From NCBI RefSeq assembly GCF_002243515.1, contig NZ_CP022657.1, positions 2,781,001-2,845,000 on the forward strand: a stretch of 64,000 bases of DNA. Reading direction: 5' to 3'. Within the stretch, counting starts at the first letter, position 1. Each line of letters opens with the position of its first letter. Below are positions 1-64,000 of this stretch, piece by piece. The notes under the pieces were generated by a model. It did not search any database. It saw nothing but the letters and a program-made list of their open reading frames with translations, and was not told the DNA's origin. The position numbers were made by a program, and so were the translations under genes. Source of the DNA: Tumebacillus algifaecis (lineage in GTDB: Bacteria > Bacillota > Bacilli > Tumebacillales > Tumebacillaceae).

Positions 1-456
1 GACCAGAATACCGCGCCCTTCGTGGACGAGCACGTTTTTCAAATGGATGTCGGCCGGATTCAGTCCGCGGCTTCGCGCGTAGGCGATCGCTTCATCTACA
101 TCTTGGATCACCTGCTCCGGAATGTGAATGCCTTGCAGCAGACAATCGTACAAGTTGGTGCCCTGCTTGTACTCCATGACGAGGAAATGATCTCCCCGTT
201 CATAAAAATGCGGAAAATAGGGCGAATCCCCGAGCTGTTCGTAGATGGCAGCTTCCTCAGAAGCGATGTGGGTATGGGTGTCTGCGTACACTTTGATCGC
301 GATCTGCGGATGATCTTTGGGCTGAAACACGGCGGCCGAATTGCCGACCCCGATGCAGCGCCACTGATCAGGATGTGCTCGCACATCGACCGGATCGCGC
401 GGATTGACAGAGCGAACGCGCACCGCTGCCACAAGTTTTTGCACGTCTTCGATCAT
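1..456 (-). CDS. protein kinase-like (Bud32/YrzF-type) protein, partial
   Basis: The gene runs off the left edge, so only its first 152 codons are present. The ATG at 456 follows an AAGGGAGAG ribosome-binding site. The fragment has the N-lobe pattern of a eukaryotic-like kinase: a glycine-containing loop ('GVGNSAAVF'), the lysine strand 'IAIKVY', an acidic helix, 'FLVMEYKQG' as hinge, and 'NPADIHLKNVLV' as a catalytic loop of the D-x4-N type. The usual HxD histidine is replaced, as I recall for the small YrzF-like kinase-fold family in Bacilli. Activity and substrate are unknown. Kinase fold is fairly sure; the family name is a recollection. Confidence 0.65.
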   Translation of the reverse strand, partial: MIEDVQKLVAAVRVRSVNPRDPVDVRAHPDQWRCIGVGNSAAVFQPKDHPQIAIKVYADTHTHIASEEAAIYEQLGDSPYFPHFYERGDHFLVMEYKQGTNLYDCLLQGIHIPEQVIQDVDEAIAYARSRGLNPADIHLKNVLVHEGRGILV

Positions 457-491
457 GGGGACTCTCCCTTTTCCTTACCATAAGATTCGGT

Positions 492-689
492 TTACTTGCG
501 CCGCAGAATGCAGGGGACGCCATATCCGATCGCGCCGGGTTCTGACATCTTCTCCATATATGCGGCCCCACGGGCGCAGACCGAGGGGCATTTCAGACAG
601 GTATCGACCGTGACGATCGCCATCTGCAGTTGCCGTTGTGAGACATCCAACGATTTTTTCTTTTTGGAACCCGCTTTCTTTCCAGCCAT
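492..689 (-). CDS. small cysteine-containing basic protein, unknown
   Basis: This 65-residue protein starts at an ATG preceded by GGAGGAA at good spacing. The N-terminus is lysine-rich ('KKAGSKKKK'). The rest contains 'CLKCPSVCARG' and a later cysteine ('VPCIL'), giving four cysteines that could bind a metal ion. No membrane segment or signal peptide is visible. I do not recognise a named family. The clean ribosome-binding site and the cysteine spacing make it a likely real gene. Nucleic-acid binding would fit the basic tail, but that is only a guess. Confidence 0.6.
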   Translation of the reverse strand: MAGKKAGSKKKKSLDVSQRQLQMAIVTVDTCLKCPSVCARGAAYMEKMSEPGAIGYGVPCILRRK

Positions 690-770
690 CTTCGATTCCT
701 CCAGTTGCAGTCTACTCGCAAATCTGGAATATCGTATGCTGCTGAATCCGCAGGTGTCACCGATTTCAAA

Positions 771-1136
771 CTAAGCTTGTAACAGTTCGAGCAACTGTTT
801 CGTAAAACCTGGAGAAAGCTGTGCGAACAAGGTGGAAGCGCCGCGCTCCACCACCCCGCTGCGGTTGTACATGCGCAGTTTTGTTGCCACAATTTTATAG
901 GAGGACGATCCAAAGTGGTGAGCCACCGTCGTATCGCCCACTTGTTCCTGATAGATACCCGGAGCCTCTTCCTCACGAGAGATAACGCCGAGGATATCCT
1001 CGAGATAAATATGGTACGAAACTTCTTCGCGCAGCAGAATCATCTCTTTGGTCGTCAATCGATAGCCCACTCCACGCCTGATTTCCGTGCGTTTGAGTTC
1101 GCCGTCCATCGTCTTGACGTTTACAAATTGCTTCAT
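771..1136 (-). CDS. conserved-looking hypothetical protein (121 aa)
   Basis: The ATG is preceded by AAAGGAGGGGAGCC. The 121-residue soluble protein begins with beta-rich sequence ('FVNVKTMDGELKRTEIRRG') and ends in an amphipathic helix. It has no signal peptide, membrane segment or recognisable catalytic motif. It sits upstream of the small cysteine-rich gene on the same strand, 81 bases away, and downstream of psd. I do not recognise it and assign no function. Confidence 0.6.
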   Translation of the reverse strand: MKQFVNVKTMDGELKRTEIRRGVGYRLTTKEMILLREEVSYHIYLEDILGVISREEEAPGIYQEQVGDTTVAHHFGSSSYKIVATKLRMYNRSGVVERGASTLFAQLSPGFTKQLLELLQA

Positions 1137-1211
1137 CGGCTCCCCTCCTTTCGGGTGTCGTTGTACTTATCTATTTTTCCAGTGTATGTTTAGCATAAAG
1201 CTTTCGATGTC

Positions 1212-1243
1212 AAAAGGAAAGAAGCCGATGCTGGCATCGACTC
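1212..1243 (-). terminator. probable intrinsic terminator after psd
   Basis: Just downstream of the psd stop, the minus strand can pair AGTCGATG with CATCGGCTT (one G-U pair, four-base loop), followed by TCTTTCCTTTT. The stem is short and the T-tract is interrupted. Confidence 0.45.
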
Positions 1244-1244
1244 C

Positions 1245-2090
1245 TTATCTTGTCAAAATATGACCAATCTTCTCGCCGAGACGGACGCGTGCTTCTAGGT
1301 GGAGATCACCGGACAGTTCAACCCGGCCTGGTTCGAACAACAAGATGATCGTCGAGCCAAACTCAAAGCGGGCCATCTCTTCCCCCTTTTCATAAGCAGG
1401 ACCTGCGGGCAGGTCTTTACGCTCCAGACGGCCACCTTTGATGTTCGTGCCGGACAGCTGATCATACTCGACTTTGACCGAGCCGACGATCGTCGCTCCG
1501 ACTTTGACCAATGCGACCTCACCTGCCGCTGTGTCAAAATAGGTGATCAAGCGCTCATTTTTTGCAAACAAGCCCTGTACCGCTCGCACGCCAAACGGAT
1601 TGACCGGAAACAGCGTGCCCGGTACATAGGTCGAGCCTTTGACCTGACCAGTGAGCGGCATGTGAATCCGGTGATAATCGGTCGGTGACAGATAGACGGT
1701 GAGGAACGTCCCGCCGTGGTAGCGTTTCGCCCGCTCTTCGTCGCCACCGAGCAGCTCAGCCACTGTGAAAAACACACCTTTGGCCTGCACGAGATTGCCG
1801 TCTTCGATTTTGCCCAGCTGGGCAACTTTTCCATCGACCGGCGAGATCACGCTGTCAGACGCGGGATCGATCGGTCGCGCATCAGCCTTCAGACGGCGAA
1901 TGAAAAACTCGACCAAGCTCGGGTAATCCTCCCACGTCTTTTCCGCTTCTTGCAAGTTGACGTTAAATTTGCGGATGTAATACGGAATAAACAGCCTACT
2001 GAAGCGACTGCCTGCGAAACGGCCTGCGAGGCGAGAGACCGTATTTTTCGGCAACAACTTCATCAAGAACAACTGAAGACGATCGTTCAT
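1245..2090 (-). CDS. psd: phosphatidylserine decarboxylase proenzyme
   Basis: Converts phosphatidylserine to phosphatidylethanolamine at the membrane. The product is about 281 residues. It has the family's conserved 'SPTDYHRIHMPLTG' segment and, near residue 246, 'FGST', the equivalent of the LGST self-cleavage site where the serine becomes the pyruvoyl cofactor. 'VISPVDGKV' near residue 85 is also typical. I place the start at ATG 2090, seven bases after GGAGG, rather than at the TTG one codon earlier. No phosphatidylserine synthase gene is visible in the window. Family assignment is secure. Confidence 0.93.
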   Translation of the reverse strand: MNDRLQLFLMKLLPKNTVSRLAGRFAGSRFSRLFIPYYIRKFNVNLQEAEKTWEDYPSLVEFFIRRLKADARPIDPASDSVISPVDGKVAQLGKIEDGNLVQAKGVFFTVAELLGGDEERAKRYHGGTFLTVYLSPTDYHRIHMPLTGQVKGSTYVPGTLFPVNPFGVRAVQGLFAKNERLITYFDTAAGEVALVKVGATIVGSVKVEYDQLSGTNIKGGRLERKDLPAGPAYEKGEEMARFEFGSTIILLFEPGRVELSGDLHLEARVRLGEKIGHILTR

Positions 2091-2159
2091 CAAAATCCTC
2101 CAAGATGAGTTAGATAAAAAAGTTCATTCTTCTATATTACTCACCTGGGCAGGGTTTAG

Positions 2160-3071
2160 TCAAAAACTCATTGTGCCTTGGATGATCGGCACCGCTGTGC
2201 CGCCGACGCGCACGGTGCGCGGCGAGTTGGGCTCGCCATCCACTTCAACGGTCAGGAAGCTCGGTCGTCCGATCGCAAAGCCCTGTTCGACCGTCAAACG
2301 CAACCGTTCACCTGTAGGTACAAGCACGCCGTGGCGCAACAAAAACGCACCGAGAGCACCGTTTGCCGTTCCGGTTGCCGGGTCTTCCGGGATGCCGACG
2401 GCAGGCGAGAAATCGCGGGTGTGCAGATGCGATGTTTCATGAATCGTGTCAAACGAGTAGCAATGCGTAGACGTGACGCCGTGCGCGCGATTGTGCGCAG
2501 CAATTCGGCTTTGCACAGGGTTCATCCGTTCGAAAGCTGCTTGGGTCTTGATCGGCACAAACAGATCCCACACGCCCGTATAGGCGAGACCGATCGGCAG
2601 TTCTGGGTCGATGTCCGCTTCTTCCAATCCGAGCAGCTCTGCCGCTTCTCGGCGGGATAGATCACAGTCCCGAAATTGCGGGGCAGCCTGGGTCATCAAG
2701 ACTTGGATGCGGCCATCTTCCGTCTTGGTCAGCATCACTGGAAGCAAACCGACGTTGGTCTCCTGCACGACGGTGATCGGCAGGTCGGAGCCAAAGCGTT
2801 CTTCCAAGCCGAGGGCGGCGAATACCGAGATCGTCGCATGCCCACAGAGATCGATCTCCTCTGTCGGCGTGAAAAAACGCACGCGCAGATCAGCACCCGG
2901 AGTTGTGGTCGAGCAGGCAAATGCCGTTTCGGAGCAGTTCATCTCGCGGGCGATCTTCTGCATTTCTTCAGGAGTCAGTCCGTCCGCATCGGGAACAACC
3001 CCTGCTGGATTGCCACCGAACGGAATGTGGGTAAAAGCGTCCATCTGGTAGATGCGTACCTGTTTCGTCAT
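2160..3071 (-). CDS. PhzF family isomerase/epimerase
   Basis: The product is a 303-residue PhzF-family protein with a two-lobed diaminopimelate-epimerase-like fold. Family hallmarks are 'GGNPAGVV' near the start, 'MNCSETAFAC' with the catalytic glutamate, 'DLCGHATI', and 'GTANGALGAFL' in the second lobe. The open frame extends upstream to 3158, but the ATG at 3071 has GGAGGAA seven bases ahead and begins the conserved 'VRIYQMDAF' segment, so I use it. Members act on varied small molecules and the substrate cannot be told from sequence. It stands alone between psd and the YheC/D cluster, with no phenazine genes nearby. Confidence 0.9.
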   Translation of the reverse strand: MTKQVRIYQMDAFTHIPFGGNPAGVVPDADGLTPEEMQKIAREMNCSETAFACSTTTPGADLRVRFFTPTEEIDLCGHATISVFAALGLEERFGSDLPITVVQETNVGLLPVMLTKTEDGRIQVLMTQAAPQFRDCDLSRREAAELLGLEEADIDPELPIGLAYTGVWDLFVPIKTQAAFERMNPVQSRIAAHNRAHGVTSTHCYSFDTIHETSHLHTRDFSPAVGIPEDPATGTANGALGAFLLRHGVLVPTGERLRLTVEQGFAIGRPSFLTVEVDGEPNSPRTVRVGGTAVPIIQGTMSF

Positions 3072-3161
3072 CGTTAGGTTCCTCCATTTGTTCTGTCTAG
3101 CATCTTTCCTTGTAAGTTCGCCTTTCCCATCCCGTTCCCCTTCCCTACACGCATGCACAGC

Positions 3162-3189
3162 AAAACACCCCGTCAGGAGACGGAGTGTT
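3162..3189 (-). terminator. terminator at end of YheC/YheD cluster
   Basis: An 11-bp stem with one mismatch (AACACcCCGTC/GACGGaGTGTT, loop AGGA) includes the stop of the last YheC/D gene. On the minus strand TTTTG follows. Confidence 0.7.
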
Positions 3190-4507
3190 CGGTAAGAAAT
3201 TCACAGTAATGCAATGTGCGCAGCAACGACTTGCCCCGGATGAACGGCTCGTCAAACTTCATCGGCTTGGCGTTGGCCTCAAAAAAATACAGCGTGCCGT
3301 CTCCAGAGACCCCGATGTCCATCGACATTTCGCCGATGTGACCGGTCTCACGGTTTTGCCCTTCGATCGTCGAGGCGATCACAAGCGCCATGCGCCGCAC
3401 TTGTTCTGTGAGCTGTTTGGCCTGCTCTTTCCCAAAGACAGTCTGTAAAACCAAATCGGCTTTTTCAATCCGGCCCCCGTTCGGAACGTGCGTGGTGATC
3501 CCATCCGCATCCGCGATCCTCGCCCCCATTCCGGTCATGCTCCATTGTCCCTGTCGATCCTTTTGCATGAGCAGTCGCAAGTCAAACTGACGACCTCGAT
3601 ACATGGCGAGGCGGATGCCCTGTTGCAGCAGATAGGGGCGCCCTCTGCTTCCTTGAAAGGCCAGCGCTACTGCCTCTTGCCTCGAGGCGACTTGGGTGTG
3701 AGTGCGCTTACCGCTACGTTGCATCGTCACAACGTACCCTTTTCCTTCAGCTCGGATCTGGATGATCCCGTCTCCCGCCTTGCCGTCGGCAGGTTTGACG
3801 TACAGCAGTTGGTGGCGGCGCAGCATCTGTCCGATCTGCGCCTCTTTGCGCAACGATTCTGTAGCGGGTAGGTATTTCGCCGTCTCCCGATCACTTCGCA
3901 ACCATTCGTGGATTTCCGCTTTGTCAAAAAAGCGCGGGTTGAACAGCGGGATGTTCTGCTCGCTCAGCCATTTCTTGACGCGGGTCACTTCCGGCAAGCT
4001 TTCCGCTGCCCGGTCGGGGACACGGTTGTAGACGACGCTTGGTAGGGGTAGCACAACCCGCTTCCACGCGGTCGCTCCCTTGCCTGTGTACACCCAACAC
4101 TCCATGCGCTCGGAGGATCTGATCCCTTCCGGTGTAAAGACGACCACCGTATGACCGAGGCGTTTGCCCGCTTGGATGATCGCTTTAAAATTGGCTTTGT
4201 TGCCGCGAAACGAGGCGCTGCGATTGCGTTTCACCGTCAAGATCCCGATGATCGGGCCGAACACGCTGCCGTGGCGATTTTTCTGCTTGCGGATCGGCAC
4301 CAGCAGATCGCTTGCATTCCGAGCCTTTCGCCAACTCGGTTCGACGGGCAGGCGAAGGGATGGGCCGTTTTTGCTCATTGGCACGTTCCAAGCACGCCGA
4401 TGCGGCAATTGCACTTCGCGACGTGCCATCTCAGAACTTGCAAGGTACCACCGATTTTCGCCACCGTCAGCGCGCACTCCGATGTGGATCAAGTCTCTTC
4501 GGTTCAT
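3173..4507 (-). CDS. YheC/YheD family ATP-grasp protein (copy 1)
   Basis: A 444-residue member of the YheC/YheD family, associated in Bacillus with the endospore coat. The second half is an ATP-grasp fold: 'YVKPADGKAGDGI' forms the nucleotide-binding lysine and glycine loop, 'LLQQGI' and 'FDLRLLMQKD' are conserved strands, and 'FFEANAKPMKF' carries the E-x-N metal-binding pair near the C-terminus. 'VVYNRVPDR' and 'FNPRFFDKAEIHEWL' are family signatures shared with the three neighbours. ATP-grasp enzymes join carboxylates to amines, but the substrate here is unknown. The start overlaps the upstream gene by 41 bases and has GAGGAGGAGG ahead, which suggests translational coupling. Confidence 0.85.
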   Translation of the reverse strand: MNRRDLIHIGVRADGGENRWYLASSEMARREVQLPHRRAWNVPMSKNGPSLRLPVEPSWRKARNASDLLVPIRKQKNRHGSVFGPIIGILTVKRNRSASFRGNKANFKAIIQAGKRLGHTVVVFTPEGIRSSERMECWVYTGKGATAWKRVVLPLPSVVYNRVPDRAAESLPEVTRVKKWLSEQNIPLFNPRFFDKAEIHEWLRSDRETAKYLPATESLRKEAQIGQMLRRHQLLYVKPADGKAGDGIIQIRAEGKGYVVTMQRSGKRTHTQVASRQEAVALAFQGSRGRPYLLQQGIRLAMYRGRQFDLRLLMQKDRQGQWSMTGMGARIADADGITTHVPNGGRIEKADLVLQTVFGKEQAKQLTEQVRRMALVIASTIEGQNRETGHIGEMSMDIGVSGDGTLYFFEANAKPMKFDEPFIRGKSLLRTLHYCEFLTEHSVS

Positions 4508-5870
4508 CCACGCCTCCTCCTCTGTTCAGCGGGAATTTCGAAAGGTACGCTCCATATTCGAGCACCATGCGGGCAGACCGTTTTCCCGCTTCGATCAACT
4601 CCGTGTGGCGGAAGACGGCCCGCCCTGGCTTGGCGTTCGTTTCGAACACCCAGACCTGCCCGTCTTTGTCGAGCGCCACATCGAGACCAAACTCGCCCGA
4701 CTCCCCTTTTAACAACCCTTGGATCACATCGGCGACGCGAATCGAGACCTCGACGATGCGAGCTTTCATCTGCTCGGCGCGCTCTCCGTACCAAGCGCGT
4801 AGCACTTTGTCGCCCGCTACCACCCTGCCACCGTTGTGGACATGTGTGGTCACCGAGGTTGATCCTGCAACTTTGGCGCCGATGCCGGCCGCTTCCCATG
4901 CCCCGACCGAATTTTTGTGCAGATGTACGCGAAAATCCGTTTTGCGGCCTTGGTATTCCATCATTCGAATCCCCTGCTGCATCAGATAGGTGCTTTTTGG
5001 ATGACTGCGCCTTCTGACGAACTGCAATACCGCTTCGGCATTGACAAAACGCGTCGTGACATGGTTCTTTTCCCGTTTGTAGCGAACGAGATAGCCTTGC
5101 TTGTCGCGCTCCACCTGATAGATGCCCATCCCTAAGCTGCCTCCGGTCGGCTTCAGATAGATTAATTGGTGCTTTAGACAAAATCGTTGCAGGCCATCTG
5201 CTGTACGCATGCGCTCAGTCTCCGGAATGTAGGTGGATGATCTCTTGTCGCCCGACAGCCAGCGATACATTTCGTTTTTGTTCAGAAAGCGCTCGTTAAA
5301 CATCGGGACTCCCATCCGCTCCAAGCGCTCTTTGCACCGTTTCACGTCGGGCAGCGTCTCCGCCCGGCGGTGTGGCACGCGATTGTAGACCACTTCCGGC
5401 AGCGGAAAGCGCCCGAACGTCCACGTCTCGCGCCCCGGCGGTCCGGTCATCGTCACCCCGCTCACCGTGCCTGCGGAAAAGTTGACATCGGCCGCATTGA
5501 AGACATAGCAGAGCACATTCAGTTCTCGAGAGGCGCGAACGAAGTCACCAAGCAGCGAGGTACGCCCGCCGATCGGCTTTTTGATGTCGCGTCTGACCCC
5601 CGTGGTCATGATGCCTATCACCGGACCGATACGCAGGCCTTCTGCTTGAGAATACACGATTTGTCCGGCTACTCCCTGTATCTGCAAATCAAGCCTGCCC
5701 CCCGCCCAGCGCAGGCTCGTCGTTTGCTCCTGTTGTGCGCTTTGTTTGATTTCTGCGATCCCCTGCAGTTTACCGCAGACTAACGGTACGCTCGCGCCAT
5801 CACGCAAACCCCATGCCAGCAGCGATTTGCGAGGTGCAGTGAGGATGAGGGAAGATCCGGGTTGGTTCAC
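4467..5870 (-). CDS. YheC/YheD family ATP-grasp protein (copy 2)
   Basis: A 467-residue paralogue of its downstream neighbour. It has the N-terminal beta domain ('SSLILTAPRKSLLAWGL'), 'VVYNRVPHRRAETLPDVK', 'FNERFLNKNEMYRWL', the ATP-grasp loop 'YLKPTGGSLGMGI' and the metal-binding 'VFETNAKPGR'. The GTG start at 5870 lies behind GGGGAGGGG. It overlaps the next gene, and a strong terminator upstream (5908-5955) separates both from the amidoligase gene, so these two probably have their own promoter. A role in modifying a coat protein or peptide is inferred from family and context. Confidence 0.85.
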   Translation of the reverse strand: MNQPGSSLILTAPRKSLLAWGLRDGASVPLVCGKLQGIAEIKQSAQQEQTTSLRWAGGRLDLQIQGVAGQIVYSQAEGLRIGPVIGIMTTGVRRDIKKPIGGRTSLLGDFVRASRELNVLCYVFNAADVNFSAGTVSGVTMTGPPGRETWTFGRFPLPEVVYNRVPHRRAETLPDVKRCKERLERMGVPMFNERFLNKNEMYRWLSGDKRSSTYIPETERMRTADGLQRFCLKHQLIYLKPTGGSLGMGIYQVERDKQGYLVRYKREKNHVTTRFVNAEAVLQFVRRRSHPKSTYLMQQGIRMMEYQGRKTDFRVHLHKNSVGAWEAAGIGAKVAGSTSVTTHVHNGGRVVAGDKVLRAWYGERAEQMKARIVEVSIRVADVIQGLLKGESGEFGLDVALDKDGQVWVFETNAKPGRAVFRHTELIEAGKRSARMVLEYGAYLSKFPLNRGGGVDEPKRLDPHRSAR

Positions 5871-5907
5871 TCATACCCCTCCCCTAGGTTCAAGATTCTG
5901 TATTGTA

Positions 5908-5955
5908 TGAAACAAAAGACAGCCGGGTTCCTCCGAATGCGGAGGCCCGACTGTC
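5908..5955 (-). terminator. strong terminator after the amidoligase gene
   Basis: On the minus strand the arms GACAGtCGGG-CCTCCG and CGGAGG-aa-CCCGgCTGTC close over CATT, followed by TTTTGTTTC. The hairpin overlaps the stop codon at 5954-5956. Confidence 0.8.
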
Positions 5956-7473
5956 AAGCATTTCGGCCCCGGCGCGCGCTGACGGTCGGGCGCCTCTCCG
6001 CCGGCAGCGGCAGATTCCAAGTCTTGCGGAGGTCGGACGCTTCATTCCACGAGATGCCTTGACGTACCATTTCCGGAATGATTTGCAAGGAATTTTTGTA
6101 CTGCTTATAGGTGGAGGTAGCCTCGATTCCTCGCCAGATTCGCTCAAAATTCGATTTTAATTCCCCTTTATAAGCCCGATAAAACTGGCGTTGTCGGCTC
6201 GGTTTGGAAAAGAGATCGAGATTCAATTCGCGATAGTGCATCACAACCAGATAGGAAAGATAGATGACCGCCTCGGTGATCTCCGGCGTGACCAGAAAGG
6301 AGCCAGGTGTGCGGTATTCAAAGCCACCATGATCTTTAAAGCGAACATCGCCCAAATATCCGTACTTGCGGCGGCGTTTGACCGCCGTTTGCCCGGCTTC
6401 GATCATCATCACCGGAAAGCCGACATAGTTATCTAACGCTTTCACCAGACGTGATGAAAACGTAACATCCGAAAAATGTACATGACCGCCGATTGGAAAG
6501 CGCGTAAACGGCATGCTGCCTGCGACCCATTGCACATTTCGCGCCGTGATCGCAGCCGCCGCGCTTTGCATCGTGTGCCTGATGTTGTTCATCAACTCCC
6601 CTGGGGAGCGCGCAGGACTTGGGCGAATTTCCGCAAGCGGAAAGCGCTCACCGTCCAAGTTCAAACTGCGGTCGTCACAGCCCACGGCGCCGATGCGCGG
6701 CAGGTACTTCGAAGCCAGCACCATCTTGCCGCGCGACGAACGAAGCATAAATTCCAAGTCTGTCCCGATCACGAAAGGATTGGGATTTCTGCCGTGCTGC
6801 TCAAACGAACGCTCCTCCGACCGATCACGGGTGATGAACGCCTGCAGTGCGTCTTCAAACAGTTCGAGCAGACGGCCGTTCAATTTTGGCGACGCGGTGA
6901 CATCGAGGCAAATCGTGCGGTCCGTCGAGGTGATGCCGATGGAAACCATGCCAAAATCGAGTCCGAGCGCATGCAAGGAACGCAAAGAGAGCCGAACGGC
7001 ACGCTCCGCGTACACATCTTCATCCATCGGCACTTCCCGAAATTTTTCCTGCGAATTGGAGACGCCACCGTCCAGCCACAACGACTTGCTGTCGGCCCGA
7101 AACACCCCAGAGCCAGCAGGTCAAAAATCGGGATGCGATAATGACGCACGATTTTGACACGATTTCCGGAGTCGAGCATCACGTCCCGTGCAACATCGGG
7201 CCGCTTCTCGTAGCTTGAAGAAACCGCCGGCGAGTACACGCCGTTTTGTTTCAGGATTCTGAGCATTCGCGAGCGGTTGATCGAGTTTTCGATCGCTTGG
7301 CGAGGATTGAGCGTCCAAGCGGCCATGCGGTCGTCACCACTCATCGTCCCCCAGCGAATCATCACATCCTGGCTGGCCACCGGGTTTACACTATCAACGC
7401 CTATGCACTCTTGTACGCGCCTAAGCAATCGTTTTGCGGAGGTCTGCCCAGAATGCAACAGCACGTAACCCAT
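5954..7473 (-). pseudogene. putative COOH-NH2 ligase type 2 (amidoligase), frameshifted
   Basis: Two overlapping frames make one gene of about 506 codons. The first runs from ATG 7473 (GGAAAGGAG ahead) to 'HYRIPIFDLLALG'. The homologous continuation 'VFRADSKSLWLDGG' lies in another frame starting at 7105. Adding one G to the GGGG run at 7105-7108 (minus strand) joins them exactly. The C-terminal part contains 'VIGTDLEFML', 'VGCDDRSL', 'LAEIRPSP' and 'GGHVHFSDV', matching the phiEco32-like COOH-NH2 ligase type 2 family (glutamine-synthetase-like amide-bond formation). Its position among four YheC/D ATP-grasp genes fits a spore-coat peptide-modifying set. It may be a real mutation or a homopolymer sequencing error. 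Confidence 0.75.
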
Positions 7474-7494
7474 AGCCCTGTCTCCTTTCCGAGT

Positions 7495-8871
7495 TTATCT
7501 GAAATCTTTTTCACAGAGATAGTCCGCAAATTGTACGGGACGCTGGAAGGCGAGCAAGGCCAGATCACGCCATTCTCCCTCTTCAATATTCGGCTTTTTC
7601 CAAGGTTTCGAATTCACTTCGATCACCCAAATGTTTCCGCTCTCATCAAGCCCCAGATCAAGGCCGAGCTCGCCGATCGTGCTGTTGTTCTCCTGCTCGA
7701 TCACCTTTGGAACCGCGTCAGAAATGACGCGCAACTGACTCATGATCACACGCACTTTTTTGTCATCATACATCTCTTGGAGCAGTTTTTTGACAGCCAG
7801 CGCATCGCCTCCCGTCGAGATGTTGGAGGTGATCTGGCCTTGCTGAGCAATGCGGCAGAACATTTTGGTGCGGTTCCAATTGCCCGCCCCGTCTTTTTGC
7901 AACAGGATACGGATATCAAACGGACGGCTTTGCCAGTTTTTTAGCCGCAACGTGCGCTGGATCAAGTAGGGTCCGCTTTTCAGTCGCTTTTGAAATTTTT
8001 TGAGAAACATGGAGATCGATCCTGCGTACTCCTGCCGCAGGCTACCATTCTTTTTTTTGATCTGATAAAAAATTCGACCATCCGCTCGGCGCCTTGCTCG
8101 GATGATACCGATCCCAAGCGAACCATGTACAGGCTTGAGGTACACATCTGTGTGTTGATAGAGAAAGGGGGCCGCTTGCTCAACCGATTCGAAACGGATG
8201 GCATCAGGCACATGGGATGCTGTACGCTGATCTTTGTGCAGCCATCGATGAACTTGCCATTTATCAAAATAGCCAGGGTTGAAAAAGCGTTTTTCGAGCA
8301 ACCCCATCAAACGTTTGCGAGCATCGGACACCTCTTTTTTGTTCATGTAGGTGCGGGTGATGATCTGATCATAAACCACATCGGGCAAAGGGAAGCGTTT
8401 GGAGGTCCAGCCTGCTTTGCCTTCCACCCGATAGCCGAGCACGCTCCGATCGTTCCAGTCGATGTCCGCAATCGAAAACACATAACCGTACATGTTCAGA
8501 TGACGGGCAACCTCCAGCAGATTTTTAAACACTTGCTGCTGCTGACCCGCAAGTTGGCCATCGACCGTCTTCACGTTGGCAAGGATGCCGAACAGGTAGC
8601 CGAAGCGCAGACCTCCGGAAGTTTTATGCAAATTGAGTTTGGTCCCGGTGGGCAAATGAAGTTCAGCGATCAGTTCTTTGCTGAGCAAGGCTGTCTCTTC
8701 CTCGCCTTTGTCAGACCCGCGCAGATCGATTCGAGCTTGTTTGGCACCGAAGAACAGCTCATAAGCGCCAGGTGTGAGATTGATTTCTTTCATGACACCG
8801 CGCGGCAGGATCATCACAAGTTTGTGCGCAAGAGAAGAGGGCTCGATACGAATCGGTTTCGAACTCGCCAT
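7495..8871 (-). CDS. YheC/YheD family ATP-grasp protein (copy 3)
   Basis: A 458-residue member of the same family. It shows 'VVYDQIITRTY', 'FNPGYFDKWQVHRWL', ATP-grasp loop 'YLKPVHGSLGIGI', 'FDIRILLQKD' and metal-binding 'IEVNSKPWKKP'. The ATG is preceded by GAGGAGGG. The gene ends 21 bases before the amidoligase start, so the two are probably co-transcribed. It is clearly divergent from copies 1 and 2 outside the motifs, which suggests separate substrates rather than recent duplication. Confidence 0.85.
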   Translation of the reverse strand: MASSKPIRIEPSSLAHKLVMILPRGVMKEINLTPGAYELFFGAKQARIDLRGSDKGEEETALLSKELIAELHLPTGTKLNLHKTSGGLRFGYLFGILANVKTVDGQLAGQQQQVFKNLLEVARHLNMYGYVFSIADIDWNDRSVLGYRVEGKAGWTSKRFPLPDVVYDQIITRTYMNKKEVSDARKRLMGLLEKRFFNPGYFDKWQVHRWLHKDQRTASHVPDAIRFESVEQAAPFLYQHTDVYLKPVHGSLGIGIIRARRRADGRIFYQIKKKNGSLRQEYAGSISMFLKKFQKRLKSGPYLIQRTLRLKNWQSRPFDIRILLQKDGAGNWNRTKMFCRIAQQGQITSNISTGGDALAVKKLLQEMYDDKKVRVIMSQLRVISDAVPKVIEQENNSTIGELGLDLGLDESGNIWVIEVNSKPWKKPNIEEGEWRDLALLAFQRPVQFADYLCEKDFR

Positions 8872-8915
8872 GACCCCGTCCCTCCTCTCGTTGGAATGCC
8901 GCTTCCGTGCGTGGC

Positions 8916-10304
8916 CTAGCTGATCGTCTGCGGCTCAAAACCTGTTGTGTACTTAGCATATTCAAGATTGCGCATAAGTGACAATGCACGTACCTGCGTA
9001 GATGTCTGTTTCAGCATCTGCCGACCTGGGCGAGGATTGACTTCGATCAGATATACTTCCCCTGGCATCGTAACGGCAAAGTCGATGCCCAGTTCACCTA
9101 TCCGTCCCGCTTGCGCTTCCAGAGTTCGGCAGATCTGCAAAGCGGCTGTGTCGATCCGTTGCAGCAGCGCGCGGCGCACAGACTCGTCGCGAAATCCGTT
9201 TTGGCGGAGCAGATCTTCGGCGAGCACCGCGCTGCCCCCGGTGTGCAGATTGGTTGTGATCGACCCAGAACCGCCGATGCGGGCGACGCGGGCGGTGATC
9301 CCCCAGTTGTTTCGCCCGTCTTTTTGCACCAACCAGCGAAAATCGACCGGGCGGATGCCACGATCGGCAAGCAGATCGATGCCTTGTTGAACCAGATAAG
9401 AGCGCTTTGCACAAAAGCGTTTTTGCACAAAAACTCGCCAATTCGTCCCCGAACGCTTAAAATAGCGGTTCATCGTGCGCCCCCGTAGGGAGTATTGGAC
9501 GCGGACCCCACGTTTTTGCAAAGTCAGGCGGTAGATGCTCTTGCCTTGCGTGCCATAGCTCGGTTTGACATAGACGATGGGATGGCGAGTGAGCAGGTCT
9601 TCAATGTCTTCTGTACGATGAACAAGCCGGGTTTCCGGCAAGTAACCGCGGGTCGTTTCGCTCGCTTCCAACGTGCGGTGAACGTCCCATTTATGCCCGG
9701 TTGCTTTTGAGAAATGTCCGTAGGGCACGAGCTTCTCGATCTGCAACAGGTCTTGGCGCATGCGGTCGCGCCATCGCGGGGGCTGGCCCATGATTTTCGG
9801 CATCACCAGATCGGGCAGGGGGCGTTTGGTGCGCACCCAATGTTTCTCGCGCTGTTTGTAGACATAGCAGGTGGCGATTCCTGCTCGCCAGTTGATCTCG
9901 CCTGGCAAGAAGACGTAAAGCCCGATGCCCGCTTGGGCCGCAAGCACCATCATGTCTTGAAAAAGCGAAGTCAGTTCCCCAAACGGCTTGCCCGTTTTTT
10001 TTGATGGCAGCGCGTACAAGCCAAGAAATGGGCCGAAGCAAAGCTCACCGTTTTGCGCTTTCACCGCGATGCTCCCGAACGGCAGACAGAGCTGCTCGCG
10101 CAAAGATTGGGTCATCTGCACCTCCTGTTCATCCGTATATACCACCTGCGCAGTCGCTTTTCGGTTGCCTGCGCGCAGGGTCACTCTGTCATGGTGATCG
10201 ACAGCGGCCAAGTGTAACTGCCATGCACCGGGCAAGGTGACGACAGACTCTGTGCTGTTCGGCCAACTGGTGATCTTACAAATGCCGAGCGCTGTACCGT
10301 TCAA
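8916..10304 (-). CDS. YheC/YheD family ATP-grasp protein (copy 4)
   Basis: A 462-residue YheC/YheD-family protein. It is the most divergent of the four: 'VYVKPSYGTQGKSI' is the ATP-grasp loop, 'FDIR' of the others becomes 'VDFRWLVQKD', and the metal-binding segment is 'IEVNPRPGRQM'. The start is TTG at 10304 after GGGGAG. It lies 44 bases before copy 3 and 77 bases after the cotE stop, with a strong terminator between it and cotE, so the cluster starts here with its own promoter. I could not identify a convincing sporulation-sigma promoter in the short gap. Confidence 0.84.
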   Translation of the reverse strand: MNGTALGICKITSWPNSTESVVTLPGAWQLHLAAVDHHDRVTLRAGNRKATAQVVYTDEQEVQMTQSLREQLCLPFGSIAVKAQNGELCFGPFLGLYALPSKKTGKPFGELTSLFQDMMVLAAQAGIGLYVFLPGEINWRAGIATCYVYKQREKHWVRTKRPLPDLVMPKIMGQPPRWRDRMRQDLLQIEKLVPYGHFSKATGHKWDVHRTLEASETTRGYLPETRLVHRTEDIEDLLTRHPIVYVKPSYGTQGKSIYRLTLQKRGVRVQYSLRGRTMNRYFKRSGTNWRVFVQKRFCAKRSYLVQQGIDLLADRGIRPVDFRWLVQKDGRNNWGITARVARIGGSGSITTNLHTGGSAVLAEDLLRQNGFRDESVRRALLQRIDTAALQICRTLEAQAGRIGELGIDFAVTMPGEVYLIEVNPRPGRQMLKQTSTQVRALSLMRNLEYAKYTTGFEPQTIS

Positions 10305-10350
10305 GCGTGTCTCCCCTTTCCATTAAAAAGAAGTGGCGCGTCTTGCTTGA

Positions 10351-10383
10351 AAGAAAAAAGGCTGAGGGCAGCCCTCAGCCTTT
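10351..10383 (-). terminator. terminator of cotE
   Basis: A perfect 12-bp stem (AAAGGCTGAGGG/CCCTCAGCCTTT) with a three-base loop overlaps the cotE stop. On the minus strand it runs into TTTTTTCTT. Confidence 0.88.
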
Positions 10384-10918
10384 AATCTTCAAAATCGTCA
10401 TCGTCTTCGAAGACTTCATCTTCCATATCCTCATCATCCTTGAAGTGTGGTTGATCGACCGTGAGCACCCACACTTTTGTTTCGCCGACAATTTCGGTCG
10501 AAAGCTCCTTTTCGACACGCACCAAAATCTCGTTGCCGCTGTCAACAACCGTTGCATCCAAGCAGTTCGGCTGTTGCATCACTTTCACGCTGACTTTGAC
10601 ATGTTCTCGGGCGCAGTTCGGATCGAGTTCGCGCAGCGGGATCGTTTCCGTATAGGTAACGGTGTCTTTTGCAACCGCCGTTTCACTGTTGCCGTGGTAC
10701 GAGTACCAGACGTTCACATCAAAACGACCATGTACTTCGACGACGTCGCCGATCAACTCCGCTTCGTAGGAGTGGTTCATCACCCAGCAACCCCCGATCG
10801 TAGTCGGCCGATTCGCCGGACGAATCGTATACGTCGTCTGCGAGTATTTGCTGCCCGTTCCGCAAACCGCATTGGTGATGATCTCCCGGGCGCGGTATTC
10901 TTTGTCTGTGCGTGCCAT
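10382..10918 (-). CDS. cotE: outer spore coat morphogenetic protein CotE
   Basis: CotE is a mother-cell scaffold that recruits the outer spore coat. The 178-residue product matches the Bacillus family in length and pattern: 'YRAREIITNAVCGTGSKY', 'WVMNHSYEAE', 'DVNVWYSY', 'VMQQPNCLDA', 'EIVGETKVWVL', and an acidic C-terminal tail rich in D and E. The ATG at 10918 has GAGGAGGT eight bases ahead. It lies directly upstream of the YheC/D and amidoligase cluster, which ties that cluster to the coat. Confidence 0.95.
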   Translation of the reverse strand: MARTDKEYRAREIITNAVCGTGSKYSQTTYTIRPANRPTTIGGCWVMNHSYEAELIGDVVEVHGRFDVNVWYSYHGNSETAVAKDTVTYTETIPLRELDPNCAREHVKVSVKVMQQPNCLDATVVDSGNEILVRVEKELSTEIVGETKVWVLTVDQPHFKDDEDMEDEVFEDDDDFED

Positions 10919-11178
10919 CTAGCTACCTCCTCTTTCAATTCAGGTTGATGCAGGCCATTGGATGGCAAGACATGGTACCATTTCTATGCGTGACAAGTGC
11001 CGTTGGTGCATCTGTCACGAGTAGCGGCTGCATTGCCTGCTGGTGCGCAATTGTTTAGGTCAACTGTCCCTATATCCTATGGAGCGGGTAGGCGAAATGT
11101 GCTGGTCGAAACGCCCATCCTCTTGTTCGGCAATCCTTCCTTTCTAGGTGTATTCGCCTGCTATAAAAATCTTGACAC
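10919..11178. other. intergenic region between cotE and the CobW gene
   Basis: This divergent spacer must hold the cotE promoter (minus) and lead to the CobW promoter (plus). I see no open frame worth calling, no Zur-like palindrome and no good sigma-E or sigma-K match. 'CATAGAAAT' on the minus strand is only a partial -10 match. Confidence 0.4.
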
Positions 11179-11208
11179 TTGACAAGGCTGGAAGGTGTTC
11201 GCTAGGGT
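11179..11208 (+). promoter_or_regulatory. candidate sigma-A promoter of the CobW-type gene
   Basis: TTGACA (11179-11184) is separated by 18 bp from TAGGGT (11203-11208), and a strong ribosome-binding site follows. The -35 box is perfect and the -10 box weak. Confidence 0.45.
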
Positions 11209-11229
11209 AATGAAAAAAGGAGGGGCGAT

Positions 11230-12222
11230 ATGGCGATTCCAGTTTATCTATTGACCGGCTTTCTCGGAAGCGGGAAAACCACACTGTTGAAAACGCTGTT
11301 GCTCGCGGTGAAAGAGCAGGGCCTTAAAGCTGCCGTCTTGATGAACGAGTTTGGAAAAGTCAGTGTGGATACGCTGCTCTTGCAGGGAACTGCGGTGCCA
11401 ACGGTTGACCTGATCGAAGGCTGTGTGTGCTGCACGGTGCGCGGGAGTTTGACCGGAGCGATGATGCAACTGGTGGAGGAGCATCGCCCAGACTTGATTT
11501 TTCTGGAAGCGACAGGGGTAGCACTGCCACTGGAAATTGTCGATTCGCTGCTCGATCCCCCTTTAAAAGAGGAAGTGCGGGTAGCTGGTGTTTATGCCTG
11601 CGTAGATGCGACTCGGTTTCCGTTGCAGTTGCCACCGCTGTTTGAACAGACTCCGGTGCAACAGACGATGGTACAGCAGGTCAAGCACGCCGATGTGCTT
11701 TTGCTGACCAAAACCGACTTGACGCCGCCCGATCGGCGTTTTGCACTGGAAGGAGCGTTGCGGCAGTTGAACGACTCATCGCCCATCCTCCGCGTGCTAA
11801 ACGGGCAGGTGGATGCAAAAGCGCTGCTTGACGTGCGCCATGAGGTGGCTCGACGAGCCCGACCAACGCGTGTTCTGCCGCGCTTTGGGGCGGCGCGCGT
11901 CAAGCCAGAGGTGCGGAGGCAGGAGAAGACGAGCTTTGGCGGGCTGCAAACGCTTCATTATGAGTTTGGAGCAAGTGTCGATGCCGATCGTCTGTATGAG
12001 TTTATGTACCGCTTGCCGGAGAGTGTGGCGCGGGGAAAAGGGTTTTATCGAGATGCGGAGAACGGGCAGATGTATCAATTTCATTTTACTCCGTACGCCC
12101 CGATGACCGCGCCAGCCGAAGGTGAGATGCCGGCGTTTGCTGTGCTGATCGGGGAAAATTTGGCGGAGCGGGAGTTGCTCCAACAACTGCAAGCATGTGA
12201 AGTAGAAAATACCCCGCGCTAG
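11230..12222 (+). CDS. CobW/G3E family GTPase (metallochaperone-like)
   Basis: A 330-residue G3E P-loop GTPase of the CobW/YjiA/ZigA type. It has Walker A 'GFLGSGKTT' near residue 10, 'LMNEFGKVSVD', the metal-binding 'GCVCCTVRG' (CxCC) near residue 75, 'LEATG' and the guanine-specificity motif 'TKTD'. The C-terminal CobW domain follows ('LHYEFGASV'). These proteins load or distribute zinc, cobalt or nickel; the metal is not predictable here. AAAAAAGGAGGGG precedes the ATG. It is the only plus-strand gene in this part and has its own promoter and terminator. Confidence 0.9.
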   Translation: MAIPVYLLTGFLGSGKTTLLKTLLLAVKEQGLKAAVLMNEFGKVSVDTLLLQGTAVPTVDLIEGCVCCTVRGSLTGAMMQLVEEHRPDLIFLEATGVALPLEIVDSLLDPPLKEEVRVAGVYACVDATRFPLQLPPLFEQTPVQQTMVQQVKHADVLLLTKTDLTPPDRRFALEGALRQLNDSSPILRVLNGQVDAKALLDVRHEVARRARPTRVLPRFGAARVKPEVRRQEKTSFGGLQTLHYEFGASVDADRLYEFMYRLPESVARGKGFYRDAENGQMYQFHFTPYAPMTAPAEGEMPAFAVLIGENLAERELLQQLQACEVENTPR

Positions 12223-12238
12223 TGGCGGGGTATTTTTC
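12208..12238 (+). terminator. terminator of the CobW-type gene
   Basis: A perfect 10-bp stem (AATACCCCGC/GCGGGGTATT, seven-base loop) overlaps the stop codon and is followed by TTTTT. Confidence 0.85.
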
Positions 12239-12386
12239 GTGGAACGACCAGACGTGTTCGTTGTTCAGCTTGGGCTGCCAGGCGGGATTCGTTTTTGGAA
12301 GGTAGCCTGGTGCGGATTGTTGATCTTTCTGATGAGTGCGATCTTGTTATCACGGATGGCGATGCTGGAGACTTGGACCTTGATCG

Positions 12387-13244
12387 TCACGCGGACGTTC
12401 CTCCTTCGATGCTTTTCTGCGGATGGGTGTCGATCACGGTGCGGATGAAATCGCAGGCGACGCAGGCAAAGGCGATAACAGATGGAAAATCGAGCGATTG
12501 TGACTTGCATGCGTTGGATGCTTCCGTATTTTCACGGATGCGAAGCGTTTCGCGAAACAGAGGTTGCCATTTTGCATCAGATGATTGGATGGCATATTGC
12601 AAAGCTGCCGTTTTGGAAAGTATGTCGCCGTGCTCCAAGGTGTACGCAATGCGGCAGAGAGTGAGGACGGCGTCTGCTGTATCCGCTTGGAGTTCCGTCT
12701 CGGGCAGCGTGTCGAAGCTCATCCCCTCCAGCGCTTGCAGGCGGTGCGACCAATAACTGTGCAAGTTATACGCCATCGTGGCGCGCAGGTCCTCCGTCGT
12801 GACATGAAGCAGCAGTGTAGATGATTCCGGGCCGAAGACGGTGACTGCACGATGTTGGAGCAGCCACCACGTGACATGGTTGACATCCCAGTGTCCGGCA
12901 CGGTGGAACTCGCCTTCGTGCGTGAAGCTGTAGGGCGGGATCTCCGGATTGAGCCGGCCGAGGTGCTGACGATGTATGTACATGCCATCCATGAGGAAGG
13001 CGAGAGGATGATCGTTTTGCAAGCGGATGTGCAACAGTTCGAGTTCGCCCCGCTCCGCTTCGGTCAAGTCGCGGCGCAAAACGGTGAGGAAGTCGATGTC
13101 GCTCCGTTGCTCATCAAAAGCCCCTAGAGCGATCGAACCGTAGAGGTATATGCCGTGCAACGCGTCGCGAAACGAAGCGTTATTCAATTGGCAGGTGTAA
13201 GCCGCAATCAGCGGTTGTAACGCGGTCGGTATCTCACAAGTCAT
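12387..13244 (-). CDS. nucleotidyltransferase-fold protein (aminoglycoside adenylyltransferase-like)
   Basis: A 285-residue protein with the DNA-polymerase-beta-like nucleotidyltransferase signature 'YLYGSIALGAF' followed by 'SDIDFL' (GS...DxD) in the first 55 residues. A helical C-terminal domain follows, resembling streptomycin/spectinomycin adenylyltransferases (ANT(3'')/ANT(9), DUF4111-like). Such proteins transfer AMP to aminoglycosides, but many chromosomal homologues have no proven resistance function. It stands alone, with no mobile element or integron nearby, so an intrinsic gene is more likely than an acquired one. Confidence 0.8.
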   Translation of the reverse strand: MTCEIPTALQPLIAAYTCQLNNASFRDALHGIYLYGSIALGAFDEQRSDIDFLTVLRRDLTEAERGELELLHIRLQNDHPLAFLMDGMYIHRQHLGRLNPEIPPYSFTHEGEFHRAGHWDVNHVTWWLLQHRAVTVFGPESSTLLLHVTTEDLRATMAYNLHSYWSHRLQALEGMSFDTLPETELQADTADAVLTLCRIAYTLEHGDILSKTAALQYAIQSSDAKWQPLFRETLRIRENTEASNACKSQSLDFPSVIAFACVACDFIRTVIDTHPQKSIEGGTSA

Positions 13245-13368
13245 CGAAACACACTCCTCTGATAAAGATTAGCTCTCTAGATTCCACCAGATCAAAGAGC
13301 ACCTGTGCCCATTGCATCCCAACAAGGTTGACACGTAGCACCAAACTCATCAGCGAGGGATCTGTCGC

Positions 13369-14271
13369 TCACCCTCGCCAATTTGTTGCATACTCGCGAA
13401 CCAGCCGCAAAAACTCACTGTGGAGCGGAGAAAGCCATTTGTTTTTATGATGGATGATCCGGGTCGCGACACGGCTCGCCGAATCATCCCAAGCAAGAGC
13501 GGTCAATTTCCCTTCCCGCAGTTCAGTCTCTACGCTGATCCGCGGCAAGTAAGAAATGCCAAGCCCCGCCATCACACAGCTTTTGATCGCTTCAATATTC
13601 CAAAACTCCAGCGCGATCGACTGCTCGACCCCGTGAGTTTGCAACTGTTGTTCAAACAGCCCGCGATAGCTACATCCCGGCTCGGTGTGCAAAAACGACT
13701 CGCCTGCCAAATCCTGCGGTTGCACCCGCTCCTTATGGGCCAATGGATGGTCGATCGGCGCAACCAACGCCATACGTTCCACAACCAACGTCTCCCTGTA
13801 CAGATCGGATGTCTCCCCCTCTGGCTCAAGCAAGAAAGCAAAGTCGATCTGCCCATTTCGCACCTGTTGCCGCATTTCAGGACAATGTCCTGGCCGCAAC
13901 ACGATTTTCACTTGCGGGAACAACCGCCGATACTCTCGAATGATCTCTGGCAACCGATAGGCGGCCAACGACTCCGACGCGCCGACCGTCAATGTCCCCG
14001 CGAACTGTGTGTCGATCTGCATCGCCTCGATCGCTTCATCATGCATCCGCACCATCTCCAGAGCAAATGGCAACAACCGCTCCCCCGCATCGGTCAACAC
14101 GATCTTTTTCCCCAAGCGATCAAACAGCAAAGCTCCAAGCTCTTCTTCTAACCCCTGAATCTGCGCGGTCACACTCGATTGAGCGTAGCCAAGCAGCTCC
14201 GCCGCTTTGGTAAAACCCCTCACTTCTGCTACCGTTTTAAACGTGTTCAACTGCCTGATCTCCACAGCCAC
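13369..14271 (-). CDS. LysR family transcriptional regulator
   Basis: A 300-residue LysR-type regulator. The N-terminal winged helix-turn-helix is clear ('FTKAAELLGYAQSSVTAQIQ', residues about 20-40), followed by the linker helix and a type-2 periplasmic-binding-like effector domain ('GTLTVGASESLAAYRLP'). It is transcribed divergently from the YjeH-like permease at 14430, the classic LysR arrangement, so it probably controls that transporter and itself. The effector is likely an amino acid, by inference from the permease. Confidence 0.9.
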   Translation of the reverse strand: MAVEIRQLNTFKTVAEVRGFTKAAELLGYAQSSVTAQIQGLEEELGALLFDRLGKKIVLTDAGERLLPFALEMVRMHDEAIEAMQIDTQFAGTLTVGASESLAAYRLPEIIREYRRLFPQVKIVLRPGHCPEMRQQVRNGQIDFAFLLEPEGETSDLYRETLVVERMALVAPIDHPLAHKERVQPQDLAGESFLHTEPGCSYRGLFEQQLQTHGVEQSIALEFWNIEAIKSCVMAGLGISYLPRISVETELREGKLTALAWDDSASRVATRIIHHKNKWLSPLHSEFLRLVREYATNWRG

Positions 14272-14315
14272 ACCTCCGTTTCGTTCGATCTTCTAGCACG
14301 ATTGTATACCAACAG

Positions 14316-14358
14316 ATCTTAATTTTCCATCGCCAAAAACGATCCTTCTAATCAAGAT
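14316..14358. promoter_or_regulatory. candidate LysR operator (imperfect inverted repeat)
   Basis: ATCTTAATT (14316-14324) and AATCAAGAT (14350-14358) are inverted copies with one mismatch, in the divergent spacer between the LysR and permease genes. The spacing is wider than a single LysR site and could be two half-sites. Confidence 0.3.
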
Positions 14359-14429
14359 GATTCATTTTACTGATCGAATCACAACTGGTACGATCTTCGA
14401 AAAGAGACTAGATGAATGGAGATTTGGAG

Positions 14430-15704
14430 ATGGAAAAAACAAAAACTTTACAAGCCACGATCGGACTTCCGCAAGCGGTCGCGTTGTACATTGGGGCTGT
14501 GCTCGGCTCAGGCGTGTTGCTCGTACCGGGGTTGGCCGCCGAAATCGCAGGTCCCGCCTCACTGCTTGCCTGGGGGTTGATGACCTTGCTCATCTTACCG
14601 ATGGCGCTGTCGATGGGCCTTTTGGCTGCCAAATTCCCAAGCGCCGGCGGCGTCTCTCATTTTGTCAGTCGGGCATTTGGCGACCGCGCTGGCACGGTTG
14701 TCGGCTGGTTCTTCCTGATGGCTGTCCCAGTCGGTACACCGATCACGGCCTTGATTGGAGCTGGCTACCTCAGCGTCGCAATGGGCTGGGGGGAATCGGC
14801 TCGCCTCACAGTCGCGGTCATCATGCTGCTGGTCGGACTGCTCACCAACCTGCTCGGCATGAAAGTGGCGGGCAGCATCCAAGTCACCGTTGTTGCCGCC
14901 ATCGTCGCCGTTCTCTTACTCGCCATCGCAGGAGCCGCTCCGAACATCGAAGCACGCCATTTCACCCCGTTTCTGTCAAATGGCTGGTACAGTGTCGGGC
15001 AGGCGACCGCGATCATCTTCTGGTGTTTTATCGGCTGGGAGGCCGTATCACATTTGTCGGAGGAGTTTGTCGATCCGGAACGAGAAGCGGTCAAAGGGGT
15101 GACGATCGCCGCCATCGTCGTCGGTCTTCTCTATTTCCTGACCGCCTTGGCTACTGTCGGCACACACACCTACGGACAAGCGGGCCTGTCTGAAACATCG
15201 CTTGCCCTCGTCATCGAAGGACTGCTCGGCAAAAGTGGCATCTACATCGCTGGATTTACAGGTGTATTCATCTGCATGGCCACGATCATCGCCTATGTTG
15301 GAGCCACCTCCCGGCTCGCCTATGCTCTCGCGCAAAAAGGCGACGCACCCAAGCTGCTCGGGGCCCTGTCCAAGAAGCATGGCACCCCAGTTGGGGGACT
15401 TGCCTTTCTGGCAGTGTGCTTCGTGATCGTGCTCGCGCTTTATGCGACCGACAGCATCTCGCTTAGCACATTGATCCAATTCCCGAACGCGACCATCATT
15501 CTCACCTACCTAGGCGGGTGTGCAGCAGGCATTCGACTGCTCAAGGGCAACAAATGGGGCGTTCGTCTCTCTTGGTTGAGCTTTGTCCTGACCGCTTTGA
15601 TCTTCCCTTTTGTCGGTTGGGCGATGCTATACCCACTTTTGATCCTCGCGATCGTCTGGCTTTCTGGATTGAGGAAAGGCGACCCACACGATCTTCCCCG
15701 CTAA
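14430..15704 (+). CDS. APC-superfamily amino acid permease/exporter (YjeH-like)
   Basis: About 424 residues with roughly 12 hydrophobic segments. The first helix has 'GAVLGSGVLLVPGLAAEIAG', the APC-family substrate-binding 'G-S-G' loop. 'FPSAGGVSHFVSRAFG' and 'FWCFIGWEAVSHL' closely match E. coli YjeH, an exporter of methionine and branched-chain amino acids. Two starts are possible. ATG 14430 has GGAG eight bases ahead and is preferred; ATG 14412 has a poor ribosome-binding site. The divergent LysR gene suggests induction by its substrate. Export rather than uptake is inferred from YjeH. Confidence 0.88.
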   Translation: MEKTKTLQATIGLPQAVALYIGAVLGSGVLLVPGLAAEIAGPASLLAWGLMTLLILPMALSMGLLAAKFPSAGGVSHFVSRAFGDRAGTVVGWFFLMAVPVGTPITALIGAGYLSVAMGWGESARLTVAVIMLLVGLLTNLLGMKVAGSIQVTVVAAIVAVLLLAIAGAAPNIEARHFTPFLSNGWYSVGQATAIIFWCFIGWEAVSHLSEEFVDPEREAVKGVTIAAIVVGLLYFLTALATVGTHTYGQAGLSETSLALVIEGLLGKSGIYIAGFTGVFICMATIIAYVGATSRLAYALAQKGDAPKLLGALSKKHGTPVGGLAFLAVCFVIVLALYATDSISLSTLIQFPNATIILTYLGGCAAGIRLLKGNKWGVRLSWLSFVLTALIFPFVGWAMLYPLLILAIVWLSGLRKGDPHDLPR

Positions 15705-15734
15705 AAAACACCCCGTCATTCGACGGGGTGTTTC
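15703..15734. terminator. bidirectional terminator between permease and thyX
   Basis: A perfect 12-bp stem (AAACACCCCGTC/GACGGGGTGTTT) with a four-base loop has AAAAAA on the left, giving a T-tract for the minus strand, and TTT on the right. It overlaps the thyX stop. Confidence 0.85.
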
Positions 15735-16519
15735 TCCTTGCGTTCCAGCATACGCTCATAGGCAACGGCCAAGCGGCTCGTTTCATTCAGTTCGATCACA
15801 CCGCACGTCTTCGTCTCCGGGCAGCCTTGATTTTGCATATAGCAAGGCATATTCAGATCGCCAAACAAGAGCGGAGCCACCTTGATCAACTGGTTCACCT
15901 CTTGGCGGCGAACCAACCGGATCTCATCCTGCGCGCGCAGGCACAAGCGCTTCATCGAATGGTGCCGCCAAGCCCAAGCATTGCGGGTGTCCGTGTAGGT
16001 CGTCGCAATGCCGACTGGCAAGACCGAGCGGGCTTTTTCCCCTTCGAGGATCTCCTCATCGGTAAGCCTGCTATATAGTTCAATCGCCTGTTCATGCACA
16101 TACTGCCACTGATTCAATTCACTTTCACGACCGGGCTGCAAAAGCTCCTTTGGCGTATAATACACCAAACTGCCGTCATCCGCCCGGCAATAACGCAGGC
16201 TCCGCTCGTCGAACGAAGCGTGACGGGCGCGCAAATCTTGACGCGCCACAAAGATCGGCACCTTTTTCACAAACGAAAACACGTTGTGCTCCAGCACCGT
16301 ATTGTGACCGGAGTCACGGCAATGCTCGACAACCCGTGTCGCCACCTTCGAGCCCGGTTTGTACAAATCGGTGTCATAGCACAGGCTCGCCACATTGGCA
16401 GCAAACCAGTCGGCATCCTCCGACCATTGTACCAACACCGAAGCCAACATCGGCAACTCCTTGGACAGTTTGAGCGCAGTCGGGTATTCGACCCCTTTAT
16501 ACGCAAAACGTACCGCCAT
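15716..16519 (-). CDS. thyX: ThyX-family FAD-dependent thymidylate synthase, variant motif
   Basis: ThyX methylates dUMP using methylene-tetrahydrofolate with FAD and NADPH. The 267-residue product has 'GHNTVLEH' (residues 71-78) and the signature region 'RARHASFDERSLRY' (97-110). Against the RHRxxSxNExSxR consensus, the first histidine is alanine and the asparagine is aspartate; both serines, the glutamate and the flanking arginines are kept. 'AQDEIR' matches the C-terminal substrate segment. The start at 16519 follows GGAGGAG, and the longer frame from 16558 lacks one. It could be a working synthase or a divergent paralogue. No thyA is seen in the window. Confidence 0.85.
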   Translation of the reverse strand: MAVRFAYKGVEYPTALKLSKELPMLASVLVQWSEDADWFAANVASLCYDTDLYKPGSKVATRVVEHCRDSGHNTVLEHNVFSFVKKVPIFVARQDLRARHASFDERSLRYCRADDGSLVYYTPKELLQPGRESELNQWQYVHEQAIELYSRLTDEEILEGEKARSVLPVGIATTYTDTRNAWAWRHHSMKRLCLRAQDEIRLVRRQEVNQLIKVAPLLFGDLNMPCYMQNQGCPETKTCGVIELNETSRLAVAYERMLERKEKHPVE

Positions 16520-16550
16520 GTGATTCTCCTCCCCCGCATCTCCCAGACGT

Positions 16551-16949
16551 CTAGTCACTCACGGTTACTTCGCCATTGACCGATTCTGTACCTTGCTCCC
16601 GTTTTACTCGAACGTGCGTGACCCAAGTTCCAGACATCGGAAACGTCCCGGCTCCTCGATACTGACCAGGTGACGTCTCCACAAGTCTGATCACATGTTC
16701 CCCGTGATCCATTTCCCGCATCTCCAAATACAGCGAGACCTCTGCTTGCACAACCGGCTTGTCTCGCTCTGTAACCTCCACCAAAAAGGAGGTCTGCTGC
16801 TCAGCATGGGGAACCGCAGGGTCTGTCTGAACGCTGACCGCAAGCGGCACTACAGCGGGTGCAACGCTGCTGTCACTTCGACTGCAACCTAGCAGAGGCA
16901 CCGTGAGCAAACTCAGGATCAACACTGCACGACTTATCTGTAGTCTCAT
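16551..16949 (-). CDS. lipoprotein with YtkA/FixH-like domain
   Basis: The product is about 132 residues. A signal peptide ends in a lipobox ('TVPLLGC'), so cysteine is lipidated and the protein is anchored outside the membrane. The rest is an immunoglobulin-like beta domain ('DKPVVQAEVSLYLEM', 'VRLVETSPGQYRGAGTFPMSGTW') characteristic of the YtkA/FixH family. The start at 16949 follows AGAGAGG; the ATG at 16967 has no ribosome-binding site. The YtkA family is often linked to copper or cytochrome oxidase assembly, but nothing nearby supports that here. Confidence 0.78.
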   Translation of the reverse strand: MRLQISRAVLILSLLTVPLLGCSRSDSSVAPAVVPLAVSVQTDPAVPHAEQQTSFLVEVTERDKPVVQAEVSLYLEMREMDHGEHVIRLVETSPGQYRGAGTFPMSGTWVTHVRVKREQGTESVNGEVTVSD

Positions 16950-17021
16950 CTGTTTTACCTCTCTCATCTTATCAAAAAAGATCCCAACTGAGAAACTTCA
17001 TCTCCAGTGGAATCTTTTGCC

Positions 17022-17189
17022 TTACGACACTTTTTTATTCGAGGCCAGTTCTTGTTCCAACCGCTTCATGCAAACACCCAGTGGCAGTTGCTCTCCATCA
17101 GGGAACGTCCGAAATCCAGTACGGAACAACTTCAACGCCTTCGTTTCTTGAAGATGATGTGTGGTCTGACAAGTCAAACAAAAATACAT
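17022..17189 (-). CDS. small putative zinc-ribbon-like protein (55 aa)
   Basis: An ATG at 17189 lies seven bases after GAGAGGTG and opens a 55-residue frame. It has 'CLTCQTTH' near the start and a further cysteine in 'GVCMKRLEQELA'. The frame could start at 17225, but no ribosome-binding site is there. It resembles short metal-binding proteins, but I recognise no family. It may be a chance frame. Confidence 0.45.
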   Translation of the reverse strand: MYFCLTCQTTHHLQETKALKLFRTGFRTFPDGEQLPLGVCMKRLEQELASNKKVS

Positions 17190-17329
17190 GAGTGCGCACC
17201 TCTCTATTCCGACAAAAATCGACATTTATACTACATAGACGTAGAAAAGAAGAGGAATGTTTCACCTTTAGTAAAAATTTTTTTGAGAGGCATGCTACTT
17301 ATCGAGTACAGACGAAAGGTGGGGGTTAG

Positions 17330-17524
17330 ATGACCAACCATAAGGATCTCTTCCGGAACAAAGTTGACTTTGCCAACGAAGAATTCGCCACCGAACTGTA
17401 CAAGCCCAAAGGCATTCCGCGCCCACGGGAATACAAGTCACAAAAAGGTCAGTACGGCAAGCACGAGATGACGCACAAGTCGATCAAACGACCGATGAAC
17501 GACAAACTCGGCTGGACCAAGTGA
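17330..17524 (+). CDS. small basic conserved-looking protein (64 aa)
   Basis: A 64-residue hydrophilic, basic protein rich in K, P and N ('YKPKGIPRPREYKSQKGQYG'), with no membrane segment or cysteine. GAAAGGTGGGGG precedes the ATG and a strong terminator follows 20 bases after the stop, so it is a well-delimited monocistronic gene. Short, basic, low-complexity proteins like this are common among spore proteins, but I see no named family and give no function. Confidence 0.65.
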   Translation: MTNHKDLFRNKVDFANEEFATELYKPKGIPRPREYKSQKGQYGKHEMTHKSIKRPMNDKLGWTK

Positions 17525-17543
17525 CGACCTTTCTACCGCTTGG

Positions 17544-17590
17544 CGAAAGACCCGCATTCCTCATTTGGAATGCGGGTCTTTCGTTGCTTT
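17544..17590 (+). terminator. strong terminator after the 64-aa gene
   Basis: A perfect 17-bp stem (17544-17560 with 17567-17583, loop TCATTT) is followed by TTGCTTTT. Confidence 0.85.
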
Positions 17591-17600
17591 TCGGCTCAAC

Positions 17601-18344
17601 CTAGATCTCAAACACTGCACCTTGTGTTGCGATCAGCACTTCACGGCCAAACTCCGCCTCGGCCTCCGCTTTCAGCAGTGAGCGGTCGTACTCCGGATAG
17701 AAGTGGGTTAGGCAAAGTTGCTTCACCCCGACTCGCTTCCCGATCTCCCCCACTTCTTTCGAGGTGAGATGCCCGATGTGCGCTGGACCGCGATCCTGCT
17801 CCAGCCATGACGCTTCACAGAGGAAAAAGTCAGCCCCCGTTGCCAGGCGCTCCAAGTTCTCAGATGGCCCAGAGTCGCCAGAGAAGACGAAACGCTTGCC
17901 CTGATACTCGGCAGACACTGCCAAACAGGGAATCGCATGCACCGTATCGGCAAACGTAAAGGTCATGCCGCACAACTCCAGTTTGCTGTCACTCGTCAGC
18001 GGCACCGCTTGCACATGACCGTCCAAGCCCACTTTTGCAAACTCTTCGGCCGGAGCTCCATTGGCATAGACGGTGATCGGTTCGTCACGCAACCCTTGCA
18101 GACGATGAATCATCACGCCGTACTGCAACACGTTCAAGTCGCTCGTATGATCGGCATGATGGTGGGTGATGATCACCGCATGGAGGTCTTTGATCGCGAG
18201 ATGTTTGGTCAGCTCGGACATCACGCCGCTCCCTGCGTCGATCAGCACATTTCCCTGCTCAGTCGATAATAAAAATCCAGTCGTTGCTCCACCTGGAGCC
18301 GGGTATGGGCCCGTTTCGCCCAACACGCGCAGTTTCATGCTCAT
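17601..18344 (-). CDS. MBL-fold metallo-hydrolase (YhfI-like)
   Basis: A 247-residue metallo-beta-lactamase-fold hydrolase of the RNase Z/YhfI type. The zinc ligands are visible: 'THHHADHTSDL' near residue 60, 'FSGDSGPSENL', and a late 'LTHFYPEY'. 'GETGPYPAPGGATTGFLL' at the N-terminus is typical of YhfI-like proteins. The RNase Z recognition arm is absent, so tRNA 3' processing is unlikely; the substrate is unknown. AAGGAG lies eight bases before the ATG at 18344. Confidence 0.85.
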   Translation of the reverse strand: MSMKLRVLGETGPYPAPGGATTGFLLSTEQGNVLIDAGSGVMSELTKHLAIKDLHAVIITHHHADHTSDLNVLQYGVMIHRLQGLRDEPITVYANGAPAEEFAKVGLDGHVQAVPLTSDSKLELCGMTFTFADTVHAIPCLAVSAEYQGKRFVFSGDSGPSENLERLATGADFFLCEASWLEQDRGPAHIGHLTSKEVGEIGKRVGVKQLCLTHFYPEYDRSLLKAEAEAEFGREVLIATQGAVFEI

Positions 18345-18548
18345 GTTCTACACTCCTTCTCTTCCGACCGTGACGGCCTCTTCCTAAGTTCTTAAGCCCC
18401 TTGCCACACCTTCGCACTGCCATCTCACAGCAGCGCGGCGTGATCGGAACCTCATTTGTGTGTTTCAGCGAGTCCCCCTCATTATAGCGAAGTCCAGATC
18501 GAGCGACAATTTCAAACTTAGCGTACCCACCTCACCCTCCCACCACGC

Positions 18549-18579
18549 AAAAAGGTCACCTGTACATTCAGGTGACCTT
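18549..18579 (-). terminator. terminator after the PHP-domain gene
   Basis: A perfect 11-bp stem (AAGGTCACCTG/CAGGTGACCTT, six-base loop) is followed by TTTTT on the minus strand. The remaining spacer 18345-18548 shows nothing recognisable. Confidence 0.8.
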
Positions 18580-18605
18580 GACCTTTCCCACCATCTGCAA
18601 AGCTG

Positions 18606-19436
18606 TTAGTTCCAGCCTTTATACGCCGCCTTTTGACGCAGCTTTTCCACCACTTCATAAGAGACATGAACGGAGCCCAGATCGCCGCGATGTTCAGCTC
18701 CACCGCCATGAAAATCGGAACCGCCCGTCGCAAGCAATCCGTGATGTTCGGCCAACTTTGCATAATGCGCGCGTTTTTCCGAGGGATGATCGGGATGAAA
18801 CGCCTCTAACCCAATCAGGCCGAGCGGGACGAGCTTGTCAAAAAGCTCATCCTTTCCGACCAGGCCAGGATGCGCGACAACCGGACTGCCACCCGCCTGT
18901 AAGATCAGTTGTACCGCCATCTCAGGCGTCACCTTCAACCGCTCCACATAGCCGATCTTGCCCGAACCCAAATATTTGTCAAACGCCTCTGGGATATTGC
19001 TGACGTAGCCTTTCTTCATCAAAACGCGAGCGATGTGCGGGCGGCCGACCGCTCCTTTCGCTTCATTCAGCACCTCGTCTTTCGTGATCGCAAGCCCCCC
19101 TTGTTGCAGGCGGACGATCATCTTGTCGAGGCGGTTTAGGCGATCTTCGCGCATTTTCGCGATCAAGTCCCGCAGTTCCTGGTGATCGGGGTCATAAAAG
19201 TAGCCGAGCACATGCACTTCTCTTCCTTCTAGCGTGGTGCTGAGTTCAATGCCAGGGATTACTTCTACTCCTAGCTCCTTACCGGCTGCCCGCGCTTCGC
19301 TCAGACCGTCCATCGTATCATGGTCAGTGACAGCGACCGCCTGCAATCTGTTGCGTTTAGCCAGCTCCACTAATTCACGCGGCGTGAATGTACCGTCGCT
19401 GGCCGTCGTATGTGCATGAAGATCTGCAATAGTCAT
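18606..19436 (-). CDS. PHP-domain phosphoesterase (YciV/TrpH-like)
   Basis: A 276-residue PHP-domain protein. The metal-binding motifs are clear: 'DLHAHTTASDG' at the N-terminus, 'TDHDTMDG' near residue 40, 'GIELS' near 62, 'VAHPG' near 192 and 'GSDFHG' near 240. Members related to E. coli YciV (RNase AM) degrade short RNAs or nucleoside 3',5'-bisphosphates, which is a reasonable guess here. It ends with its own terminator and begins six bases after the M19 dipeptidase gene, so the two are probably co-transcribed. Confidence 0.88.
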   Translation of the reverse strand: MTIADLHAHTTASDGTFTPRELVELAKRNRLQAVAVTDHDTMDGLSEARAAGKELGVEVIPGIELSTTLEGREVHVLGYFYDPDHQELRDLIAKMREDRLNRLDKMIVRLQQGGLAITKDEVLNEAKGAVGRPHIARVLMKKGYVSNIPEAFDKYLGSGKIGYVERLKVTPEMAVQLILQAGGSPVVAHPGLVGKDELFDKLVPLGLIGLEAFHPDHPSEKRAHYAKLAEHHGLLATGGSDFHGGGAEHRGDLGSVHVSYEVVEKLRQKAAYKGWN

Positions 19437-19442
19437 GTTGTT

Positions 19443-20393
19443 CTACCCTTTCAAGATGCTGTCGATCACGCGCTTAAAGTTACCACCCATTATCTTTTTC
19501 ATCACGTCTTCGCCGTATGCTTTAAACAATCGCTCCTGCAATCGAGGCAAATCACCGCCATGACGCAGATCGGTCATCGTCCACTCGATCCCGTCAAAGT
19601 CAGAACCGATCCCCAAATGATCTTCGCCACCCAATTCCAAGATGTGATCGATATGGCGCATCAGATCGGAAATGGCGACGTCACCGGTCCCGACAAACAT
19701 TGGAACAAACGTGACACCGATCAAGCCACCCGTTTTAAACAACGCTTGCAACTGGTTATCATGCAGGTTGCGACGATGATCATGTATGGCCCGTGCATTC
19801 GCATGGGAAGCGATCACCGGCGCCTTTGCGACTTCCATCACGTCCCAAAACCCTTTTTCCCCCAAATGCGCCACATCGACAATCATACCCAAGCGGTTCA
19901 TCTCACGGACCACATCACGACCAAACGGTGTCAATCCACGGTCGATCTTCTCCCCGCATCCATCTGCGATGCAGTTAGCCTGGTTCCATGTCAGCCCCAT
20001 CGCCCGGACACCAAGTCGATACATCGTGCGCAAGATGCGCAGGTCAGATTGGATGCAATCCCCGCCTTCAATCGACAACAGACCGGAGCGATACCCTGCC
20101 GCCAGATTGCGTTCCAAATCGCCTTTTTTCAAAATCGGACGAAATTTGCCCCCACCGACCACTTCACTATAAAACTGTTCAATCATATTTAAATGAATCG
20201 TGAGCTGCTCCGCTGGTGTGTACTTTGGTTCCACAAACAGCACGAAGAACTGCAAATCAATCCCCGCTTTGACGATGCGGTCATAGTTCAAGTGCAGATT
20301 ATCCTTGTCTTCATAAAAACGCAAACCTTCCTTCTCCATCCGGTACAGAATGTCCGCGTGACCGTCGATCACTAATGTCTTCCCATATTCCAT
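19443..20393 (-). CDS. membrane dipeptidase, peptidase family M19
   Basis: About 316 residues, matching zinc-dependent renal-dipeptidase-type (M19) enzymes. It has 'IDGHADILYRM' with the first metal-binding HxD, 'SIEGGDCI' with the bridging glutamate, 'IVDVAHLGEKGF', 'PVIASHANARAI' and 'GIGSDFDGIEW'. These enzymes cleave dipeptides, sometimes D-amino-acid-containing ones. No signal peptide is present, so it is cytoplasmic. Two ATGs lie two codons apart; 20393 has GGAG at nine bases and is preferred over 20399, where the spacing is only three. Confidence 0.93.
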   Translation of the reverse strand: MEYGKTLVIDGHADILYRMEKEGLRFYEDKDNLHLNYDRIVKAGIDLQFFVLFVEPKYTPAEQLTIHLNMIEQFYSEVVGGGKFRPILKKGDLERNLAAGYRSGLLSIEGGDCIQSDLRILRTMYRLGVRAMGLTWNQANCIADGCGEKIDRGLTPFGRDVVREMNRLGMIVDVAHLGEKGFWDVMEVAKAPVIASHANARAIHDHRRNLHDNQLQALFKTGGLIGVTFVPMFVGTGDVAISDLMRHIDHILELGGEDHLGIGSDFDGIEWTMTDLRHGGDLPRLQERLFKAYGEDVMKKIMGGNFKRVIDSILKG

Positions 20394-20458
20394 TTGCATG
20401 ATCTCCTTTGTACACTTTAGTCAATGTTGTTGAAGATAATAGTTCGCCTTACAATATG

Positions 20459-20489
20459 AAAAAACCTGCTTATCTAGTTGATAAACAGG
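20459..20489 (-). terminator. terminator of spoVS
   Basis: Arms CCTGtTTATC and GATAAgCAGG (one G-U pair) close over AACTA on the minus strand and are followed by TTTTTT. Confidence 0.75.
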
Positions 20490-20524
20490 GGATTGATAAA
20501 TGTATAAGAGCAATAAGTTCTCTC

Positions 20525-20785
20525 TTACCTCGGTTCCACAATCAGTTTGATCGCGGTTCGCTCTTCGCCATCAATAATGATATCGGTAAAAGCAGGAATG
20601 CAAATCAGGTCAACGCCGCTTGGTGCGACAAAGCCCCGTGCAATCGCCACCGCCTTCACAGCCTGATTGAGTGCGCCCGCCCCGATCGCTTGGATCTCAG
20701 CATTGCCTCGTTCGCGAAGGACACCTGCCAATGCTCCAGCTACAGAATTAGGGTTGGATTTTGCTGAAACTTTTAATACATCCAC
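20525..20785 (-). CDS. spoVS: stage V sporulation protein S
   Basis: SpoVS is a small Alba-fold protein needed for normal progress to spore-coat assembly in B. subtilis. The 86-residue product is unmistakable: 'LKVSAKSNPNSVAGALAGV', 'IQAIGAGALNQAVKAVAIAR' and 'ICIPAFTDI'. A near-perfect sigma-H promoter lies upstream (20835-20863), consistent with early-sporulation expression known for this gene. It follows ymdB on the same strand but is separately transcribed, with its own promoter and terminator. Confidence 0.97.
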   Translation of the reverse strand: MDVLKVSAKSNPNSVAGALAGVLRERGNAEIQAIGAGALNQAVKAVAIARGFVAPSGVDLICIPAFTDIIIDGEERTAIKLIVEPR

Positions 20786-20834
20786 TTCAAGTACCTCCTT
20801 TAGATTGGATCGTTAGGTTAGGACACTACTATCT

Positions 20835-20863
20835 ATATTCGCCCAGACCAAAATAATTCCTTC
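20835..20863 (-). promoter_or_regulatory. sigma-H promoter of spoVS
   Basis: On the minus strand GAAGGAATT (20863-20855) matches the RnAGGAwWW -35 and GGCGAATAT (20843-20835) matches the RnnGAATww -10, with an 11-bp gap. Both boxes fit the consensus completely. Confidence 0.8.
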
Positions 20864-20926
20864 TGAATATAGTGAAATTTTCTCAAAATTCCACCAGTGA
20901 ATCTTAAAGGAGGGAGAAGTGGTTTT

Positions 20927-21742
20927 TTAAAATTGTTTTAAATCAGAATTTGTGTTCCAAGGACGATCTGGCGTGATCGAAATGCGCGAGATCGACACCG
21001 CTTTCCCCAAATCGTTTGTTTCTATATATACGCCATGCAGTTGAGCTTCTCCTTGTGGAACTTCGAACCGCGACGGCATTTGAGTTAAAAACTTTTGGAT
21101 CACACCGTCCTTGTGGAACCCGATGATCGAATCGTACGGCCCACACATCCCGACATCGGTGAGAAAGGCGGTGCCGCCTGCCAGAATCCGCTCATCGGCC
21201 GTCTGTACATGCGTGTGCGTGCCCACGACAGCAGACACACGGCCAGCCAAATAGTTGGCCAACGCAGCTTTCTCAGAGGTAGCCTCAGCATGGATGTCGA
21301 GGAAGATATGCTTGGTCTTGTCCCCGATCTCTTCCAAGATACGGTCTGCCGTGCGGAACGGATCGTCATAGTCCCCTAGAAACGCCCGCCCCAGCAGATT
21401 GATGATCGCAATCTGGCTATTTCCGGCCCGACAGAGCGTATAACCTTGGCCCGGAGTTCCAGCCGGGTAATTGGCAGGACGGACAATGCGGCGATCCGTA
21501 CTGATCAGTGGCAAGGATTCCTTATGATCAAACGCGTGGTTGCCAAGTGTCAAGATGTCCACTTCCACATCGAAAAGCGCCTCGGCCAACCGTTCGGTGA
21601 GGCCGCGTCCATTCGGCGCAATATTCTCCGCGTTGGCGATGGTGATGTCCGGTTGAAAGTGTTTGATCAATTTCGGCACCCACTGCTCCACCATCTGTTT
21701 GCCAGGGTGACCCACGATATCTCCTAAAAACAAAATGCGCAC
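20927..21742 (-). CDS. ymdB: YmdB family metallophosphoesterase
   Basis: A 271-residue phosphodiesterase of the YmdB family (TIGR00282), which hydrolyses 2',3'-cyclic nucleotides and affects the motility/biofilm choice in B. subtilis. Metal ligands are visible: 'FLGDIVGHPG' at the start, 'NAENIAPNGRG', 'LTLGNHAFDHKE', 'DIHAEATSEK' and 'VVGTHTHVQTAD'. As in Bacillus it lies just downstream of rny, here with one extra unknown gene between them. Confidence 0.95.
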   Translation of the reverse strand: MRILFLGDIVGHPGKQMVEQWVPKLIKHFQPDITIANAENIAPNGRGLTERLAEALFDVEVDILTLGNHAFDHKESLPLISTDRRIVRPANYPAGTPGQGYTLCRAGNSQIAIINLLGRAFLGDYDDPFRTADRILEEIGDKTKHIFLDIHAEATSEKAALANYLAGRVSAVVGTHTHVQTADERILAGGTAFLTDVGMCGPYDSIIGFHKDGVIQKFLTQMPSRFEVPQGEAQLHGVYIETNDLGKAVSISRISITPDRPWNTNSDLKQF

Positions 21743-21796
21743 AACATTTCCTCCGTTCTACTGTGAAGCCTGCAAGACCCGTATACGTGGTCTCAT

Positions 21797-22321
21797 TTAT
21801 TTATTGTACACGAATACTTTTCCACCATCACGATATGCAACCAGTGAATCTTCGTGACGCAGCGTATCTTTTTCTCCCAAGATTTTAGCGATGATCTCTT
21901 CTTGCGCATCCACTTCATCTTCCTGTAAGGGGAGCAGATCATCCCCACAAAGCTCGGCATAAAAATCCCGCACCAAGTTCATAAACAATGACAACTCCGT
22001 CACATTCAAACGATCGACCTGTTGCTCATAGGTCAAAATCGTCACATTGTCCATCAGAGAGTGGCCGATCGTCCCGAATTGACCAAAGCTCGGTTCAAGC
22101 TCTTGGAAGACTGCAAAATAGTCTGCACAAAATCGAGAGAACTCGCCGCGTTTTTCATCGGCAACTTCCCCGTTCAATAATATCGTAAACGTGAGCATGC
22201 CCGTTTTCGCATTCAGACTGAGTGAGGAGAGCTCCGGGTACCGTATTAACATCGAAACGAGCAAATTGGTGCCGGGCGTTTCCTTCAATCGAAGCTTTGC
22301 CAAAATGATCAAACCCTTCAA
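21797..22321 (-). CDS. hypothetical protein between rny and ymdB (174 aa)
   Basis: The start is a TTG at 22321 with GGTGG upstream. The soluble 174-residue protein has an N-terminal helical part, a central strand region ('LNAKTGMLTFTILLNGEV'), and an acidic C-terminal third ('LLPLQEDEVDAQEEI'). No motif is recognisable. It follows the rny terminator, so it has its own promoter or depends on readthrough. B. subtilis has no gene at this position as far as I recall. Confidence 0.65.
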   Translation of the reverse strand: MKGLIILAKLRLKETPGTNLLVSMLIRYPELSSLSLNAKTGMLTFTILLNGEVADEKRGEFSRFCADYFAVFQELEPSFGQFGTIGHSLMDNVTILTYEQQVDRLNVTELSLFMNLVRDFYAELCGDDLLPLQEDEVDAQEEIIAKILGEKDTLRHEDSLVAYRDGGKVFVYNK

Positions 22322-22383
22322 TCAAAAATTCCACCACACATCTATTCGATTTCCCCTTGCAAAATCCTTCAGGTAATAATTGT

Positions 22384-22423
22384 GCACAAAAAAATAAAGT
22401 AGCCTTTAGGGCTACTTTATTTT
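22384..22423 (-). terminator. terminator of rny
   Basis: A 14-bp perfect stem (22391-22404 with 22410-22423, five-base loop) is followed by TTTTTTT on the minus strand, seven bases or less from the rny stop. Confidence 0.82.
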
Positions 22424-23958
22424 GCGTATTCGACGGCTCGGGTCTCACGGATAACCGTAACTTTGATTTGTCCAGGGTAATCGAGTTCATTCTCGATTCG
22501 TTTGGAAATCTCACGTGCAACGCGTACCGATTCTGCGTCGTCAATTTGCTCAGGTTTGACAATGATTCGTACTTCACGTCCAGCCTGAATGGCATATGAC
22601 TTTTCTACGCCGTCAAAAGACTCGGCGATTTCTTCCAATTTTTCAAGACGCTTGATGTAGATATCAAGCGTTTCACGGCGCGCTCCTGGGCGAGCAGCCG
22701 ACAATGCGTCTGCCGCAGCGACCAGCATCGAAATTGGCGATGTGAATTCGATATCGCCATGATGGGCACCAATGGCGTTGATTACAATCGGGTGTTCCTT
22801 GTACTTTTTGGCAAGTTCAACTCCGATTTCAACGTGCGAGCCTTCCACTTCATGAGTGATCGCTTTACCAATGTCATGGATCAAGCCAGCTCGTTTTGCA
22901 AGTTGTACATCAAGCCCCAACTCGGCTGCCATAAGACCAGCGAGGTGGGCCACTTCGATCGAGTGTTTGAGAACGTTCTGACCGTAGCTTGTACGATACT
23001 TCAGACGTCCGAGAACTTTGATCAGGTCGGGGTGAATACCATGAACCCCTGTTTCGAAGGTGGCTTGTTCGCCCTCTTCGCGAATGCGCTCGTCGATCTC
23101 TCGACGTGCCTTTTCCACCATTTCCTCGATGCGGGCTGGGTGGATGCGCCCGTCTGCAACCAACTTCTCAAGTGCAACCCTTGCGATCTCCCGGCGAACC
23201 GGATCAAAACCGGAGAGAATTACAGCTTCCGGAGTATCATCGATAATCAAATCGATCCCAGTAAGTGTCTCCAGGGCACGAATGTTTCGGCCTTCGCGAC
23301 CGATAATACGACCTTTCATCTCGTCGTTCGGCAATGCGACAACAGATACGGTCGTTTCGGCGACATGGTCGGCAGCGCAACGCTGAATGGAGGTTGCGAT
23401 GATTTCCTTCGCCTTCTTTTCAGCTTCTTCTTTCGCTTGTTGCTCGATCTCTTTCATCATGATTGCCGCTTCGTGACGGCATTCATTTTCCACATTGGTG
23501 AGAATCAATTGACGTGCATCGTCGCGGGTCAGTCCGGAAATCCGTTCCAACTCTGCAACCTGCCCGCGAAGCATCGCATCTGCGCGCTCCTTGGTCTCCT
23601 CAATCATACGTTCTTTATTCGATAAGACTTCCCCGCGCTTTTCAATCGATTCGGTCTTGCGATCAAGCGTCTCCTCTTTTTGCAAAAGGCGGCGTTCGAG
23701 TCGCTGAACCTCATTACGACGCTCGCGAGTGTCTTTTTCAGCTTCGGAACGTAGCTTGTGTACTTCTTCTTTCGCCTCTAAAATTGCTTCCTTCTTCTTC
23801 GCTTCGGCTTCTTTTGCTGCAGTATCAAGAATCTGCTCCGCACGCAATTCTGCAGCGGCCAATTTGCCCTCTGCGATGTTGCGACGAACTAAATAGCCTC
23901 CAACAAGACCTACTGCCAAGAAGATCACCGATAACAAGATCGGGAGTAAGGAATCCAT
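22417..23958 (-). CDS. rny: ribonuclease Y
   Basis: RNase Y is the membrane-anchored endonuclease that starts mRNA decay in Bacillota. The 513-residue product has an N-terminal membrane helix ('[17 protein letters not shown]'), a long charged coiled coil to about residue 200, a KH domain ('[15 protein letters not shown]') and an HD phosphohydrolase domain ('[11 protein letters not shown]' with 'GAHHGDIE'). Length and domain order match the family. It lies between recX and ymdB. Confidence 0.97.
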
Positions 23959-24082
23959 GGTGGCGCCTCCTTGCTCAGTTCATAAGTATCTAAGCATGTC
24001 TGACGCAAACCCGGTATGCGAAGCTACTTCCACGAGAGAATGATCAAGCTGTTTATACGCAATATTAATTCTATCGTCTGTG

Positions 24083-24772
24083 TCAATCATTGTCAAGATT
24101 GGCGAGGGATATACAGCGTCTTAACGCGACCTTGATCACCGTGGTAGAAAAACCCCGCCTTGCCAGATATTGCGCTAATTTCCGCTTTTCATCAAACGTA
24201 AATTCTAACGTTTTATGGCCAATTTTTTTCTGCAGGAGACGAATCGCCCCTTCAATTTCGAGATCGTCATCACAGATGTCATCGATGACTTCGGTCATCT
24301 GATCCGGATCGATGCCCTTTTGTTTCAATTCCCACTTGAGCATCGCTTTGCCGCGCGGACGGCTGCGCATCCTGCTTTCCACCCACTGCCTGGCAAATTC
24401 ATTGTCGTTCAGATACTTCCGCTCGATCAGCCAGTCCACCGTTTTTCGGACGATCTCCTCATCAAACAGCTCTTTGCCGGACAGATAATCGACCATCTCT
24501 TTTTTCGAGCGATGCCGGAATGAGAGGTAGTGAACAGCAGCATCCTTCGCTTTGAACACCACCTCATCCCGCCATACATCCTGCATAAGTTCCGCCGTGA
24601 CCTGCATCCCTTTTTTCAACTGGTGCTGAACTGCCACTTCCCGACGCACACCCATCAGGAATTGTTCATCGATAAACAGATTGAGACGGTCTGGACTTGC
24701 TTTTTGCACAGAAAGGGCGGTCACTTGACCGCCCCGAAATTCCGGTTGCTCTTGTTTCTTTTTCTCCTGCAT
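24083..24772 (-). CDS. recX: regulatory protein RecX
   Basis: RecX binds RecA filaments and limits or tunes recombination. The product is about 229 residues and alpha-helical, with the repeated RecX three-helix modules: 'YLSFRHRSKKEMVDYLSGKE', 'NDNEFARQWVESRMRSRPRG', 'LKWELKQKGID' and 'KRKLAQYLARRGFS'. ATG 24772 has AAGGTG six bases ahead, which overlaps the recA stop; the GTG at 24781 is less likely. The immediate position after recA suggests co-expression in the SOS response. Confidence 0.93.
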   Translation of the reverse strand: MQEKKKQEQPEFRGGQVTALSVQKASPDRLNLFIDEQFLMGVRREVAVQHQLKKGMQVTAELMQDVWRDEVVFKAKDAAVHYLSFRHRSKKEMVDYLSGKELFDEEIVRKTVDWLIERKYLNDNEFARQWVESRMRSRPRGKAMLKWELKQKGIDPDQMTEVIDDICDDDLEIEGAIRLLQKKIGHKTLEFTFDEKRKLAQYLARRGFSTTVIKVALRRCISLANLDND

Positions 24773-24782
24773 CGAATACACC

Positions 24783-25856
24783 TTACAGGTCGAGGTCGAG
24801 CAGTTCGTCCGCTTCTTGGTCTGCCAACTCTTCAGCCGTTGCCTTGAAATCAGGCGCTTGTACTTTGCCTACTTGATAGTGCTCACGAATCAGTCCATCG
24901 ATCTTGTTAGCCAACTCGGGGTGGTCTTTCAAGAACTGCTTCGCGTTCTCACGACCTTGACCGAGACGTTCCCCTTCATAGGAGTACCAAGCGCCCGATT
25001 TGTTGATGATGTCCAGATCGGTCCCCATATCGACCAGTGTGCCTTCACGGGAGATGCCTTCACCAAACATCAGGTCAACCTCCGCTTGTTTGAACGGCGG
25101 TGCAACCTTGTTCTTCACCACTTTGATCTTGGTGCGGCTGCCAACCATGTCATTGCCTTGCTTGAGCACTTCGGCACGACGCACTTCCAGACGAACGGTG
25201 GAGTAGAACTTGAGCGCGCGGCCGCCGGAAGTAGTTTCCGGGTTGCCGAACATCACGCCTACTTTTTCACGAATCTGGTTGATGAAAATCGCGATCGTTT
25301 TCGATTTGTTGATCGCACCTGCCAGTTTGCGTAGCGCTTGAGACATCAGACGCGCTTGCAGACCGACGTGGGAGTCACCCATATCGCCTTCAATCTCTGC
25401 CTTTGGAACGAGCGCTGCAACGGAGTCCACAACCACGATATCGACCGCGCCGGAGCGCACCAAAGCTTCGGCGATTTCCAACGCTTGTTCACCAGTATCC
25501 GGCTGCGCGATCAGCAGTTCGTCGATGTTGACACCGAGCTTTTGCGCGTAGACCGGGTCGAGCGCGTGCTCCGCATCGATAAATGCCGCTTGGCCGCCCG
25601 TGCGCTGGACCTCTGCGATCGCATGCAAGGTGACAGTCGTTTTACCAGAAGATTCCGGTCCATACACTTCGATGATGCGGCCACGCGGGAACCCGCCGAC
25701 ACCGAGTGCAATATCAACAGCAAGCGAACCGGTCGAGACCGTTTCCACGTTGTAGCTGGAAGCAGCTTCTCCTAGACGCATGACAGAACCTTTACCGAAC
25801 TGTTTCTCAATCTGACGCAACGCCATATCCAATGCCGCTTTACGATCGTTAGACAA
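24783..25856 (-). CDS. recA: recombinase RecA
   Basis: RecA forms filaments on single-stranded DNA, drives strand exchange and triggers LexA self-cleavage. The 357-residue product is full length: Walker A '[10 protein letters not shown]' near residue 66, '[18 protein letters not shown]', the L2-region '[20 protein letters not shown]', and an acidic C-terminus ('[13 protein letters not shown]'). The promoter carries a LexA-type box overlapping its -35 (25933-25972), so it is SOS-inducible. recX follows directly. Confidence 0.98.
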
Positions 25857-25932
25857 TGGTTACACTCCCCTTATTCTATTCCTCTCACGAATCTCAAACA
25901 GATTCGCGTTCGATTCCTCAATCCCTGCTTTT

Positions 25933-25961
25933 ATTGTACTGCAACCGGAGAGAAAAAGCAA
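25933..25961 (-). promoter_or_regulatory. sigma-A promoter of recA
   Basis: On the minus strand TTGCTT (25961-25956) and TACAAT (25938-25933) are separated by exactly 17 bp, about 75 bp upstream of the recA start. Confidence 0.65.
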
Positions 25962-25972
25962 ACATTTGTTCT
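25959..25972 (-). promoter_or_regulatory. LexA (SOS) box of recA
   Basis: The minus strand reads AGAACAAATGTTTG, which matches the Bacillota consensus CGAACRNRYGTTYG at all but the first base. It overlaps the recA -35 hexamer, so bound LexA would block RNA polymerase. Confidence 0.8.
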
Positions 25973-25982
25973 CCTGTTTTCA

Positions 25983-26014
25983 AGGAAACAGCCCCTGACT
26001 GTACAGGGGCTGTT
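25983..26014 (-). terminator. terminator of the DEAD-box helicase gene
   Basis: A perfect 11-bp stem (AACAGCCCCTG/CAGGGGCTGTT, six-base loop) lies just after the stop. The following TTTCCTTG is only moderately T-rich. Confidence 0.65.
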
Positions 26015-26021
26015 CGTCATG

Positions 26022-27602
26022 CTATTTACGCGCGCGCTCACGCGGTCTGGCCGGTTCCAAATTGATTCGGGAGCCGTTGATACGCGATTTGCGCAACGCT
26101 TCAAATACGAACGGCGCAGATTCTTCCTGCACCTCAACAAAAGTGAACTTCTCAAAGATGTCGATCTTACCGATCGCACCGCCTGGGATGCCCGCTTCCT
26201 CGGAGATCAGTTTGACGAGGTCGCTCGGACCGATTTTTGCACTGCGTCCGATGTTCAGGAAGAAGCGAACCATGCCCGGTGCTCCACCCGTTTCACCAAA
26301 GTTGTAATCGCTCTCTTGCGCCTCAAAATCCTCACCGCTCGCCAGTTTCAGCGCCGCGGCGGCCAGATCGAGCGGATCGAATTCATCGACGAGACCCGAG
26401 AGAATCGCACGGTAGGTTGCCAGTTTTCCATCCTGCATCGTACGCACCAGACGGTCGCGCCAGATCTCCGTCTGCCGCTCTGCCACATCGGCTAAAGACG
26501 GCACCTCTTTGGAGATCAGTTTCGCCTTGGTCTCCTTTTCGATCTGTTTGAGCAGTTTGAACTCAGGCGGAGTGACCAGCGTCAGCGCCAACCCGTGCTT
26601 GCCAGCACGACCGGTTCGACCGATGCGGTGCACATACGATTCCGGGTCTTGCGGAATATCAAAGTTGATGACGTGCGTCACGTTTTCCACGTCGATCCCG
26701 CGAGCTGCCACATCGGTTGCGACGAGCAGTTGAATCTCTGTGTGGCGGAACTTGCGCATGACGCGGTCGCGCTGCGCCTGTGACAAATCGCCGTGGAGAC
26801 CGTCGGCCAGATAGCCCCTGCTCATCAACGCATCGGTCAATTCATCGACGCCGCGCTTGGTACGGCAGAAGATGATACCTAGCTCCACCTCTTCTGAATC
26901 GATGATTCGCGACAAGCTCTCCAGCTTCGTGCGCTCCAATACTTTGTAGTAGACCTGCTCGATCAGCGGCACAGTCACCTCACCGCGATTGATCGATACA
27001 TTCTGCGGATTATTCATGTAGCGCTTGGAGAGGTTTTTCACCTCATACGGCATCGTCGCCGAGAAGAGCAACGTCTGCCGATCTTCAGGTGTCTCTTTTA
27101 GAATCGCTTCAATATCCTCGATAAAACCCATATCGAGCATCTCATCCGCTTCGTCCAGCACCAGCGTCTTCAACTTGTCAAGCTTGAGCGTGCCGCGGCG
27201 CAGATGGTCTAAGATCCGGCCTGGGGTCCCGATGACGATCTGCACACCTTGCTGAAGCGTTCGAATCTGCGAGCCGATCGATTGCCCGCCGTAGATCGGC
27301 AACGTGCGGGTGCGCTTGTATTTCGCGATCTTGCGCAGCTCCCCTGCGACTTGAATCGCCAATTCGCGGGTCGGTGTTAAAATCAAAGCCTGCACATGCT
27401 TGCTAGGACCAGCCATCTCGATCAGCGGAATGCCAAACGCAGCCGTCTTGCCCGTTCCGGTCTGCGCTTGCCCGATCACGTCGCTGCCGGTGAGTACGAC
27501 CGGGATGCACTGCGCTTGAATCGGAGATGGCTCTTCAAAGCCCATATCGCTGATCGCCTGTTGAATCTTCTTGCCAAGGTTCAGTTCAAAAAATGTCGTC
27601 AT
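26022..27602 (-). CDS. DEAD-box ATP-dependent RNA helicase with DbpA-type RNA-binding domain
   Basis: A 526-residue RNA helicase. Q motif 'GFEEPSPIQAQ', motif I 'AQTGTGKTAAF', Ia 'PTRELAIQV', II 'DEADEMLDMGF', III 'SAT' and VI 'HRIGRTGRAG' are all present in the two RecA-like lobes. The last ~75 residues ('GMVRFFLNIGRSAKIGPSDL', then 'FTFVEVQEE') form a DbpA-type RRM, which in DbpA/YxiN binds 23S rRNA hairpin 92. Roles in ribosome assembly or cold-adapted RNA decay are likely. The gene is inserted between cinA and recA, which are adjacent in B. subtilis. Confidence 0.93.
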   Translation of the reverse strand: MTTFFELNLGKKIQQAISDMGFEEPSPIQAQCIPVVLTGSDVIGQAQTGTGKTAAFGIPLIEMAGPSKHVQALILTPTRELAIQVAGELRKIAKYKRTRTLPIYGGQSIGSQIRTLQQGVQIVIGTPGRILDHLRRGTLKLDKLKTLVLDEADEMLDMGFIEDIEAILKETPEDRQTLLFSATMPYEVKNLSKRYMNNPQNVSINRGEVTVPLIEQVYYKVLERTKLESLSRIIDSEEVELGIIFCRTKRGVDELTDALMSRGYLADGLHGDLSQAQRDRVMRKFRHTEIQLLVATDVAARGIDVENVTHVINFDIPQDPESYVHRIGRTGRAGKHGLALTLVTPPEFKLLKQIEKETKAKLISKEVPSLADVAERQTEIWRDRLVRTMQDGKLATYRAILSGLVDEFDPLDLAAAALKLASGEDFEAQESDYNFGETGGAPGMVRFFLNIGRSAKIGPSDLVKLISEEAGIPGGAIGKIDIFEKFTFVEVQEESAPFVFEALRKSRINGSRINLEPARPRERARK

Positions 27603-27612
27603 ATGCGTATGA

Positions 27613-28866
27613 TCACCTTTCGTTCTGGAGACGTTGGATCAAGCTGTAAAGAGCCGTTTTTGCCGCCCGCAAACGGATTTGGTTGCGATCCCCATGTTTC
27701 CATTGGTGTTGCTGCACCGTACTGCCGTTAGGACCTGCCACCGCGAGATAGACCAGCCCGACCGGCTTCTCCTCACTGCCACCGCCAGGACCTGCGATCC
27801 CCGTCACCGATACGGCCCAGTCGGTGCCCGTCAGTTTGCGCACACCTTCGGCCATCTGCACAGCGCACTCGGCCGAAACGGCACCATGCGTTTGCAGTAC
27901 CTCCGCTTCGACACCTAAAACGCTTTGCTTCACCGAGTTATGATAGGAAACTACACTGCCTAAGTAATAGTCAGAGCTCCCCGGCAAGTCGGTGATCATC
28001 TTGCCGATCAGACCGCCTGTGCAACTTTCAGCCGTAGAGAAGGTCTGCCCTAGCTCTTGCAGCAACTGACCGACCTTCACTTCCAGCGATTCCTCGTCGA
28101 TGCCGTAGATAAACTCGCCGACGCGCTCGCGAATCGACCGTTCTAGCGGTGCGATCAACGCCTGAGCTTCCGCTTCAGTAGAGGCGCTGGCGGTCAAACG
28201 AATCTTGACTTCGCCTTCTGAAGCATACGGAGCCACAGTCGGATTGGTCTGCTGTTGGATGATGTCGCGAATCTTCAGCTCCATCGTCGATTCGCCAATG
28301 CCAAACAGTCGCAAAAAGCGGGAGGCGAAGACCAGCTCATTCGTCCCTTGCAGGCGCTTTAAGATCGTCTGCACCTGCTCCTCATACATAGGGCGCATCT
28401 CGGTCGGAGGGCCTGGCAGCAGGAAGAAGTGCACACCATGCTGCTCCAGATACATACCGGGAGCAGTTCCGCGCGGATTGTGCAACACTTCGGCCCCGTC
28501 GATCACCATCGCCTGCTTGGTGTTGTTTTCAGGCATCTCAAGTCCACGATATGTATAAAAGCTGCGGATATATTCTACTATTTCGTTTGACAAATTCAGA
28601 CTTCTTCCGACAAATGAAGCGACCACTTCCCGCGTCAAATCGTCTTCGGTCGGTCCCAAGCCCCCGGTCAGAATCACCACGTTAGCTCCACGATCGATCG
28701 CCGTTTGTAACGCTTGTTTGGCACGGTCGAAGTTGTCACCGACCACCGTATGATGGTACACTCCAACGCCGATTTCGGCCAAGCGTTGCGACAGATACTG
28801 CGCGTTGGTATTGGCAATCTGCCCCATCAAAAGTTCGGTGCCGACAGCAAGAATCTCTGCTCTCAT
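27613..28866 (-). CDS. cinA: competence/damage-inducible protein CinA
   Basis: The 417-residue two-domain protein has an N-terminal molybdopterin-binding-like (COG1058) domain ('AEILAVGTELLMGQIANTNA', 'TGGLGPTEDDLTREV') and a C-terminal nicotinamide-nucleotide amidase domain ('TAESCTGGLIGKMITDLPG', 'VTGIAGPGGGSEEKPVG'). The family recycles NMN or repairs damaged pyridine nucleotides. It is linked to competence and recA in many Gram-positives. It sits between pgsA and the helicase/recA genes. Confidence 0.95.
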   Translation of the reverse strand: MRAEILAVGTELLMGQIANTNAQYLSQRLAEIGVGVYHHTVVGDNFDRAKQALQTAIDRGANVVILTGGLGPTEDDLTREVVASFVGRSLNLSNEIVEYIRSFYTYRGLEMPENNTKQAMVIDGAEVLHNPRGTAPGMYLEQHGVHFFLLPGPPTEMRPMYEEQVQTILKRLQGTNELVFASRFLRLFGIGESTMELKIRDIIQQQTNPTVAPYASEGEVKIRLTASASTEAEAQALIAPLERSIRERVGEFIYGIDEESLEVKVGQLLQELGQTFSTAESCTGGLIGKMITDLPGSSDYYLGSVVSYHNSVKQSVLGVEAEVLQTHGAVSAECAVQMAEGVRKLTGTDWAVSVTGIAGPGGGSEEKPVGLVYLAVAGPNGSTVQQHQWKHGDRNQIRLRAAKTALYSLIQRLQNER

Positions 28867-28900
28867 CTCGTTTCAGTCCTTCCGTTTCCCGAATGATAAA

Positions 28901-28938
28901 GAAAACAAGTAGCCAAGGGAAAAGCTCCACTCGGCTAC
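28901..28938 (-). terminator. possible terminator after pgsA
   Basis: GTAGCC pairs with GGCTAC across a long, partly paired loop just after pgsA, followed on the minus strand by TTGTTTTC. Confidence 0.4.
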
Positions 28939-28951
28939 CGATACAAACCCA

Positions 28952-29530
28952 TCATTCTTGAATCGCTTGTTTGTTCTTTACAAAATAGTCGATGCCTGAC
29001 CAGACGGTGATCACAACCATCGCCCAGACCATCCACAGATCAAACCGGATGTCGATCGTGGAGAACGGAAAGTTGTTAAGGATCAGCGCGACGATCGCGA
29101 TGATCTGGAGTGTCGTCTTCCACTTCGCAAGCTTCGATGCGGCGATCACAGTCCCATTGGCAGCAGCGACCAGACGAAGACCGGTCACGGCAAACTCGCG
29201 GGAGATGATGATGATCGCCACCCACGCGTCGAGACGTCCCAAGTCCACCAAGGAGATCAGCACAGCCGACACCAAAAGTTTGTCGGCGAGCGGATCGAGA
29301 AACTTACCAAAGTCGGTAATCATCTTGCGACTCCGAGCTATGTAGCCATCCAGCCCGTCCGTTATTGCCGCGATGATAAAAATCAACGCGGCAATGAGAT
29401 CGGACCAGTTGGCTTGGTGACCGAATAACGTAAGTTTCCCAAGATCGAGACGCACCAAGAGAAAGAACATGACGATCGGTACCAATGAAATCCTGACTAA
29501 TGTGATGCGGTTAGCCAGATTGAATTTCAA
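28952..29530 (-). CDS. pgsA: CDP-diacylglycerol-glycerol-3-phosphate 3-phosphatidyltransferase
   Basis: Makes phosphatidylglycerol phosphate, the first committed step to phosphatidylglycerol. The 192-residue membrane protein has about five hydrophobic helices and the CDP-alcohol phosphotransferase motif D-G-x2-A-R-x8-G-x3-D-x3-D, seen as 'DGLDGYIAR' followed by 'GKFLDPLAD'. The start codon is TTG at 29530, immediately after the rimO stop, with GGAGGCGG as ribosome-binding site, so translation is probably coupled to rimO. Confidence 0.95.
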   Translation of the reverse strand: MKFNLANRITLVRISLVPIVMFFLLVRLDLGKLTLFGHQANWSDLIAALIFIIAAITDGLDGYIARSRKMITDFGKFLDPLADKLLVSAVLISLVDLGRLDAWVAIIIISREFAVTGLRLVAAANGTVIAASKLAKWKTTLQIIAIVALILNNFPFSTIDIRFDLWMVWAMVVITVWSGIDYFVKNKQAIQE

Positions 29531-30877
29531 TTAGACCGCCTCCCCCGAGAGGTCAAAATCGTACGCATGAGTGATGCGAACTTGAACCATATCGCCCACT
29601 TGAGCATCGCTGTTTGCAACAAATACAAGGCCGTCAATATCCTTCGCATCGAACTGCGTACGCCCCACGCGAATTGTTTCGTCTTCTTCATCATACTTCT
29701 CAATCAGCACGTCGAGAACGTGACCAACATGTCGCGCCTGACGTTCTGCTGCCACTTCGCGCGCCACTTCCATCAAGATGTTCGAACGGCGGTCTTTGAC
29801 ATCTTCAGACACCTGTTCGCCAAACTCTGCCGATGGTGTGCCTTCTTCCGGCGAATAGGTAAACACGCCGATATGATCAAAGGCCAGTTCGCGTGCGAAG
29901 TTGCACAGATTTTCAAAGTCTTCCTCCGTCTCCCCTGGGAAACCGACGATAAACGAAGTGCGAAGCGCCACGTTCGGCACGCGCTCACGGATCTTTTGCA
30001 CCAATTTCTTGACACCTGCTTGGTGACCTGGACGCTGCATCGCTTTCAAAATGTGATTCTCAGAGTGTTGAAGCGGCATATCGATGTATTTCGCCACTTT
30101 GTCAAGGCGAGCCATCGCATCGATCACTTCATCGGTGAAGAATCCCGGATACGCGTAATGCAGTCGAATCCATTCCAACCCTTCTACATCGTTCAGGGCG
30201 GCGAGTAATTCGGCCAAACGGCGTTTTTTGTAGATATCGATACCGTAGTCGGTCGAGTCTTGTGCGATCAGAACGATCTCCTTCACACCTTGTGCCACCA
30301 GCATTTCCGCTTCGCTGACGATCGACTCGATCGGACGGGAGCGGAATTTGCCGCGCATCTTTGGAATGATGCAGAACGTGCAGGCGTGGTTGCATCCTTC
30401 AGCAATCTTGATATAAGCAGAGGAACCGCCCGTCGTGTGTACGCGCGGAGTCGTTTCATCGTAGAGATAGATTGGGTTCTCCGCGGAGAAATAGCGCGGA
30501 CGATTGCCGGTCTGTGACTCTTCGATCAATTCGTCGATGCGAATCAGATCCTGGGTGCCGACAATTCCGTCGATCTCCGGAATCTCTGTCATCAGTTCAT
30601 CTTGGTAGCGCTGTGCCATGCATCCAGCGACCAGAACTGATTTTACATGATGTGTTTCTTTCAACTGCGCCATGGTGAGAATGGTCTCGACCGATTCAGC
30701 CTTGGCATTATCAATAAAGCCGCAAGTATTGACTACAACGACGTCAGCCTCATCCGGAGAGTCGACGATTTCATACTCCTTGCCTTTGACAATGCCCATC
30801 ATCACTTCTGAATCTACAAGATTTTTTTCACAACCGAGCGTCACGAAATGTACTTTTTGTATGGTTTTTTGTGTCAT
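29531..30877 (-). CDS. rimO: ribosomal protein S12 methylthiotransferase RimO
   Basis: A radical-SAM enzyme that adds a methylthio group to an aspartate of ribosomal protein S12. About 448 residues: an N-terminal UPF0004 domain ('TLGCEKNLVDSE', 'NTCGFIDNAK') with three cluster cysteines, the radical-SAM motif 'CNHACTFC' (CxxxCxxC), and a C-terminal TRAM domain. 'GCEKN' and 'DSTDYG' favour RimO over MiaB. The start at 30877 follows GGAGGACAGG; the in-frame codon at 30904 has none. pgsA follows without a gap. Confidence 0.95.
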   Translation of the reverse strand: MTQKTIQKVHFVTLGCEKNLVDSEVMMGIVKGKEYEIVDSPDEADVVVVNTCGFIDNAKAESVETILTMAQLKETHHVKSVLVAGCMAQRYQDELMTEIPEIDGIVGTQDLIRIDELIEESQTGNRPRYFSAENPIYLYDETTPRVHTTGGSSAYIKIAEGCNHACTFCIIPKMRGKFRSRPIESIVSEAEMLVAQGVKEIVLIAQDSTDYGIDIYKKRRLAELLAALNDVEGLEWIRLHYAYPGFFTDEVIDAMARLDKVAKYIDMPLQHSENHILKAMQRPGHQAGVKKLVQKIRERVPNVALRTSFIVGFPGETEEDFENLCNFARELAFDHIGVFTYSPEEGTPSAEFGEQVSEDVKDRRSNILMEVAREVAAERQARHVGHVLDVLIEKYDEEDETIRVGRTQFDAKDIDGLVFVANSDAQVGDMVQVRITHAYDFDLSGEAV

Positions 30878-30951
30878 ATTGCCTGTCCTCCAAAGCCAAA
30901 GCAAAGCTTGGCAATCTGCCCTTCAGTATAAACGAATGAAGTATACGTGTC

Positions 30952-30992
30952 AAAAGTAAAGGAAGAAGACTCCGCCTCGGGCAGAGTCTTCC
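30952..30992 (-). terminator. probable terminator of yajQ
   Basis: Arms GAAGACTC and GAGTCTTC plus an inner GCC/GGC stem form a hairpin on the minus strand just after yajQ, followed by TTCCTTTACTTTT. Confidence 0.55.
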
Positions 30993-31000
30993 TGAAAACG

Positions 31001-31492
31001 TTAACGGTAGTTGTTAAACTGCAAATCGACCGGTACGTCCGCACCTTTGAGCAGTTGGATGACTTGTTGCAGATCATCACGGTTCTTACCAGAGACACGA
31101 ACGGCGTCGCCTTGAACGGACGCTTGCACTTTGATCTTCGAATCTTTGATGATCTTGACGATCTTCTTCGCATTCTCCTGATCGATGCCCTGCTTGATCT
31201 TGACCGTCTGCCTGACGGTGCCCGCCGCAGCCGGCTCGACCTTGCGATAGTCAAGCGACTTTAGCGAGATGCCGCGCTTGATGATTTTGCTCTCCAAAAT
31301 GTCGATGACGCTTCTCAACTTGCCTTCATCATCAGACGCGAGGAGGATCTCCTCTTCCTTCAGTTCGATCGAGCTTTTGCTGCCTTTAAAGTCAAAGCGG
31401 GAGATCATCTCCTTGCTCGCTTGGTTGACTGCGTTGTCCAATTCTTGCATATCCACTTTCGACACGACGTCAAAAGATGCGTCCTTCGCCAT
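31001..31492 (-). CDS. yajQ: YajQ family nucleotide-binding protein
   Basis: A 163-residue YajQ/UPF0234 protein with two ferredoxin-like domains. It has the conserved opening '[20 protein letters not shown]', '[13 protein letters not shown]' and '[12 protein letters not shown]' at the C-terminus. Some homologues bind cyclic di-GMP and others nucleic acid; the role in Bacillota is not settled. The gene is monocistronic, facing away from the LexA-boxed plus-strand operon. Confidence 0.95.
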
Positions 31493-31615
31493 CTGAAAAA
31501 CCTCCTGTCAACAACTATGTATCTCAACAAGTATAACACAAAGCGTCAAACGATTAGCGCCAAAAAATCCCAAACAGTAAAATTTGCGTTCGTACTTTTA
31601 AAATGTCGAACGTGG

Positions 31616-31624
31616 TGTTAGAAT
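31616..31624 (+). promoter_or_regulatory. extended -10 promoter of the LexA-boxed operon
   Basis: TGTTAGAAT is a TGn-TAnAAT extended -10 element ending two bases before the first LexA-like box. No good -35 hexamer is visible; TTTTAA at 31596-31601 is 17 bp away. Confidence 0.55.
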
Positions 31625-31625
31625 A

Positions 31626-31655
31626 CGAACATACATTCTCAAGAACGTATGTTCT
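31626..31655 (+). promoter_or_regulatory. tandem LexA-type boxes upstream of two unknown genes
   Basis: CGAACATACATTCT (31626-31639) and AGAACGTATGTTCT (31642-31655) both resemble the Bacillota SOS box CGAACRNRYGTTYG. The second has an intact GAAC-N4-GTTC core. The two are also near-perfect inverted copies of each other (12 of 13 bases, two-base gap). They lie between an extended -10 and the ribosome-binding site, where LexA would block transcription. Confidence 0.7.
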
Positions 31656-31669
31656 GAAAAAGGAGGTGC

Positions 31670-32029
31670 GTGGCCACGTCTCGTGGATTTGACCCACTTT
31701 CCACGGTCAAGGAGGTTCTGACCCTGCACTTGCTCAGACAGCAGCTCGAAGCGGACATCAAGCTGCTCAGCAACATCCCCCTTCATCTGGGGGCTGCCTA
31801 TATCGAGCAGTTGGAGGCTATACACGCCATGCTGCTCCAGCAAGTCGGCGCTGCCAAGCGCGAACTCAAACGACATGGTGTGCGGGTGATCGCACAAGAA
31901 AAAAACAGTATGGACTTTCACATCACCTATGTGGAGAAGGGATATGAGGTCCGGCACTGTTTTCTGCTGGCGACGTTAAGCGCGGAAGGTCGGGCGCGAT
32001 TTCTGAATGATTTTTGGAGCGGGAGGTGA
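31670..32029 (+). CDS. unknown protein, first gene of predicted LexA-controlled operon (119 aa)
   Basis: A GTG at 31670 follows AAAGGAGG closely and opens a 119-residue soluble, helical protein. Features are 'LSTVKEVLTLHLLRQQLEAD', a second helix with 'YIEQLEAIHAMLLQQVGAAK' (coiled-coil-like), and a C-terminal beta-rich part ('DFHITYVEKGYEVRHCFL'). It has no catalytic motif or membrane segment. Its stop overlaps the ATG at 32029 of the next gene (TGATG), so the pair is one operon. The upstream tandem LexA boxes suggest DNA-damage induction. I recognise no family, and the function is unknown. Confidence 0.7.
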   Translation: MATSRGFDPLSTVKEVLTLHLLRQQLEADIKLLSNIPLHLGAAYIEQLEAIHAMLLQQVGAAKRELKRHGVRVIAQEKNSMDFHITYVEKGYEVRHCFLLATLSAEGRARFLNDFWSGR

Positions 32030-32034
32030 TGGAT

Positions 32035-32400
32035 GTGCAGAGTCACGAAGACTTGCGACTCGCCCGCGCACTCGATCAATTGAGCGTATATTTTTACGCC
32101 ATCCGAGTGCCGTTCACAGTTGCAGATCTGTACAGGAAAGCGTACGGAGAGGTATGGGAGGAAATGCCGGGGGCGTTATGGTTAGAGTTTTTGTCGGAGG
32201 ACCCGTATGTACGATTAGGACGGGACGAATTTTACTCGCTGATGACAATCTTTGAAACGCTCCATCGAGCGGGACTTGTCAAACTGTTGGACGTGATCGC
32301 CGCAGAGACAGAGCGGTTGGGGATCGACATGGGCGTCATGAAACCTGGACACTACATCGGCCGCCCGTCGAAACATAACGACGAGCAAAATGATTCCTGA
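32035..32400 (+). CDS. unknown protein, second gene of predicted LexA-controlled operon
   Basis: About 121 residues, soluble, with 'LDQLSVYFYAIRVPFTVADL' then 'YRKAYGEVWEEM', 'LSEDPYV' and 'IFETLHRAGLVKLL'. The same pattern (QL-x-Y, PF-x3-DLY-x-KAY, DP-x-V, ETL-x2-G, LGI) occurs in the gene at 36745, so the two are paralogues of an unnamed family. I prefer GTG 32035, eight bases from GGGAGG; TTG 32014 and ATG 32029 are alternatives. The preceding gene overlaps or abuts it. The C-terminal ~25 residues are extra relative to the paralogue. Confidence 0.7.
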   Translation: MQSHEDLRLARALDQLSVYFYAIRVPFTVADLYRKAYGEVWEEMPGALWLEFLSEDPYVRLGRDEFYSLMTIFETLHRAGLVKLLDVIAAETERLGIDMGVMKPGHYIGRPSKHNDEQNDS

Positions 32401-32428
32401 TGCGCCGACCCCCACCACTACTGCCTGT

Positions 32429-33241
32429 TTACGACTTCAGGTTGAACAGGAATGTGTAGCCGCGCAAAAGCGGTTCGACCTGCACCTGCTGTTCATTGAT
32501 CTTGACCGTGATGAACTTGGATTTCCCCGTCAGCAACGCGATCGACTGATTCGCTTTCCACGTGCGGGTCTCTCCTTTTTTGACGATGCCCGACTCCAGC
32601 ACCTTGCCGTCCGCTTTGATTTCCAACCAGCAGTCATCGAGTGCTGCAAGCTCCATCGTCATGTCCTTAGCACCTGTGACCTGATAGGTGGTCAGATTGT
32701 TTTCCTTTTGCACTTGCTGTACGACCGTTGTCGGCTTGGGCGGCTCCGGTGTTTCCTGTCCTTCCGGTTTGACAGTCGTGTCTGGCGTCTGTGTGATCCC
32801 TTGTGGAGGTTCTGTCGATTGAGTCACCGGTTCCTTGCCGACCTCTTGCTGATCTTTGTTCACCCAGACAGCATAGACTGTGGTCAGAACTACCAGAATA
32901 CCGACAACAATCGCCACCTGCGGCAACAAACGGGTGTTGAACGAAGAGGCTTTGCCTAAATTTTTGTCCGTATGGGTGACCCGCACCGCTTCCAACTGTG
33001 TGTCCGCTTTGTCTGCAGCCATCCCATGCGCTTCGAGCAGTTCCTGACCGTCGATCTCCAGGAAATCACAATAGCTCTTGATAAAACCGCGAGCATAGAC
33101 AACACCAGGTAACGCCGACAAATCGCCCGACTCGATCGCTTCCAGATAGCGGGTGCGGATCTTGGTCGCCTGTTGGACATCATCCAATTTGTAACCTTTT
33201 TCTTCGCGAATTCGTTTCAGTTCAGAACCGAGTTCCTCCAC
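32429..33241 (-). CDS. rodZ: RodZ-like helix-turn-helix membrane protein
   Basis: RodZ links MreB cytoskeleton filaments to the membrane and helps set cell shape. The 270-residue product has an N-terminal HTH_25 domain ('ELKRIREEKGYKLDDVQQAT', residues ~5-70), a single membrane helix near residue 110 ('VAIVVGILVVLTTVYAVWV'), a proline- and threonine-rich linker, and a C-terminal extracellular beta domain (DUF4115, 'CWLEIKADGKVLESG'). This is the YmfM/RodZ layout, and position next to ymfK agrees. Confidence 0.92.
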   Translation of the reverse strand: MEELGSELKRIREEKGYKLDDVQQATKIRTRYLEAIESGDLSALPGVVYARGFIKSYCDFLEIDGQELLEAHGMAADKADTQLEAVRVTHTDKNLGKASSFNTRLLPQVAIVVGILVVLTTVYAVWVNKDQQEVGKEPVTQSTEPPQGITQTPDTTVKPEGQETPEPPKPTTVVQQVQKENNLTTYQVTGAKDMTMELAALDDCWLEIKADGKVLESGIVKKGETRTWKANQSIALLTGKSKFITVKINEQQVQVEPLLRGYTFLFNLKS

Positions 33242-33275
33242 ATTGATCCCTCCTTCGAGACTATGCCGCTTTTCG

Positions 33276-34058
33276 TTAACTGATATCGAAGGATGAAAAT
33301 CCGGTTTGGATCATTTGGTAGGAGATCTCTTCCTCCGGCGAATTGCGAAGCTCGATGATCCGATCAAAATGTTCCCAACCAAATTCTGTCTCCCGAACGA
33401 AGATATCAGGGTGTTCGATCACCTTGGGGGCAGGTAAACGCATGATCTCCCGCACCAGCGAATGGTGCTGCTCATTGGAGCGCAGCGTAGACACGATACC
33501 ATCAACGAGGTAGACCATGTTGTCGGTCGCCATCTCGTCCTCTTCCAAGCGATAGCGAATCGTTTGGCGCAAGAGCGTCGATGACACGAACGACCATCGC
33601 TTATTCGCATAGACGCTGGCCGCTACGATCGATTCGGTTTTGCCAACGCGTGGCATGCCCCTGATGCCGATCACCTGATTGCCTTCTTTTTTTAGTAATT
33701 CCCCCAAAAAGTCCACAAGAATTCCAAGTTGTGCCCTTGTAAATTTGTACGTTTTGACATTCTCGTTCGATTCGCGCTCGATAAACATCCCGTGGCGCAA
33801 GGCCAGACGGTCGATCAATGTCGGTTGGCGCAGGGCCGTGACGGTGATATTTTCCACCTTGCGCAACATCGAGCGCAAGGCTGAGATCTTTTGGCGGTCA
33901 TCCGTCTGCAAGAGAAAACCGCGGTTTTTGTTTTCGACACCGTTTACAGTCAGGATGTTGATCGACAGCATCCCGAGCAGTGAGGCGATATCACCGAGCA
34001 GACCCGGTCTGTCCTTATGGATGTGATATTCCAGATACCAATCCTCCACATCATTCAT
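33276..34058 (-). CDS. ymfK: YmfK family protein (DUF3388)
   Basis: A 260-residue protein of the YmfK/DUF3388 family. The first ~80 residues look like an ACT-type regulatory domain ('HKDRPGLLGDIASLLGM'). The middle has a P-loop-like 'GMPRVGKTES' near residue 136, suggesting nucleotide binding. Molecular function is unknown. It lies just upstream of rodZ, as in B. subtilis, and the two are probably co-transcribed (34-base gap). Confidence 0.88.
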   Translation of the reverse strand: MNDVEDWYLEYHIHKDRPGLLGDIASLLGMLSINILTVNGVENKNRGFLLQTDDRQKISALRSMLRKVENITVTALRQPTLIDRLALRHGMFIERESNENVKTYKFTRAQLGILVDFLGELLKKEGNQVIGIRGMPRVGKTESIVAASVYANKRWSFVSSTLLRQTIRYRLEEDEMATDNMVYLVDGIVSTLRSNEQHHSLVREIMRLPAPKVIEHPDIFVRETEFGWEHFDRIIELRNSPEEEISYQMIQTGFSSFDIS

Positions 34059-34070
34059 CCCCTTTGGCGG

Positions 34071-35093
34071 TCAATCGGCGCGGTTTCCTTGCCGTACCGC
34101 CGCAATGTATTGTTCTGGGTTCAACGAGCCTGCGCCGATCTGTTCTTCGATCAGCTCAAGTCGCACATCGATCTGCCCGTTTGCAAAAGCGGCTGGCGTA
34201 AGGACTTGAAAGGTTCGTTTTCCCGTCAATGTGACGTTCTGCTGACCTGTCCAACTTCCGGATACCAGCAGTTTTGCTTCTTGGCGCAGTGCTGCCTCGT
34301 ACAGCGAAGCGGGCTGTGCGATGACACGATCTTGAAGCGGTACGGCCGTAGCTCGCTCGTCGGTGCGGATCAGCACCTGATTGCTCGCTTTCAATCGCTC
34401 CCACGCCCGATCGGACGGTGGATCGAGCAACACCATGGAGAGACCGCTCAGTTTGGATGTGCCAGGGTTTTGTTGCCCAACCTCCCCCTGCCCTGTCGTC
34501 GTACCTTCAAGTGCAGAGATCGTGACTTGTTGCGGCACATCGTTGCGCCCTGCATAGTGGTGCCCTGCAAGAATCATCTGCCAGTCCGCATCGTCTGCAC
34601 TGCGCGGTTCTTTGACCAGCACTGTAAACGGTGCATTCGAAGTGCGATTGGCTTCAGCAGCGAGGAAACCAGCTAGAAAAAGCAGTTTCTTGCGATCGTG
34701 GATCAAGTGACGGACATTGCTCAGCTTCGGTTCGGCGGTGTCACCAAGCAGAGAGAAACGCAGTTCAGGATGCTTAGCAGCCAATTCCCCAATCTGAGGG
34801 GTATCAGCAGCAGCTACGACCAGATCAAGTCCAGGGTACTCCGTTACTTGCGACAACGCGTTCGCGTCTGTCGAGTAGACCACTGCGGAGGACAACCCGT
34901 TCTCACTGGCCACTTCGCTTACCAATTGTTCAACGCTGTGCTTCTCTTCTTCATTTTCGGCGGTGGAGACGAAAGACATCGACCATTTGATCGAACTTGG
35001 CTCCATATTTTCAAAAGTTGGTTTATAACAACCGCTGACGAACACAGCGGTCAGACAGCCTGCTGCAATGAGTTTGCGGATTCCTTGTTTCAT
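34071..35093 (-). CDS. BMP/PnrA-like (Med-like) lipoprotein
   Basis: A 340-residue exported lipoprotein: signal peptide with lipobox 'VFVSGC' near residue 22. The body resembles the basic-membrane-protein (BMP) nucleoside-binding fold, seen in 'YPGLDLVVAAADTPQIGELA' and 'KKLLFLAGFLAAEA', but it is more divergent than the BMP protein at 43224. B. subtilis Med, a regulator of competence, is a known BMP-like lipoprotein, so a sensing or regulatory role is possible. No ABC transporter genes accompany it. It precedes ymfK by 12 bases. Confidence 0.68.
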   Translation of the reverse strand: MKQGIRKLIAAGCLTAVFVSGCYKPTFENMEPSSIKWSMSFVSTAENEEEKHSVEQLVSEVASENGLSSAVVYSTDANALSQVTEYPGLDLVVAAADTPQIGELAAKHPELRFSLLGDTAEPKLSNVRHLIHDRKKLLFLAGFLAAEANRTSNAPFTVLVKEPRSADDADWQMILAGHHYAGRNDVPQQVTISALEGTTTGQGEVGQQNPGTSKLSGLSMVLLDPPSDRAWERLKASNQVLIRTDERATAVPLQDRVIAQPASLYEAALRQEAKLLVSGSWTGQQNVTLTGKRTFQVLTPAAFANGQIDVRLELIEEQIGAGSLNPEQYIAAVRQGNRAD

Positions 35094-35277
35094 CTGTAAA
35101 TTGAACGCTCCTGCCTGTTGATTGCCTAAGATGCAAAAGACGGTACTCCCTGCTAGTATAACACAGAGTCATCAAAAGCTTCGAGTCGCAACACAGCTTT
35201 GTGAATTTTTCCAGATGTATCCCACTTCGCTCGCGGGCATGCTGTAGAAAGTCTATCTCACAAAAAGGAGGAGGTTC

Positions 35278-36492
35278 ATGAACGCGACAGAAGTCACTCG
35301 GCAGCTGCTGCCGCCCAGCTCCAAATGGCTGCTTTCGATCAACACCCTTTTTGCGGGAGCGAGCGCCTTATCCAACACATTTTTGAACATCTACCTTTGG
35401 AAATTCCTGCAAAGCGTTGAGCAGATTGCGATTTACAACTTTTACATCTTTTTGTTCTCGGCAATCGGGTACACAATCGCAGGCTGGATCGCAAAAAAGA
35501 GCGATCGCTTGTACACCTTGCGCCTTGGCGTCGCCATTCTCGCCCTGTTTTACATCCTGATCATCAGCCTTGGCTCACAGGTGATCAGCCTATATGTGCT
35601 GCTCGGAATGTTACAGGGAATCGGCACTGGCTTTTTTTGGCTGTCCTATAATGTGCTCGTCTTTGAAGTGACCGAACCGGAAACTCGTGATCAGTACAAT
35701 GGGGCGAACGGTTTTTTGTTCGCGATCGCCACCATGGCCGCCCCCTTGCTCGCTGGGCGCGTTCTCTCCACCCTGCCGATCAAAGGCTACACGATCATTT
35801 TCACGATCTCGTTTGCATTGTTTTTGACCGCGGTACTGCTCACCTGGCTGCTCAAACCGAAAGCAGGACCCCCCTCTTTCGATTTGTACGCCGGTTTTTC
35901 GCCGCGAGAACACAAGAATTTGTGGCGAAAGATGCTGTCCATGTCCTTCGCGATGGGTTTTCGTGAAGGAACGCTGTCCTTTTTACCTTTTTTGCTGGTA
36001 TTTATGGTCACGCGTGACGAACTGACCGCTTCACGTTACCTGCTGTTCACCTCGGGCGGATCGCTGATCGCCTATTATGTAGTCAAACGTTACTTAACCA
36101 ATACACGGCGAATCACCTTTGTCACGACCGCAGCTTTTATGCTCGGCCTCTCCGTGCTGTTGCTCCTATTTGAAGTGAACAAGCTCTCCCTGTTTACTTT
36201 TGGGATTGCCAACGCTCTGTTCACACCGTTGCTTGTTATTCCCTACTCCTGCCTCACCTTCGATGTGATGGGGCAGTTACCAGAAGCGGTCCACCGCAAA
36301 GTTGAATACATTGTCATCCGAGAAGCGCTGGTCAACAGCGGACGCTGTTTGTCAATCTTGGCGATGATCGGCTTGCAGTTGATCGTCTCCGCCAGCTTGT
36401 CCCTAAAACTGACCTTTTTGCTGGTTGGACTTACTCCTCTCATCGCCATGTTCCTCTTCCGGCGTACCAACGAAGCGTTTCACTCCCTATAG
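35278..36492 (+). CDS. MFS transporter
   Basis: A 404-residue major-facilitator protein with about 12 hydrophobic helices and a central cytoplasmic loop ('KPKAGPPSFDLYAGFSPREH'). 'GTGFFWLSYNVLVFEVTEPE' and the loop 'AKKSDRLYTLRLG' after helix 2 (MFS motif-A-like) support the call. The substrate cannot be predicted; it may be an efflux pump. GGAGGAGG is spaced well ahead of the ATG. The gene is monocistronic with its own terminator and opposes the surrounding minus-strand genes. Confidence 0.87.
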   Translation: MNATEVTRQLLPPSSKWLLSINTLFAGASALSNTFLNIYLWKFLQSVEQIAIYNFYIFLFSAIGYTIAGWIAKKSDRLYTLRLGVAILALFYILIISLGSQVISLYVLLGMLQGIGTGFFWLSYNVLVFEVTEPETRDQYNGANGFLFAIATMAAPLLAGRVLSTLPIKGYTIIFTISFALFLTAVLLTWLLKPKAGPPSFDLYAGFSPREHKNLWRKMLSMSFAMGFREGTLSFLPFLLVFMVTRDELTASRYLLFTSGGSLIAYYVVKRYLTNTRRITFVTTAAFMLGLSVLLLLFEVNKLSLFTFGIANALFTPLLVIPYSCLTFDVMGQLPEAVHRKVEYIVIREALVNSGRCLSILAMIGLQLIVSASLSLKLTFLLVGLTPLIAMFLFRRTNEAFHSL

Positions 36493-36541
36493 GGTTAGGA
36501 ACTTCGTTTTCTGAAGTTCCTGAGCCCTATTTCTTTTTCTT
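36489..36541 (+). terminator. terminator of the MFS gene
   Basis: The arms ATAGGGttAGGAACTTC and GAAGTTCCTgagCCCTAT form a 15-bp interrupted stem, followed by TTTCTTTTTCTT. Confidence 0.7.
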
Positions 36542-36616
36542 GCGTGCAAAGACCATCATAAATCCAAACGTGAGCAATCCCACGAGTACAAACGCTAACG
36601 CCATAAAGAAATCCAC
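36527..36616 (-). CDS. small single-pass membrane protein (29 aa)
   Basis: A GTG at 36616, six bases after GGAGGAAG, opens a 29-residue frame that ends at 36527. It begins with two charged or aromatic residues, continues as one membrane helix ('MALAFVLVGLLTFGFMMVFA') and ends in 'RKKKK', the classic positive-inside tail. Such peptides often regulate transporters or enzymes, or act in sporulation. It lies tail-to-tail with the MFS gene and shares its terminator hairpin. It is short, so chance is possible, but the ribosome-binding site and topology are convincing. Confidence 0.6.
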   Translation of the reverse strand: MDFFMALAFVLVGLLTFGFMMVFARKKKK

Positions 36617-36744
36617 TTTGACTTCCTCCTCCATTCAACTCCATCATATTGTACCAAAAAAAATTCCAAAGAGGTCAAAGCACCTGAATTTGTAATATAT
36701 ATAGAGTAACGATATCAAGGTCAACGGAAAAGGGGAGAGGCAGA

Positions 36745-37089
36745 GTGACACAAGAATTTCATCATACGGAATACACACCAGACCAAGCCTTCTATCAACT
36801 GGACTTCTATTTAAAGGCACTCAACCTGCCCTTTTCGCTCAAAGACCTGTACAAAAAGGCGTATGCAGAACGCCTCGGTCCCCACTACAGCGACGACTGG
36901 CTCGACGATCTTGAACACGATCCGGACGTGCAGGAATCGATGAGCACGCCGTTTACGGCGAAGACGATCGTCGAAACACTGATGAAAAACGGACATGAAT
37001 CGATCATTCGAGCACTGCTGCGGCACTCGCGAAAACTCGGGATCGGTTATTCGCAAGCCTATATCGTCGGCATCGAAAAATGGAAATAG
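36745..37089 (+). CDS. unknown protein, paralogue of the 32035 gene (114 aa)
   Basis: A 114-residue soluble protein with 'YQLDFYLKALNLPFSLKDL' followed by 'YKKAYAERL', 'LEHDPDV', 'IVETLMKNGHE' and 'SRKLGIGY'. These blocks align in order and spacing with the second gene of the LexA-boxed operon. The start is GTG at 36745 after GGGGAGAGG. No LexA box is visible upstream here, so the two paralogues seem differently regulated. The family and function are unknown to me; an all-helical fold is likely. Confidence 0.72.
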   Translation: MTQEFHHTEYTPDQAFYQLDFYLKALNLPFSLKDLYKKAYAERLGPHYSDDWLDDLEHDPDVQESMSTPFTAKTIVETLMKNGHESIIRALLRHSRKLGIGYSQAYIVGIEKWK

Positions 37090-37095
37090 CCGTGC

Positions 37096-37135
37096 GAAAA
37101 GCCGCCTTCGTCACAGAATCGAATGGCGGCTTTTC
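37096..37135. terminator. bidirectional terminator
   Basis: GAAAAGCCGCC and GGCGGCTTTTC pair around a loop that also contains TTCG/CGAA. The A and T ends give short T-tracts on both strands, for the converging genes at 36745 and 37142. Confidence 0.65.
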
Positions 37136-37141
37136 ACTATA

Positions 37142-37324
37142 TTATTCCAAGTGTCTGGACAACTCCTCAACAAATTTCTTCAATGCCTCTTCCGTTCCTG
37201 AGCCGAAATCTGCATCGAGTTGCTCATATTCTTTGAGGTCATTCTGCAACACATCCACAATGCATTTGACTTCAGGGAGCGGGATTTCGTAGAGATTGAT
37301 CACTTTACTGCTATCGGAACGCAC
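37142..37324 (-). CDS. small acidic protein, unknown (about 60 aa)
   Basis: About 60 residues and acidic, with a strand-like start followed by a helix ('[20 protein letters not shown]', '[16 protein letters not shown]'). GGTGGAGG precedes GTG codons at 37330 and 37324; the second has the better spacing. No motif is recognisable. It converges on the 36745 gene and is divergent from the SASP gene. Probably real, function unknown. Confidence 0.55.
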
Positions 37325-37443
37325 GACCACACCTCCACCTTATTGTTCCTTTAGCGCTTAGGGTGACCGAAAAAAAGGATGCTATCCCATGTATAAGATA
37401 CGAGAGGCCAAGGAAACGTATTCAATACAAGGAGGTGATTGAA

Positions 37444-37665
37444 ATGGCCCGCAATTCCAATCGTAATCGTGTGTTGGTAAACGGCGCTGAACACGCTCTC
37501 GATCATATGAAGTACGAAATTGCGAATGAATTTGGTGTAGACCTCAGTGGTGACACCCCCTCCCGCCTGAATGGATCGGTAGGTGGGGAGATGACCAAGC
37601 GTCTGGTCGCCTTCGCGGAACAGTCGTTGTCAGGAAGCAACATGGGAATGGGCATGCACCGCTAG
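37444..37665 (+). CDS. alpha/beta-type small acid-soluble spore protein
   Basis: SASPs coat and protect spore DNA and are degraded by the GPR protease at germination. The 73-residue product has both family signatures: '[10 protein letters not shown]' with the GPR cleavage site, and '[20 protein letters not shown]'. The ATG at 37444 follows AAGGAGGTGATTGAA; the frame upstream to 37363 is not coding. A sigma-G promoter is expected, but I could not find a convincing match. Confidence 0.95.
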
Positions 37666-37702
37666 TTTCCACGCCTCTGATACATAGGGACCCTACCAAT
37701 CG

Positions 37703-37735
37703 AAAAGCGACCCCTGTTCAGCAGAGGTCGCTTTG
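37703..37735. terminator. bidirectional terminator between SASP and GGCT genes
   Basis: AAAGCGACC and GGTCGCTTT pair around a 13-base loop, with an A-run on the left and TTT on the right. Confidence 0.7.
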
Positions 37736-37736
37736 C

Positions 37737-38120
37737 TTATCTTTTCCGCTTGTATTTCCGCCACGATCCACAAGGGATCATCGGGCACCCCTGATGATGT
37801 TGCCACACGTACGCCTGCCCTTGCTGTCCCGTGCTCGCATCGCAGACACGGATACGCTCATACAGGTTGTCCGGATGGTCTGGGCCGAGATAACCTTCTA
37901 ACTCATCCAGTTTGGAGAGGCCCTCTGCTGTCACTCGCATCCATTCGCCTTCGATCAATTCGGCGTTGGGATCAAGAATCAGCGCTGGATAACGGCCTGC
38001 GGCCGCATCGTAGAGCCTCCCGTACACCGTGCCTGGCTCGACCTGCAACAGATAGGGAGCCACGATGTGATGATTGCGCTCGCCTGTGAGCAATGTGCCG
38101 TAGACAAATATATTGATCAT
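37737..38120 (-). CDS. gamma-glutamylcyclotransferase-like (GGCT/AIG2 fold) protein
   Basis: A 127-residue GGCT-fold protein. It begins with the diagnostic 'FVYGTLLTGERNH' and has 'LDELEGYLG' with the catalytic glutamate. Members release 5-oxoproline from gamma-glutamyl compounds such as gamma-glutamylamines. In Bacillota without glutathione the substrate is uncertain. It is transcribed after the small XRE regulator (29-base gap), possibly with the HD-GYP gene. Confidence 0.87.
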   Translation of the reverse strand: MINIFVYGTLLTGERNHHIVAPYLLQVEPGTVYGRLYDAAAGRYPALILDPNAELIEGEWMRVTAEGLSKLDELEGYLGPDHPDNLYERIRVCDASTGQQGQAYVWQHHQGCPMIPCGSWRKYKRKR

Positions 38121-38149
38121 CGCTTTGTCTCCGTTCGCTCGATCACCCG

Positions 38150-38356
38150 CTATGGTTTCAGTTCCGGCCAGATCTCGCCAACTTTCATCTCCAGAACCTT
38201 CGCGATCTTTTGCGCGATGTGCGGTTTGGGCTGATGTTGTTTGTAGACGAGAAACTCCAGTGCGAGCATCGATACGCCCGTATCTTCCGAAATTTTTTGC
38301 AAGCTCAGCTTTTTATCCTTCAACAGTTGCTCCAACCCATGTTTTCCGCTCATCAC
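38150..38356 (-). CDS. small XRE-type helix-turn-helix protein
   Basis: A 68-residue protein that is almost entirely one Cro/C1-type helix-turn-helix: 'LSLQKISEDTGVSMLALEFL' followed by 'KPHIAQKIAKVLEMKVGEIW'. The typical ending 'I-W-P-E' of XRE domains is present. It lacks any other domain, so it probably binds DNA as a dimer. Its targets are unknown; neighbours suggest local control of the GGCT or HD-GYP gene, but this is only positional. Confidence 0.82.
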   Translation of the reverse strand: MMSGKHGLEQLLKDKKLSLQKISEDTGVSMLALEFLVYKQHQPKPHIAQKIAKVLEMKVGEIWPELKP

Positions 38357-38395
38357 TCGAAATCTCCTTCGAACATAAAAACTGCGTCCATTGTA

Positions 38396-39439
38396 TCATA
38401 CTGCCAGCACTTTTTCGATGAACAAATCGGGGTGCTTTTGTAGGTCGATATACTCATCCTCGATCTGAAGCAACGGTCGGGTCGGACGATCCGGTGGGAT
38501 CAACACCACCTTGGCTGAACGACCGTCGGAGAGCTGCACGATGTTGCCGACAAATAAGCCGATCATCTTCTGGACGAACACGGACACAACCGTTGGATCG
38601 AGTGCACCAAACGAGTTGCTCTGCAACTCATCGAGCACCCGGTAATACGAAGCCGCATCTCGATAAACGCGACGAGAAGTCATCGCGTTGAATACATCTG
38701 AGACGGCGACGATGCGCGAGAATAAATCGATCTCCCCTCGCTGTAACCCTCGCGGATAACCGCTGCCATCGAGACGCTCATGATGGTTGAGCGCTACCAA
38801 CGCCACCGCTTCCTTCACCTCTGAGTTTCGCAGCACCATGTACCCCAAATGCGTGTGCGTTTTGATATGCTCATATTCGACCGGAGTCAACCGACCCGGT
38901 TTTAACAATACATCCTGATCGACCAAGCTCTTCCCGATGTCGTGCAACGTGCCAGCTAACAGCAGATCGTCACATTCCTCTGCCGATAAGCCAAGCCATT
39001 CCCCGATCTGCGCGCAAAGCAATCCGACACCGAGCGAATGTTGAAACGTATAGTCATCAAGCGTTCGCAGGTTCAATATCAAATCGAGAAAATTAGACTC
39101 CTGCTGGCAAGCGCTCCAGAACTCGCGTAGCACCGTTGGCGTCGCGCCAAGGTCGAGCTGTCTGGCAGCAGATGCCTGAGCAAACAGATCTTCGATACAG
39201 ATCGCAGCCTCTTGATACACTTGAACGATGACTTCGCTAAACAGCGGTGCGACCACGGGGTCTTTTTCCCGCACCCATACTTCGAGGATTCCGAGCTGTT
39301 TGAGGCGATTCAACTGTGCCAGTGTCAGCACCGTCTGACGCGGCAGCACCAGCTGTCCTTGTTGATTGACGATATCACGGGCCAGGACGAGTTCGCTCTG
39401 CCACTCAGAAGTTTGAAATTTACGCTCGTTGGTCGGCAT
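38396..39439 (-). CDS. HD-GYP domain protein (putative c-di-GMP phosphodiesterase)
   Basis: A 347-residue protein with an N-terminal ~115-residue region of unknown fold and a C-terminal HD-GYP domain. Motifs include 'FQHSLGVGLL', 'LHDIGKSLV', 'HTHLGYMVL' and 'HHERLDGSGYPRG', the full HHExxDGxGYP signature. HD-GYP proteins hydrolyse cyclic di-GMP or related dinucleotides. No receiver or membrane domain is present, so it is likely cytosolic. Metal ligands appear intact. Confidence 0.92.
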   Translation of the reverse strand: MPTNERKFQTSEWQSELVLARDIVNQQGQLVLPRQTVLTLAQLNRLKQLGILEVWVREKDPVVAPLFSEVIVQVYQEAAICIEDLFAQASAARQLDLGATPTVLREFWSACQQESNFLDLILNLRTLDDYTFQHSLGVGLLCAQIGEWLGLSAEECDDLLLAGTLHDIGKSLVDQDVLLKPGRLTPVEYEHIKTHTHLGYMVLRNSEVKEAVALVALNHHERLDGSGYPRGLQRGEIDLFSRIVAVSDVFNAMTSRRVYRDAASYYRVLDELQSNSFGALDPTVVSVFVQKMIGLFVGNIVQLSDGRSAKVVLIPPDRPTRPLLQIEDEYIDLQKHPDLFIEKVLAV

Positions 39440-39528
39440 TCCCGATTCACCCCGTACATTGACAGAATCATATAAGTAATCTTAATTATTCAAATTATAT
39501 CATTTCCCCCCTCAATTGACCAGCAATA

Positions 39529-39561
39529 GAAAAAGAGAGACAAGGATTCCCCCTGTCTCTC
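39529..39561 (-). terminator. terminator of the ABC importer operon
   Basis: GAGAGACA and TGTCTCTC pair on the minus strand, followed by TTTTTC, 14 bases after the last permease stop. Confidence 0.78.
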
Positions 39562-39575
39562 CCGCAACATTGCGA

Positions 39576-40544
39576 TTAACGACTTCCCGTTTCGTAAGGC
39601 TTACCATTTGCGGCTGGCGCTTCCGATCGTCCAACCACTCCGGCCAGCGCCAGAATGGTCAGCAGGTACGGCAACGCATTCAGAAACTCACTCGGCACAT
39701 ACTCGGTAAGTCCCAGCACCTGTCCGGACACGGACAGTGCGGTAGCAAGGCCGAAGAAAAGCGCCGCGCCCATCGCGCCAGCCGGATGCCATTTGCCGAA
39801 AATCATCGCCGCCAGCGCCATAAAGCCATGACCGGATACGGTCGCGTGCTGGAAGTTCGACGAGATTGCGATCGACAAAGCGCTACCGCCCAGACCTGCG
39901 AGTGCGCCGGAGATCATCACCGCCATATAGCGCATGCGACGAACGTTGACGCCGAGCGTGTCCGCAGCTCGCGGATGCTCACCGACAGCACGCAGGCGCA
40001 GGCCGAACGGCGTTTTGTACAGCACATAGTACGAGACACCTACCAGAATCATGGCGAGGTAAGAGATCCCGTACACATTAAAAATCCCTGGGCCGATCAC
40101 CGGAATTTCATACAGGCCCGGAATGGCGATCTTAGTGAACACGTTTTGCACGGTCGTGGTTTGACCTGCCCCTTCGAACAGCTTTTTTACCAAAAACAGG
40201 GCAAAACCTGCTGCCAAGAAGTTGAGTGCCACGCCGCTCACCACTTGATCGGCTTTGAAGTCGATCGAAGCGACCGCGTGCGGCAGTGAGAAGATAATAC
40301 CTGCGACCATCGCCGCCAACATGCCGATCCAAGGAGCCAGCCAGCCTGGCACCCCCAGCGATTCACCGACGAAAATCGTCACGACAGCAGCTGCGAACGC
40401 CCCGATGACCATCAAACCTTCGAGTGCAATGTTAACGACACCTGAACGCTCCGAAAACACCCCGCCCAATGCGGCAAGAATCAACGGTGTCGCAAAGATG
40501 ATCGAACCATTTAATATTGTAACGAGTACATCTGAAAAGTTCAT
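39576..40544 (-). CDS. nupQ: BMP-type ABC transporter permease 2 (NupQ-like)
   Basis: A 322-residue polytopic permease of the branched-chain/ribose-like type (BPD_transp_2) that forms half of a nucleoside-importer channel. It has about eight to ten hydrophobic helices and the conserved loop 'LRLRAVGEHPRAADTLGVNV' that contacts the ATPase. Order lipoprotein-ATPase-permease-permease matches B. subtilis nupNOPQ (yufNOPQ, guanosine uptake). It overlaps the upstream permease by one base, implying coupled translation. The exact substrate is an inference. Confidence 0.9.
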   Translation of the reverse strand: MNFSDVLVTILNGSIIFATPLILAALGGVFSERSGVVNIALEGLMVIGAFAAAVVTIFVGESLGVPGWLAPWIGMLAAMVAGIIFSLPHAVASIDFKADQVVSGVALNFLAAGFALFLVKKLFEGAGQTTTVQNVFTKIAIPGLYEIPVIGPGIFNVYGISYLAMILVGVSYYVLYKTPFGLRLRAVGEHPRAADTLGVNVRRMRYMAVMISGALAGLGGSALSIAISSNFQHATVSGHGFMALAAMIFGKWHPAGAMGAALFFGLATALSVSGQVLGLTEYVPSEFLNALPYLLTILALAGVVGRSEAPAANGKPYETGSR

Positions 40545-41608
40545 CAGCTCTGCACCTCCTCACGACGACGGCGGAACACACCAAGCAGGCGGTAGATGAT
40601 CGCGGAAGCCGCAACGAAGTAAATGACCATCGAAATGACAATTTGAATCGACTCGGTCGGAATTCCTTCGGCGCGCTGCATGTTGTCTGCACCAAACGAG
40701 AAACCGCCAAACAGCAAAGCACCTAGCACGACACCAAACGGGTTGTTCGCCCCGATCAGCGCGACCGCGATACCGTCAAAGCCGATTCCCGTGAACCCTG
40801 CCGAGATGACCATGTACCCATACACGCCAAGCGTCTCGACTGCCCCGCCCGCACCTGCGAGCATGCCGGAGATCACCATCGAGAGCACGATATTTTTCGA
40901 TACGTTCATCCCTGCGTATTCGGACGCATGCGGGTTGAAGCCGACTGCGCGCAATTCATACCCAGTGGTCGTCTTCCACAGCAACCAGTACATGAGCAGT
41001 GTCAGACCTAAAGCGATAAAGAGTCCCCAGTTGATACGCGCCCCTTCAAAAAGGTTGGACAGAAACGGAGAGGCAATGGATGCGGACGGCAGAATATCTT
41101 TGGTGCCTTCCGATGCCCCTTTCAGGAAGTTGCGGATGATGTAGTTGGCACTGAACAGCGCAATATAGTTGAGCATGATCGTCGTGATAACTTCGTGCAC
41201 ACCCAAGCGAGCTTTCAGCCAACCGGCAAATCCCGCATACAGACCTGCTGCAATCATCGCGACGAGCACCGCTGTGATCGCATGCAGTACGGGCGGCAAG
41301 TCCCACGAAATCCCGACCCATGCTGCCGCGAGCTGGCCGACGATAAATTGCCCTTCGACCCCGATGTTGAACAGGCCCGTCCGAAATGCGAACGCCACGG
41401 CCAGACCTGCAAAGATCAGCGGCGTGACGGCGCGCAACGTCTCCCCCATGTAGTACGGGTTTGCGAAGATCCCTTGGAACATCAATGAATAGGCTTGAAT
41501 CGGATTGTACCCCATCGCAAGCATAATCAGAGCGCCGACGATCATCCCAAGGATGACAGCCAGCACAGGAACGAGAAACGCATTTAATTTCGAGTTGCCT
41601 TTGTTCAT
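40544..41608 (-). CDS. nupP: BMP-type ABC transporter permease 1 (NupP-like)
   Basis: A 354-residue membrane permease, partner of the downstream one. It has 'MGETLRAVTPLIFAGLAVAF', 'FNIGVEGQFIVGQLAAAWVG' and the ATPase-coupling loop 'ELRAVGFNPHASEYAGMNVS'. These are typical of BMP-linked nucleoside-importer permeases. The start overlaps the ATPase stop by four bases (ATGA-type), so expression is coupled. Confidence 0.9.
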   Translation of the reverse strand: MNKGNSKLNAFLVPVLAVILGMIVGALIMLAMGYNPIQAYSLMFQGIFANPYYMGETLRAVTPLIFAGLAVAFAFRTGLFNIGVEGQFIVGQLAAAWVGISWDLPPVLHAITAVLVAMIAAGLYAGFAGWLKARLGVHEVITTIMLNYIALFSANYIIRNFLKGASEGTKDILPSASIASPFLSNLFEGARINWGLFIALGLTLLMYWLLWKTTTGYELRAVGFNPHASEYAGMNVSKNIVLSMVISGMLAGAGGAVETLGVYGYMVISAGFTGIGFDGIAVALIGANNPFGVVLGALLFGGFSFGADNMQRAEGIPTESIQIVISMVIYFVAASAIIYRLLGVFRRRREEVQS

Positions 41609-43134
41609 GACTGCGCTCCTCCCCTCTCATTTGCTCCTCCGGCCATCATGAGGCCCAATTCATCGTGGTTGGTCTGTTGCGGATCGACAACACCAACGAT
41701 CTGCCCTTCATAGATGACCGCGATGCGGTCGCTTACGTTTAAGATTTCATCGAGTTCGAGCGACAGTAGGAGGACAGCTTTCCCTGCATCTCGTTGCTCG
41801 ATCAACTTCTGATGGATAAATTCGATCGCGCCAACATCAAGTCCCCGAGTTGGCTGAGCGGCGATCAACAGGTCAGGATTGCGGTCTACTTCACGCGCGA
41901 TGATCCCTTTTTGTTGGTTACCGCCTGACAAAGCACGCGCTTCGGTGTATTCGTTTGGCGTGCGCACGTCAAATTGCTGGATCAGTTTGCGTGCGTACTC
42001 GTAGATCGCGTTGTAACGCAACACCTTGTTTTTCGCAAATGGCGACTTGTAATACGTTTGCAATACCATGTTCTCACCGATCGAATAGTCGAGCACCAGA
42101 CCGCGCTTGTGACGGTCCTCGGGGATGTGGCCGACGCCCGATTCGACAATTTCACGCGGACGGCGATTTTGCATCTCTTTCCCATTTAGCTTGACCGTAC
42201 CGGACTTGACCTTGCGCAACCCTGTGATCGCTTCGATCAACTCAGACTGCCCGTTGCCTTCGATCCCCGCCACGCCCAAAATTTCACCGGCACGCACCTC
42301 AAGGTTGAGACCGCGCAGCGCATCCACGCCGCGATTGCCCGCCACGATCAGGTCCTGCACTTCCAGGACTGGCTGTTTTGGAACGGCTGGCTGTTTGTGC
42401 ACTTCAAACGTGACATGGCGCCCAACCATCTTCGCAGCGAGATCATCGACGCTGGTGTCTTTGATCGCAACACTGTCGATCTGCTTCCCGCGGCGAATGA
42501 TCGTACATCGATTGGCCGCCGCCATGATCTCTTTTAACTTGTGCGTGATGAAGATGATCGATTTACCTTCGGCGACAAGACTTTGCATGATTTCCATCAG
42601 TTCTTTGATCTCCTGCGGGGTTAATACCGCAGTCGGTTCGTCGAAAATGATGATCTCAGCGCCTCGGTAAAGCGTTTTCAAAATTTCTACACGCTGCTGC
42701 ATCCCGACCGAAATATCGGAGATTTTCGCGCTCGGATCGACTTTCAAACCGTAGCGGTCAGATAATTCCTGAACATCCCGCTCCGCTTTTTTTATGTCGA
42801 TTTTCGCACCTTTTTTCGGCTCGGCACCCAAGATAATATTCTCGGTGACTGTAAACTTATCAACGAGCATAAAATGTTGATGCACCATGCCGATGCCAAG
42901 TTCATTCGCCATGTTCGGGTCGGTAATTTTCACCGCTTGCTCACGGATGCGAATCTCACCTGCGTCCGGCTGGTACAGACCGAACAGAATGTTCATCAAA
43001 GTCGATTTCCCCGCACCATTCTCCCCAAGCAGTGCGTGAATTTCTCCTTTTTGCACAACAAGATTGATATTGTCGTTCGCGGTAAATCCAGCAAACCGCT
43101 TTGTGATACCTAGCATTTCAACAACTGCCGGCAC
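41605..43134 (-). CDS. nupO: BMP-type ABC transporter ATPase, duplicated (NupO-like)
   Basis: About 509 residues with two fused ATP-binding cassettes. The first has Walker A 'LLGENGAGKST' and signature 'SVGMQQRVEIL'; the second has a degenerate Walker A ('GVAGIEGNGQSELIEAI') and signature 'ALSGGNQQKG'. This asymmetric layout is normal for sugar/nucleoside importers. The GTG at 43134 follows GGGGAGGG at six bases. The open frame to 43215 crosses a terminator hairpin and is not coding. Confidence 0.93.
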   Translation of the reverse strand: MPAVVEMLGITKRFAGFTANDNINLVVQKGEIHALLGENGAGKSTLMNILFGLYQPDAGEIRIREQAVKITDPNMANELGIGMVHQHFMLVDKFTVTENIILGAEPKKGAKIDIKKAERDVQELSDRYGLKVDPSAKISDISVGMQQRVEILKTLYRGAEIIIFDEPTAVLTPQEIKELMEIMQSLVAEGKSIIFITHKLKEIMAAANRCTIIRRGKQIDSVAIKDTSVDDLAAKMVGRHVTFEVHKQPAVPKQPVLEVQDLIVAGNRGVDALRGLNLEVRAGEILGVAGIEGNGQSELIEAITGLRKVKSGTVKLNGKEMQNRRPREIVESGVGHIPEDRHKRGLVLDYSIGENMVLQTYYKSPFAKNKVLRYNAIYEYARKLIQQFDVRTPNEYTEARALSGGNQQKGIIAREVDRNPDLLIAAQPTRGLDVGAIEFIHQKLIEQRDAGKAVLLLSLELDEILNVSDRIAVIYEGQIVGVVDPQQTNHDELGLMMAGGANERGGAQS

Positions 43135-43162
43135 GGCATTCCCTCCCCTGTTAGAGGTTAAA

Positions 43163-43201
43163 TCCAAAAACAAGGCCAGTGGGTCAGCACTAGCCTTGTT
43201 T
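43163..43201 (-). terminator. internal terminator/attenuator between binding protein and ATPase
   Basis: AAACAAGGC-AGTG pairs with CACT-GCCTTGTTT (one internal mismatch), followed by TTTTTGG on the minus strand. It would make lipoprotein mRNA more abundant than transporter mRNA. Confidence 0.78.
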
Positions 43202-43223
43202 GTCGGAGCTTTCATGGTGCTAC

Positions 43224-44276
43224 TTACTTGAAGTTTTTGAACTCATCTGCAGTTGCTGGAGCAACGATTTTACCATCGATGATCTGTTTCTTATAGTCGT
43301 CCATCAGTTTAATAACATCTTCCGGAGTGTTGTTCTTGGTGGTCGGAGCGTAGCCTACACCATCGTCTTTCAGACCGTACACGATATGTCCGCTATCGAA
43401 TTTGCCTTCGTTCAGGTCTTTGGTGATGGTGAAGATTGCATTGTCAACACGTTTTACCATCGAAGACAAGGTGTTAGCCGGAGCCAGGTCGTTTTGGTCG
43501 CGGTCAACACCGATGACCCAGAATCCTTTACCGCGCTCTTTTGCTTCTGCAAATACACCGTCGCCGGTCAGACCGGAAGCGTGGAAAATAATGTCGTTGC
43601 CGCTTTGGTACAACTGAGCAGCCAGCAATTTCCCTTTGTCCGGCTTGTCAAATGCGTCCGCATAAACAGCGGTTACAACAGCATTCGGGTTAACAGATTT
43701 GACACCCGCTTTGAAACCGTATTCGAACCTTTCGATCAGCGCAAATTTGACGCCGCCGACGAAACCAACTTTATTCGATTTGGTCATCTTGCCTGCGAGC
43801 ACGCCCATCAGGAAGGAGCCTTCTTCTTCTTTAAACGTAACTGCTGTTACGTTTTTCGGGACGTCACCGCCAAGGTCGGAGTCGATGATCCCGATTTTTG
43901 CATCCGGGTTAGCCAGTGCGACCGACTTGATGTCTTTTTCCATCAGGAAGCCGATGCCCCAGGTCATGCCGACGTTCGCGTCTTTGACGAAGCCGTTCAA
44001 GTTCGGGGTGTAGTCTTCCGCGCGCTTGGACTCGGTCACTTTCGGAGTGACGCCGAGTTCATTTTTCGCACGGGTCAGACCTTCCCATGCCGATTGGTTA
44101 AACGAGTTGTCGTGCACGCCGCCAACGTCAGTAACCATGCCGATCGTCAGTTTTTTCTCGCCGCCTTGGTTGCTTTCGCCACCTTCTTTGGCCTTATCGG
44201 TACCACAGCCTGCAAGCAGGGATGCTGCGAGCACGCCGGTGAGCGCTAGGCTCATAAACTTTTTCGCTTTCATCAT
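43224..44276 (-). CDS. nupN: BMP family nucleoside-binding lipoprotein (NupN-like)
   Basis: The substrate-binding lipoprotein of the importer, about 350 residues. The signal peptide ends in the lipobox 'SLLAGC'. The BMP/PnrA fold is clear: 'GMVTDVGGVHDNSFNQSAWE' at the N-terminal binding site, 'EEGSFLMGVLAGKMTKSNKV', and 'VIGVDRDQNDLAP'. The start at 44276 is six bases after GAGG; the upstream GTG at 44288 lacks a site. A candidate GntR operator lies at 44311-44324. Confidence 0.93.
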   Translation of the reverse strand: MMKAKKFMSLALTGVLAASLLAGCGTDKAKEGGESNQGGEKKLTIGMVTDVGGVHDNSFNQSAWEGLTRAKNELGVTPKVTESKRAEDYTPNLNGFVKDANVGMTWGIGFLMEKDIKSVALANPDAKIGIIDSDLGGDVPKNVTAVTFKEEEGSFLMGVLAGKMTKSNKVGFVGGVKFALIERFEYGFKAGVKSVNPNAVVTAVYADAFDKPDKGKLLAAQLYQSGNDIIFHASGLTGDGVFAEAKERGKGFWVIGVDRDQNDLAPANTLSSMVKRVDNAIFTITKDLNEGKFDSGHIVYGLKDDGVGYAPTTKNNTPEDVIKLMDDYKKQIIDGKIVAPATADEFKNFK

Positions 44277-44310
44277 CTGTTCCCTCACTCTCTTAGATTC
44301 ACATGGTGTA

Positions 44311-44324
44311 GTCAGATCATCTGG
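44311..44324. promoter_or_regulatory. candidate GntR operator upstream of the BMP gene
   Basis: GTCAGATCATCTGG contains the inverted repeat CAGAT-C-ATCTG and shares GTCAGAT with the palindrome in front of the gntR gene. It sits 35 bases before the lipoprotein start. Confidence 0.4.
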
Positions 44325-44371
44325 TATGTACTGATACTAGCGTTTCCCATTCCCCCCATGAACTTTCATCG

Positions 44372-45103
44372 CTATTCTTTCGGCCTGCGTCTTAAGACGT
44401 GAAAATGAAATGTATCGGTCCGAAAATAGTTAGCCGACAACAGCACGGGGATGTCGCTTGCATCAAAGTGCATCTGCTCTAGCAGTAACAGGGCCTGACC
44501 TTCTTTCACATCGAGCGCCGGAAACACTTCCGGATGCTCAGCGATCGGCTTGATCACAGTCCGCGCATACGCGATCGCATGTCCCGCCGCTTCCAAGTGG
44601 TTAAAAATCGAACCATCAAAACCGTCGAGCCCCTCCGGCAAAACCGACTTGGGCACGCGGTCTTCACAGTACACCACGGGATCGTCGTCGGCGGTGCGGA
44701 TGCGATGAATGAGGTATAAACTCTCCGGCCCGTTCAGGCCGAACTGTTCCTGATCCTCTTTGCACGCTTCCTCCTCCCCGATCGAAAAACCGATCGTGCC
44801 GGGTCTACGACCCGCCCGCTCGATCCATTCGGTGACGGAAAACAACTGCTCAATGCCAGCCTGCACAAGCGAACGCTCGGCGATGAACGTTCCGATGCCG
44901 TGTCTGCGAACGACCGCGCCCTCTTCCTCCAGCACACGAAGCGCTTCCCGAAGCGTAGCTCGGCTTACTCCAAACATTTTGGCGAGCTCAAACTCGGAGG
45001 GAAGCCGCGTACCGGGCGGCCATTCGCCGCTTGCCGACATCTCCTTGATGCGATCGATGACCAGCATGTACAAAGGACGTGTGTCCGGTCGTAATTGGTT
45101 CAC
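44372..45103 (-). CDS. GntR family regulator with UTRA domain
   Basis: A 243-residue GntR/HutC-type regulator. The N-terminal winged HTH is standard ('LPSEFELAKMFGVSRATLRE' followed by 'ALRVLEEEGAVVRRHGIGTF'). The C-terminal UTRA effector domain ends in 'ANYFRTDTFHFHVLRRR'. It precedes the BMP importer genes on the same strand, so it probably controls them, sensing a nucleoside or related ligand. In B. subtilis a GntR gene (ymfC) also follows spoIIIE. GTG start after GGGAGG. A perfect palindrome lies 22 bases upstream. Confidence 0.92.
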   Translation of the reverse strand: MNQLRPDTRPLYMLVIDRIKEMSASGEWPPGTRLPSEFELAKMFGVSRATLREALRVLEEEGAVVRRHGIGTFIAERSLVQAGIEQLFSVTEWIERAGRRPGTIGFSIGEEEACKEDQEQFGLNGPESLYLIHRIRTADDDPVVYCEDRVPKSVLPEGLDGFDGSIFNHLEAAGHAIAYARTVIKPIAEHPEVFPALDVKEGQALLLLEQMHFDASDIPVLLSANYFRTDTFHFHVLRRRPKE

Positions 45104-45124
45104 ATTTACCTCCCTGGTTAGTCA

Positions 45125-45138
45125 GTCAGATGTCTGAC
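45125..45138. promoter_or_regulatory. candidate GntR autoregulatory operator
   Basis: GTCAGA-TG-TCTGAC is a perfect 6-bp inverted repeat just upstream of the gntR ribosome-binding site, suited to autorepression. Confidence 0.5.
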
Positions 45139-45257
45139 ACCATTACCTATTCTACATACTTCGACTGACGAGTGCTAGCGGTATTTTTCCACATTTACAA
45201 AAAAGATAAACATATCGTGTAACAATTATCATATTCTAGACATTCTGAGCATAATGA

Positions 45258-45288
45258 AAGCTGCCTCGAACTTACTCCGAGGCAGCTT
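45258..45288 (-). terminator. terminator of ftsK
   Basis: A perfect 11-bp stem (AAGCTGCCTCG/CGAGGCAGCTT, nine-base loop) overlaps the ftsK stop region. The T-tract is short. Confidence 0.6.
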
Positions 45289-47815
45289 GTTGCATCATCG
45301 CCCACTGATCGCGGGTGATTTTAACTTCGCGCGGTTTGCTACCTTCAAAAGGTCCGACAAAGCCGCGGTCTTCCATCTGATCGACCAGACGGGCCGCCCG
45401 CGCGTAGCCTACTTTCAGTTTGCGCTGTAATAGCGAAACGGACGCTTGCTGACTATCGACGATCAGCGTGACCGCATCGTAAAACAGATCGTCAAGATCG
45501 TCATCGCCGGCCCCTTTGCCATCCTCCCCCTGCGGGGAGGTGAGATCGACCGTATAGTTAGCCTCACCTTGTGTTTTTGCATAGGTGACGACCCGTTCTA
45601 CTTCCGCGTCGGACAGAAACGCCCCTTGCACACGCACCGGCTTAGAAGCGCCAACAGGCAGATAGAGCATGTCCCCGCGCCCAAGCAACTTTTCGGCGCC
45701 ACCAGAGTCGAGGATCGTCCGCGAGTCAACTTGTGAGGACACCGCAAAGGCGATGCGCGACGGTATATTCGCTTTGATGACCCCGGTGATCACATCGACG
45801 GATGGACGCTGGGTAGCGATGATCATATGGATGCCTGCCGCCCGCGCCATCTGCGCCAGACGGCAGATCGCGTCTTCAACATCGCCCGGTGCGACCATCA
45901 TCAAATCGGCCAACTCATCGACGATGACCACGATGTACGGAAGGGGCTGTGCTCCTTTCTCGTTCATCAGCGCGTTGTAGCCATCGATGTTGCGACAACC
46001 AGTCTTGGAGAACAGCTCATAGCGATGTTCCATCTCCGCAACCACTTTTTTCAAAGCGTAGGCGGCGCGGCGCGGATCGGTGACAACAGGTGCCATCAGA
46101 TGCGGTATGCCGTTATAGACGTTGAGTTCGACCATCTTCGGATCGACCATGATGAACTTGACTTCGGACGGCTTCGCTCGGTACAAAATGGAAGTGATGA
46201 TCCCGTTTACGCAGACCGATTTCCCGGAGCCTGTCGCGCCTGCGACCAGCAGATGCGGCATTTTGGAGAGAGTGCCCACGATCGGCAGACCGGATATGTC
46301 GCGGCCCAATGCGATCGTCATTTTCGACTCGTTGCCGGAAAACTCCTGCGCTTCCAGCACTTCTCGCAGTGTGACGACTGCCACTTCCGTATTCGGAACT
46401 TCGATCCCGATTGCCGACTTGCCCGGAATCGGAGCTTCGATGCGAATGTCTTTCGCAGCCAACGCGAGCGCGATGTCATCAGACAGATTGACGATTTTGG
46501 AAACTTTGACCCCGACGGCCGGTTGCACTTCGTACTGCGTGACGGTCGGCCCGATCTGGGCGTTGATCACTTTGACCGTGACGCCAAAGCTCTCAAACGT
46601 CTGCTCCAGTTTGCGTGCGTTCGCTTTCACTCCAGCGATCCCCATTCCCTTTTGCCCACCTTTTGGCGCATCGAGCAGACTGAGCGGGGGAACTTCATAA
46701 AAATCTTCCTGCACCGGCTGAAAGTCGAGTTGCAGATCGACTGGCTCATCCAGTTTGGAAACTCCTTTGATTGGCGGGTCGAGCGGCACCTGCCCCTGCT
46801 TGACAGGAAACTGAATCTTGATCTGCGGCGAGTCGGTCTGTTGAACAAATCGCGGGACGTCCACCGCTTCGTCCGCTCCCTTTTCTTGCCCTTCTGTCTG
46901 TTGTTCAGCGATTAGTTGATCGGCAAACGAGCGCACGGTAAAGGAAAGATCCCCCGAATTTTGCTCCGGCGCCGCCTGCTGTCGCTCCGAATGTTGCTCC
47001 ACCTTCTTTTGCACGGGCTCAAGCTCTGTGACGGCTGCGAACTCATCATCGTCGAGCTCCCACAGCGGAGAGACTTCTTCACCTGCTTCTTTGGGCTTAG
47101 CGTTTTGCTTGTTCTGTTTCGATTTCTCACGCTTCTCCTTGAGTAGGCTCGGCCACTCGCGCAAGGAGTCATAGATCCCAGCCATGCGCATCGCCATTTT
47201 GTCACGCCCGTTGCCAAGCGTCGCAACCAGCGATTTTTTGGTGATCAAGATCACAGCCATGATCCCCGCCATCACCAACACGAACAATGTGCCAGCCGTG
47301 TCGAACAAATAGTGGGTGATCGAGAAGATCAAAAAGCCTGTCAAACCGCCGCCTGCAGACGGTTTCTCGATCGCCACTCCGTTTTTCGTGGGGATCTCAG
47401 TGTTGTAATCAGACTGTGCATTGATGCGATCCATCGTGGCATCAAACAGATCGGGTGCAACGTTCGGATGTCCACGGGTGATCGTGTCATACAGGTTCAT
47501 ATGCGACCATGTGAGCAGCACCAAAAAGAAAACGATTAGACCCCACTGACGTGCGGTCATCTTCAGGCGCTGTCGCTTGATCATCAGATAGACCGCCAGA
47601 TAAATCAGGTACGATTCGAGCAACCAATCCCAGTTGCCACCGAGCAGAATAAACAAATAATCGACCGTCTTGCCCACCCAGCCTTGTGCAGCAAGGCCGA
47701 GCATCGCCAGCGCGATCAGAGACAAGCCGATCAGTTCAAACTTGAGAAATTGCTTGGTCTGTTCAATCTTGCCAGCGCTTTTCGCGCCTTTTCCTTTCCC
47801 TTTTGCTCTCGCCAT
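45272..47815 (-). CDS. ftsK: DNA translocase FtsK/SpoIIIE
   Basis: Pumps chromosomal DNA through the division or sporulation septum. About 847 residues: four N-terminal membrane helices (to about residue 180), a Q/E-rich linker, the beta domain, the RecA-like motor with Walker A '[13 protein letters not shown]', and a C-terminal gamma winged-helix ('[20 protein letters not shown]') that reads polar DNA motifs. The ATG at 47815 follows GGAGCGAAAGC; the open frame upstream to 47902 runs into a terminator. Syntenic with B. subtilis spoIIIE. Confidence 0.96.
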
Positions 47816-47890
47816 GCTTTCGCTCCGTTCTTGCCAAATCTTGCTCTCTGAAAGTTTCTCCTTTTTTGAGTCATTTCCTTCAGCTGCTTG

Positions 47891-47926
47891 GAAAAAAGCC
47901 ACTTCCAGCTTTGGAAGTGGCTTTTT
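47891..47926. terminator. terminator between ylzJ and ftsK
   Basis: AAAAAGCCACTTCC and GGAAGTGGCTTTTT form a perfect 14-bp stem with a six-base loop and T-tracts on both strands. Confidence 0.82.
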
Positions 47927-47938
47927 CGCCTCCGTACG

Positions 47939-48163
47939 TTATGGTCCTTTGGTTAAACAAACGTTCTGGCCGGGCTGATGTTTCGGGTTTAAGAACTGTG
48001 CAGGATCAGGGCAGAGCAAACGGATGATTCTTCCATACCCCGGTTGACCTTCCGTCGGTTCCACCAGCATCTTTACACCATTTACTTCCGCTTCGATCCA
48101 GTTATAGTTTTGCTTATCATAATTTTCGAGAATAAACTCTTCCGGCACAACCGACCAGAGCAT
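47939..48163 (-). CDS. ylzJ: YlzJ-like family protein
   Basis: A 74-residue protein of the YlzJ-like family, found between tepA and spoIIIE in spore formers. Conserved features are the opening 'WSVVPEEFILEN', 'VEPTEGQPGYGRIIRLLCPD' and 'FLNPKHQPG'. Function is unknown. It starts one base within the tepA stop region, so the two are translationally coupled, and it ends with its own terminator. Confidence 0.88.
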   Translation of the reverse strand: MLWSVVPEEFILENYDKQNYNWIEAEVNGVKMLVEPTEGQPGYGRIIRLLCPDPAQFLNPKHQPGQNVCLTKGP

Positions 48164-48954
48164 TATTGCAACACCTCACTCGAACCTTTCTCTCGGCGGT
48201 CCGCAATCATCAGGTTCAATTTGCGAATCGCCTGGGCCAAGCCGCCGATCTCATCGATCAAGCCGTATTTGACCGCATCACGCCCGATTACGGTGGTGCC
48301 AATATCGCGTGCCAGTTCGCCCGTTTTCAGCATCAGTTCACGGAATTTATCTTCGGTGACATTCGAATGTGACGTTACAAAGCCGATCACCCGCTCCTGC
48401 ATCTTTTCCAGATACTCAAATGACTGTGGCACGCCGATGACAAGCCCCGTCAATCGAATCGGGTGTATCGTCATCGTCGCAGTGTCGGCAATAAAGCTGA
48501 AATCGGAAGCCACCGCGATCGGGACGCCGATCGAGTGACCGCCACCGAGCACCAAGGTGACCGTTGGCTTCGACAAGGAAGAGATCATCTCGGCCAGTGC
48601 TAAGCCCGCTTCTACATCACCGCCTACGGTGTTCAAGATGATCAGCACGCCTTCTACCGTTTGGTTTTGTTCGACTGCGACCAATTGCGGAATGATGTGC
48701 TCATATTTGGTGGTTTTGTTCTGCGGGGGCAGTACGACATGCCCTTCCACCTGCCCGATCACGCTGATGCAATAGATGTTCGATTGGTCGGTGGACGGCA
48801 CGTTGGTCGTACCGAGCGCCTGAATCGTATCCACAGGTCCGCGGCTTGGCATGTCCAGCGGCAGTCCAGGCGGTGTCGATGGTTGAACGCCCGGCGGTGC
48901 GGGAGGATTTATCGTTGGCGGCATGTCCATCCGCCCATTTCTCCATTCTTGCAT
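48163..48954 (-). CDS. tepA: ClpP-like translocation-enhancing protease TepA
   Basis: A 263-residue ClpP/crotonase-fold protein (TepA, YmfB) linked to germination-related protein turnover or export in B. subtilis. After a proline-rich N-terminus come '[14 protein letters not shown]', '[19 protein letters not shown]' and the serine nucleophile region '[14 protein letters not shown]'. The start at 48954 has GAGGAG nine bases ahead; the upstream frame to 49026 is not supported. Position between RNase J and ylzJ is conserved. Confidence 0.9.
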
Positions 48955-49027
48955 CGTACCACTCTCCTCAATGTTCTCGGATGTAGTATGAAGCAAATTT
49001 CGCCCAATCATACAGATCATGAGCATG

Positions 49028-49063
49028 CAAAAAAAGCCTTGGCTTCCGAAGAAACCAAGGCTT
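49028..49063 (-). terminator. terminator of the RNase J gene
   Basis: AAGCCTTGG pairs with CCAAGGCTT over a 12-base loop, followed on the minus strand by TTTTTTT. Confidence 0.82.
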
Positions 49064-49075
49064 GTAATCGTTTAC

Positions 49076-50743
49076 CTATACTTCCATGATGATCGGCAGG
49101 ATCATCGGGCGGCGACGTGTCTGTTCGTAGAGGAAGCGAGACAGCGCATCACGGATGCCAGTCTTGAGCGAGGACCACTCGTTGACATTTTCGGCAACCA
49201 TGCGTTGCAAGGTGGCTGTGACGATGCGATTTGCCTCGTCCAGCAGTTGTTCCGACTCACGCACATAGACGAAACCACGGGAAATAATGTCTGGCCCAGA
49301 CAGGATGGTACCTTCTGCTTTCGAAAGGGTGACCACCACGACAAGGATTCCGTCTTGCGAGAGCAGTTTGCGGTCGCGCAGGACGATATTGCCGACATCA
49401 CCAACACCAAGCCCGTCGATGAGGACCGTGCCGGACGGAACTTTTGAGCCCATACGTGCGCGGCCGTTTTGGAATTCCACCTGATCGCCAATATCGACGA
49501 TGAAGCAGTTCTCCTGTTCCACACCGGTCGCAACTGCCAGTTCGGCATGTTTTTTCAGCATCCGGTATTCACCGTGAACAGGGATAAAGTATTTCGGCTG
49601 AACGAGATTCAGCATCAACTTCAGCTCTTCCTGCGAACCGTGACCGGAAACGTGTACACCAGACACCGCTTGGTAAATTACGTTCGCACCGATACGGAAC
49701 AGTTGGTCGATCGTGCGGGAGATGAACTTCTCATTGCCCGGAATCGGGGACGAAGCGATGATGACCGTATCGCCAGGCAGAATCTCCACTTTGCGGTGTG
49801 TCGCACGCGCCATACGGGTCAAGGCGGACATCGCCTCCCCTTGTGAACCGGTGGAGAGCACGACGATCTGCTCAGGTGGTAGCTTGTTCACTTCATCAGG
49901 ATCGATCAGAGTCCCTTTCGCTACTTGCAGGTAGCCCAACTCCATCGCGATGTTGATGTTGTTGACCATACTGCGGCCGACGACTGCAACCTTGCGCCCA
50001 AAGCGCTCCGCTGCGGTAAATACCTGCTGAATCCGATGCAGGTTGGATGCGAACGTCGCCAAGATGATGCGGCGCTCCGCTTGGCGGAACGTATCGTCAA
50101 TCGTGATGCCGACGACGCGCTCCGACATGGTGTAGCCCGGACGCTCCGAATTGGTGGAGTCGGAAAGTAACGCAAGTACGCCCTTCGCGCCCCACTCGGC
50201 CAGCATATGAAAATCTGCTTTGCGGTTATCGACCGGGGTGAAGTCAAACTTGAAGTCGCCAGTATGAATCACGATGCCTTCAGGAGTATCGATGGAAAAT
50301 CCGACCGTATCAGGAATGGAGTGATTGTTATAAAACGGAGTGACGGTGAAGACACCCGCTTTGATATGATCCTGATTGGTAACGGTGATGAGCTTGGTGA
50401 CATCAAGAAGATTGTGTTCACGCAGCTTGCCTTCAATCAGCCCAAGGGTCAAACGTGTCCCATAGACAGGCACGTTGATATGCTTCAAGAAGTATGGAAG
50501 ACCGCCGATGTGGTCTTCATGGCCGTGCGTAATAAACATACCGCGGATCTTGTTCTTGTTCTCGATCAGGTACGTGATATCCGGGATGACGATGTCAATC
50601 CCGAGCATCTCCTCCTCCGGGAACTTCAGGCCGGCATCGACTACGATGATGTCGTTGCCGTACACATACGCCGTCATATTCTTGCCGATTTCCCCTACGC
50701 CGCCCAACGGGATGATCGACAATTTGTTGTTGTTCTTGCTCAA
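49076..50743 (-). CDS. rnjB: ribonuclease J (RnjB position)
   Basis: An MBL/beta-CASP nuclease with 5'-exonuclease and endonuclease activity in mRNA and rRNA processing. About 555 residues. Metal site 'THGHEDHIGGLPYFL' near residue 74, 'HTGDFKFDFTPVD', the beta-CASP segment 'STGSQGEAMSALTRMA', and 'VSGHGSQEELKLML' are all present. The start is a TTG at 50743, seven bases after GGAGG; the longer frame to 50806 crosses the promoter side. Synteny with dapA and tepA points to RnjB, though the intact active site would also fit RNase J1. Confidence 0.9.
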   Translation of the reverse strand: MSKNNNKLSIIPLGGVGEIGKNMTAYVYGNDIIVVDAGLKFPEEEMLGIDIVIPDITYLIENKNKIRGMFITHGHEDHIGGLPYFLKHINVPVYGTRLTLGLIEGKLREHNLLDVTKLITVTNQDHIKAGVFTVTPFYNNHSIPDTVGFSIDTPEGIVIHTGDFKFDFTPVDNRKADFHMLAEWGAKGVLALLSDSTNSERPGYTMSERVVGITIDDTFRQAERRIILATFASNLHRIQQVFTAAERFGRKVAVVGRSMVNNINIAMELGYLQVAKGTLIDPDEVNKLPPEQIVVLSTGSQGEAMSALTRMARATHRKVEILPGDTVIIASSPIPGNEKFISRTIDQLFRIGANVIYQAVSGVHVSGHGSQEELKLMLNLVQPKYFIPVHGEYRMLKKHAELAVATGVEQENCFIVDIGDQVEFQNGRARMGSKVPSGTVLIDGLGVGDVGNIVLRDRKLLSQDGILVVVVTLSKAEGTILSGPDIISRGFVYVRESEQLLDEANRIVTATLQRMVAENVNEWSSLKTGIRDALSRFLYEQTRRRPMILPIIMEV

Positions 50744-50832
50744 TACTACACCTCCAAAAAGATTCCGATTCATTCGCGTTTCGCTTGTCCTAGTTCGTGT
50801 CACCAAAAACCCGTACCAGTCACTTGGTAAAT

Positions 50833-50861
50833 ATTATACATGAACTATATCCTCGTTACAA
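50833..50861 (-). promoter_or_regulatory. sigma-A promoter of the RNase J gene
   Basis: On the minus strand TTGTAA (50861-50856) and TATAAT (50838-50833) are separated by 17 bp, about 90 bases before the TTG start. Confidence 0.72.
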
Positions 50862-50971
50862 GAGAGCCATTGTGCGTAGTATCCCCGATGAAAAGTGTAC
50901 TTACACCAAAAAGATTCCTTGATGGACGACTGCTCATCCCACTAAAGGGCTGGCAGTTCTCCCCATACAAT

Positions 50972-51012
50972 GAAAAAAGAGGGGTAGCTTCACTCAGGAG
51001 CTACCCCTCTTT
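50972..51012 (-). terminator. terminator of dapA
   Basis: A perfect 14-bp stem (50976-50989 with 50999-51012) is followed on the minus strand by TTTTTT CA, ending the dpaA-dapA operon. Confidence 0.87.
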
Positions 51013-51034
51013 GTTGAAAATCACGGACCTTACA

Positions 51035-51916
51035 TTAGCCTTTGATCTTGTTCAGACGCTTGCCTACCTCTTCGATCAGTTCCGGTGCCGCTTCCACCAA
51101 CGGCAGGCGAACGCCGCCTACCTCTACACCGTTCTGATTCAGCATCGCTTTCACAAGGGTCGGGTTGGTAGCGAGGAACAGCCCTTGGAAGACTGGCAAC
51201 AGTTTGGCGTGCAACACTGCCGCCTCTTCCACACGGCCTTCAACGAACGCACCGATCATCTGGGACATTTCATCCCCGACCACGTGCGAAGCGACCGAGA
51301 CGATTCCATAAGCCCCGACCGCCAGCATCGGCAAGGTGAGGTAATCGTCACCACTATATACTTTAAACCCTGCCGGTGAAGCGGCGACGATTTCAGATAT
51401 CTGGTTGAAATCACCACTCGATTCTTTGGTCGCCACAATGTTATCGATCTCGGCCAGACGCAAGGTGGTCTCTGACGTCATATTTACGCCGGTGCGCCCT
51501 GGGATGTTGTACAGAATGCACGGAATCTTCACTCCGTCTGCGATCGCTTTGAAGTGCTGATACATGCCTTCTTGTGATGGCTTGTTGTAGTACGGCACGA
51601 CGAGCAACAGACCATCCACACCTGCCGCTTCCGCTTCTTGTGAAAGCTCGACAGAAGCGCGCGTGTCGTTGCTCGAAGTTCCCGCGACCACCTTGACGCG
51701 GCCCGCTGCTTTCTCGACTACATGTTTAAATAAAGCAATCTTCTCGTCATGGGTCAGAGTCGGCGATTCGCCTGTCGTGCCCGAAACGACGAGCGTCGTA
51801 GTACCCGATCCGATCAAATGCTCGATCAAAGCGTCCAAACGGCCGTAATCAACGTCCAAGTTATCATCAAACGGGGTGACCATCGCGGTCAAAAGTCTCC
51901 CAAAATCCACTGCCAC
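51035..51916 (-). CDS. dapA: 4-hydroxy-tetrahydrodipicolinate synthase
   Basis: Condenses pyruvate with aspartate semialdehyde, the branch point for lysine, cell-wall diaminopimelate and spore dipicolinate. About 293 residues in a TIM barrel: 'GTTGESPTLTHDEK', 'PYYNKPSQEGMYQHFKAI', 'YNIPGRTGVN' with the catalytic tyrosine, and 'IVATKESSGD' with the Schiff-base lysine. I choose GTG 51916, which aligns with the B. subtilis start; ATG 51943 and 51946 are alternatives. The open frame to 52087 overlaps dapG. It is the last gene of the operon. Confidence 0.95.
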   Translation of the reverse strand: MAVDFGRLLTAMVTPFDDNLDVDYGRLDALIEHLIGSGTTTLVVSGTTGESPTLTHDEKIALFKHVVEKAAGRVKVVAGTSSNDTRASVELSQEAEAAGVDGLLLVVPYYNKPSQEGMYQHFKAIADGVKIPCILYNIPGRTGVNMTSETTLRLAEIDNIVATKESSGDFNQISEIVAASPAGFKVYSGDDYLTLPMLAVGAYGIVSVASHVVGDEMSQMIGAFVEGRVEEAAVLHAKLLPVFQGLFLATNPTLVKAMLNQNGVEVGGVRLPLVEAAPELIEEVGKRLNKIKG

Positions 51917-51959
51917 AGTTATCACACCATCCTTGTTGTCCATCATTTGCTGCTTGGGG

Positions 51960-53177
51960 TTACAGTGCATGCAGTTCAAACTTGTTGTGTAGGGCCCGCA
52001 CAGCCTGTGCCATATCATCGCCGCGGACGAGACACCAGATCGTCGTATGTGAATCGGCCGATTGCAGGATTTCGATGCCTTCTGCATGGATCGCGCCGAG
52101 GATCAATGCCATCACGCCCGGCACACCCGCAATTCCGGCTCCGACAACCGATACTTTGGCACATCCGCGCGTGGCTTCCGGATGAAAATCCATGTTTTGT
52201 AGCACCTGTAGCGCCTTGTCCGTGTCGCTGTCCGATACGGTGAAAGCAACACCGCGCGGGTTGACGTTGATAAAGTCCACCGAGATATTGTGCTCGGCCA
52301 TCGCTTGAAACACATTCAATTGCATGCCGCTATTGTTCGGCTCAGCAAACACTTTGATCTGGGTGACATTAGCCGTCTGTGTGATACCGGTGACCAGTTG
52401 GTCACGCAGTTCGCCTTCAATGCGATCCGTCTCGGTCTGTGAGGTGACAAGCGTCCCTTCATCTTTCGAAGACGTTGCGCGCACGCGGATCGGAATGTTT
52501 TTTTGCATCGCGATTTCGACAGCGCGCGGGTGAATCACCTTCGCCCCTTGGTAGGCCAGGTTGCAGATTTCGCTGTACGTCACAGCACGTAGGCGTCGAG
52601 CGTCATCGACGATGCGCGGGTCGGCCGTCATGATGCCTTCGACATCGGTGAAAATGTCCACCACTTCCGCATCGAGGGCAACGGCAAGCGCTGTAGCGGT
52701 CGTGTCGCTACCGCCTCGGCCAAGAGTCGTCGTTTCATAGTCTTTCGTCCAGCCCTGAAAACCAGTCACAATCACCACGCGGTCCTGTTCCAATTCCTGC
52801 AAAATCCTCTTTGGGTTGATCGTGAGAATCTGAGCGTTGGAAAAATCATCATTGGTCGTGATCCCAGCCTGCCCGCCATTCAATGCGCAAGCCTCCACGC
52901 CGTGCGCGCGCAAATGTCCGGCAAAGACGACGCTCGAGATCACTTCGCCGCAAGACATCAGCAAGTCAGCTTCGCGGCGGGAGATTCTGTCTTGCTCGTC
53001 AATCAGGGAGATCAGCGAATCGGTCGCGTACGGGTCACCCTTGCGTCCCATCGCGGATACGACAACCACCACGCTGTAACCGAGCGATCTCGCATCTAAA
53101 ATATGTTCGATCGCCTGTTCCCTGATCGCTCGCGTGGCTACTGAGGTGCCACCGAATTTTTGAACGAGAATTCGCAT
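51960..53177 (-). CDS. dapG: aspartate kinase I (DapG type)
   Basis: Phosphorylates aspartate, the first step to lysine, diaminopimelate and dipicolinate. The 405-residue product has 'VQKFGGTSVATRAIREQ' at the N-terminus, 'VVVVVSAMGRKGDPYATDSL', 'GRGGSDTTATALAVALDAE', and two C-terminal ACT domains. Together with its place between asd and dapA this identifies the diaminopimelate-sensitive DapG isozyme of Bacilli. Internal translation starts making a beta subunit, as in some isozymes, cannot be judged here. Confidence 0.95.
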   Translation of the reverse strand: MRILVQKFGGTSVATRAIREQAIEHILDARSLGYSVVVVVSAMGRKGDPYATDSLISLIDEQDRISRREADLLMSCGEVISSVVFAGHLRAHGVEACALNGGQAGITTNDDFSNAQILTINPKRILQELEQDRVVIVTGFQGWTKDYETTTLGRGGSDTTATALAVALDAEVVDIFTDVEGIMTADPRIVDDARRLRAVTYSEICNLAYQGAKVIHPRAVEIAMQKNIPIRVRATSSKDEGTLVTSQTETDRIEGELRDQLVTGITQTANVTQIKVFAEPNNSGMQLNVFQAMAEHNISVDFINVNPRGVAFTVSDSDTDKALQVLQNMDFHPEATRGCAKVSVVGAGIAGVPGVMALILGAIHAEGIEILQSADSHTTIWCLVRGDDMAQAVRALHNKFELHAL

Positions 53178-53192
53178 ACAGTCCCCTTCTTA

Positions 53193-54239
53193 CTACTTGG
53201 ATTTCACCATATATTCGGCAATCTGCACAGCGTTCCAGGCCGCGCCTTTGAGCACGTTGTCAGATACTACCCACAAGTTCAAGCCGCGCGGATGAAACAG
53301 GTCGCGGCGAATACGCCCCACATAAACATCATGTGTGCCTTCTGCCATCGCAGGCATCGGGTACTCCTGCTCTTTTAAGTTGTCGAGCACCGTAATGCCC
53401 GGCGCCTGCTCCAGCAGTTGACGCACTTCTTCCAGATCGAACGACTTTTCCGTTTCGATGTATACCGCTTCCGCATGGCCAAACAGCACCGGAATCCGCA
53501 CGGCGGTCGGTGTGACTTGAATCTCCTGGTCCCCGAAAATTTTGCGCGTTTCGTTGACCATCTTCATCTCTTCTTTGGAGAATCCGTTCTCTTCAAACAC
53601 GTCGATCTGAGGAATTGCATTGAACGCCATCTGATGTTTTTTCGGCTGTGAGCCGACCGGCAGATGTGTGCCGACCACTTCTTCCCCGTTCAACACAGCA
53701 CGAGTCTGATCGAGCAGGTCATCAACGCCTTTTTGCCCAGCTCCCGATACCGCCTGATAGGTCGAGACGATGATGCGCTCAATGCCGTATGCGTCATACA
53801 GCGGTTTGAGGGCAACGACCATCTGAATCGTCGAACAGTTCGGATTGGCGATGATGCCTTGGTGCTGCGAGATCGCGTGCGGGTTTACTTCGGGCACGAC
53901 GAGCGGCACTTCTGGCACCATGCGAAACACGCTGGTGTTGTCGATGACGACCGCCCCGCGTTCTACCGCTTCCGGAGCGAGTTTTTCGGAGATGGAACCG
54001 CCCGCCGCGAACAGCGCGAAGTCAATACCTTCGAACGCTTCCGGACGGGCTTCTTCCACCTTATACGTCTGTCCTTTAAACATCACTTGCTGCCCAACAG
54101 AACGAGGAGAGGCGAGCAAGCGAAGTTCGCCCACGGGAAAATCCCGTTTCTCCAGAGTTTCAATCATTTTCTGACCGACTGCGCCTGTGGCTCCAACCAC
54201 TGCAACATTGTAGCGTTCTTTTATTACCATTTCGATCAT
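53193..54239 (-). CDS. asd: aspartate-semialdehyde dehydrogenase
   Basis: Reduces aspartyl phosphate to aspartate semialdehyde. About 348 residues: Rossmann start 'YNVAVVGATGAVGQKMIE', active-site 'IIANPNCSTIQMV' with the catalytic cysteine, 'STYQAVSGAGQKG', and 'RIPVLFGHAEAV' with the catalytic histidine. ATG 54239 has GAGGAG just ahead and is preferred over 54254 and 54230. It lies between dpaB and dapG in the expected order. Confidence 0.95.
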   Translation of the reverse strand: MIEMVIKERYNVAVVGATGAVGQKMIETLEKRDFPVGELRLLASPRSVGQQVMFKGQTYKVEEARPEAFEGIDFALFAAGGSISEKLAPEAVERGAVVIDNTSVFRMVPEVPLVVPEVNPHAISQHQGIIANPNCSTIQMVVALKPLYDAYGIERIIVSTYQAVSGAGQKGVDDLLDQTRAVLNGEEVVGTHLPVGSQPKKHQMAFNAIPQIDVFEENGFSKEEMKMVNETRKIFGDQEIQVTPTAVRIPVLFGHAEAVYIETEKSFDLEEVRQLLEQAPGITVLDNLKEQEYPMPAMAEGTHDVYVGRIRRDLFHPRGLNLWVVSDNVLKGAAWNAVQIAEYMVKSK

Positions 54240-54268
54240 CCAACTCCTCGTCAAGTAAGCTTATCCGT

Positions 54269-54871
54269 TTATTTTTGCAAATCTCGCCACTTTTCTACGA
54301 TCATTGGCTGAATTTGTTTTTTCTCAAGCGCGTGCTCGATCGTCGGGATGATCAGCTCATTGCGCGCGACGAGCGAATTGATCTTCTTCCAAGGGTCATC
54401 TTGCCCAAACGGAACAAAGAAGATGTTTTTCGTCACGAGCAGTTTCCCGATGTTCATCGCATTGAGACCCAATCCGTCGTTGGTCGAGATCGACACGACG
54501 ACAGGACGGTCATTGCGCAATGTTGATTTGGCTGCCATCAGCACCGGCGATTCATTCATCGCATTGGCCAATTTCGCCAGCGAGTTTCCGGTACAGGGGG
54601 CGATCAACATGCAGTCGAGCAATTTGGAAGGACCCAGCGGCTCTGCCTCCGGGATCGACTTGATCGCCGTCTCGCCTGTGATCTTCTCAATTGTTGACAC
54701 CCATTCATCCGCTTCGGCGAAGCGGGTGCTGGTCGATTGGACCGTGTAAGAAAGGATCGGAACCACGCGGGCTCCCGCTTGCATCAGCGCTTCCATCTGC
54801 GGCTGAACTTCGGCGTACGTACAGTGTGAACCCGTGAGGCCAAACCCGATCGTTTTCCCTGTCAACTCCAT
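54269..54871 (-). CDS. dpaB: dipicolinate synthase subunit B
   Basis: The flavoprotein-like subunit of dipicolinate synthase (SpoVFB), which makes the spore core's dipicolinic acid in the mother cell. About 200 residues, with 'GKTIGFGLTGSHCTYAEVQP' and 'MLIAPCTGNSLAKLANAM' typical of the DpaB/flavoprotein fold. The ATG at 54871 is eight bases after GGAGG. It follows dpaA by 16 bases. Confidence 0.96.
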   Translation of the reverse strand: MELTGKTIGFGLTGSHCTYAEVQPQMEALMQAGARVVPILSYTVQSTSTRFAEADEWVSTIEKITGETAIKSIPEAEPLGPSKLLDCMLIAPCTGNSLAKLANAMNESPVLMAAKSTLRNDRPVVVSISTNDGLGLNAMNIGKLLVTKNIFFVPFGQDDPWKKINSLVARNELIIPTIEHALEKKQIQPMIVEKWRDLQK

Positions 54872-54887
54872 ATCAGATACCTCCAGG

Positions 54888-55766
54888 TTACGCATGTTCC
54901 CAAAGGATCCGACAGAGCGTGCGTGCTAAAATCTGCCCTGCGGTCTTTGGGGCAACGATCCCCGGCAGACCTGGTGCAAGAATTGCTTTGATTCCCCGTT
55001 TTTCTGCGTAGCGAAAATCGGTGCCGCCCGGTTTCGAGGCGATGTCGATGATCACACAGGTTTTGGGCACCCGTGTCAGCACCTCTGCGGTCAACACCTG
55101 ATGCGGGATCGTATTAAAGATCAATTCCGCATCTTTTACCGCCTTCACCATCTCGTGCAGCGGAAATGCTTTCAAGCCCATCTCTTGAATGCGGGCGAGA
55201 TCCGCTTCTTTTCTGGCGCAAACTGAAACATTTGCTCCGATGCCTTCCAGCATGCGGGCTAGGGTGATACCGCAGCGCCCATATCCGAGCACTACGGAGC
55301 GCGAACCGTGGATGGTGATGTCGGTGTTCTCCATCGCCATCTGTATCGCCCCTTCGGCAGAAGGCACGGAGTTGCGGATTGCGATTTCGTCAAGCTCCAT
55401 CAATTGAATCAGGCGCAGACCTTTTTTCTGACACACCTCCGTCAGTCTCTTCCGTGCGATGCCAGTAAAGATGAGCACATGCTTTTGCAACGCTGCAAAA
55501 TGCTCCTCAGCAAGCATAAGTTCTTGTGAAGAAAAACGAGACTCCACTTTGCCTGTGTCATCCATTCCGGTCACGGGAAGCACGATTGCGTCTACGTCGC
55601 TGAACACGTCAGGGGCGAGTTCCGCCTTGACCGTATCTGCGAGGGGGGTCTCAAGTTGATCGAAGCCGATCAAAACGATGCTCGCATCGAGTTCGATCGC
55701 ATACTTGATCACTTCAATCATGCGAGCGTCGCCGCCGACGAACGCCATTTTGATCCCTGTCAGCAT
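54888..55766 (-). CDS. dpaA: dipicolinate synthase subunit A
   Basis: The dehydrogenase-like subunit of dipicolinate synthase (SpoVFA). About 292 residues: an N-terminal domain ('MAFVGGDARMIEVIKYAIE') and a C-terminal NAD(P)-binding Rossmann fold ('SVVLGYGRCGITLARMLEGI'). The start at 55766 follows AAAGGGG; the frame upstream to 55853 has no ribosome-binding site and crosses a promoter-like sequence. Sigma-K expression is known in B. subtilis, and a sigma-K-like promoter is visible at 55900-55927. Confidence 0.96.
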   Translation of the reverse strand: MLTGIKMAFVGGDARMIEVIKYAIELDASIVLIGFDQLETPLADTVKAELAPDVFSDVDAIVLPVTGMDDTGKVESRFSSQELMLAEEHFAALQKHVLIFTGIARKRLTEVCQKKGLRLIQLMELDEIAIRNSVPSAEGAIQMAMENTDITIHGSRSVVLGYGRCGITLARMLEGIGANVSVCARKEADLARIQEMGLKAFPLHEMVKAVKDAELIFNTIPHQVLTAEVLTRVPKTCVIIDIASKPGGTDFRYAEKRGIKAILAPGLPGIVAPKTAGQILARTLCRILWEHA

Positions 55767-55789
55767 GCTCCGGTTACCCCTTTCACAAC

Positions 55790-55817
55790 ATTTTACGCGA
55801 AACAGAAGAAAATTCAA
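55790..55817 (-). promoter_or_regulatory. possible sigma-A-type promoter before dpaA
   Basis: On the minus strand TTGAAT (55817-55812) and TAAAAT (55795-55790) are separated by 16 bp, 24 bases before the dpaA start. It could serve the downstream asd-dapG-dapA genes in growing cells. Confidence 0.4.
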
Positions 55818-55899
55818 GGCACACAGATAATTCTTCCTGAGACTGCGCTGCACAAAAAACGGGGAATCTCCAGTGCCGCGCGGGTCGTTGCAGGTGAGA

Positions 55900-55927
55900 T
55901 ATCCTATGCGCTGGGCTAGTCTCTAGT
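55900..55927 (-). promoter_or_regulatory. candidate sigma-K promoter of the dpaA operon
   Basis: On the minus strand CATAGGATA (55908-55900) matches the sigma-K -10 CATAnnnTA fully, with AC (55927-55926, within GGAACT) 17 bp upstream as the minimal -35. It overlaps the end of ymxH. Confidence 0.5.
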
Positions 55928-56188
55928 TCCAAACGCCACACTTCCGTAGCGCGCTTCTTGTGAGGAATCGAGCAAAATCATGTCAGGACCGATTTTATGA
56001 ATCGCCGCCCACGGAATGACGGTATGCTCTTTTTTCTTACCAAATGAAAATCCACCTTGGGTGATCACGATCGAATCGATCGATCCGCTCTCCTCATCGA
56101 TATACAGGTCAGCGCTCCCTAACAAGCCGATCCGAGTACCGGACCGAACATCGATCAACTCTTTCCCAGCCAAATCACTCAGTCGCAT
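55916..56188 (-). CDS. ymxH: PRC-barrel protein YlmC/YmxH family
   Basis: A 90-residue PRC-barrel protein. It has 'RLSDLAGKELIDVRSGTRIG', 'ADLYIDEESGSIDSIVI' and 'VIPWAAIHKIGPDMILLD', typical of the YlmC/YmxH family of sporulating Bacillota. Function is unknown. It sits between the M16 peptidase and dpaA, as in B. subtilis. Confidence 0.9.
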   Translation of the reverse strand: MRLSDLAGKELIDVRSGTRIGLLGSADLYIDEESGSIDSIVITQGGFSFGKKKEHTVIPWAAIHKIGPDMILLDSSQEARYGSVAFGTRD

Positions 56189-56235
56189 CGCATAGATCCC
56201 TCCTGTCTTGTTGTTACCTCATATGCTTAGAAGAA

Positions 56236-56264
56236 TAGAAAAAGCACCTGATGCGATCAGGTGC
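56236..56264 (-). terminator. terminator of the M16 peptidase gene
   Basis: GCACCTGAT and ATCAGGTGC form a perfect 9-bp stem on the minus strand, followed by TTTTT. Confidence 0.78.
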
Positions 56265-56278
56265 CTGTTTCACAACGC

Positions 56279-57523
56279 CTATTTTGTTTCGCCGGGCATA
56301 CGCAAATCGTCGAGCGGACCTACGGCAGTCATGGCGAATTTGCCACCAAGGATCGCACCTGCCGCCGTTTTGATCTCATCGAGCGACACGTTTTTGATCT
56401 TGTCTACCAAATCGTCAAGCGAGTCGTGGCGTCCCAGCAGTTCGTTTTTGCCAAGTCTCGACATGCGCGAGGAGGTGCTTTCCAAAGACAGCATCAGCGA
56501 GCCTTTGACCTGCTCCTTCGCTTTGGTCAACTCCTCAGCGGTGATCCCTTTTTGTGCGATGTCAGACATCACCTCTTCACACAGGTCGAGCACGTGCTGA
56601 GCCCGCTCCGGCGCTGTGCCGACATAAAGGCCGAACATGCCGCTGTCCTTGTAAGCGGTGTGGTAGCTGTAGATCGAGTAGGCCAGACCGCGCTCTTCGC
56701 GGATCTCTTGAAAAAGTCGCGAAGAAGACGAGCCGCCCAGCACATTGTTGAACAAGATGACCGGGTAGATCATCGGATCGTCATATGCGATACCCGGTGC
56801 CCCGAGCACAATATGCGCCTGCTCCGTCTTTTTATTCCGTATCGCCTTACCAGAGTGGAACACAGCCTGTTCGTCCTGACGGGAGATGCGAGACGGCTGC
56901 ATATGACCAAACAGCTCGTTCGCCAAGGCGACCGCATGATCGCGTTGTACATTGCCAGCGATCGCAATGACGATGTTGTCGGTCGTGTATTTCTCTTTCA
57001 TGTAGTCGAAGAGATCCTGTGGTTTAAACGCATGCAGGTTCGCTTCTGTGCCAAGGATGTTATAGCCGAGCGGATGCTTTTGAAACACTACTTCGGCGAT
57101 CATATCATGCACCAAATCATCTGGGGCATCCTCATACATCTTGATCTCTTCCAACACGACGCGGCGTTCTTTTGCCAGCTCCTCTTCCGCAAATTTGGAG
57201 TTGAGCAGCATATCACCAAGCGTTGCCAGCGCCAGTCCAAAGTGTTCGTCCAACACTTTCGCGTAGTAGCATGTGTATTCCTTCGACGTAAACGCATTCA
57301 CCTGACCGCCGATGCCGTCAAACAGCTCTGCGATCTGGCGCGCGTTGATGTTGTCCGTTCCTTTAAACATCATGTGTTCAATAAAATGGGTAACGCCGTT
57401 ATTCTGCGGATTTTCGTCGCGGGAACCTGCCCCCACCCAAATCCCCAGCGATACGGAGCGCACCGATGGAATTTCTTCGATGACCACTCGTATCCCGTTT
57501 TGGAGTACTTCACGATAAATCAA
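56279..57523 (-). CDS. mlpA: zinc-dependent peptidase, family M16 (MlpA/YmxG)
   Basis: About 414 residues with the inverted zinc motif 'HFIEHMMFKG' (HxxEH) near residue 50 and the second glutamate about 75 residues later ('ERRVVLEEIKMYED'). The C-terminal half has the M16 domain with 'ERGLAYSIYSYH'. The family includes mitochondrial-processing-peptidase-like enzymes; in B. subtilis MlpA affects protease and adp-related expression. I choose TTG 57523, six bases after GGAGG, because it aligns with homologues; 57559 is upstream in the same frame. Confidence 0.93.
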   Translation of the reverse strand: MIYREVLQNGIRVVIEEIPSVRSVSLGIWVGAGSRDENPQNNGVTHFIEHMMFKGTDNINARQIAELFDGIGGQVNAFTSKEYTCYYAKVLDEHFGLALATLGDMLLNSKFAEEELAKERRVVLEEIKMYEDAPDDLVHDMIAEVVFQKHPLGYNILGTEANLHAFKPQDLFDYMKEKYTTDNIVIAIAGNVQRDHAVALANELFGHMQPSRISRQDEQAVFHSGKAIRNKKTEQAHIVLGAPGIAYDDPMIYPVILFNNVLGGSSSSRLFQEIREERGLAYSIYSYHTAYKDSGMFGLYVGTAPERAQHVLDLCEEVMSDIAQKGITAEELTKAKEQVKGSLMLSLESTSSRMSRLGKNELLGRHDSLDDLVDKIKNVSLDEIKTAAGAILGGKFAMTAVGPLDDLRMPGETK

Positions 57524-57634
57524 GAACATCCTCCTCTTGTCAACGAGAGACTCTTTCATACCTCAATCAATCGCTATGGCTTAATCTGGTTTAACTATAG
57601 CAAAAAATCAGGTTCTGTGCCACAATCAACACTT

Positions 57635-58612
57635 TTACAGGTTTGGCACGGGACGCTTCTCGTCGAGCAGTTCTGAAACGGTGACAAGTTCATAGCCTTT
57701 TTTGGTGAGAGTTGCTACTATCGTACGCAACGCCTCGCGAGTTGGTTCGGTCGGATGCATCAGAACCAAAGCTCCGTTTTCCGCGCGCGAGGTGACCCGA
57801 TCGACGATCGTGGCAGCCGGTGGCTTTTTCCAGTCCACCGTGTCCAGCGTCCAAAGAATCGTTTGCATGCCTTGGCTGTGTGCGGTCTCCACCGTGGAGT
57901 CTGCATAGGCGCCGGACGGCGGTGCGAACAACTTGGGACTGATCCCAGTCGCCTCTTGAATCACCGCGTTCGTACGGGTGATCTGGCGTACTTGATCGGA
58001 CACGCCCATTCGCGACATATCTGGATGCGAATAGGCATGATTGCCCAATTCATGGCCGGCCATCGCGATTTGCTTGGCCATCTCCGGGTTCTTTTTGGTC
58101 CAACTGCCATCGAGGAAGAAAGTGGCTTTTACCTGATGTTTCGCTAAAGTGGCTAGCATGTCTGGTAAATATTCTGTCCCCCAAGCGACATTGATCATCA
58201 GGGCCATCTGTTTTTTTTGAGCATTGCCCTTGTAGATGGGAACAGGACCTAGGTCTTTGAGATGTACCTTGGGCGGTAGCTGTTCCGCGACGATCGCAAT
58301 ACGCTCTCCGCCTTCCGCTTTGGTCTTTCGATAGGTCGCTTCCACATCGACCTTTAAGCCGTTTAGCCCCGGTATGCCGCGCCAAACCCGGTCGTTCACA
58401 GCGTCGATCGGCTGTTTGTCATACTCTTTGGCGAGCAGTTCAATTCGTTTTTTCAAGGCGTCATCGTTCATGCCAGACATCGCGGCAACCACAGGCAACT
58501 GCTTTTGCTGACCGCCGATGACAAGTCCGGCCACCAAAAACAAAAACGCCGCCATTCCGAGCAGAAGATGGCGTTTGGTTAGTGTCAAAAAGTAAATCGG
58601 CCGTTTCATCAC
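57635..58612 (-). CDS. ylxY: polysaccharide deacetylase family protein YlxY (atypical)
   Basis: A 325-residue NodB-fold protein with one N-terminal membrane helix ('LLLGMAAFLFLVAGLVIGG'), so the domain faces outside. 'KATFFLDGSW' and 'GHELGNHAYSHPDM' (with the HxxxH metal ligands) are typical CE4 motifs. The usual 'TFDDG' motif is 'MINVAWG', lacking both aspartates, as recalled for YlxY proteins. Conserved position between pnp and the M16 peptidase. Enzymatic activity is doubtful. It overlaps the upstream NodB-like gene by four bases. Confidence 0.9.
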   Translation of the reverse strand: MMKRPIYFLTLTKRHLLLGMAAFLFLVAGLVIGGQQKQLPVVAAMSGMNDDALKKRIELLAKEYDKQPIDAVNDRVWRGIPGLNGLKVDVEATYRKTKAEGGERIAIVAEQLPPKVHLKDLGPVPIYKGNAQKKQMALMINVAWGTEYLPDMLATLAKHQVKATFFLDGSWTKKNPEMAKQIAMAGHELGNHAYSHPDMSRMGVSDQVRQITRTNAVIQEATGISPKLFAPPSGAYADSTVETAHSQGMQTILWTLDTVDWKKPPAATIVDRVTSRAENGALVLMHPTEPTREALRTIVATLTKKGYELVTVSELLDEKRPVPNL

Positions 58613-59340
58613 TGCACCTCCGCTTGCAATGCGGAGATCGATTTTGCATCGAACCCAGCCCCGCGAATCTGCTTCAGCACTTCAGGTATTCCGTCTGCCG
58701 TCACCTGATCAGCTCGCAGTCTTACGATGTCTCCGGCAGACAGACCGACTGAGAGTCCACTCCAGACTGCGGATGCCTCTTGCTGTGAAAGCGGCACCGC
58801 GCTGATCGACCACGCGATCAGGTTCTCATGGCGGGCGCGAATCTCTTTGGCAACTTGTCCTTTCGTTTCGCCAAAAGGCACACGAAACAGATCAACGTTG
58901 GGCAATTTCGCCGCGCTCCATGCCTGATCGGTCTTTTGCAGTTCAATGCGGAGTTCGTCTTGTGTCAGCTCGGAAGCTTTGCGATACGAATACAAACTGC
59001 GTCCGACCTCATGTCCTTCACGGACGATCGCACGGGCAAGATGTTGATGTCGCTCGACCCATTCTCCGGTCAAGAAAAACGTTGCTTTTGCTTTTTCAGC
59101 TCGCAGTTTGACCAATATTTGCGCCACTTGGTCGCTGTCTTCTGATACATCGAAGGTCAGTGCTACGACCGGCTGTTCGACACGGTAGGTCTGAACCGGA
59201 ATTGCCAGTCCTTTCAGGTCGCGCACATAGGTGTTGATCGCTAACGTATCGGTAATTCCGGAAAACATCAACAAGCAAACGGCACAGGCAGTCAACAGTT
59301 TTCCTGCATGAAATTTGCGTGCATGTGTCATTTTTTTCAT
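58609..59340 (-). CDS. degenerate NodB-fold (polysaccharide deacetylase-like) protein
   Basis: A 243-residue exported protein with a signal segment ('TACAVCLLMFSGI'). It retains the NodB framework ('PVVALTFDVSEDSDQV', 'KATFFLTGEWVERHQHLA', 'GHEVGRSLYSY'), but the catalytic 'TFDDG' is 'TFDVS' and the HxxxH metal site is replaced by 'SLYSYRK'. It is therefore very likely non-catalytic. It is co-translated with ylxY through a 4-base overlap, so the two may form a complex in the cell envelope or spore. Confidence 0.82.
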   Translation of the reverse strand: MKKMTHARKFHAGKLLTACAVCLLMFSGITDTLAINTYVRDLKGLAIPVQTYRVEQPVVALTFDVSEDSDQVAQILVKLRAEKAKATFFLTGEWVERHQHLARAIVREGHEVGRSLYSYRKASELTQDELRIELQKTDQAWSAAKLPNVDLFRVPFGETKGQVAKEIRARHENLIAWSISAVPLSQQEASAVWSGLSVGLSAGDIVRLRADQVTADGIPEVLKQIRGAGFDAKSISALQAEVQ

Positions 59341-59403
59341 CTGGTTGTCCTCCTAACCTCATTGGCAGTGTATGCAAAATCGGAAAAGGCTAGACCCGCC
59401 GTG

Positions 59404-59438
59404 AAAAAAAAGAACAGAGCATCAGCTCTGTTCTTTTT
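59404..59438 (-). terminator. terminator of pnp
   Basis: A perfect 14-bp stem (AAAAAGAACAGAGC/GCTCTGTTCTTTTT) with an ATCA loop is followed by a run of T on the minus strand. Confidence 0.87.
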
Positions 59439-59457
59439 GACTTACACGATATTCACA

Positions 59458-61701
59458 CTACGTTCTCGGACGTGCCGGACGTTCACCACGATCGCGATCA
59501 CGGTTGCGATCACCGCCACGGTCACCACCGCGGCTTGGACCGCCAGTGCGTTCACGGGCAGCTTTGACTTGACGCTGAATTTCTTCCAGCGGTGTTGGCG
59601 GCTCGCCGCGCAGTTCACGCAGCGCTTCGCGGTGGGACAGATTGACGCGGCCTTGCGAGTCGATCTCAGTGACTTTGACCATCAGCTTGTCACCAACATT
59701 GCACACGTCTTCCGTCTTCGCTACGCGCTCATCGCCCAACTGCGAAATGTGGACAAGACCTTCTTTGCCTGGCAACAGTTCAACGAACGCGCCATATTTC
59801 TCAACGCGAGTGACCGTACCGTTATACGTTGCGCCCGCTTCCACTTCTGCGACGATGTTCTCAATGATCTCTTTCGCGCGATAGCCGGCTTGTGCATCGG
59901 TTGCCGCGATAAAGACACGGCCGTCTTGCTCGATGTCGATCTTGACACCCGTCTCGTCGATGATCTTGTTGATCACGCGACCGCCCGGTCCAATCACATC
60001 GCGGATTTTGTCTGGATTGATGCGCATTGTAATGATGCGCGGTGCATACGGCGAAAGTTCCGCACGCGGTTCTGCGATCGCTTCCATCATTTTTGCCATG
60101 ATGTGCGCGCGGCCGCGGTTCGCCTGCTCCAACGCTTGTTCGAGCACTTGACGATTGATCCCTTTGATCTTGATGTCCATTTGCAATGCGGTGATCCCGT
60201 CACTTGTACCCGCGACTTTGAAGTCCATGTCGCCGAGATGGTCTTCCATCCCTTGGATGTCGGTGAGGACGACCATCTTATCCCCGTCCGCGATCAGGCC
60301 CATCGCCACACCAGCAACTGGCGCTTTGATCGGCACGCCTGCGTCCATCAGAGCGAGAATGGAGCCGCAGATCGATGCTTGCGAAGAGGAGCCATTCGAT
60401 TCCAGAACCTCGGAGACGAGGCGGATCGTATACGGAAACTCCTCTTCATTCGGAATGATCGGTTCAATCGCACGTTCGCCAAGCGCTCCATGACCGATGT
60501 CGCGGCGGGATGGCGCGCGCAATGGACGCGCTTCGCCAACGGAGAACGGCGGGAAGTTGTAATGGTGCATAAAGCGCTTCTCTTCTTCGAGGCCAAGGCC
60601 GTCGATCGTCTGAGCATCGCCGAGTGCGCCAAGCGTACAGACGGACAACGCTTGCGTTTGACCGCGTGTAAAGAGACCCGAGCCATGCACGCGCGGCAGC
60701 AGGGAAACTTCGGTCGAAACCGGGCGCACCTCATCAACTGCACGTCCATCCGGACGAATGCCTTCGTGAACGATCGAGTAGCGAACCTGTTCTTTGACGA
60801 TGTCATAGAGTACTTCGCCGATATCTTTTTGCTTATCTTGATATTCAGCTTCACCCAACGTTTCGAGCATGGCTGAGCGCACATCTTCCTTCACAGCCGA
60901 AATGTTCGCTTCGCGCTCATGCTTATCGAATGTGCGGATTGCTTCCTTCAATTTATCGGTCGCCAGCGCACGAACTTTTGCATTGATCTCTGCATCAACT
61001 TCATGCAGTACAACTTCCATTTTCACAGGTTGGATCTCTTCGATCATTTGCTCCTGGAAAGCGATCAGTTCTTTGATCGCATCGTGGCCGAACATGATCG
61101 CTTCAATCATATCCTGTTCCGAAACGAATTTCGCGCCCGCCTCTACCATGTTGATCGCATCTTTTGTTCCTGCGACCACGAGATGCAAGTCCGATTGTTC
61201 AGTTTGTGCGACGGTTGGGTTGATCACCAATTGACCATCGACACGACCTACGATGACGCCAGCAATCGGGCCTTCAAACGGCACGTCGGACAACATCAGG
61301 GCAGCAGAAGTACCGATCATCGCTGCAATTTCCGGTGCGCAGTCCTGATCGACCGACATGACGATGTCTACGATTTGAATATCGTTACGGAAGCCTTCCG
61401 GGAACAGCGGACGAACCGGACGGTCGATCAAACGGCTCGCCAAGATCGCTTTTTCGGACGGGCGACCTTCACGTTTAATAAAGCCGCCTGGGATCTTACC
61501 AGCCGCATACAAACGCTCCTCGTAGTTAACGGTGAGCGGGAAAAAGTCAAGATCTTTAGGTTCTTTCGATGCGGTAACGGTACAGAGAATTACCGTTTCA
61601 CCGTAGCTTACCATCACCGAGCCGCTCGCCTGTTTCGCGAGTTTGCCCGTTTCGATTGTCAGCGTACGGCCGCCGAGTGTAGTAGTAAACGTTCTATGCA
61701 T
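59458..61701 (-). CDS. pnp: polyribonucleotide nucleotidyltransferase (PNPase)
   Basis: A 3'-to-5' phosphorolytic exoribonuclease and major RNA-decay enzyme. The 747-residue product has two RNase PH domains ('[20 protein letters not shown]' and '[20 protein letters not shown]'), a KH domain ('[20 protein letters not shown]') and an S1 domain ('[20 protein letters not shown]'). The C-terminal ~35 residues are a Gly/Arg-rich tail ('[18 protein letters not shown]'), longer than in B. subtilis. Conserved location after rpsO. Confidence 0.97.
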
Positions 61702-61850
61702 AGAAGTAAAACTGCCTCCTTTTGGCGTTTTGCCTGATAGACTATGTATTCATGAAAAAGAGATGTGAAGATTCTAGACCCACAACCTCTAAGTAATTCG
61801 CACCTGTGGACAGTATTTCCTTCTTCATGGAAGAAAAATCATGCCCATAC

Positions 61851-61883
61851 AAAGAAGAAGCGGGAAATTACTTCCCGCTTCTT
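61851..61883 (-). terminator. terminator after rpsO
   Basis: AAGAAGCGGGAA and TTCCCGCTTCTT form a 12-bp stem with a five-base loop, followed on the minus strand by a short TTT. Confidence 0.6.
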
Positions 61884-61891
61884 TGTTCTGC

Positions 61892-62161
61892 TTACTTACG
61901 CAGACCGAGTTTACCAATAACTTCGCGATAACGGTTGATGTCCTTGTTACGCAGGTAGTTCAACAGGTTACGGCGATGACCAACCATTTTCAGCAGGCCG
62001 CGACGGGAATGGTGATCCTTCTTGTGCGTGCGCAGGTGGTTGTTCAGGTAGTTGATTTTGTTGGTGAGGATTGCGATTTGTACTTCCGGGGACCCAGTAT
62101 CGGTCTCGTGTACTTTAAAAGATTCGATCAGTTGGTTTTTTGCGTCTTGAGACAATGCCAT
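61892..62161 (-). CDS. rpsO: 30S ribosomal protein S15
   Basis: An 89-residue primary rRNA-binding protein of the small subunit. The conserved '[20 protein letters not shown]' and '[20 protein letters not shown]' segments leave no doubt. It lies upstream of pnp as in most Bacteria, with a hairpin between. Confidence 0.98.
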
Positions 62162-62241
62162 CTCAATACACCTCCATTAAGTTATCCCCAAGGCCCAGAA
62201 TGCCGTCGGTGTGCTCGGACAATCCGCGCTCATGGTTGTAG

Positions 62242-62463
62242 TCATTTGCCGATTACCGTGATGACAAGTCTTCCCTGCGCAATATCTTTCGCCACAATAT
62301 CAAACGCCCTCCCGCCTAAGGATACAAACCCTCGAAAACGTGTGGCGATCGGGACAAGTCCCGGGATCAGCCGTGCTGCTTTCGAAATATCCTCAATGCG
62401 AATACCTCGTTGCCGTTCTTCAAACAACCGTTGTCTGGCGTGATCGGTGACGATGACTCGCAT
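62242..62463 (-). CDS. small unknown protein (73 aa), DUF4258-like pattern
   Basis: A 73-residue basic protein starting at 62463, two bases after the previous stop and without an obvious ribosome-binding site, so it probably depends on translation of its neighbour. 'VTDHARQRLFEERQRGIRIE' resembles the opening helix of DUF4258-type proteins, and the end is beta-rich ('AFDIVAKDIAQGRLVITVIG'). This gross pattern also occurs in RelE-fold toxins. Similarity is by eye only and weak. Confidence 0.6.
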   Translation of the reverse strand: MRVIVTDHARQRLFEERQRGIRIEDISKAARLIPGLVPIATRFRGFVSLGGRAFDIVAKDIAQGRLVITVIGK

Positions 62464-62465
62464 AC

Positions 62466-62699
62466 TCAGTTATACTCAATCGAGAGCTGGTGGTCATCGT
62501 CCATCTCCGTATACATAGAGAAGAGCGAATCTTGAAATGCGAGTAGAAATGCGTCTTTCATACCGCTCTTGCGATAAAACTTCGCAAGGTCACGGTTAAG
62601 TCGCTTAAACTCATCGCTGATGCAGATGCGGGCAACTTCGCGACACATTTCCATCAGACGTATATCACGTTCATCGACATGCGGGTATCTCACGCTCAT
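62466..62699 (-). CDS. small helical unknown protein (77 aa)
   Basis: A 77-residue, mostly helical protein ('EMCREVARICISDEFKRLNR', 'AFLLAFQDSLFSMYTEMDDD') with a short acidic tail. GCGAGGAG precedes the ATG. It is the first of two tightly linked genes between ribC/F and rpsO, a position empty in B. subtilis as far as I recall. I recognise no family. Confidence 0.62.
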   Translation of the reverse strand: MSVRYPHVDERDIRLMEMCREVARICISDEFKRLNRDLAKFYRKSGMKDAFLLAFQDSLFSMYTEMDDDHQLSIEYN

Positions 62700-62830
62700 C
62701 CATCTCCTCGCTCAGGAATAGAGCCGGAGCCAGGATCGTTGGAATGTCAGTAAGAACCACTAAGGTAGTATATCATAGCAGGACAAGTTCCACAATACCA
62801 GCCTATGTGCTGTAAATGTATGCAAACAAA

Positions 62831-63787
62831 CTAGTACGATATGCCGGAAAACGTATGCAACCGTGTCTTGGCCTCCAAAACATCGGCGTGGATTTGTCCG
62901 ATCAATTCGTCTACTGAGAAGAACTTCTTTTCATCACGCAGGAAGTCGAGTAACTGGATGCGTAGCGTCTGCCCATACAAATCGCCTTCAAAATCGAGCA
63001 GATGTGCTTCTAACGTGCGGCGATGATCGTCGTGAAAAGTTGGTTTCGTGCCGATGTTCAGCACGGCAGCATTCCATGTCTGTTGAACCAAAACACGCAC
63101 CAGATAAACCCCGTTCTTCGGCAAGGTATACGGATCGTTCGGCTCGACGTTCGCCGTCGGGAAACCGAGCAAGCGACCTCGCTTTTCACCGTGCATCACA
63201 GTGCCGCTGATCGAATACGGTCGTCCGAGCAATTCCTGCACCAAACGCACATCGCCATAGGAAAGCTTTTCGCGAATCAAGGTGGAGGATATCTTATCTC
63301 CGTAAGCGCTGACCGCCCCGACAATCTCTACGTCAATCCCGATCTGCTCGGCGAGCAGTTTCAACTGCGACGTGTCCGACTTGCCGCCGCGTCCAAACGC
63401 ATAGTCAAAACCGACGACCACCGTCTGCGGCAATAGCGCACCTAAGAATCGAAACACGAAGTCCTCCGCAGAAAGCGCCGCAAAATCGAGCGAAAAATGG
63501 ACGACATAGACGATGTCAACGCCAAGTTCCTGCATGACGCGCATCTTTTCATCAGATGGAGTGAGCAGATGCGTGTAGCCCCCTTTGCCTAGCACTTGGC
63601 GGGGGTGCGGAGAGAACGTTAGCACACTCACCGGCACGCCGGTCGTTTCGGCGAGCGCTCTGGCCCGTGCGATCAGTTGCTGGTGTCCGATATGCAACCC
63701 GTCAAAATTCCCCAATGCCATGACAGTCGGACGAAACGCCGCACTCCCATTCCCGTCCAGAAGATCGGTGATTTGAATGATCTCCAC
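62831..63787 (-). CDS. ribF: bifunctional riboflavin kinase / FAD synthetase
   Basis: Makes FMN from riboflavin and then FAD. About 318 residues: the N-terminal adenylyltransferase domain has the HIGH-type motif 'GNFDGLHIGHQQLI' near residue 25, and the C-terminal riboflavin kinase domain has 'GRPYSISGTVMHGEKRGRLL' followed by 'GFPTANVEP'. Called ribC in B. subtilis. GTG 63787 has AGGGGTG at six bases and is preferred over GTG 63796, where the site would be too close. It follows truB by a few bases. Confidence 0.95.
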   Translation of the reverse strand: MEIIQITDLLDGNGSAAFRPTVMALGNFDGLHIGHQQLIARARALAETTGVPVSVLTFSPHPRQVLGKGGYTHLLTPSDEKMRVMQELGVDIVYVVHFSLDFAALSAEDFVFRFLGALLPQTVVVGFDYAFGRGGKSDTSQLKLLAEQIGIDVEIVGAVSAYGDKISSTLIREKLSYGDVRLVQELLGRPYSISGTVMHGEKRGRLLGFPTANVEPNDPYTLPKNGVYLVRVLVQQTWNAAVLNIGTKPTFHDDHRRTLEAHLLDFEGDLYGQTLRIQLLDFLRDEKKFFSVDELIGQIHADVLEAKTRLHTFSGISY

Positions 63788-63798
63788 GAGGTTCACCC

Positions 63799-64000
63799 CT
63801 ACTCTTTAAACACCTTTTCCGGCAACGTGTGCAACTCTCCGTCCAACACGTCTGTAACGCGATACAAAGCCAGCAATTTCCCAGTGCGGCTTTCGATTCG
63901 CAGAAGCGACCCGACTGTCGCACCCGGAATCTGGCGTTTGATCGTCAACTCTCTGCCATTATCTACACGGCGCTCCAATACTTCCGGAATGACGTTTTGC
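63799..64000 (-). CDS. truB: tRNA pseudouridine synthase B, C-terminal fragment
   Basis: The last 67 codons of a gene that enters from the right edge. The fragment ('IPGATVGSLLRIESRTGKLL', 'ALYRVTDVLDGELHTLPEKV') fits the C-terminal PUA-like end of TruB. Position directly before ribC/F is the conserved truB-ribC order. TruB makes pseudouridine 55 in tRNA. The catalytic part lies outside the window, so the call depends on the C-terminal pattern and synteny. Confidence 0.8.
   Translation of the reverse strand, partial: QNVIPEVLERRVDNGRELTIKRQIPGATVGSLLRIESRTGKLLALYRVTDVLDGELHTLPEKVFKE

Follow-up and report, generated by a model that had tools for sequence, protein, structure and literature searches.

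We found that four YheC/D ATP-grasp genes and one COOH-NH2 ligase gene (amidoligase) lie together with cotE on the minus strand of Tumebacillus algifaecis DNA, at positions 3173-10918 of the window, by which we mean the whole 64 kb stretch analysed. Comparison across genomes supports the view that these genes form a conserved unit with cotE. We give roughly even chances to the reading that several ATP-dependent ligations follow one another on a coat component, in a pathway that is associated with the spore coat and probably runs in the mother cell. Given the age and conservation of the gene set, some amide-linked modification is its probable product while the coat forms.

Layout of the cluster and its frameshifted amidoligase gene

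The first-pass annotation had described four YheC/YheD genes around an amidoligase with cotE adjoining, and matches to the PF14398, PF14395 and CotE profiles confirmed this arrangement (Table 1). All four YheC/D ORFs matched PF14398 over at least 250 of its 255 positions (230-256 bits, cut-off 26.8). Gaps separating the cluster genes are 21-83 bases long, and the class 4 gene overlaps the preceding class 3 gene by 41 bases. Three transcription units are predicted, one with cotE alone, one with class 1, class 2 and the amidoligase gene, and one with class 3 and class 4. Two further statements of that annotation also held: both ATP-grasp lysines and the E-x-N metal motif are retained in all four copies, and the copies have diverged strongly, the class 2 protein being only 24-26% identical to the other three in the window.

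Table 1. Features of the cluster, in order of transcription on the minus strand (window positions)
Feature	Position	Strand	Basis
Sigma-K-like promoter box CACC-N16-CATA upstream of cotE	10985..11008	-	Pattern match
cotE, spore-coat morphogenetic scaffold	10382..10918	-	PF10628, E 1.9e-61, 207 bits (cut-off 25)
Terminator-like hairpin 3' of cotE	10357..10383	-	-26 kcal/mol, z -5.7
YheC/D ATP-grasp class 1, first after cotE	8916..10304	-	PF14398, E 3e-68; catalytic-type residues
YheC/D ATP-grasp class 2	7495..8871	-	PF14398, E 2.8e-72; AF2 model, pLDDT 93.4; predicted RimK/LysX/TTLL fold
Amidoligase gene, frameshifted	5954..7473	-	N-terminal part in ORF 6880-7473, remainder in ORF 5954-7105; PF14395 COOH-NH2_lig in the latter, positions 1-254 of 254, 321 bits, E 4e-96 (cut-off 25)
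Terminator-like hairpin 3' of amidoligase gene	5918..5955	-	-28.6 kcal/mol, z -5.0; found by folding, absent from the terminator scan's own list
YheC/D ATP-grasp class 3	4467..5870	-	PF14398, E 4.5e-76; class 3 clade 100/97
YheC/D ATP-grasp class 4	3173..4507	-	PF14398, E 1e-71; class 4 clade 87/83

The amidoligase reading frame is broken by a one-base frameshift, which the first-pass annotation had missed. About 118 codons of its upstream ORF precede the shift, and the rest, including the PF14395 catalytic domain, lies in another frame, from 7105. Alignment with four relatives places one base fewer between the two halves, with neighbouring codons also changed. Relatives in the family have a single frame of about 510-517 aa, the open frames measure 515-563 aa in the six other genomes of the family that were searched, and no intact full-length copy was found in the T. 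algifaecis genome. Congeners have the whole protein in a single reading frame, which led us to reject programmed frameshifting. The missing base and the altered codons would also fit a reading in which the frameshift alone is special and the cluster is decaying in this strain. We consider such decay extremely improbable: the remaining ORFs of the cluster are intact, and amidoligase dN/dS is 0.07-0.15 for the two parts flanking the shift, and the catalytic domain by itself gives 0.09-0.12. We conclude that both halves are under purifying selection and that the shift more likely reflects a very recent mutation or an error in the assembly than decay. The window copy retains twelve invariant C-domain residues.

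Conservation of the grouping and its tie to sporulation

The PF14395 ligase was found in 53 of 398 genomes of the phylum (one of them, G239, a weak match over 71 positions), and PF14398 in all 53 of these versus 118 of the 398 overall (hypergeometric P 3e-33, kinship between genomes ignored). In 78 of 80 named loci, the best 80 of 230 relatives, a YheC/D or CotE gene lies at most 400 bases from the ligase on the same strand, and only one of these 80 has YheC/D or cotE on the opposite strand. Within the same best 80, a same-strand cotE lies within 6.5 kb in 58, the ligase stands beside cotE with no YheC/D within 6.5 kb in 34, and YheC/D and ligase occur with no cotE within 6.5 kb in 20, some of them cut by contig ends. 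In four Syntrophomonadaceae-type loci, the genes that separate the ligase from the YheC/D pair look functionally unrelated by eye. We conclude that the grouping of YheC/D, amidoligase and cotE is not due to chance. The association itself is already known, since the Pfam family text for the ligase is said to list YheC/D and CotE among its neighbours; the amidoligase-YheC/D linkage reportedly goes back to a 2009 paper.

The tie of the cluster to sporulation is good. SpoIVA was found in 52 of the 53 ligase-bearing genomes, the missing one being 61% complete, against a base rate already at 336 of 398. PMC517825 places yheC and yheD of Bacillus subtilis under sigma-E and SpoIIID control, and PMC7911427 describes B. 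subtilis YheD as forming rings and then a shell that encases the spore, with strong self-interaction. In profile search, the B. subtilis control genome had PF14398 and no PF14395 match. The window copies share the PF14398 family with B. subtilis YheC and YheD, matching over the full profile with the catalytic-type residues kept; unlike the B. subtilis proteins, they number four, around an amidoligase and beside cotE.

The box upstream of cotE has the form CACC-N16-CATA, which we take to resemble a sigma-K promoter. The 64 kb window holds no other exact match, but chance would give one, and this match by itself therefore carries little weight. The pattern, picked after inspecting 12 upstream regions, most of them among the 63 tested, lies ahead of cotE in 30 of 63 cases, against a mean of 0.25 and a maximum of 3 after shuffling, an observation not seen in open-licence PMC searches. 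Sigma-70-type promoter matches numbered 7, with 4.2 (sd 2.0) expected. cotE itself gave dN/dS of 0.05-0.08 against two congeners.

Predicted folds, catalytic-type residues and YheC/D classes

The class 2 YheC/D protein, the only copy modelled, matched RimK best (Z 22.8, rmsd 2.9, 275 residues aligned), followed by LysX/ArgX (Z 22.1), TTLL11 (20.6) and TTLL6 (20.1), all over residues 90-458. The predicted YheC/D fold is therefore closest to RimK, LysX/ArgX and the tubulin glutamylases. Among solved structures these come nearest to the YheC/D core (Z 20-23); sequence identity to them is 12-20%, and YheC/D differs in carrying a further N-terminal domain, beta-rich and about 90 residues long, outside the range of the fold matches.

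The amidoligase is predicted to be a YbdK/GCL/PafA-like domain fused to a degenerate RimK-like domain. The model of the T. avium homologue placed its C domain nearest to a YbdK-type ligase (Z 17.3), Dop (15.9), plant glutamate-cysteine ligase (GCL; 15.8) and PafA (15.7), and its N domain nearest to RimK/ArgX (Z 15.8). YbdK, GCL and PafA/Dop are the closest solved folds of the C domain (Z 14-17), at 9-16% identity, and the cluster, unlike the PafA/Dop system, leaves no room for a Pup-like gene. Like the phiEco32-like type 2 ligases of PF14395, the window amidoligase matches the full-length domain, with the catalytic-domain residues invariant; unlike them, it has the predicted N-terminal degenerate ATP-grasp domain, which Pfam and NCBIfam leave unlabelled, and its gene is frameshifted here. 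Neither the YheC/D nor the amidoligase likeness was seen in searches of open-licence PMC articles. The alignments used for prediction (35 amidoligases, 48 YheC/Ds) were hand-picked.

These structural kin of YheC/D and of the amidoligase were found by fold comparison only. No RimK-family model matched at its curated cut-off, no RimK stood among Pfam matches at E 0.01, and a YheC/D sequence match to MptN fell below its cut-off (E 7e-6, 25 bits versus 350). When the PDB was searched by sequence, the amidoligase profile returned a single chance-like match (E 0.63), and class 3 YheC/D returned two chance-like matches to unrelated molecules (E 0.06 and 0.51). Profile comparison of amidoligase with YheC/D aligned only the last ATP-grasp segment, weakly (probability 58). 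Likeness of fold is no proof that the chemistry is the same.

Nine charged or polar residues are identical in 48 of 48 aligned YheC/Ds. In a wider set of 97, selected from a hand-picked list of 28 sources, K, K, Q, D and R are present in all 97, and each of the remaining four in 91-96. The four window copies gave dN/dS of 0.13-0.21, rough values given dS near 0.9-1.2. Three stray YheC/D copies elsewhere in the T. algifaecis genome lack one of the acidic residues, and some members of the family may thus be inactive.

Thirteen of the 97 (all 12 from L058, L064 and L066, and one truncated L087 row) were left out of the tree. Its 84 rows recovered class 1 (98/93), class 3 (100/97) and class 4 (87/83), each including Tumebacillus/Alicyclobacillaceae, other families of the taxonomic class (f2, f8) and clostridial rows such as Peptococcaceae. 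Class 2 (91/81) was resolved only to Alicyclobacillaceae and Thermincola-like rows. Two stray copies of the T. algifaecis genome fall in the class 1 clade, and a multi-copy YheC/D cluster beside a YlbF-family gene (L053) falls partly in the same classes as the window copies. Place and class sometimes disagree, the third cluster gene in Alicyclobacillus being class 4. Judged from this tree, the cluster YheC/Ds represent old, distinct lineages, mostly constant in their place in the cluster; open-licence PMC searches showed no earlier description of this.

Candidate pathway and alternative readings

From the gene content, conservation, catalytic-type residues, selection and predicted folds, we infer activity, step order, acceptor and timing in T. 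algifaecis as follows. Four non-redundant YheC/Ds of RimK/LysX/TTLL type and a GCL/PafA-type ligase would each catalyse the activation of a carboxylate followed by its coupling to an amine. Successive ligations, which PMC4431377 describes as frequent among operonic ligases, would leave a coat component with a crosslink or a short chain held by amide bonds. The degenerate ATP-grasp domain ahead of the amidoligase probably docks a substrate or partner. RimK acts on the S6 tail, LysX/ArgX on the LysW tail and TTLLs on tubulin tails; by analogy, acidic protein tails would be the most natural acceptors.

The last 25 residues of CotE include 15 Asp/Glu, and nearly all CotE proteins examined have acidic tails, weaker in the first of tandem clostridial copies. 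Tail acidity does not discriminate, because equally acidic tails occur in genomes with no YheC/D match (G200/L139, G131/L149), and the tail was rejected as a specific acceptor. CotE was not detected by profile search in 22 of the 53 ligase-bearing genomes, and the two-hybrid results of PMC7911427 give only self-interaction for B. subtilis YheD, with no morphogenetic coat protein bound. On these three grounds we do not simply assume that CotE is the target, and naming it as acceptor is only a guess. The interpretation in the first-pass annotation is thus partly supported: the conserved unit with cotE, the amide- or peptide-bond ligase families with their catalytic-type residues and the sporulation tie hold, and the crosslinking or tagging of coat proteins would be a candidate outcome.

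The ligases might instead make a small soluble or cell-surface peptide or polymer, comparable to the products of teichuronopeptide, capsule or cofactor pathways, which would finally reach the spore with no modification of coat proteins. PMC4431377 describes products of this kind for linked ligases from these superfamilies, no protein acceptor was identified, and 20 of the best 80 loci have YheC/D and ligase with no cotE within 6.5 kb. Same-strand cotE in 58 of those 80 and the predicted nearness to the protein-tail ligases RimK, LysX/ArgX and TTLLs argue the other way, and we regard this reading as possible and somewhat unlikely. The rings, shell and self-interaction of YheD would suit YheC/Ds that are mainly structural, self-assembling coat proteins with vestigial catalysis; the near-invariant catalytic-type residues and the low dN/dS of the window copies make this improbable.

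Foldseek and VIA list PsnB and MdnB/C ligases among their matches, which would fit a RiPP/graspetide-type cluster whose ATP-grasp enzymes cyclise a ribosomal precursor. The gaps between the ligase genes are too small for the usual precursor gene, none was found there by gap length, and several old paralogs are atypical of such clusters; we think this reading very unlikely.

Returning to successive ligations on a coat component, a bolder and rather doubtful version would have bacteria do to coat proteins what glutamylation does to tubulin tails. Dedicated ligases for initiation, extension and capping (the four YheC/D classes and the PafA/GCL-like ligase, steered by its pseudo-ATP-grasp domain) would write a defined amino-acid chain on the acidic tails of coat scaffold proteins such as CotE, and would thereby control how the coat is layered in a deep branch of spore-forming bacteria. 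Searches of open-licence PMC literature found no tests of YheC/D activity. Membership in an old, active-looking ligase set, with links to cotE and to a second type of ligase, makes the function of the coat-associated YheC/Ds testable, and unexpected amide-linked residues on coat proteins, if found, would mean that spore assembly includes a new pathway of protein modification.

Organization and conservation of the ligase cluster

The four genes for YheC/D ATP-grasp proteins (PF14398) and the amidoligase gene (PF14395) that the first-pass annotation placed next to cotE were all found, together with cotE, on the minus strand, from 10918 to 3173. The Pfam description of PF14395 reportedly names YheC/D and CotE as neighbors and proposes modification of the spore coat or wall. 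We conclude that the cluster is a further case of this known arrangement.

Genes of the ligase cluster in transcription order
Gene	Coordinates	Strand	Order	Remark
cotE	10918-10382	-	1st	
YheC/D class 1	10304-8916	-	2nd	
YheC/D class 2	8871-7495	-	3rd	
Amidoligase	7473-5954	-	4th	frameshifted
YheC/D class 3	5870-4467	-	5th	
YheC/D class 4	4507-3173	-	last	overlaps class 3 gene

Folding predicted strong terminator-like hairpins 3' of cotE (-26 kcal/mol, z -5.7) and of the amidoligase gene (-28.6 kcal/mol, z -5.0), so cotE and the ligase cluster likely form three transcription units. A CACC-N16-CATA box lies 90 bases upstream of cotE and resembles a sigma-K site. This pattern, first derived from 12 upstream regions and then counted, occurs upstream of 30 of the 63 cotE genes examined and is absent upstream of 33; shuffled sequences gave a mean of 0.25 and at most 3. 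Three more YheC/D genes lie outside the cluster in the same genome, and one (locus L043) is near DUF445 and YlbF-family genes, a setting reminiscent of B. subtilis yheABC. A short divergent YheC/D gene of this genome, near a glycosyltransferase gene (L045, G000:C1:2987083-2987772) forms the longest branch in the YheC/D tree. In B. subtilis, yheC and yheD belong to the sigma-E regulon with expression raised by SpoIIID (PMC517825), the function of YheD was unknown as of 2021 (PMC7911427), and YheC appears among coat proteins of unknown function (PMC7352945).

Across a phylum sample of 398 genomes, PF14395 was present in 53 (one match weak), PF14398 in 118 (111 above cut-off), CotE in 52 (48 above cut-off) and SpoIVA in 336. 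The YheC/D–amidoligase grouping proved real, as, counted from the genome lists, all 53 PF14395 genomes carry PF14398 (P 3e-33), 31 have CotE (P 2e-18) and 52 have SpoIVA (P 8e-4); kinship between genomes is not corrected for in these values. Scanning named genomes yielded 230 amidoligase relatives, of which the best 80 were scored for same-strand arrangements in a 6.5-kb range. These comprised cotE-ligase (34 loci), Y-ligase (12; Y, YheC/D), cotE-Y-Y-ligase-Y-Y (11), cotE-cotE-Y-Y-Y-Y-ligase (4), Y-Y-Y-ligase (4), ligase alone (2) and other arrangements (13). CotE was thus near the ligase at 58 of the 80 loci, and YheC/D without cotE at 20, some loci being cut by contig ends. The Tumebacillus gene order recurs in Alicyclobacillus-, Kyrpidia- and other Alicyclobacillaceae-type loci, some of which are one YheC/D short.

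Two tandem CotE-family genes head clostridial YheC/D-amidoligase clusters at L071 (Thermincola ferriacetica MAG, 3098-4400; PF10628 E 2e-31 and 8e-25), L073, L074 and L075, in contrast with a 2012 survey in which CotE was reportedly not seen in clostridia (PMC3533761). In Tumebacillus lacus (L058:13161-16362), a WXG100-like gene and three SUKH-type genes lie between the amidoligase and third YheC/D genes, as if a toxin-immunity cassette had been placed into the cluster; the WXG100 match and a weak C-terminal HNH match of the same protein are both below cut-off. MutS-/MutL-like genes, named by eye, lie 3' of the amidoligase on the same strand at 43 of 81 loci, mainly Paenibacillus and Thermoactinomycetaceae-type; where these have the cotE-ligase arrangement, the amidoligase is between cotE and mutS.

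YheC/D lineages and the amidoligase frameshift

In an 84-row tree, Tumebacillus classes 1, 3 and 4 fell into clades with support of 98/93, 100/97 and 87/83, each including clostridial rows and rows from f2 and f8, which are other families of the class, with f3 rows in two of the three. The class 1 clade, whose long branches were flagged by the tree program, also holds two stray copies from the window's genome. Class 2 is firm within Alicyclobacillaceae (support 100/100), and its link to Thermincola-type rows is moderate (91/81); the tree did not resolve a class 2 counterpart in f2, f3 and f8, nor the class of the first two YheC/D genes in Thermincola-type loci. Gene place matches class in Tumebacillus loci, L061, L062 and L069, and the two disagree in Alicyclobacillus (L063, L065, L068), where class 4 is at the third gene. 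The four YheC/Ds thus represent old, separate lineages and did not arise by recent duplication. All 48 aligned YheC/Ds share nine charged or polar residues (five of these in 97/97 rows of a wider set, four in 91-96/97); three stray copies from the window's genome each lack an acidic residue of this set. The four YheC/D genes of the cluster have dN/dS of 0.13-0.21.

The amidoligase is read in one frame of about 510-517 aa in family relatives, open frames are 515-563 aa in six other family genomes, and those of two congeners (G005 and G006) share 92% identity. Aligned with four relatives, the window's gene is one base shorter, within a short stretch where neighboring codons have also changed. 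Comparison with two congeners gave dN/dS of 0.14-0.15 for the part preceding the shift, 0.07-0.09 for the part following it and 0.09-0.12 for the catalytic domain (the latter two rough, with dS ~1), and 12/12 checked catalytic-domain residues, each invariant in 35/35 relatives, are kept. Low dN/dS on either side of the shift suggests that the gene was selected until very recently, or that the break is an assembly error.

Predicted folds and a proposed coat-linked pathway

The AlphaFold2 model of class 2 (pLDDT 93.4) matched, at residues 90-458, RimK (Z 22.8), LysX and ArgX (22.1), glutathione synthetase (20.9), TTLL11 (20.6) and TTLL6 (20.1). The T. avium amidoligase model (pLDDT 91.4) divided by fold comparison into two parts: residues 229-490 resemble YbdK-type enzymes (Z 17.3), Dop (15.9), plant glutamate-cysteine ligase (15.8) and PafA (15.7), and residues 3-221 resemble RimK and ArgX (15.8). 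The N-terminal part had no label in Pfam or NCBIfam; residues 157-227 show weak similarity to a phage family that carries the name ribosomal protein S6 glutaminyl transferase (whole-protein E 2e-6, with no single stretch passing alone). Among 35 relatives, none of its charged residues is at least 90% conserved, N57, R167 and D175 reach 83-89%, and one Asn and a few others are (near-)invariant in a smaller 16-sequence set. The N-terminal part probably represents an ATP-grasp relic that lacks catalytic activity. Neither this fused degenerate domain, the old YheC/D classes nor the cotE box was found in the open-licence PMC literature searched. Syntrophomonadaceae-type amidoligases (L009, L013, L019, L123) carry long Ser/Arg/Asn-rich C-terminal tails, which Tumebacillus amidoligases lack.

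Among the nearest folds to the class 2 model, RimK, LysX/ArgX and TTLLs extend the acidic tails of proteins with amino acids, in many cases glutamate. The CotE tail is acidic, also in genomes lacking YheC/D; CotE was undetected in 22 of the 53 ligase genomes of the 398-genome sample; and B. subtilis YheD showed self-interaction alone in a two-hybrid screen (PMC7911427). CotE is therefore no more than a candidate acceptor. Ligases encoded together often work in succession (PMC4431377). Our analysis favors a coat-linked pathway in which the ligases would act in succession.
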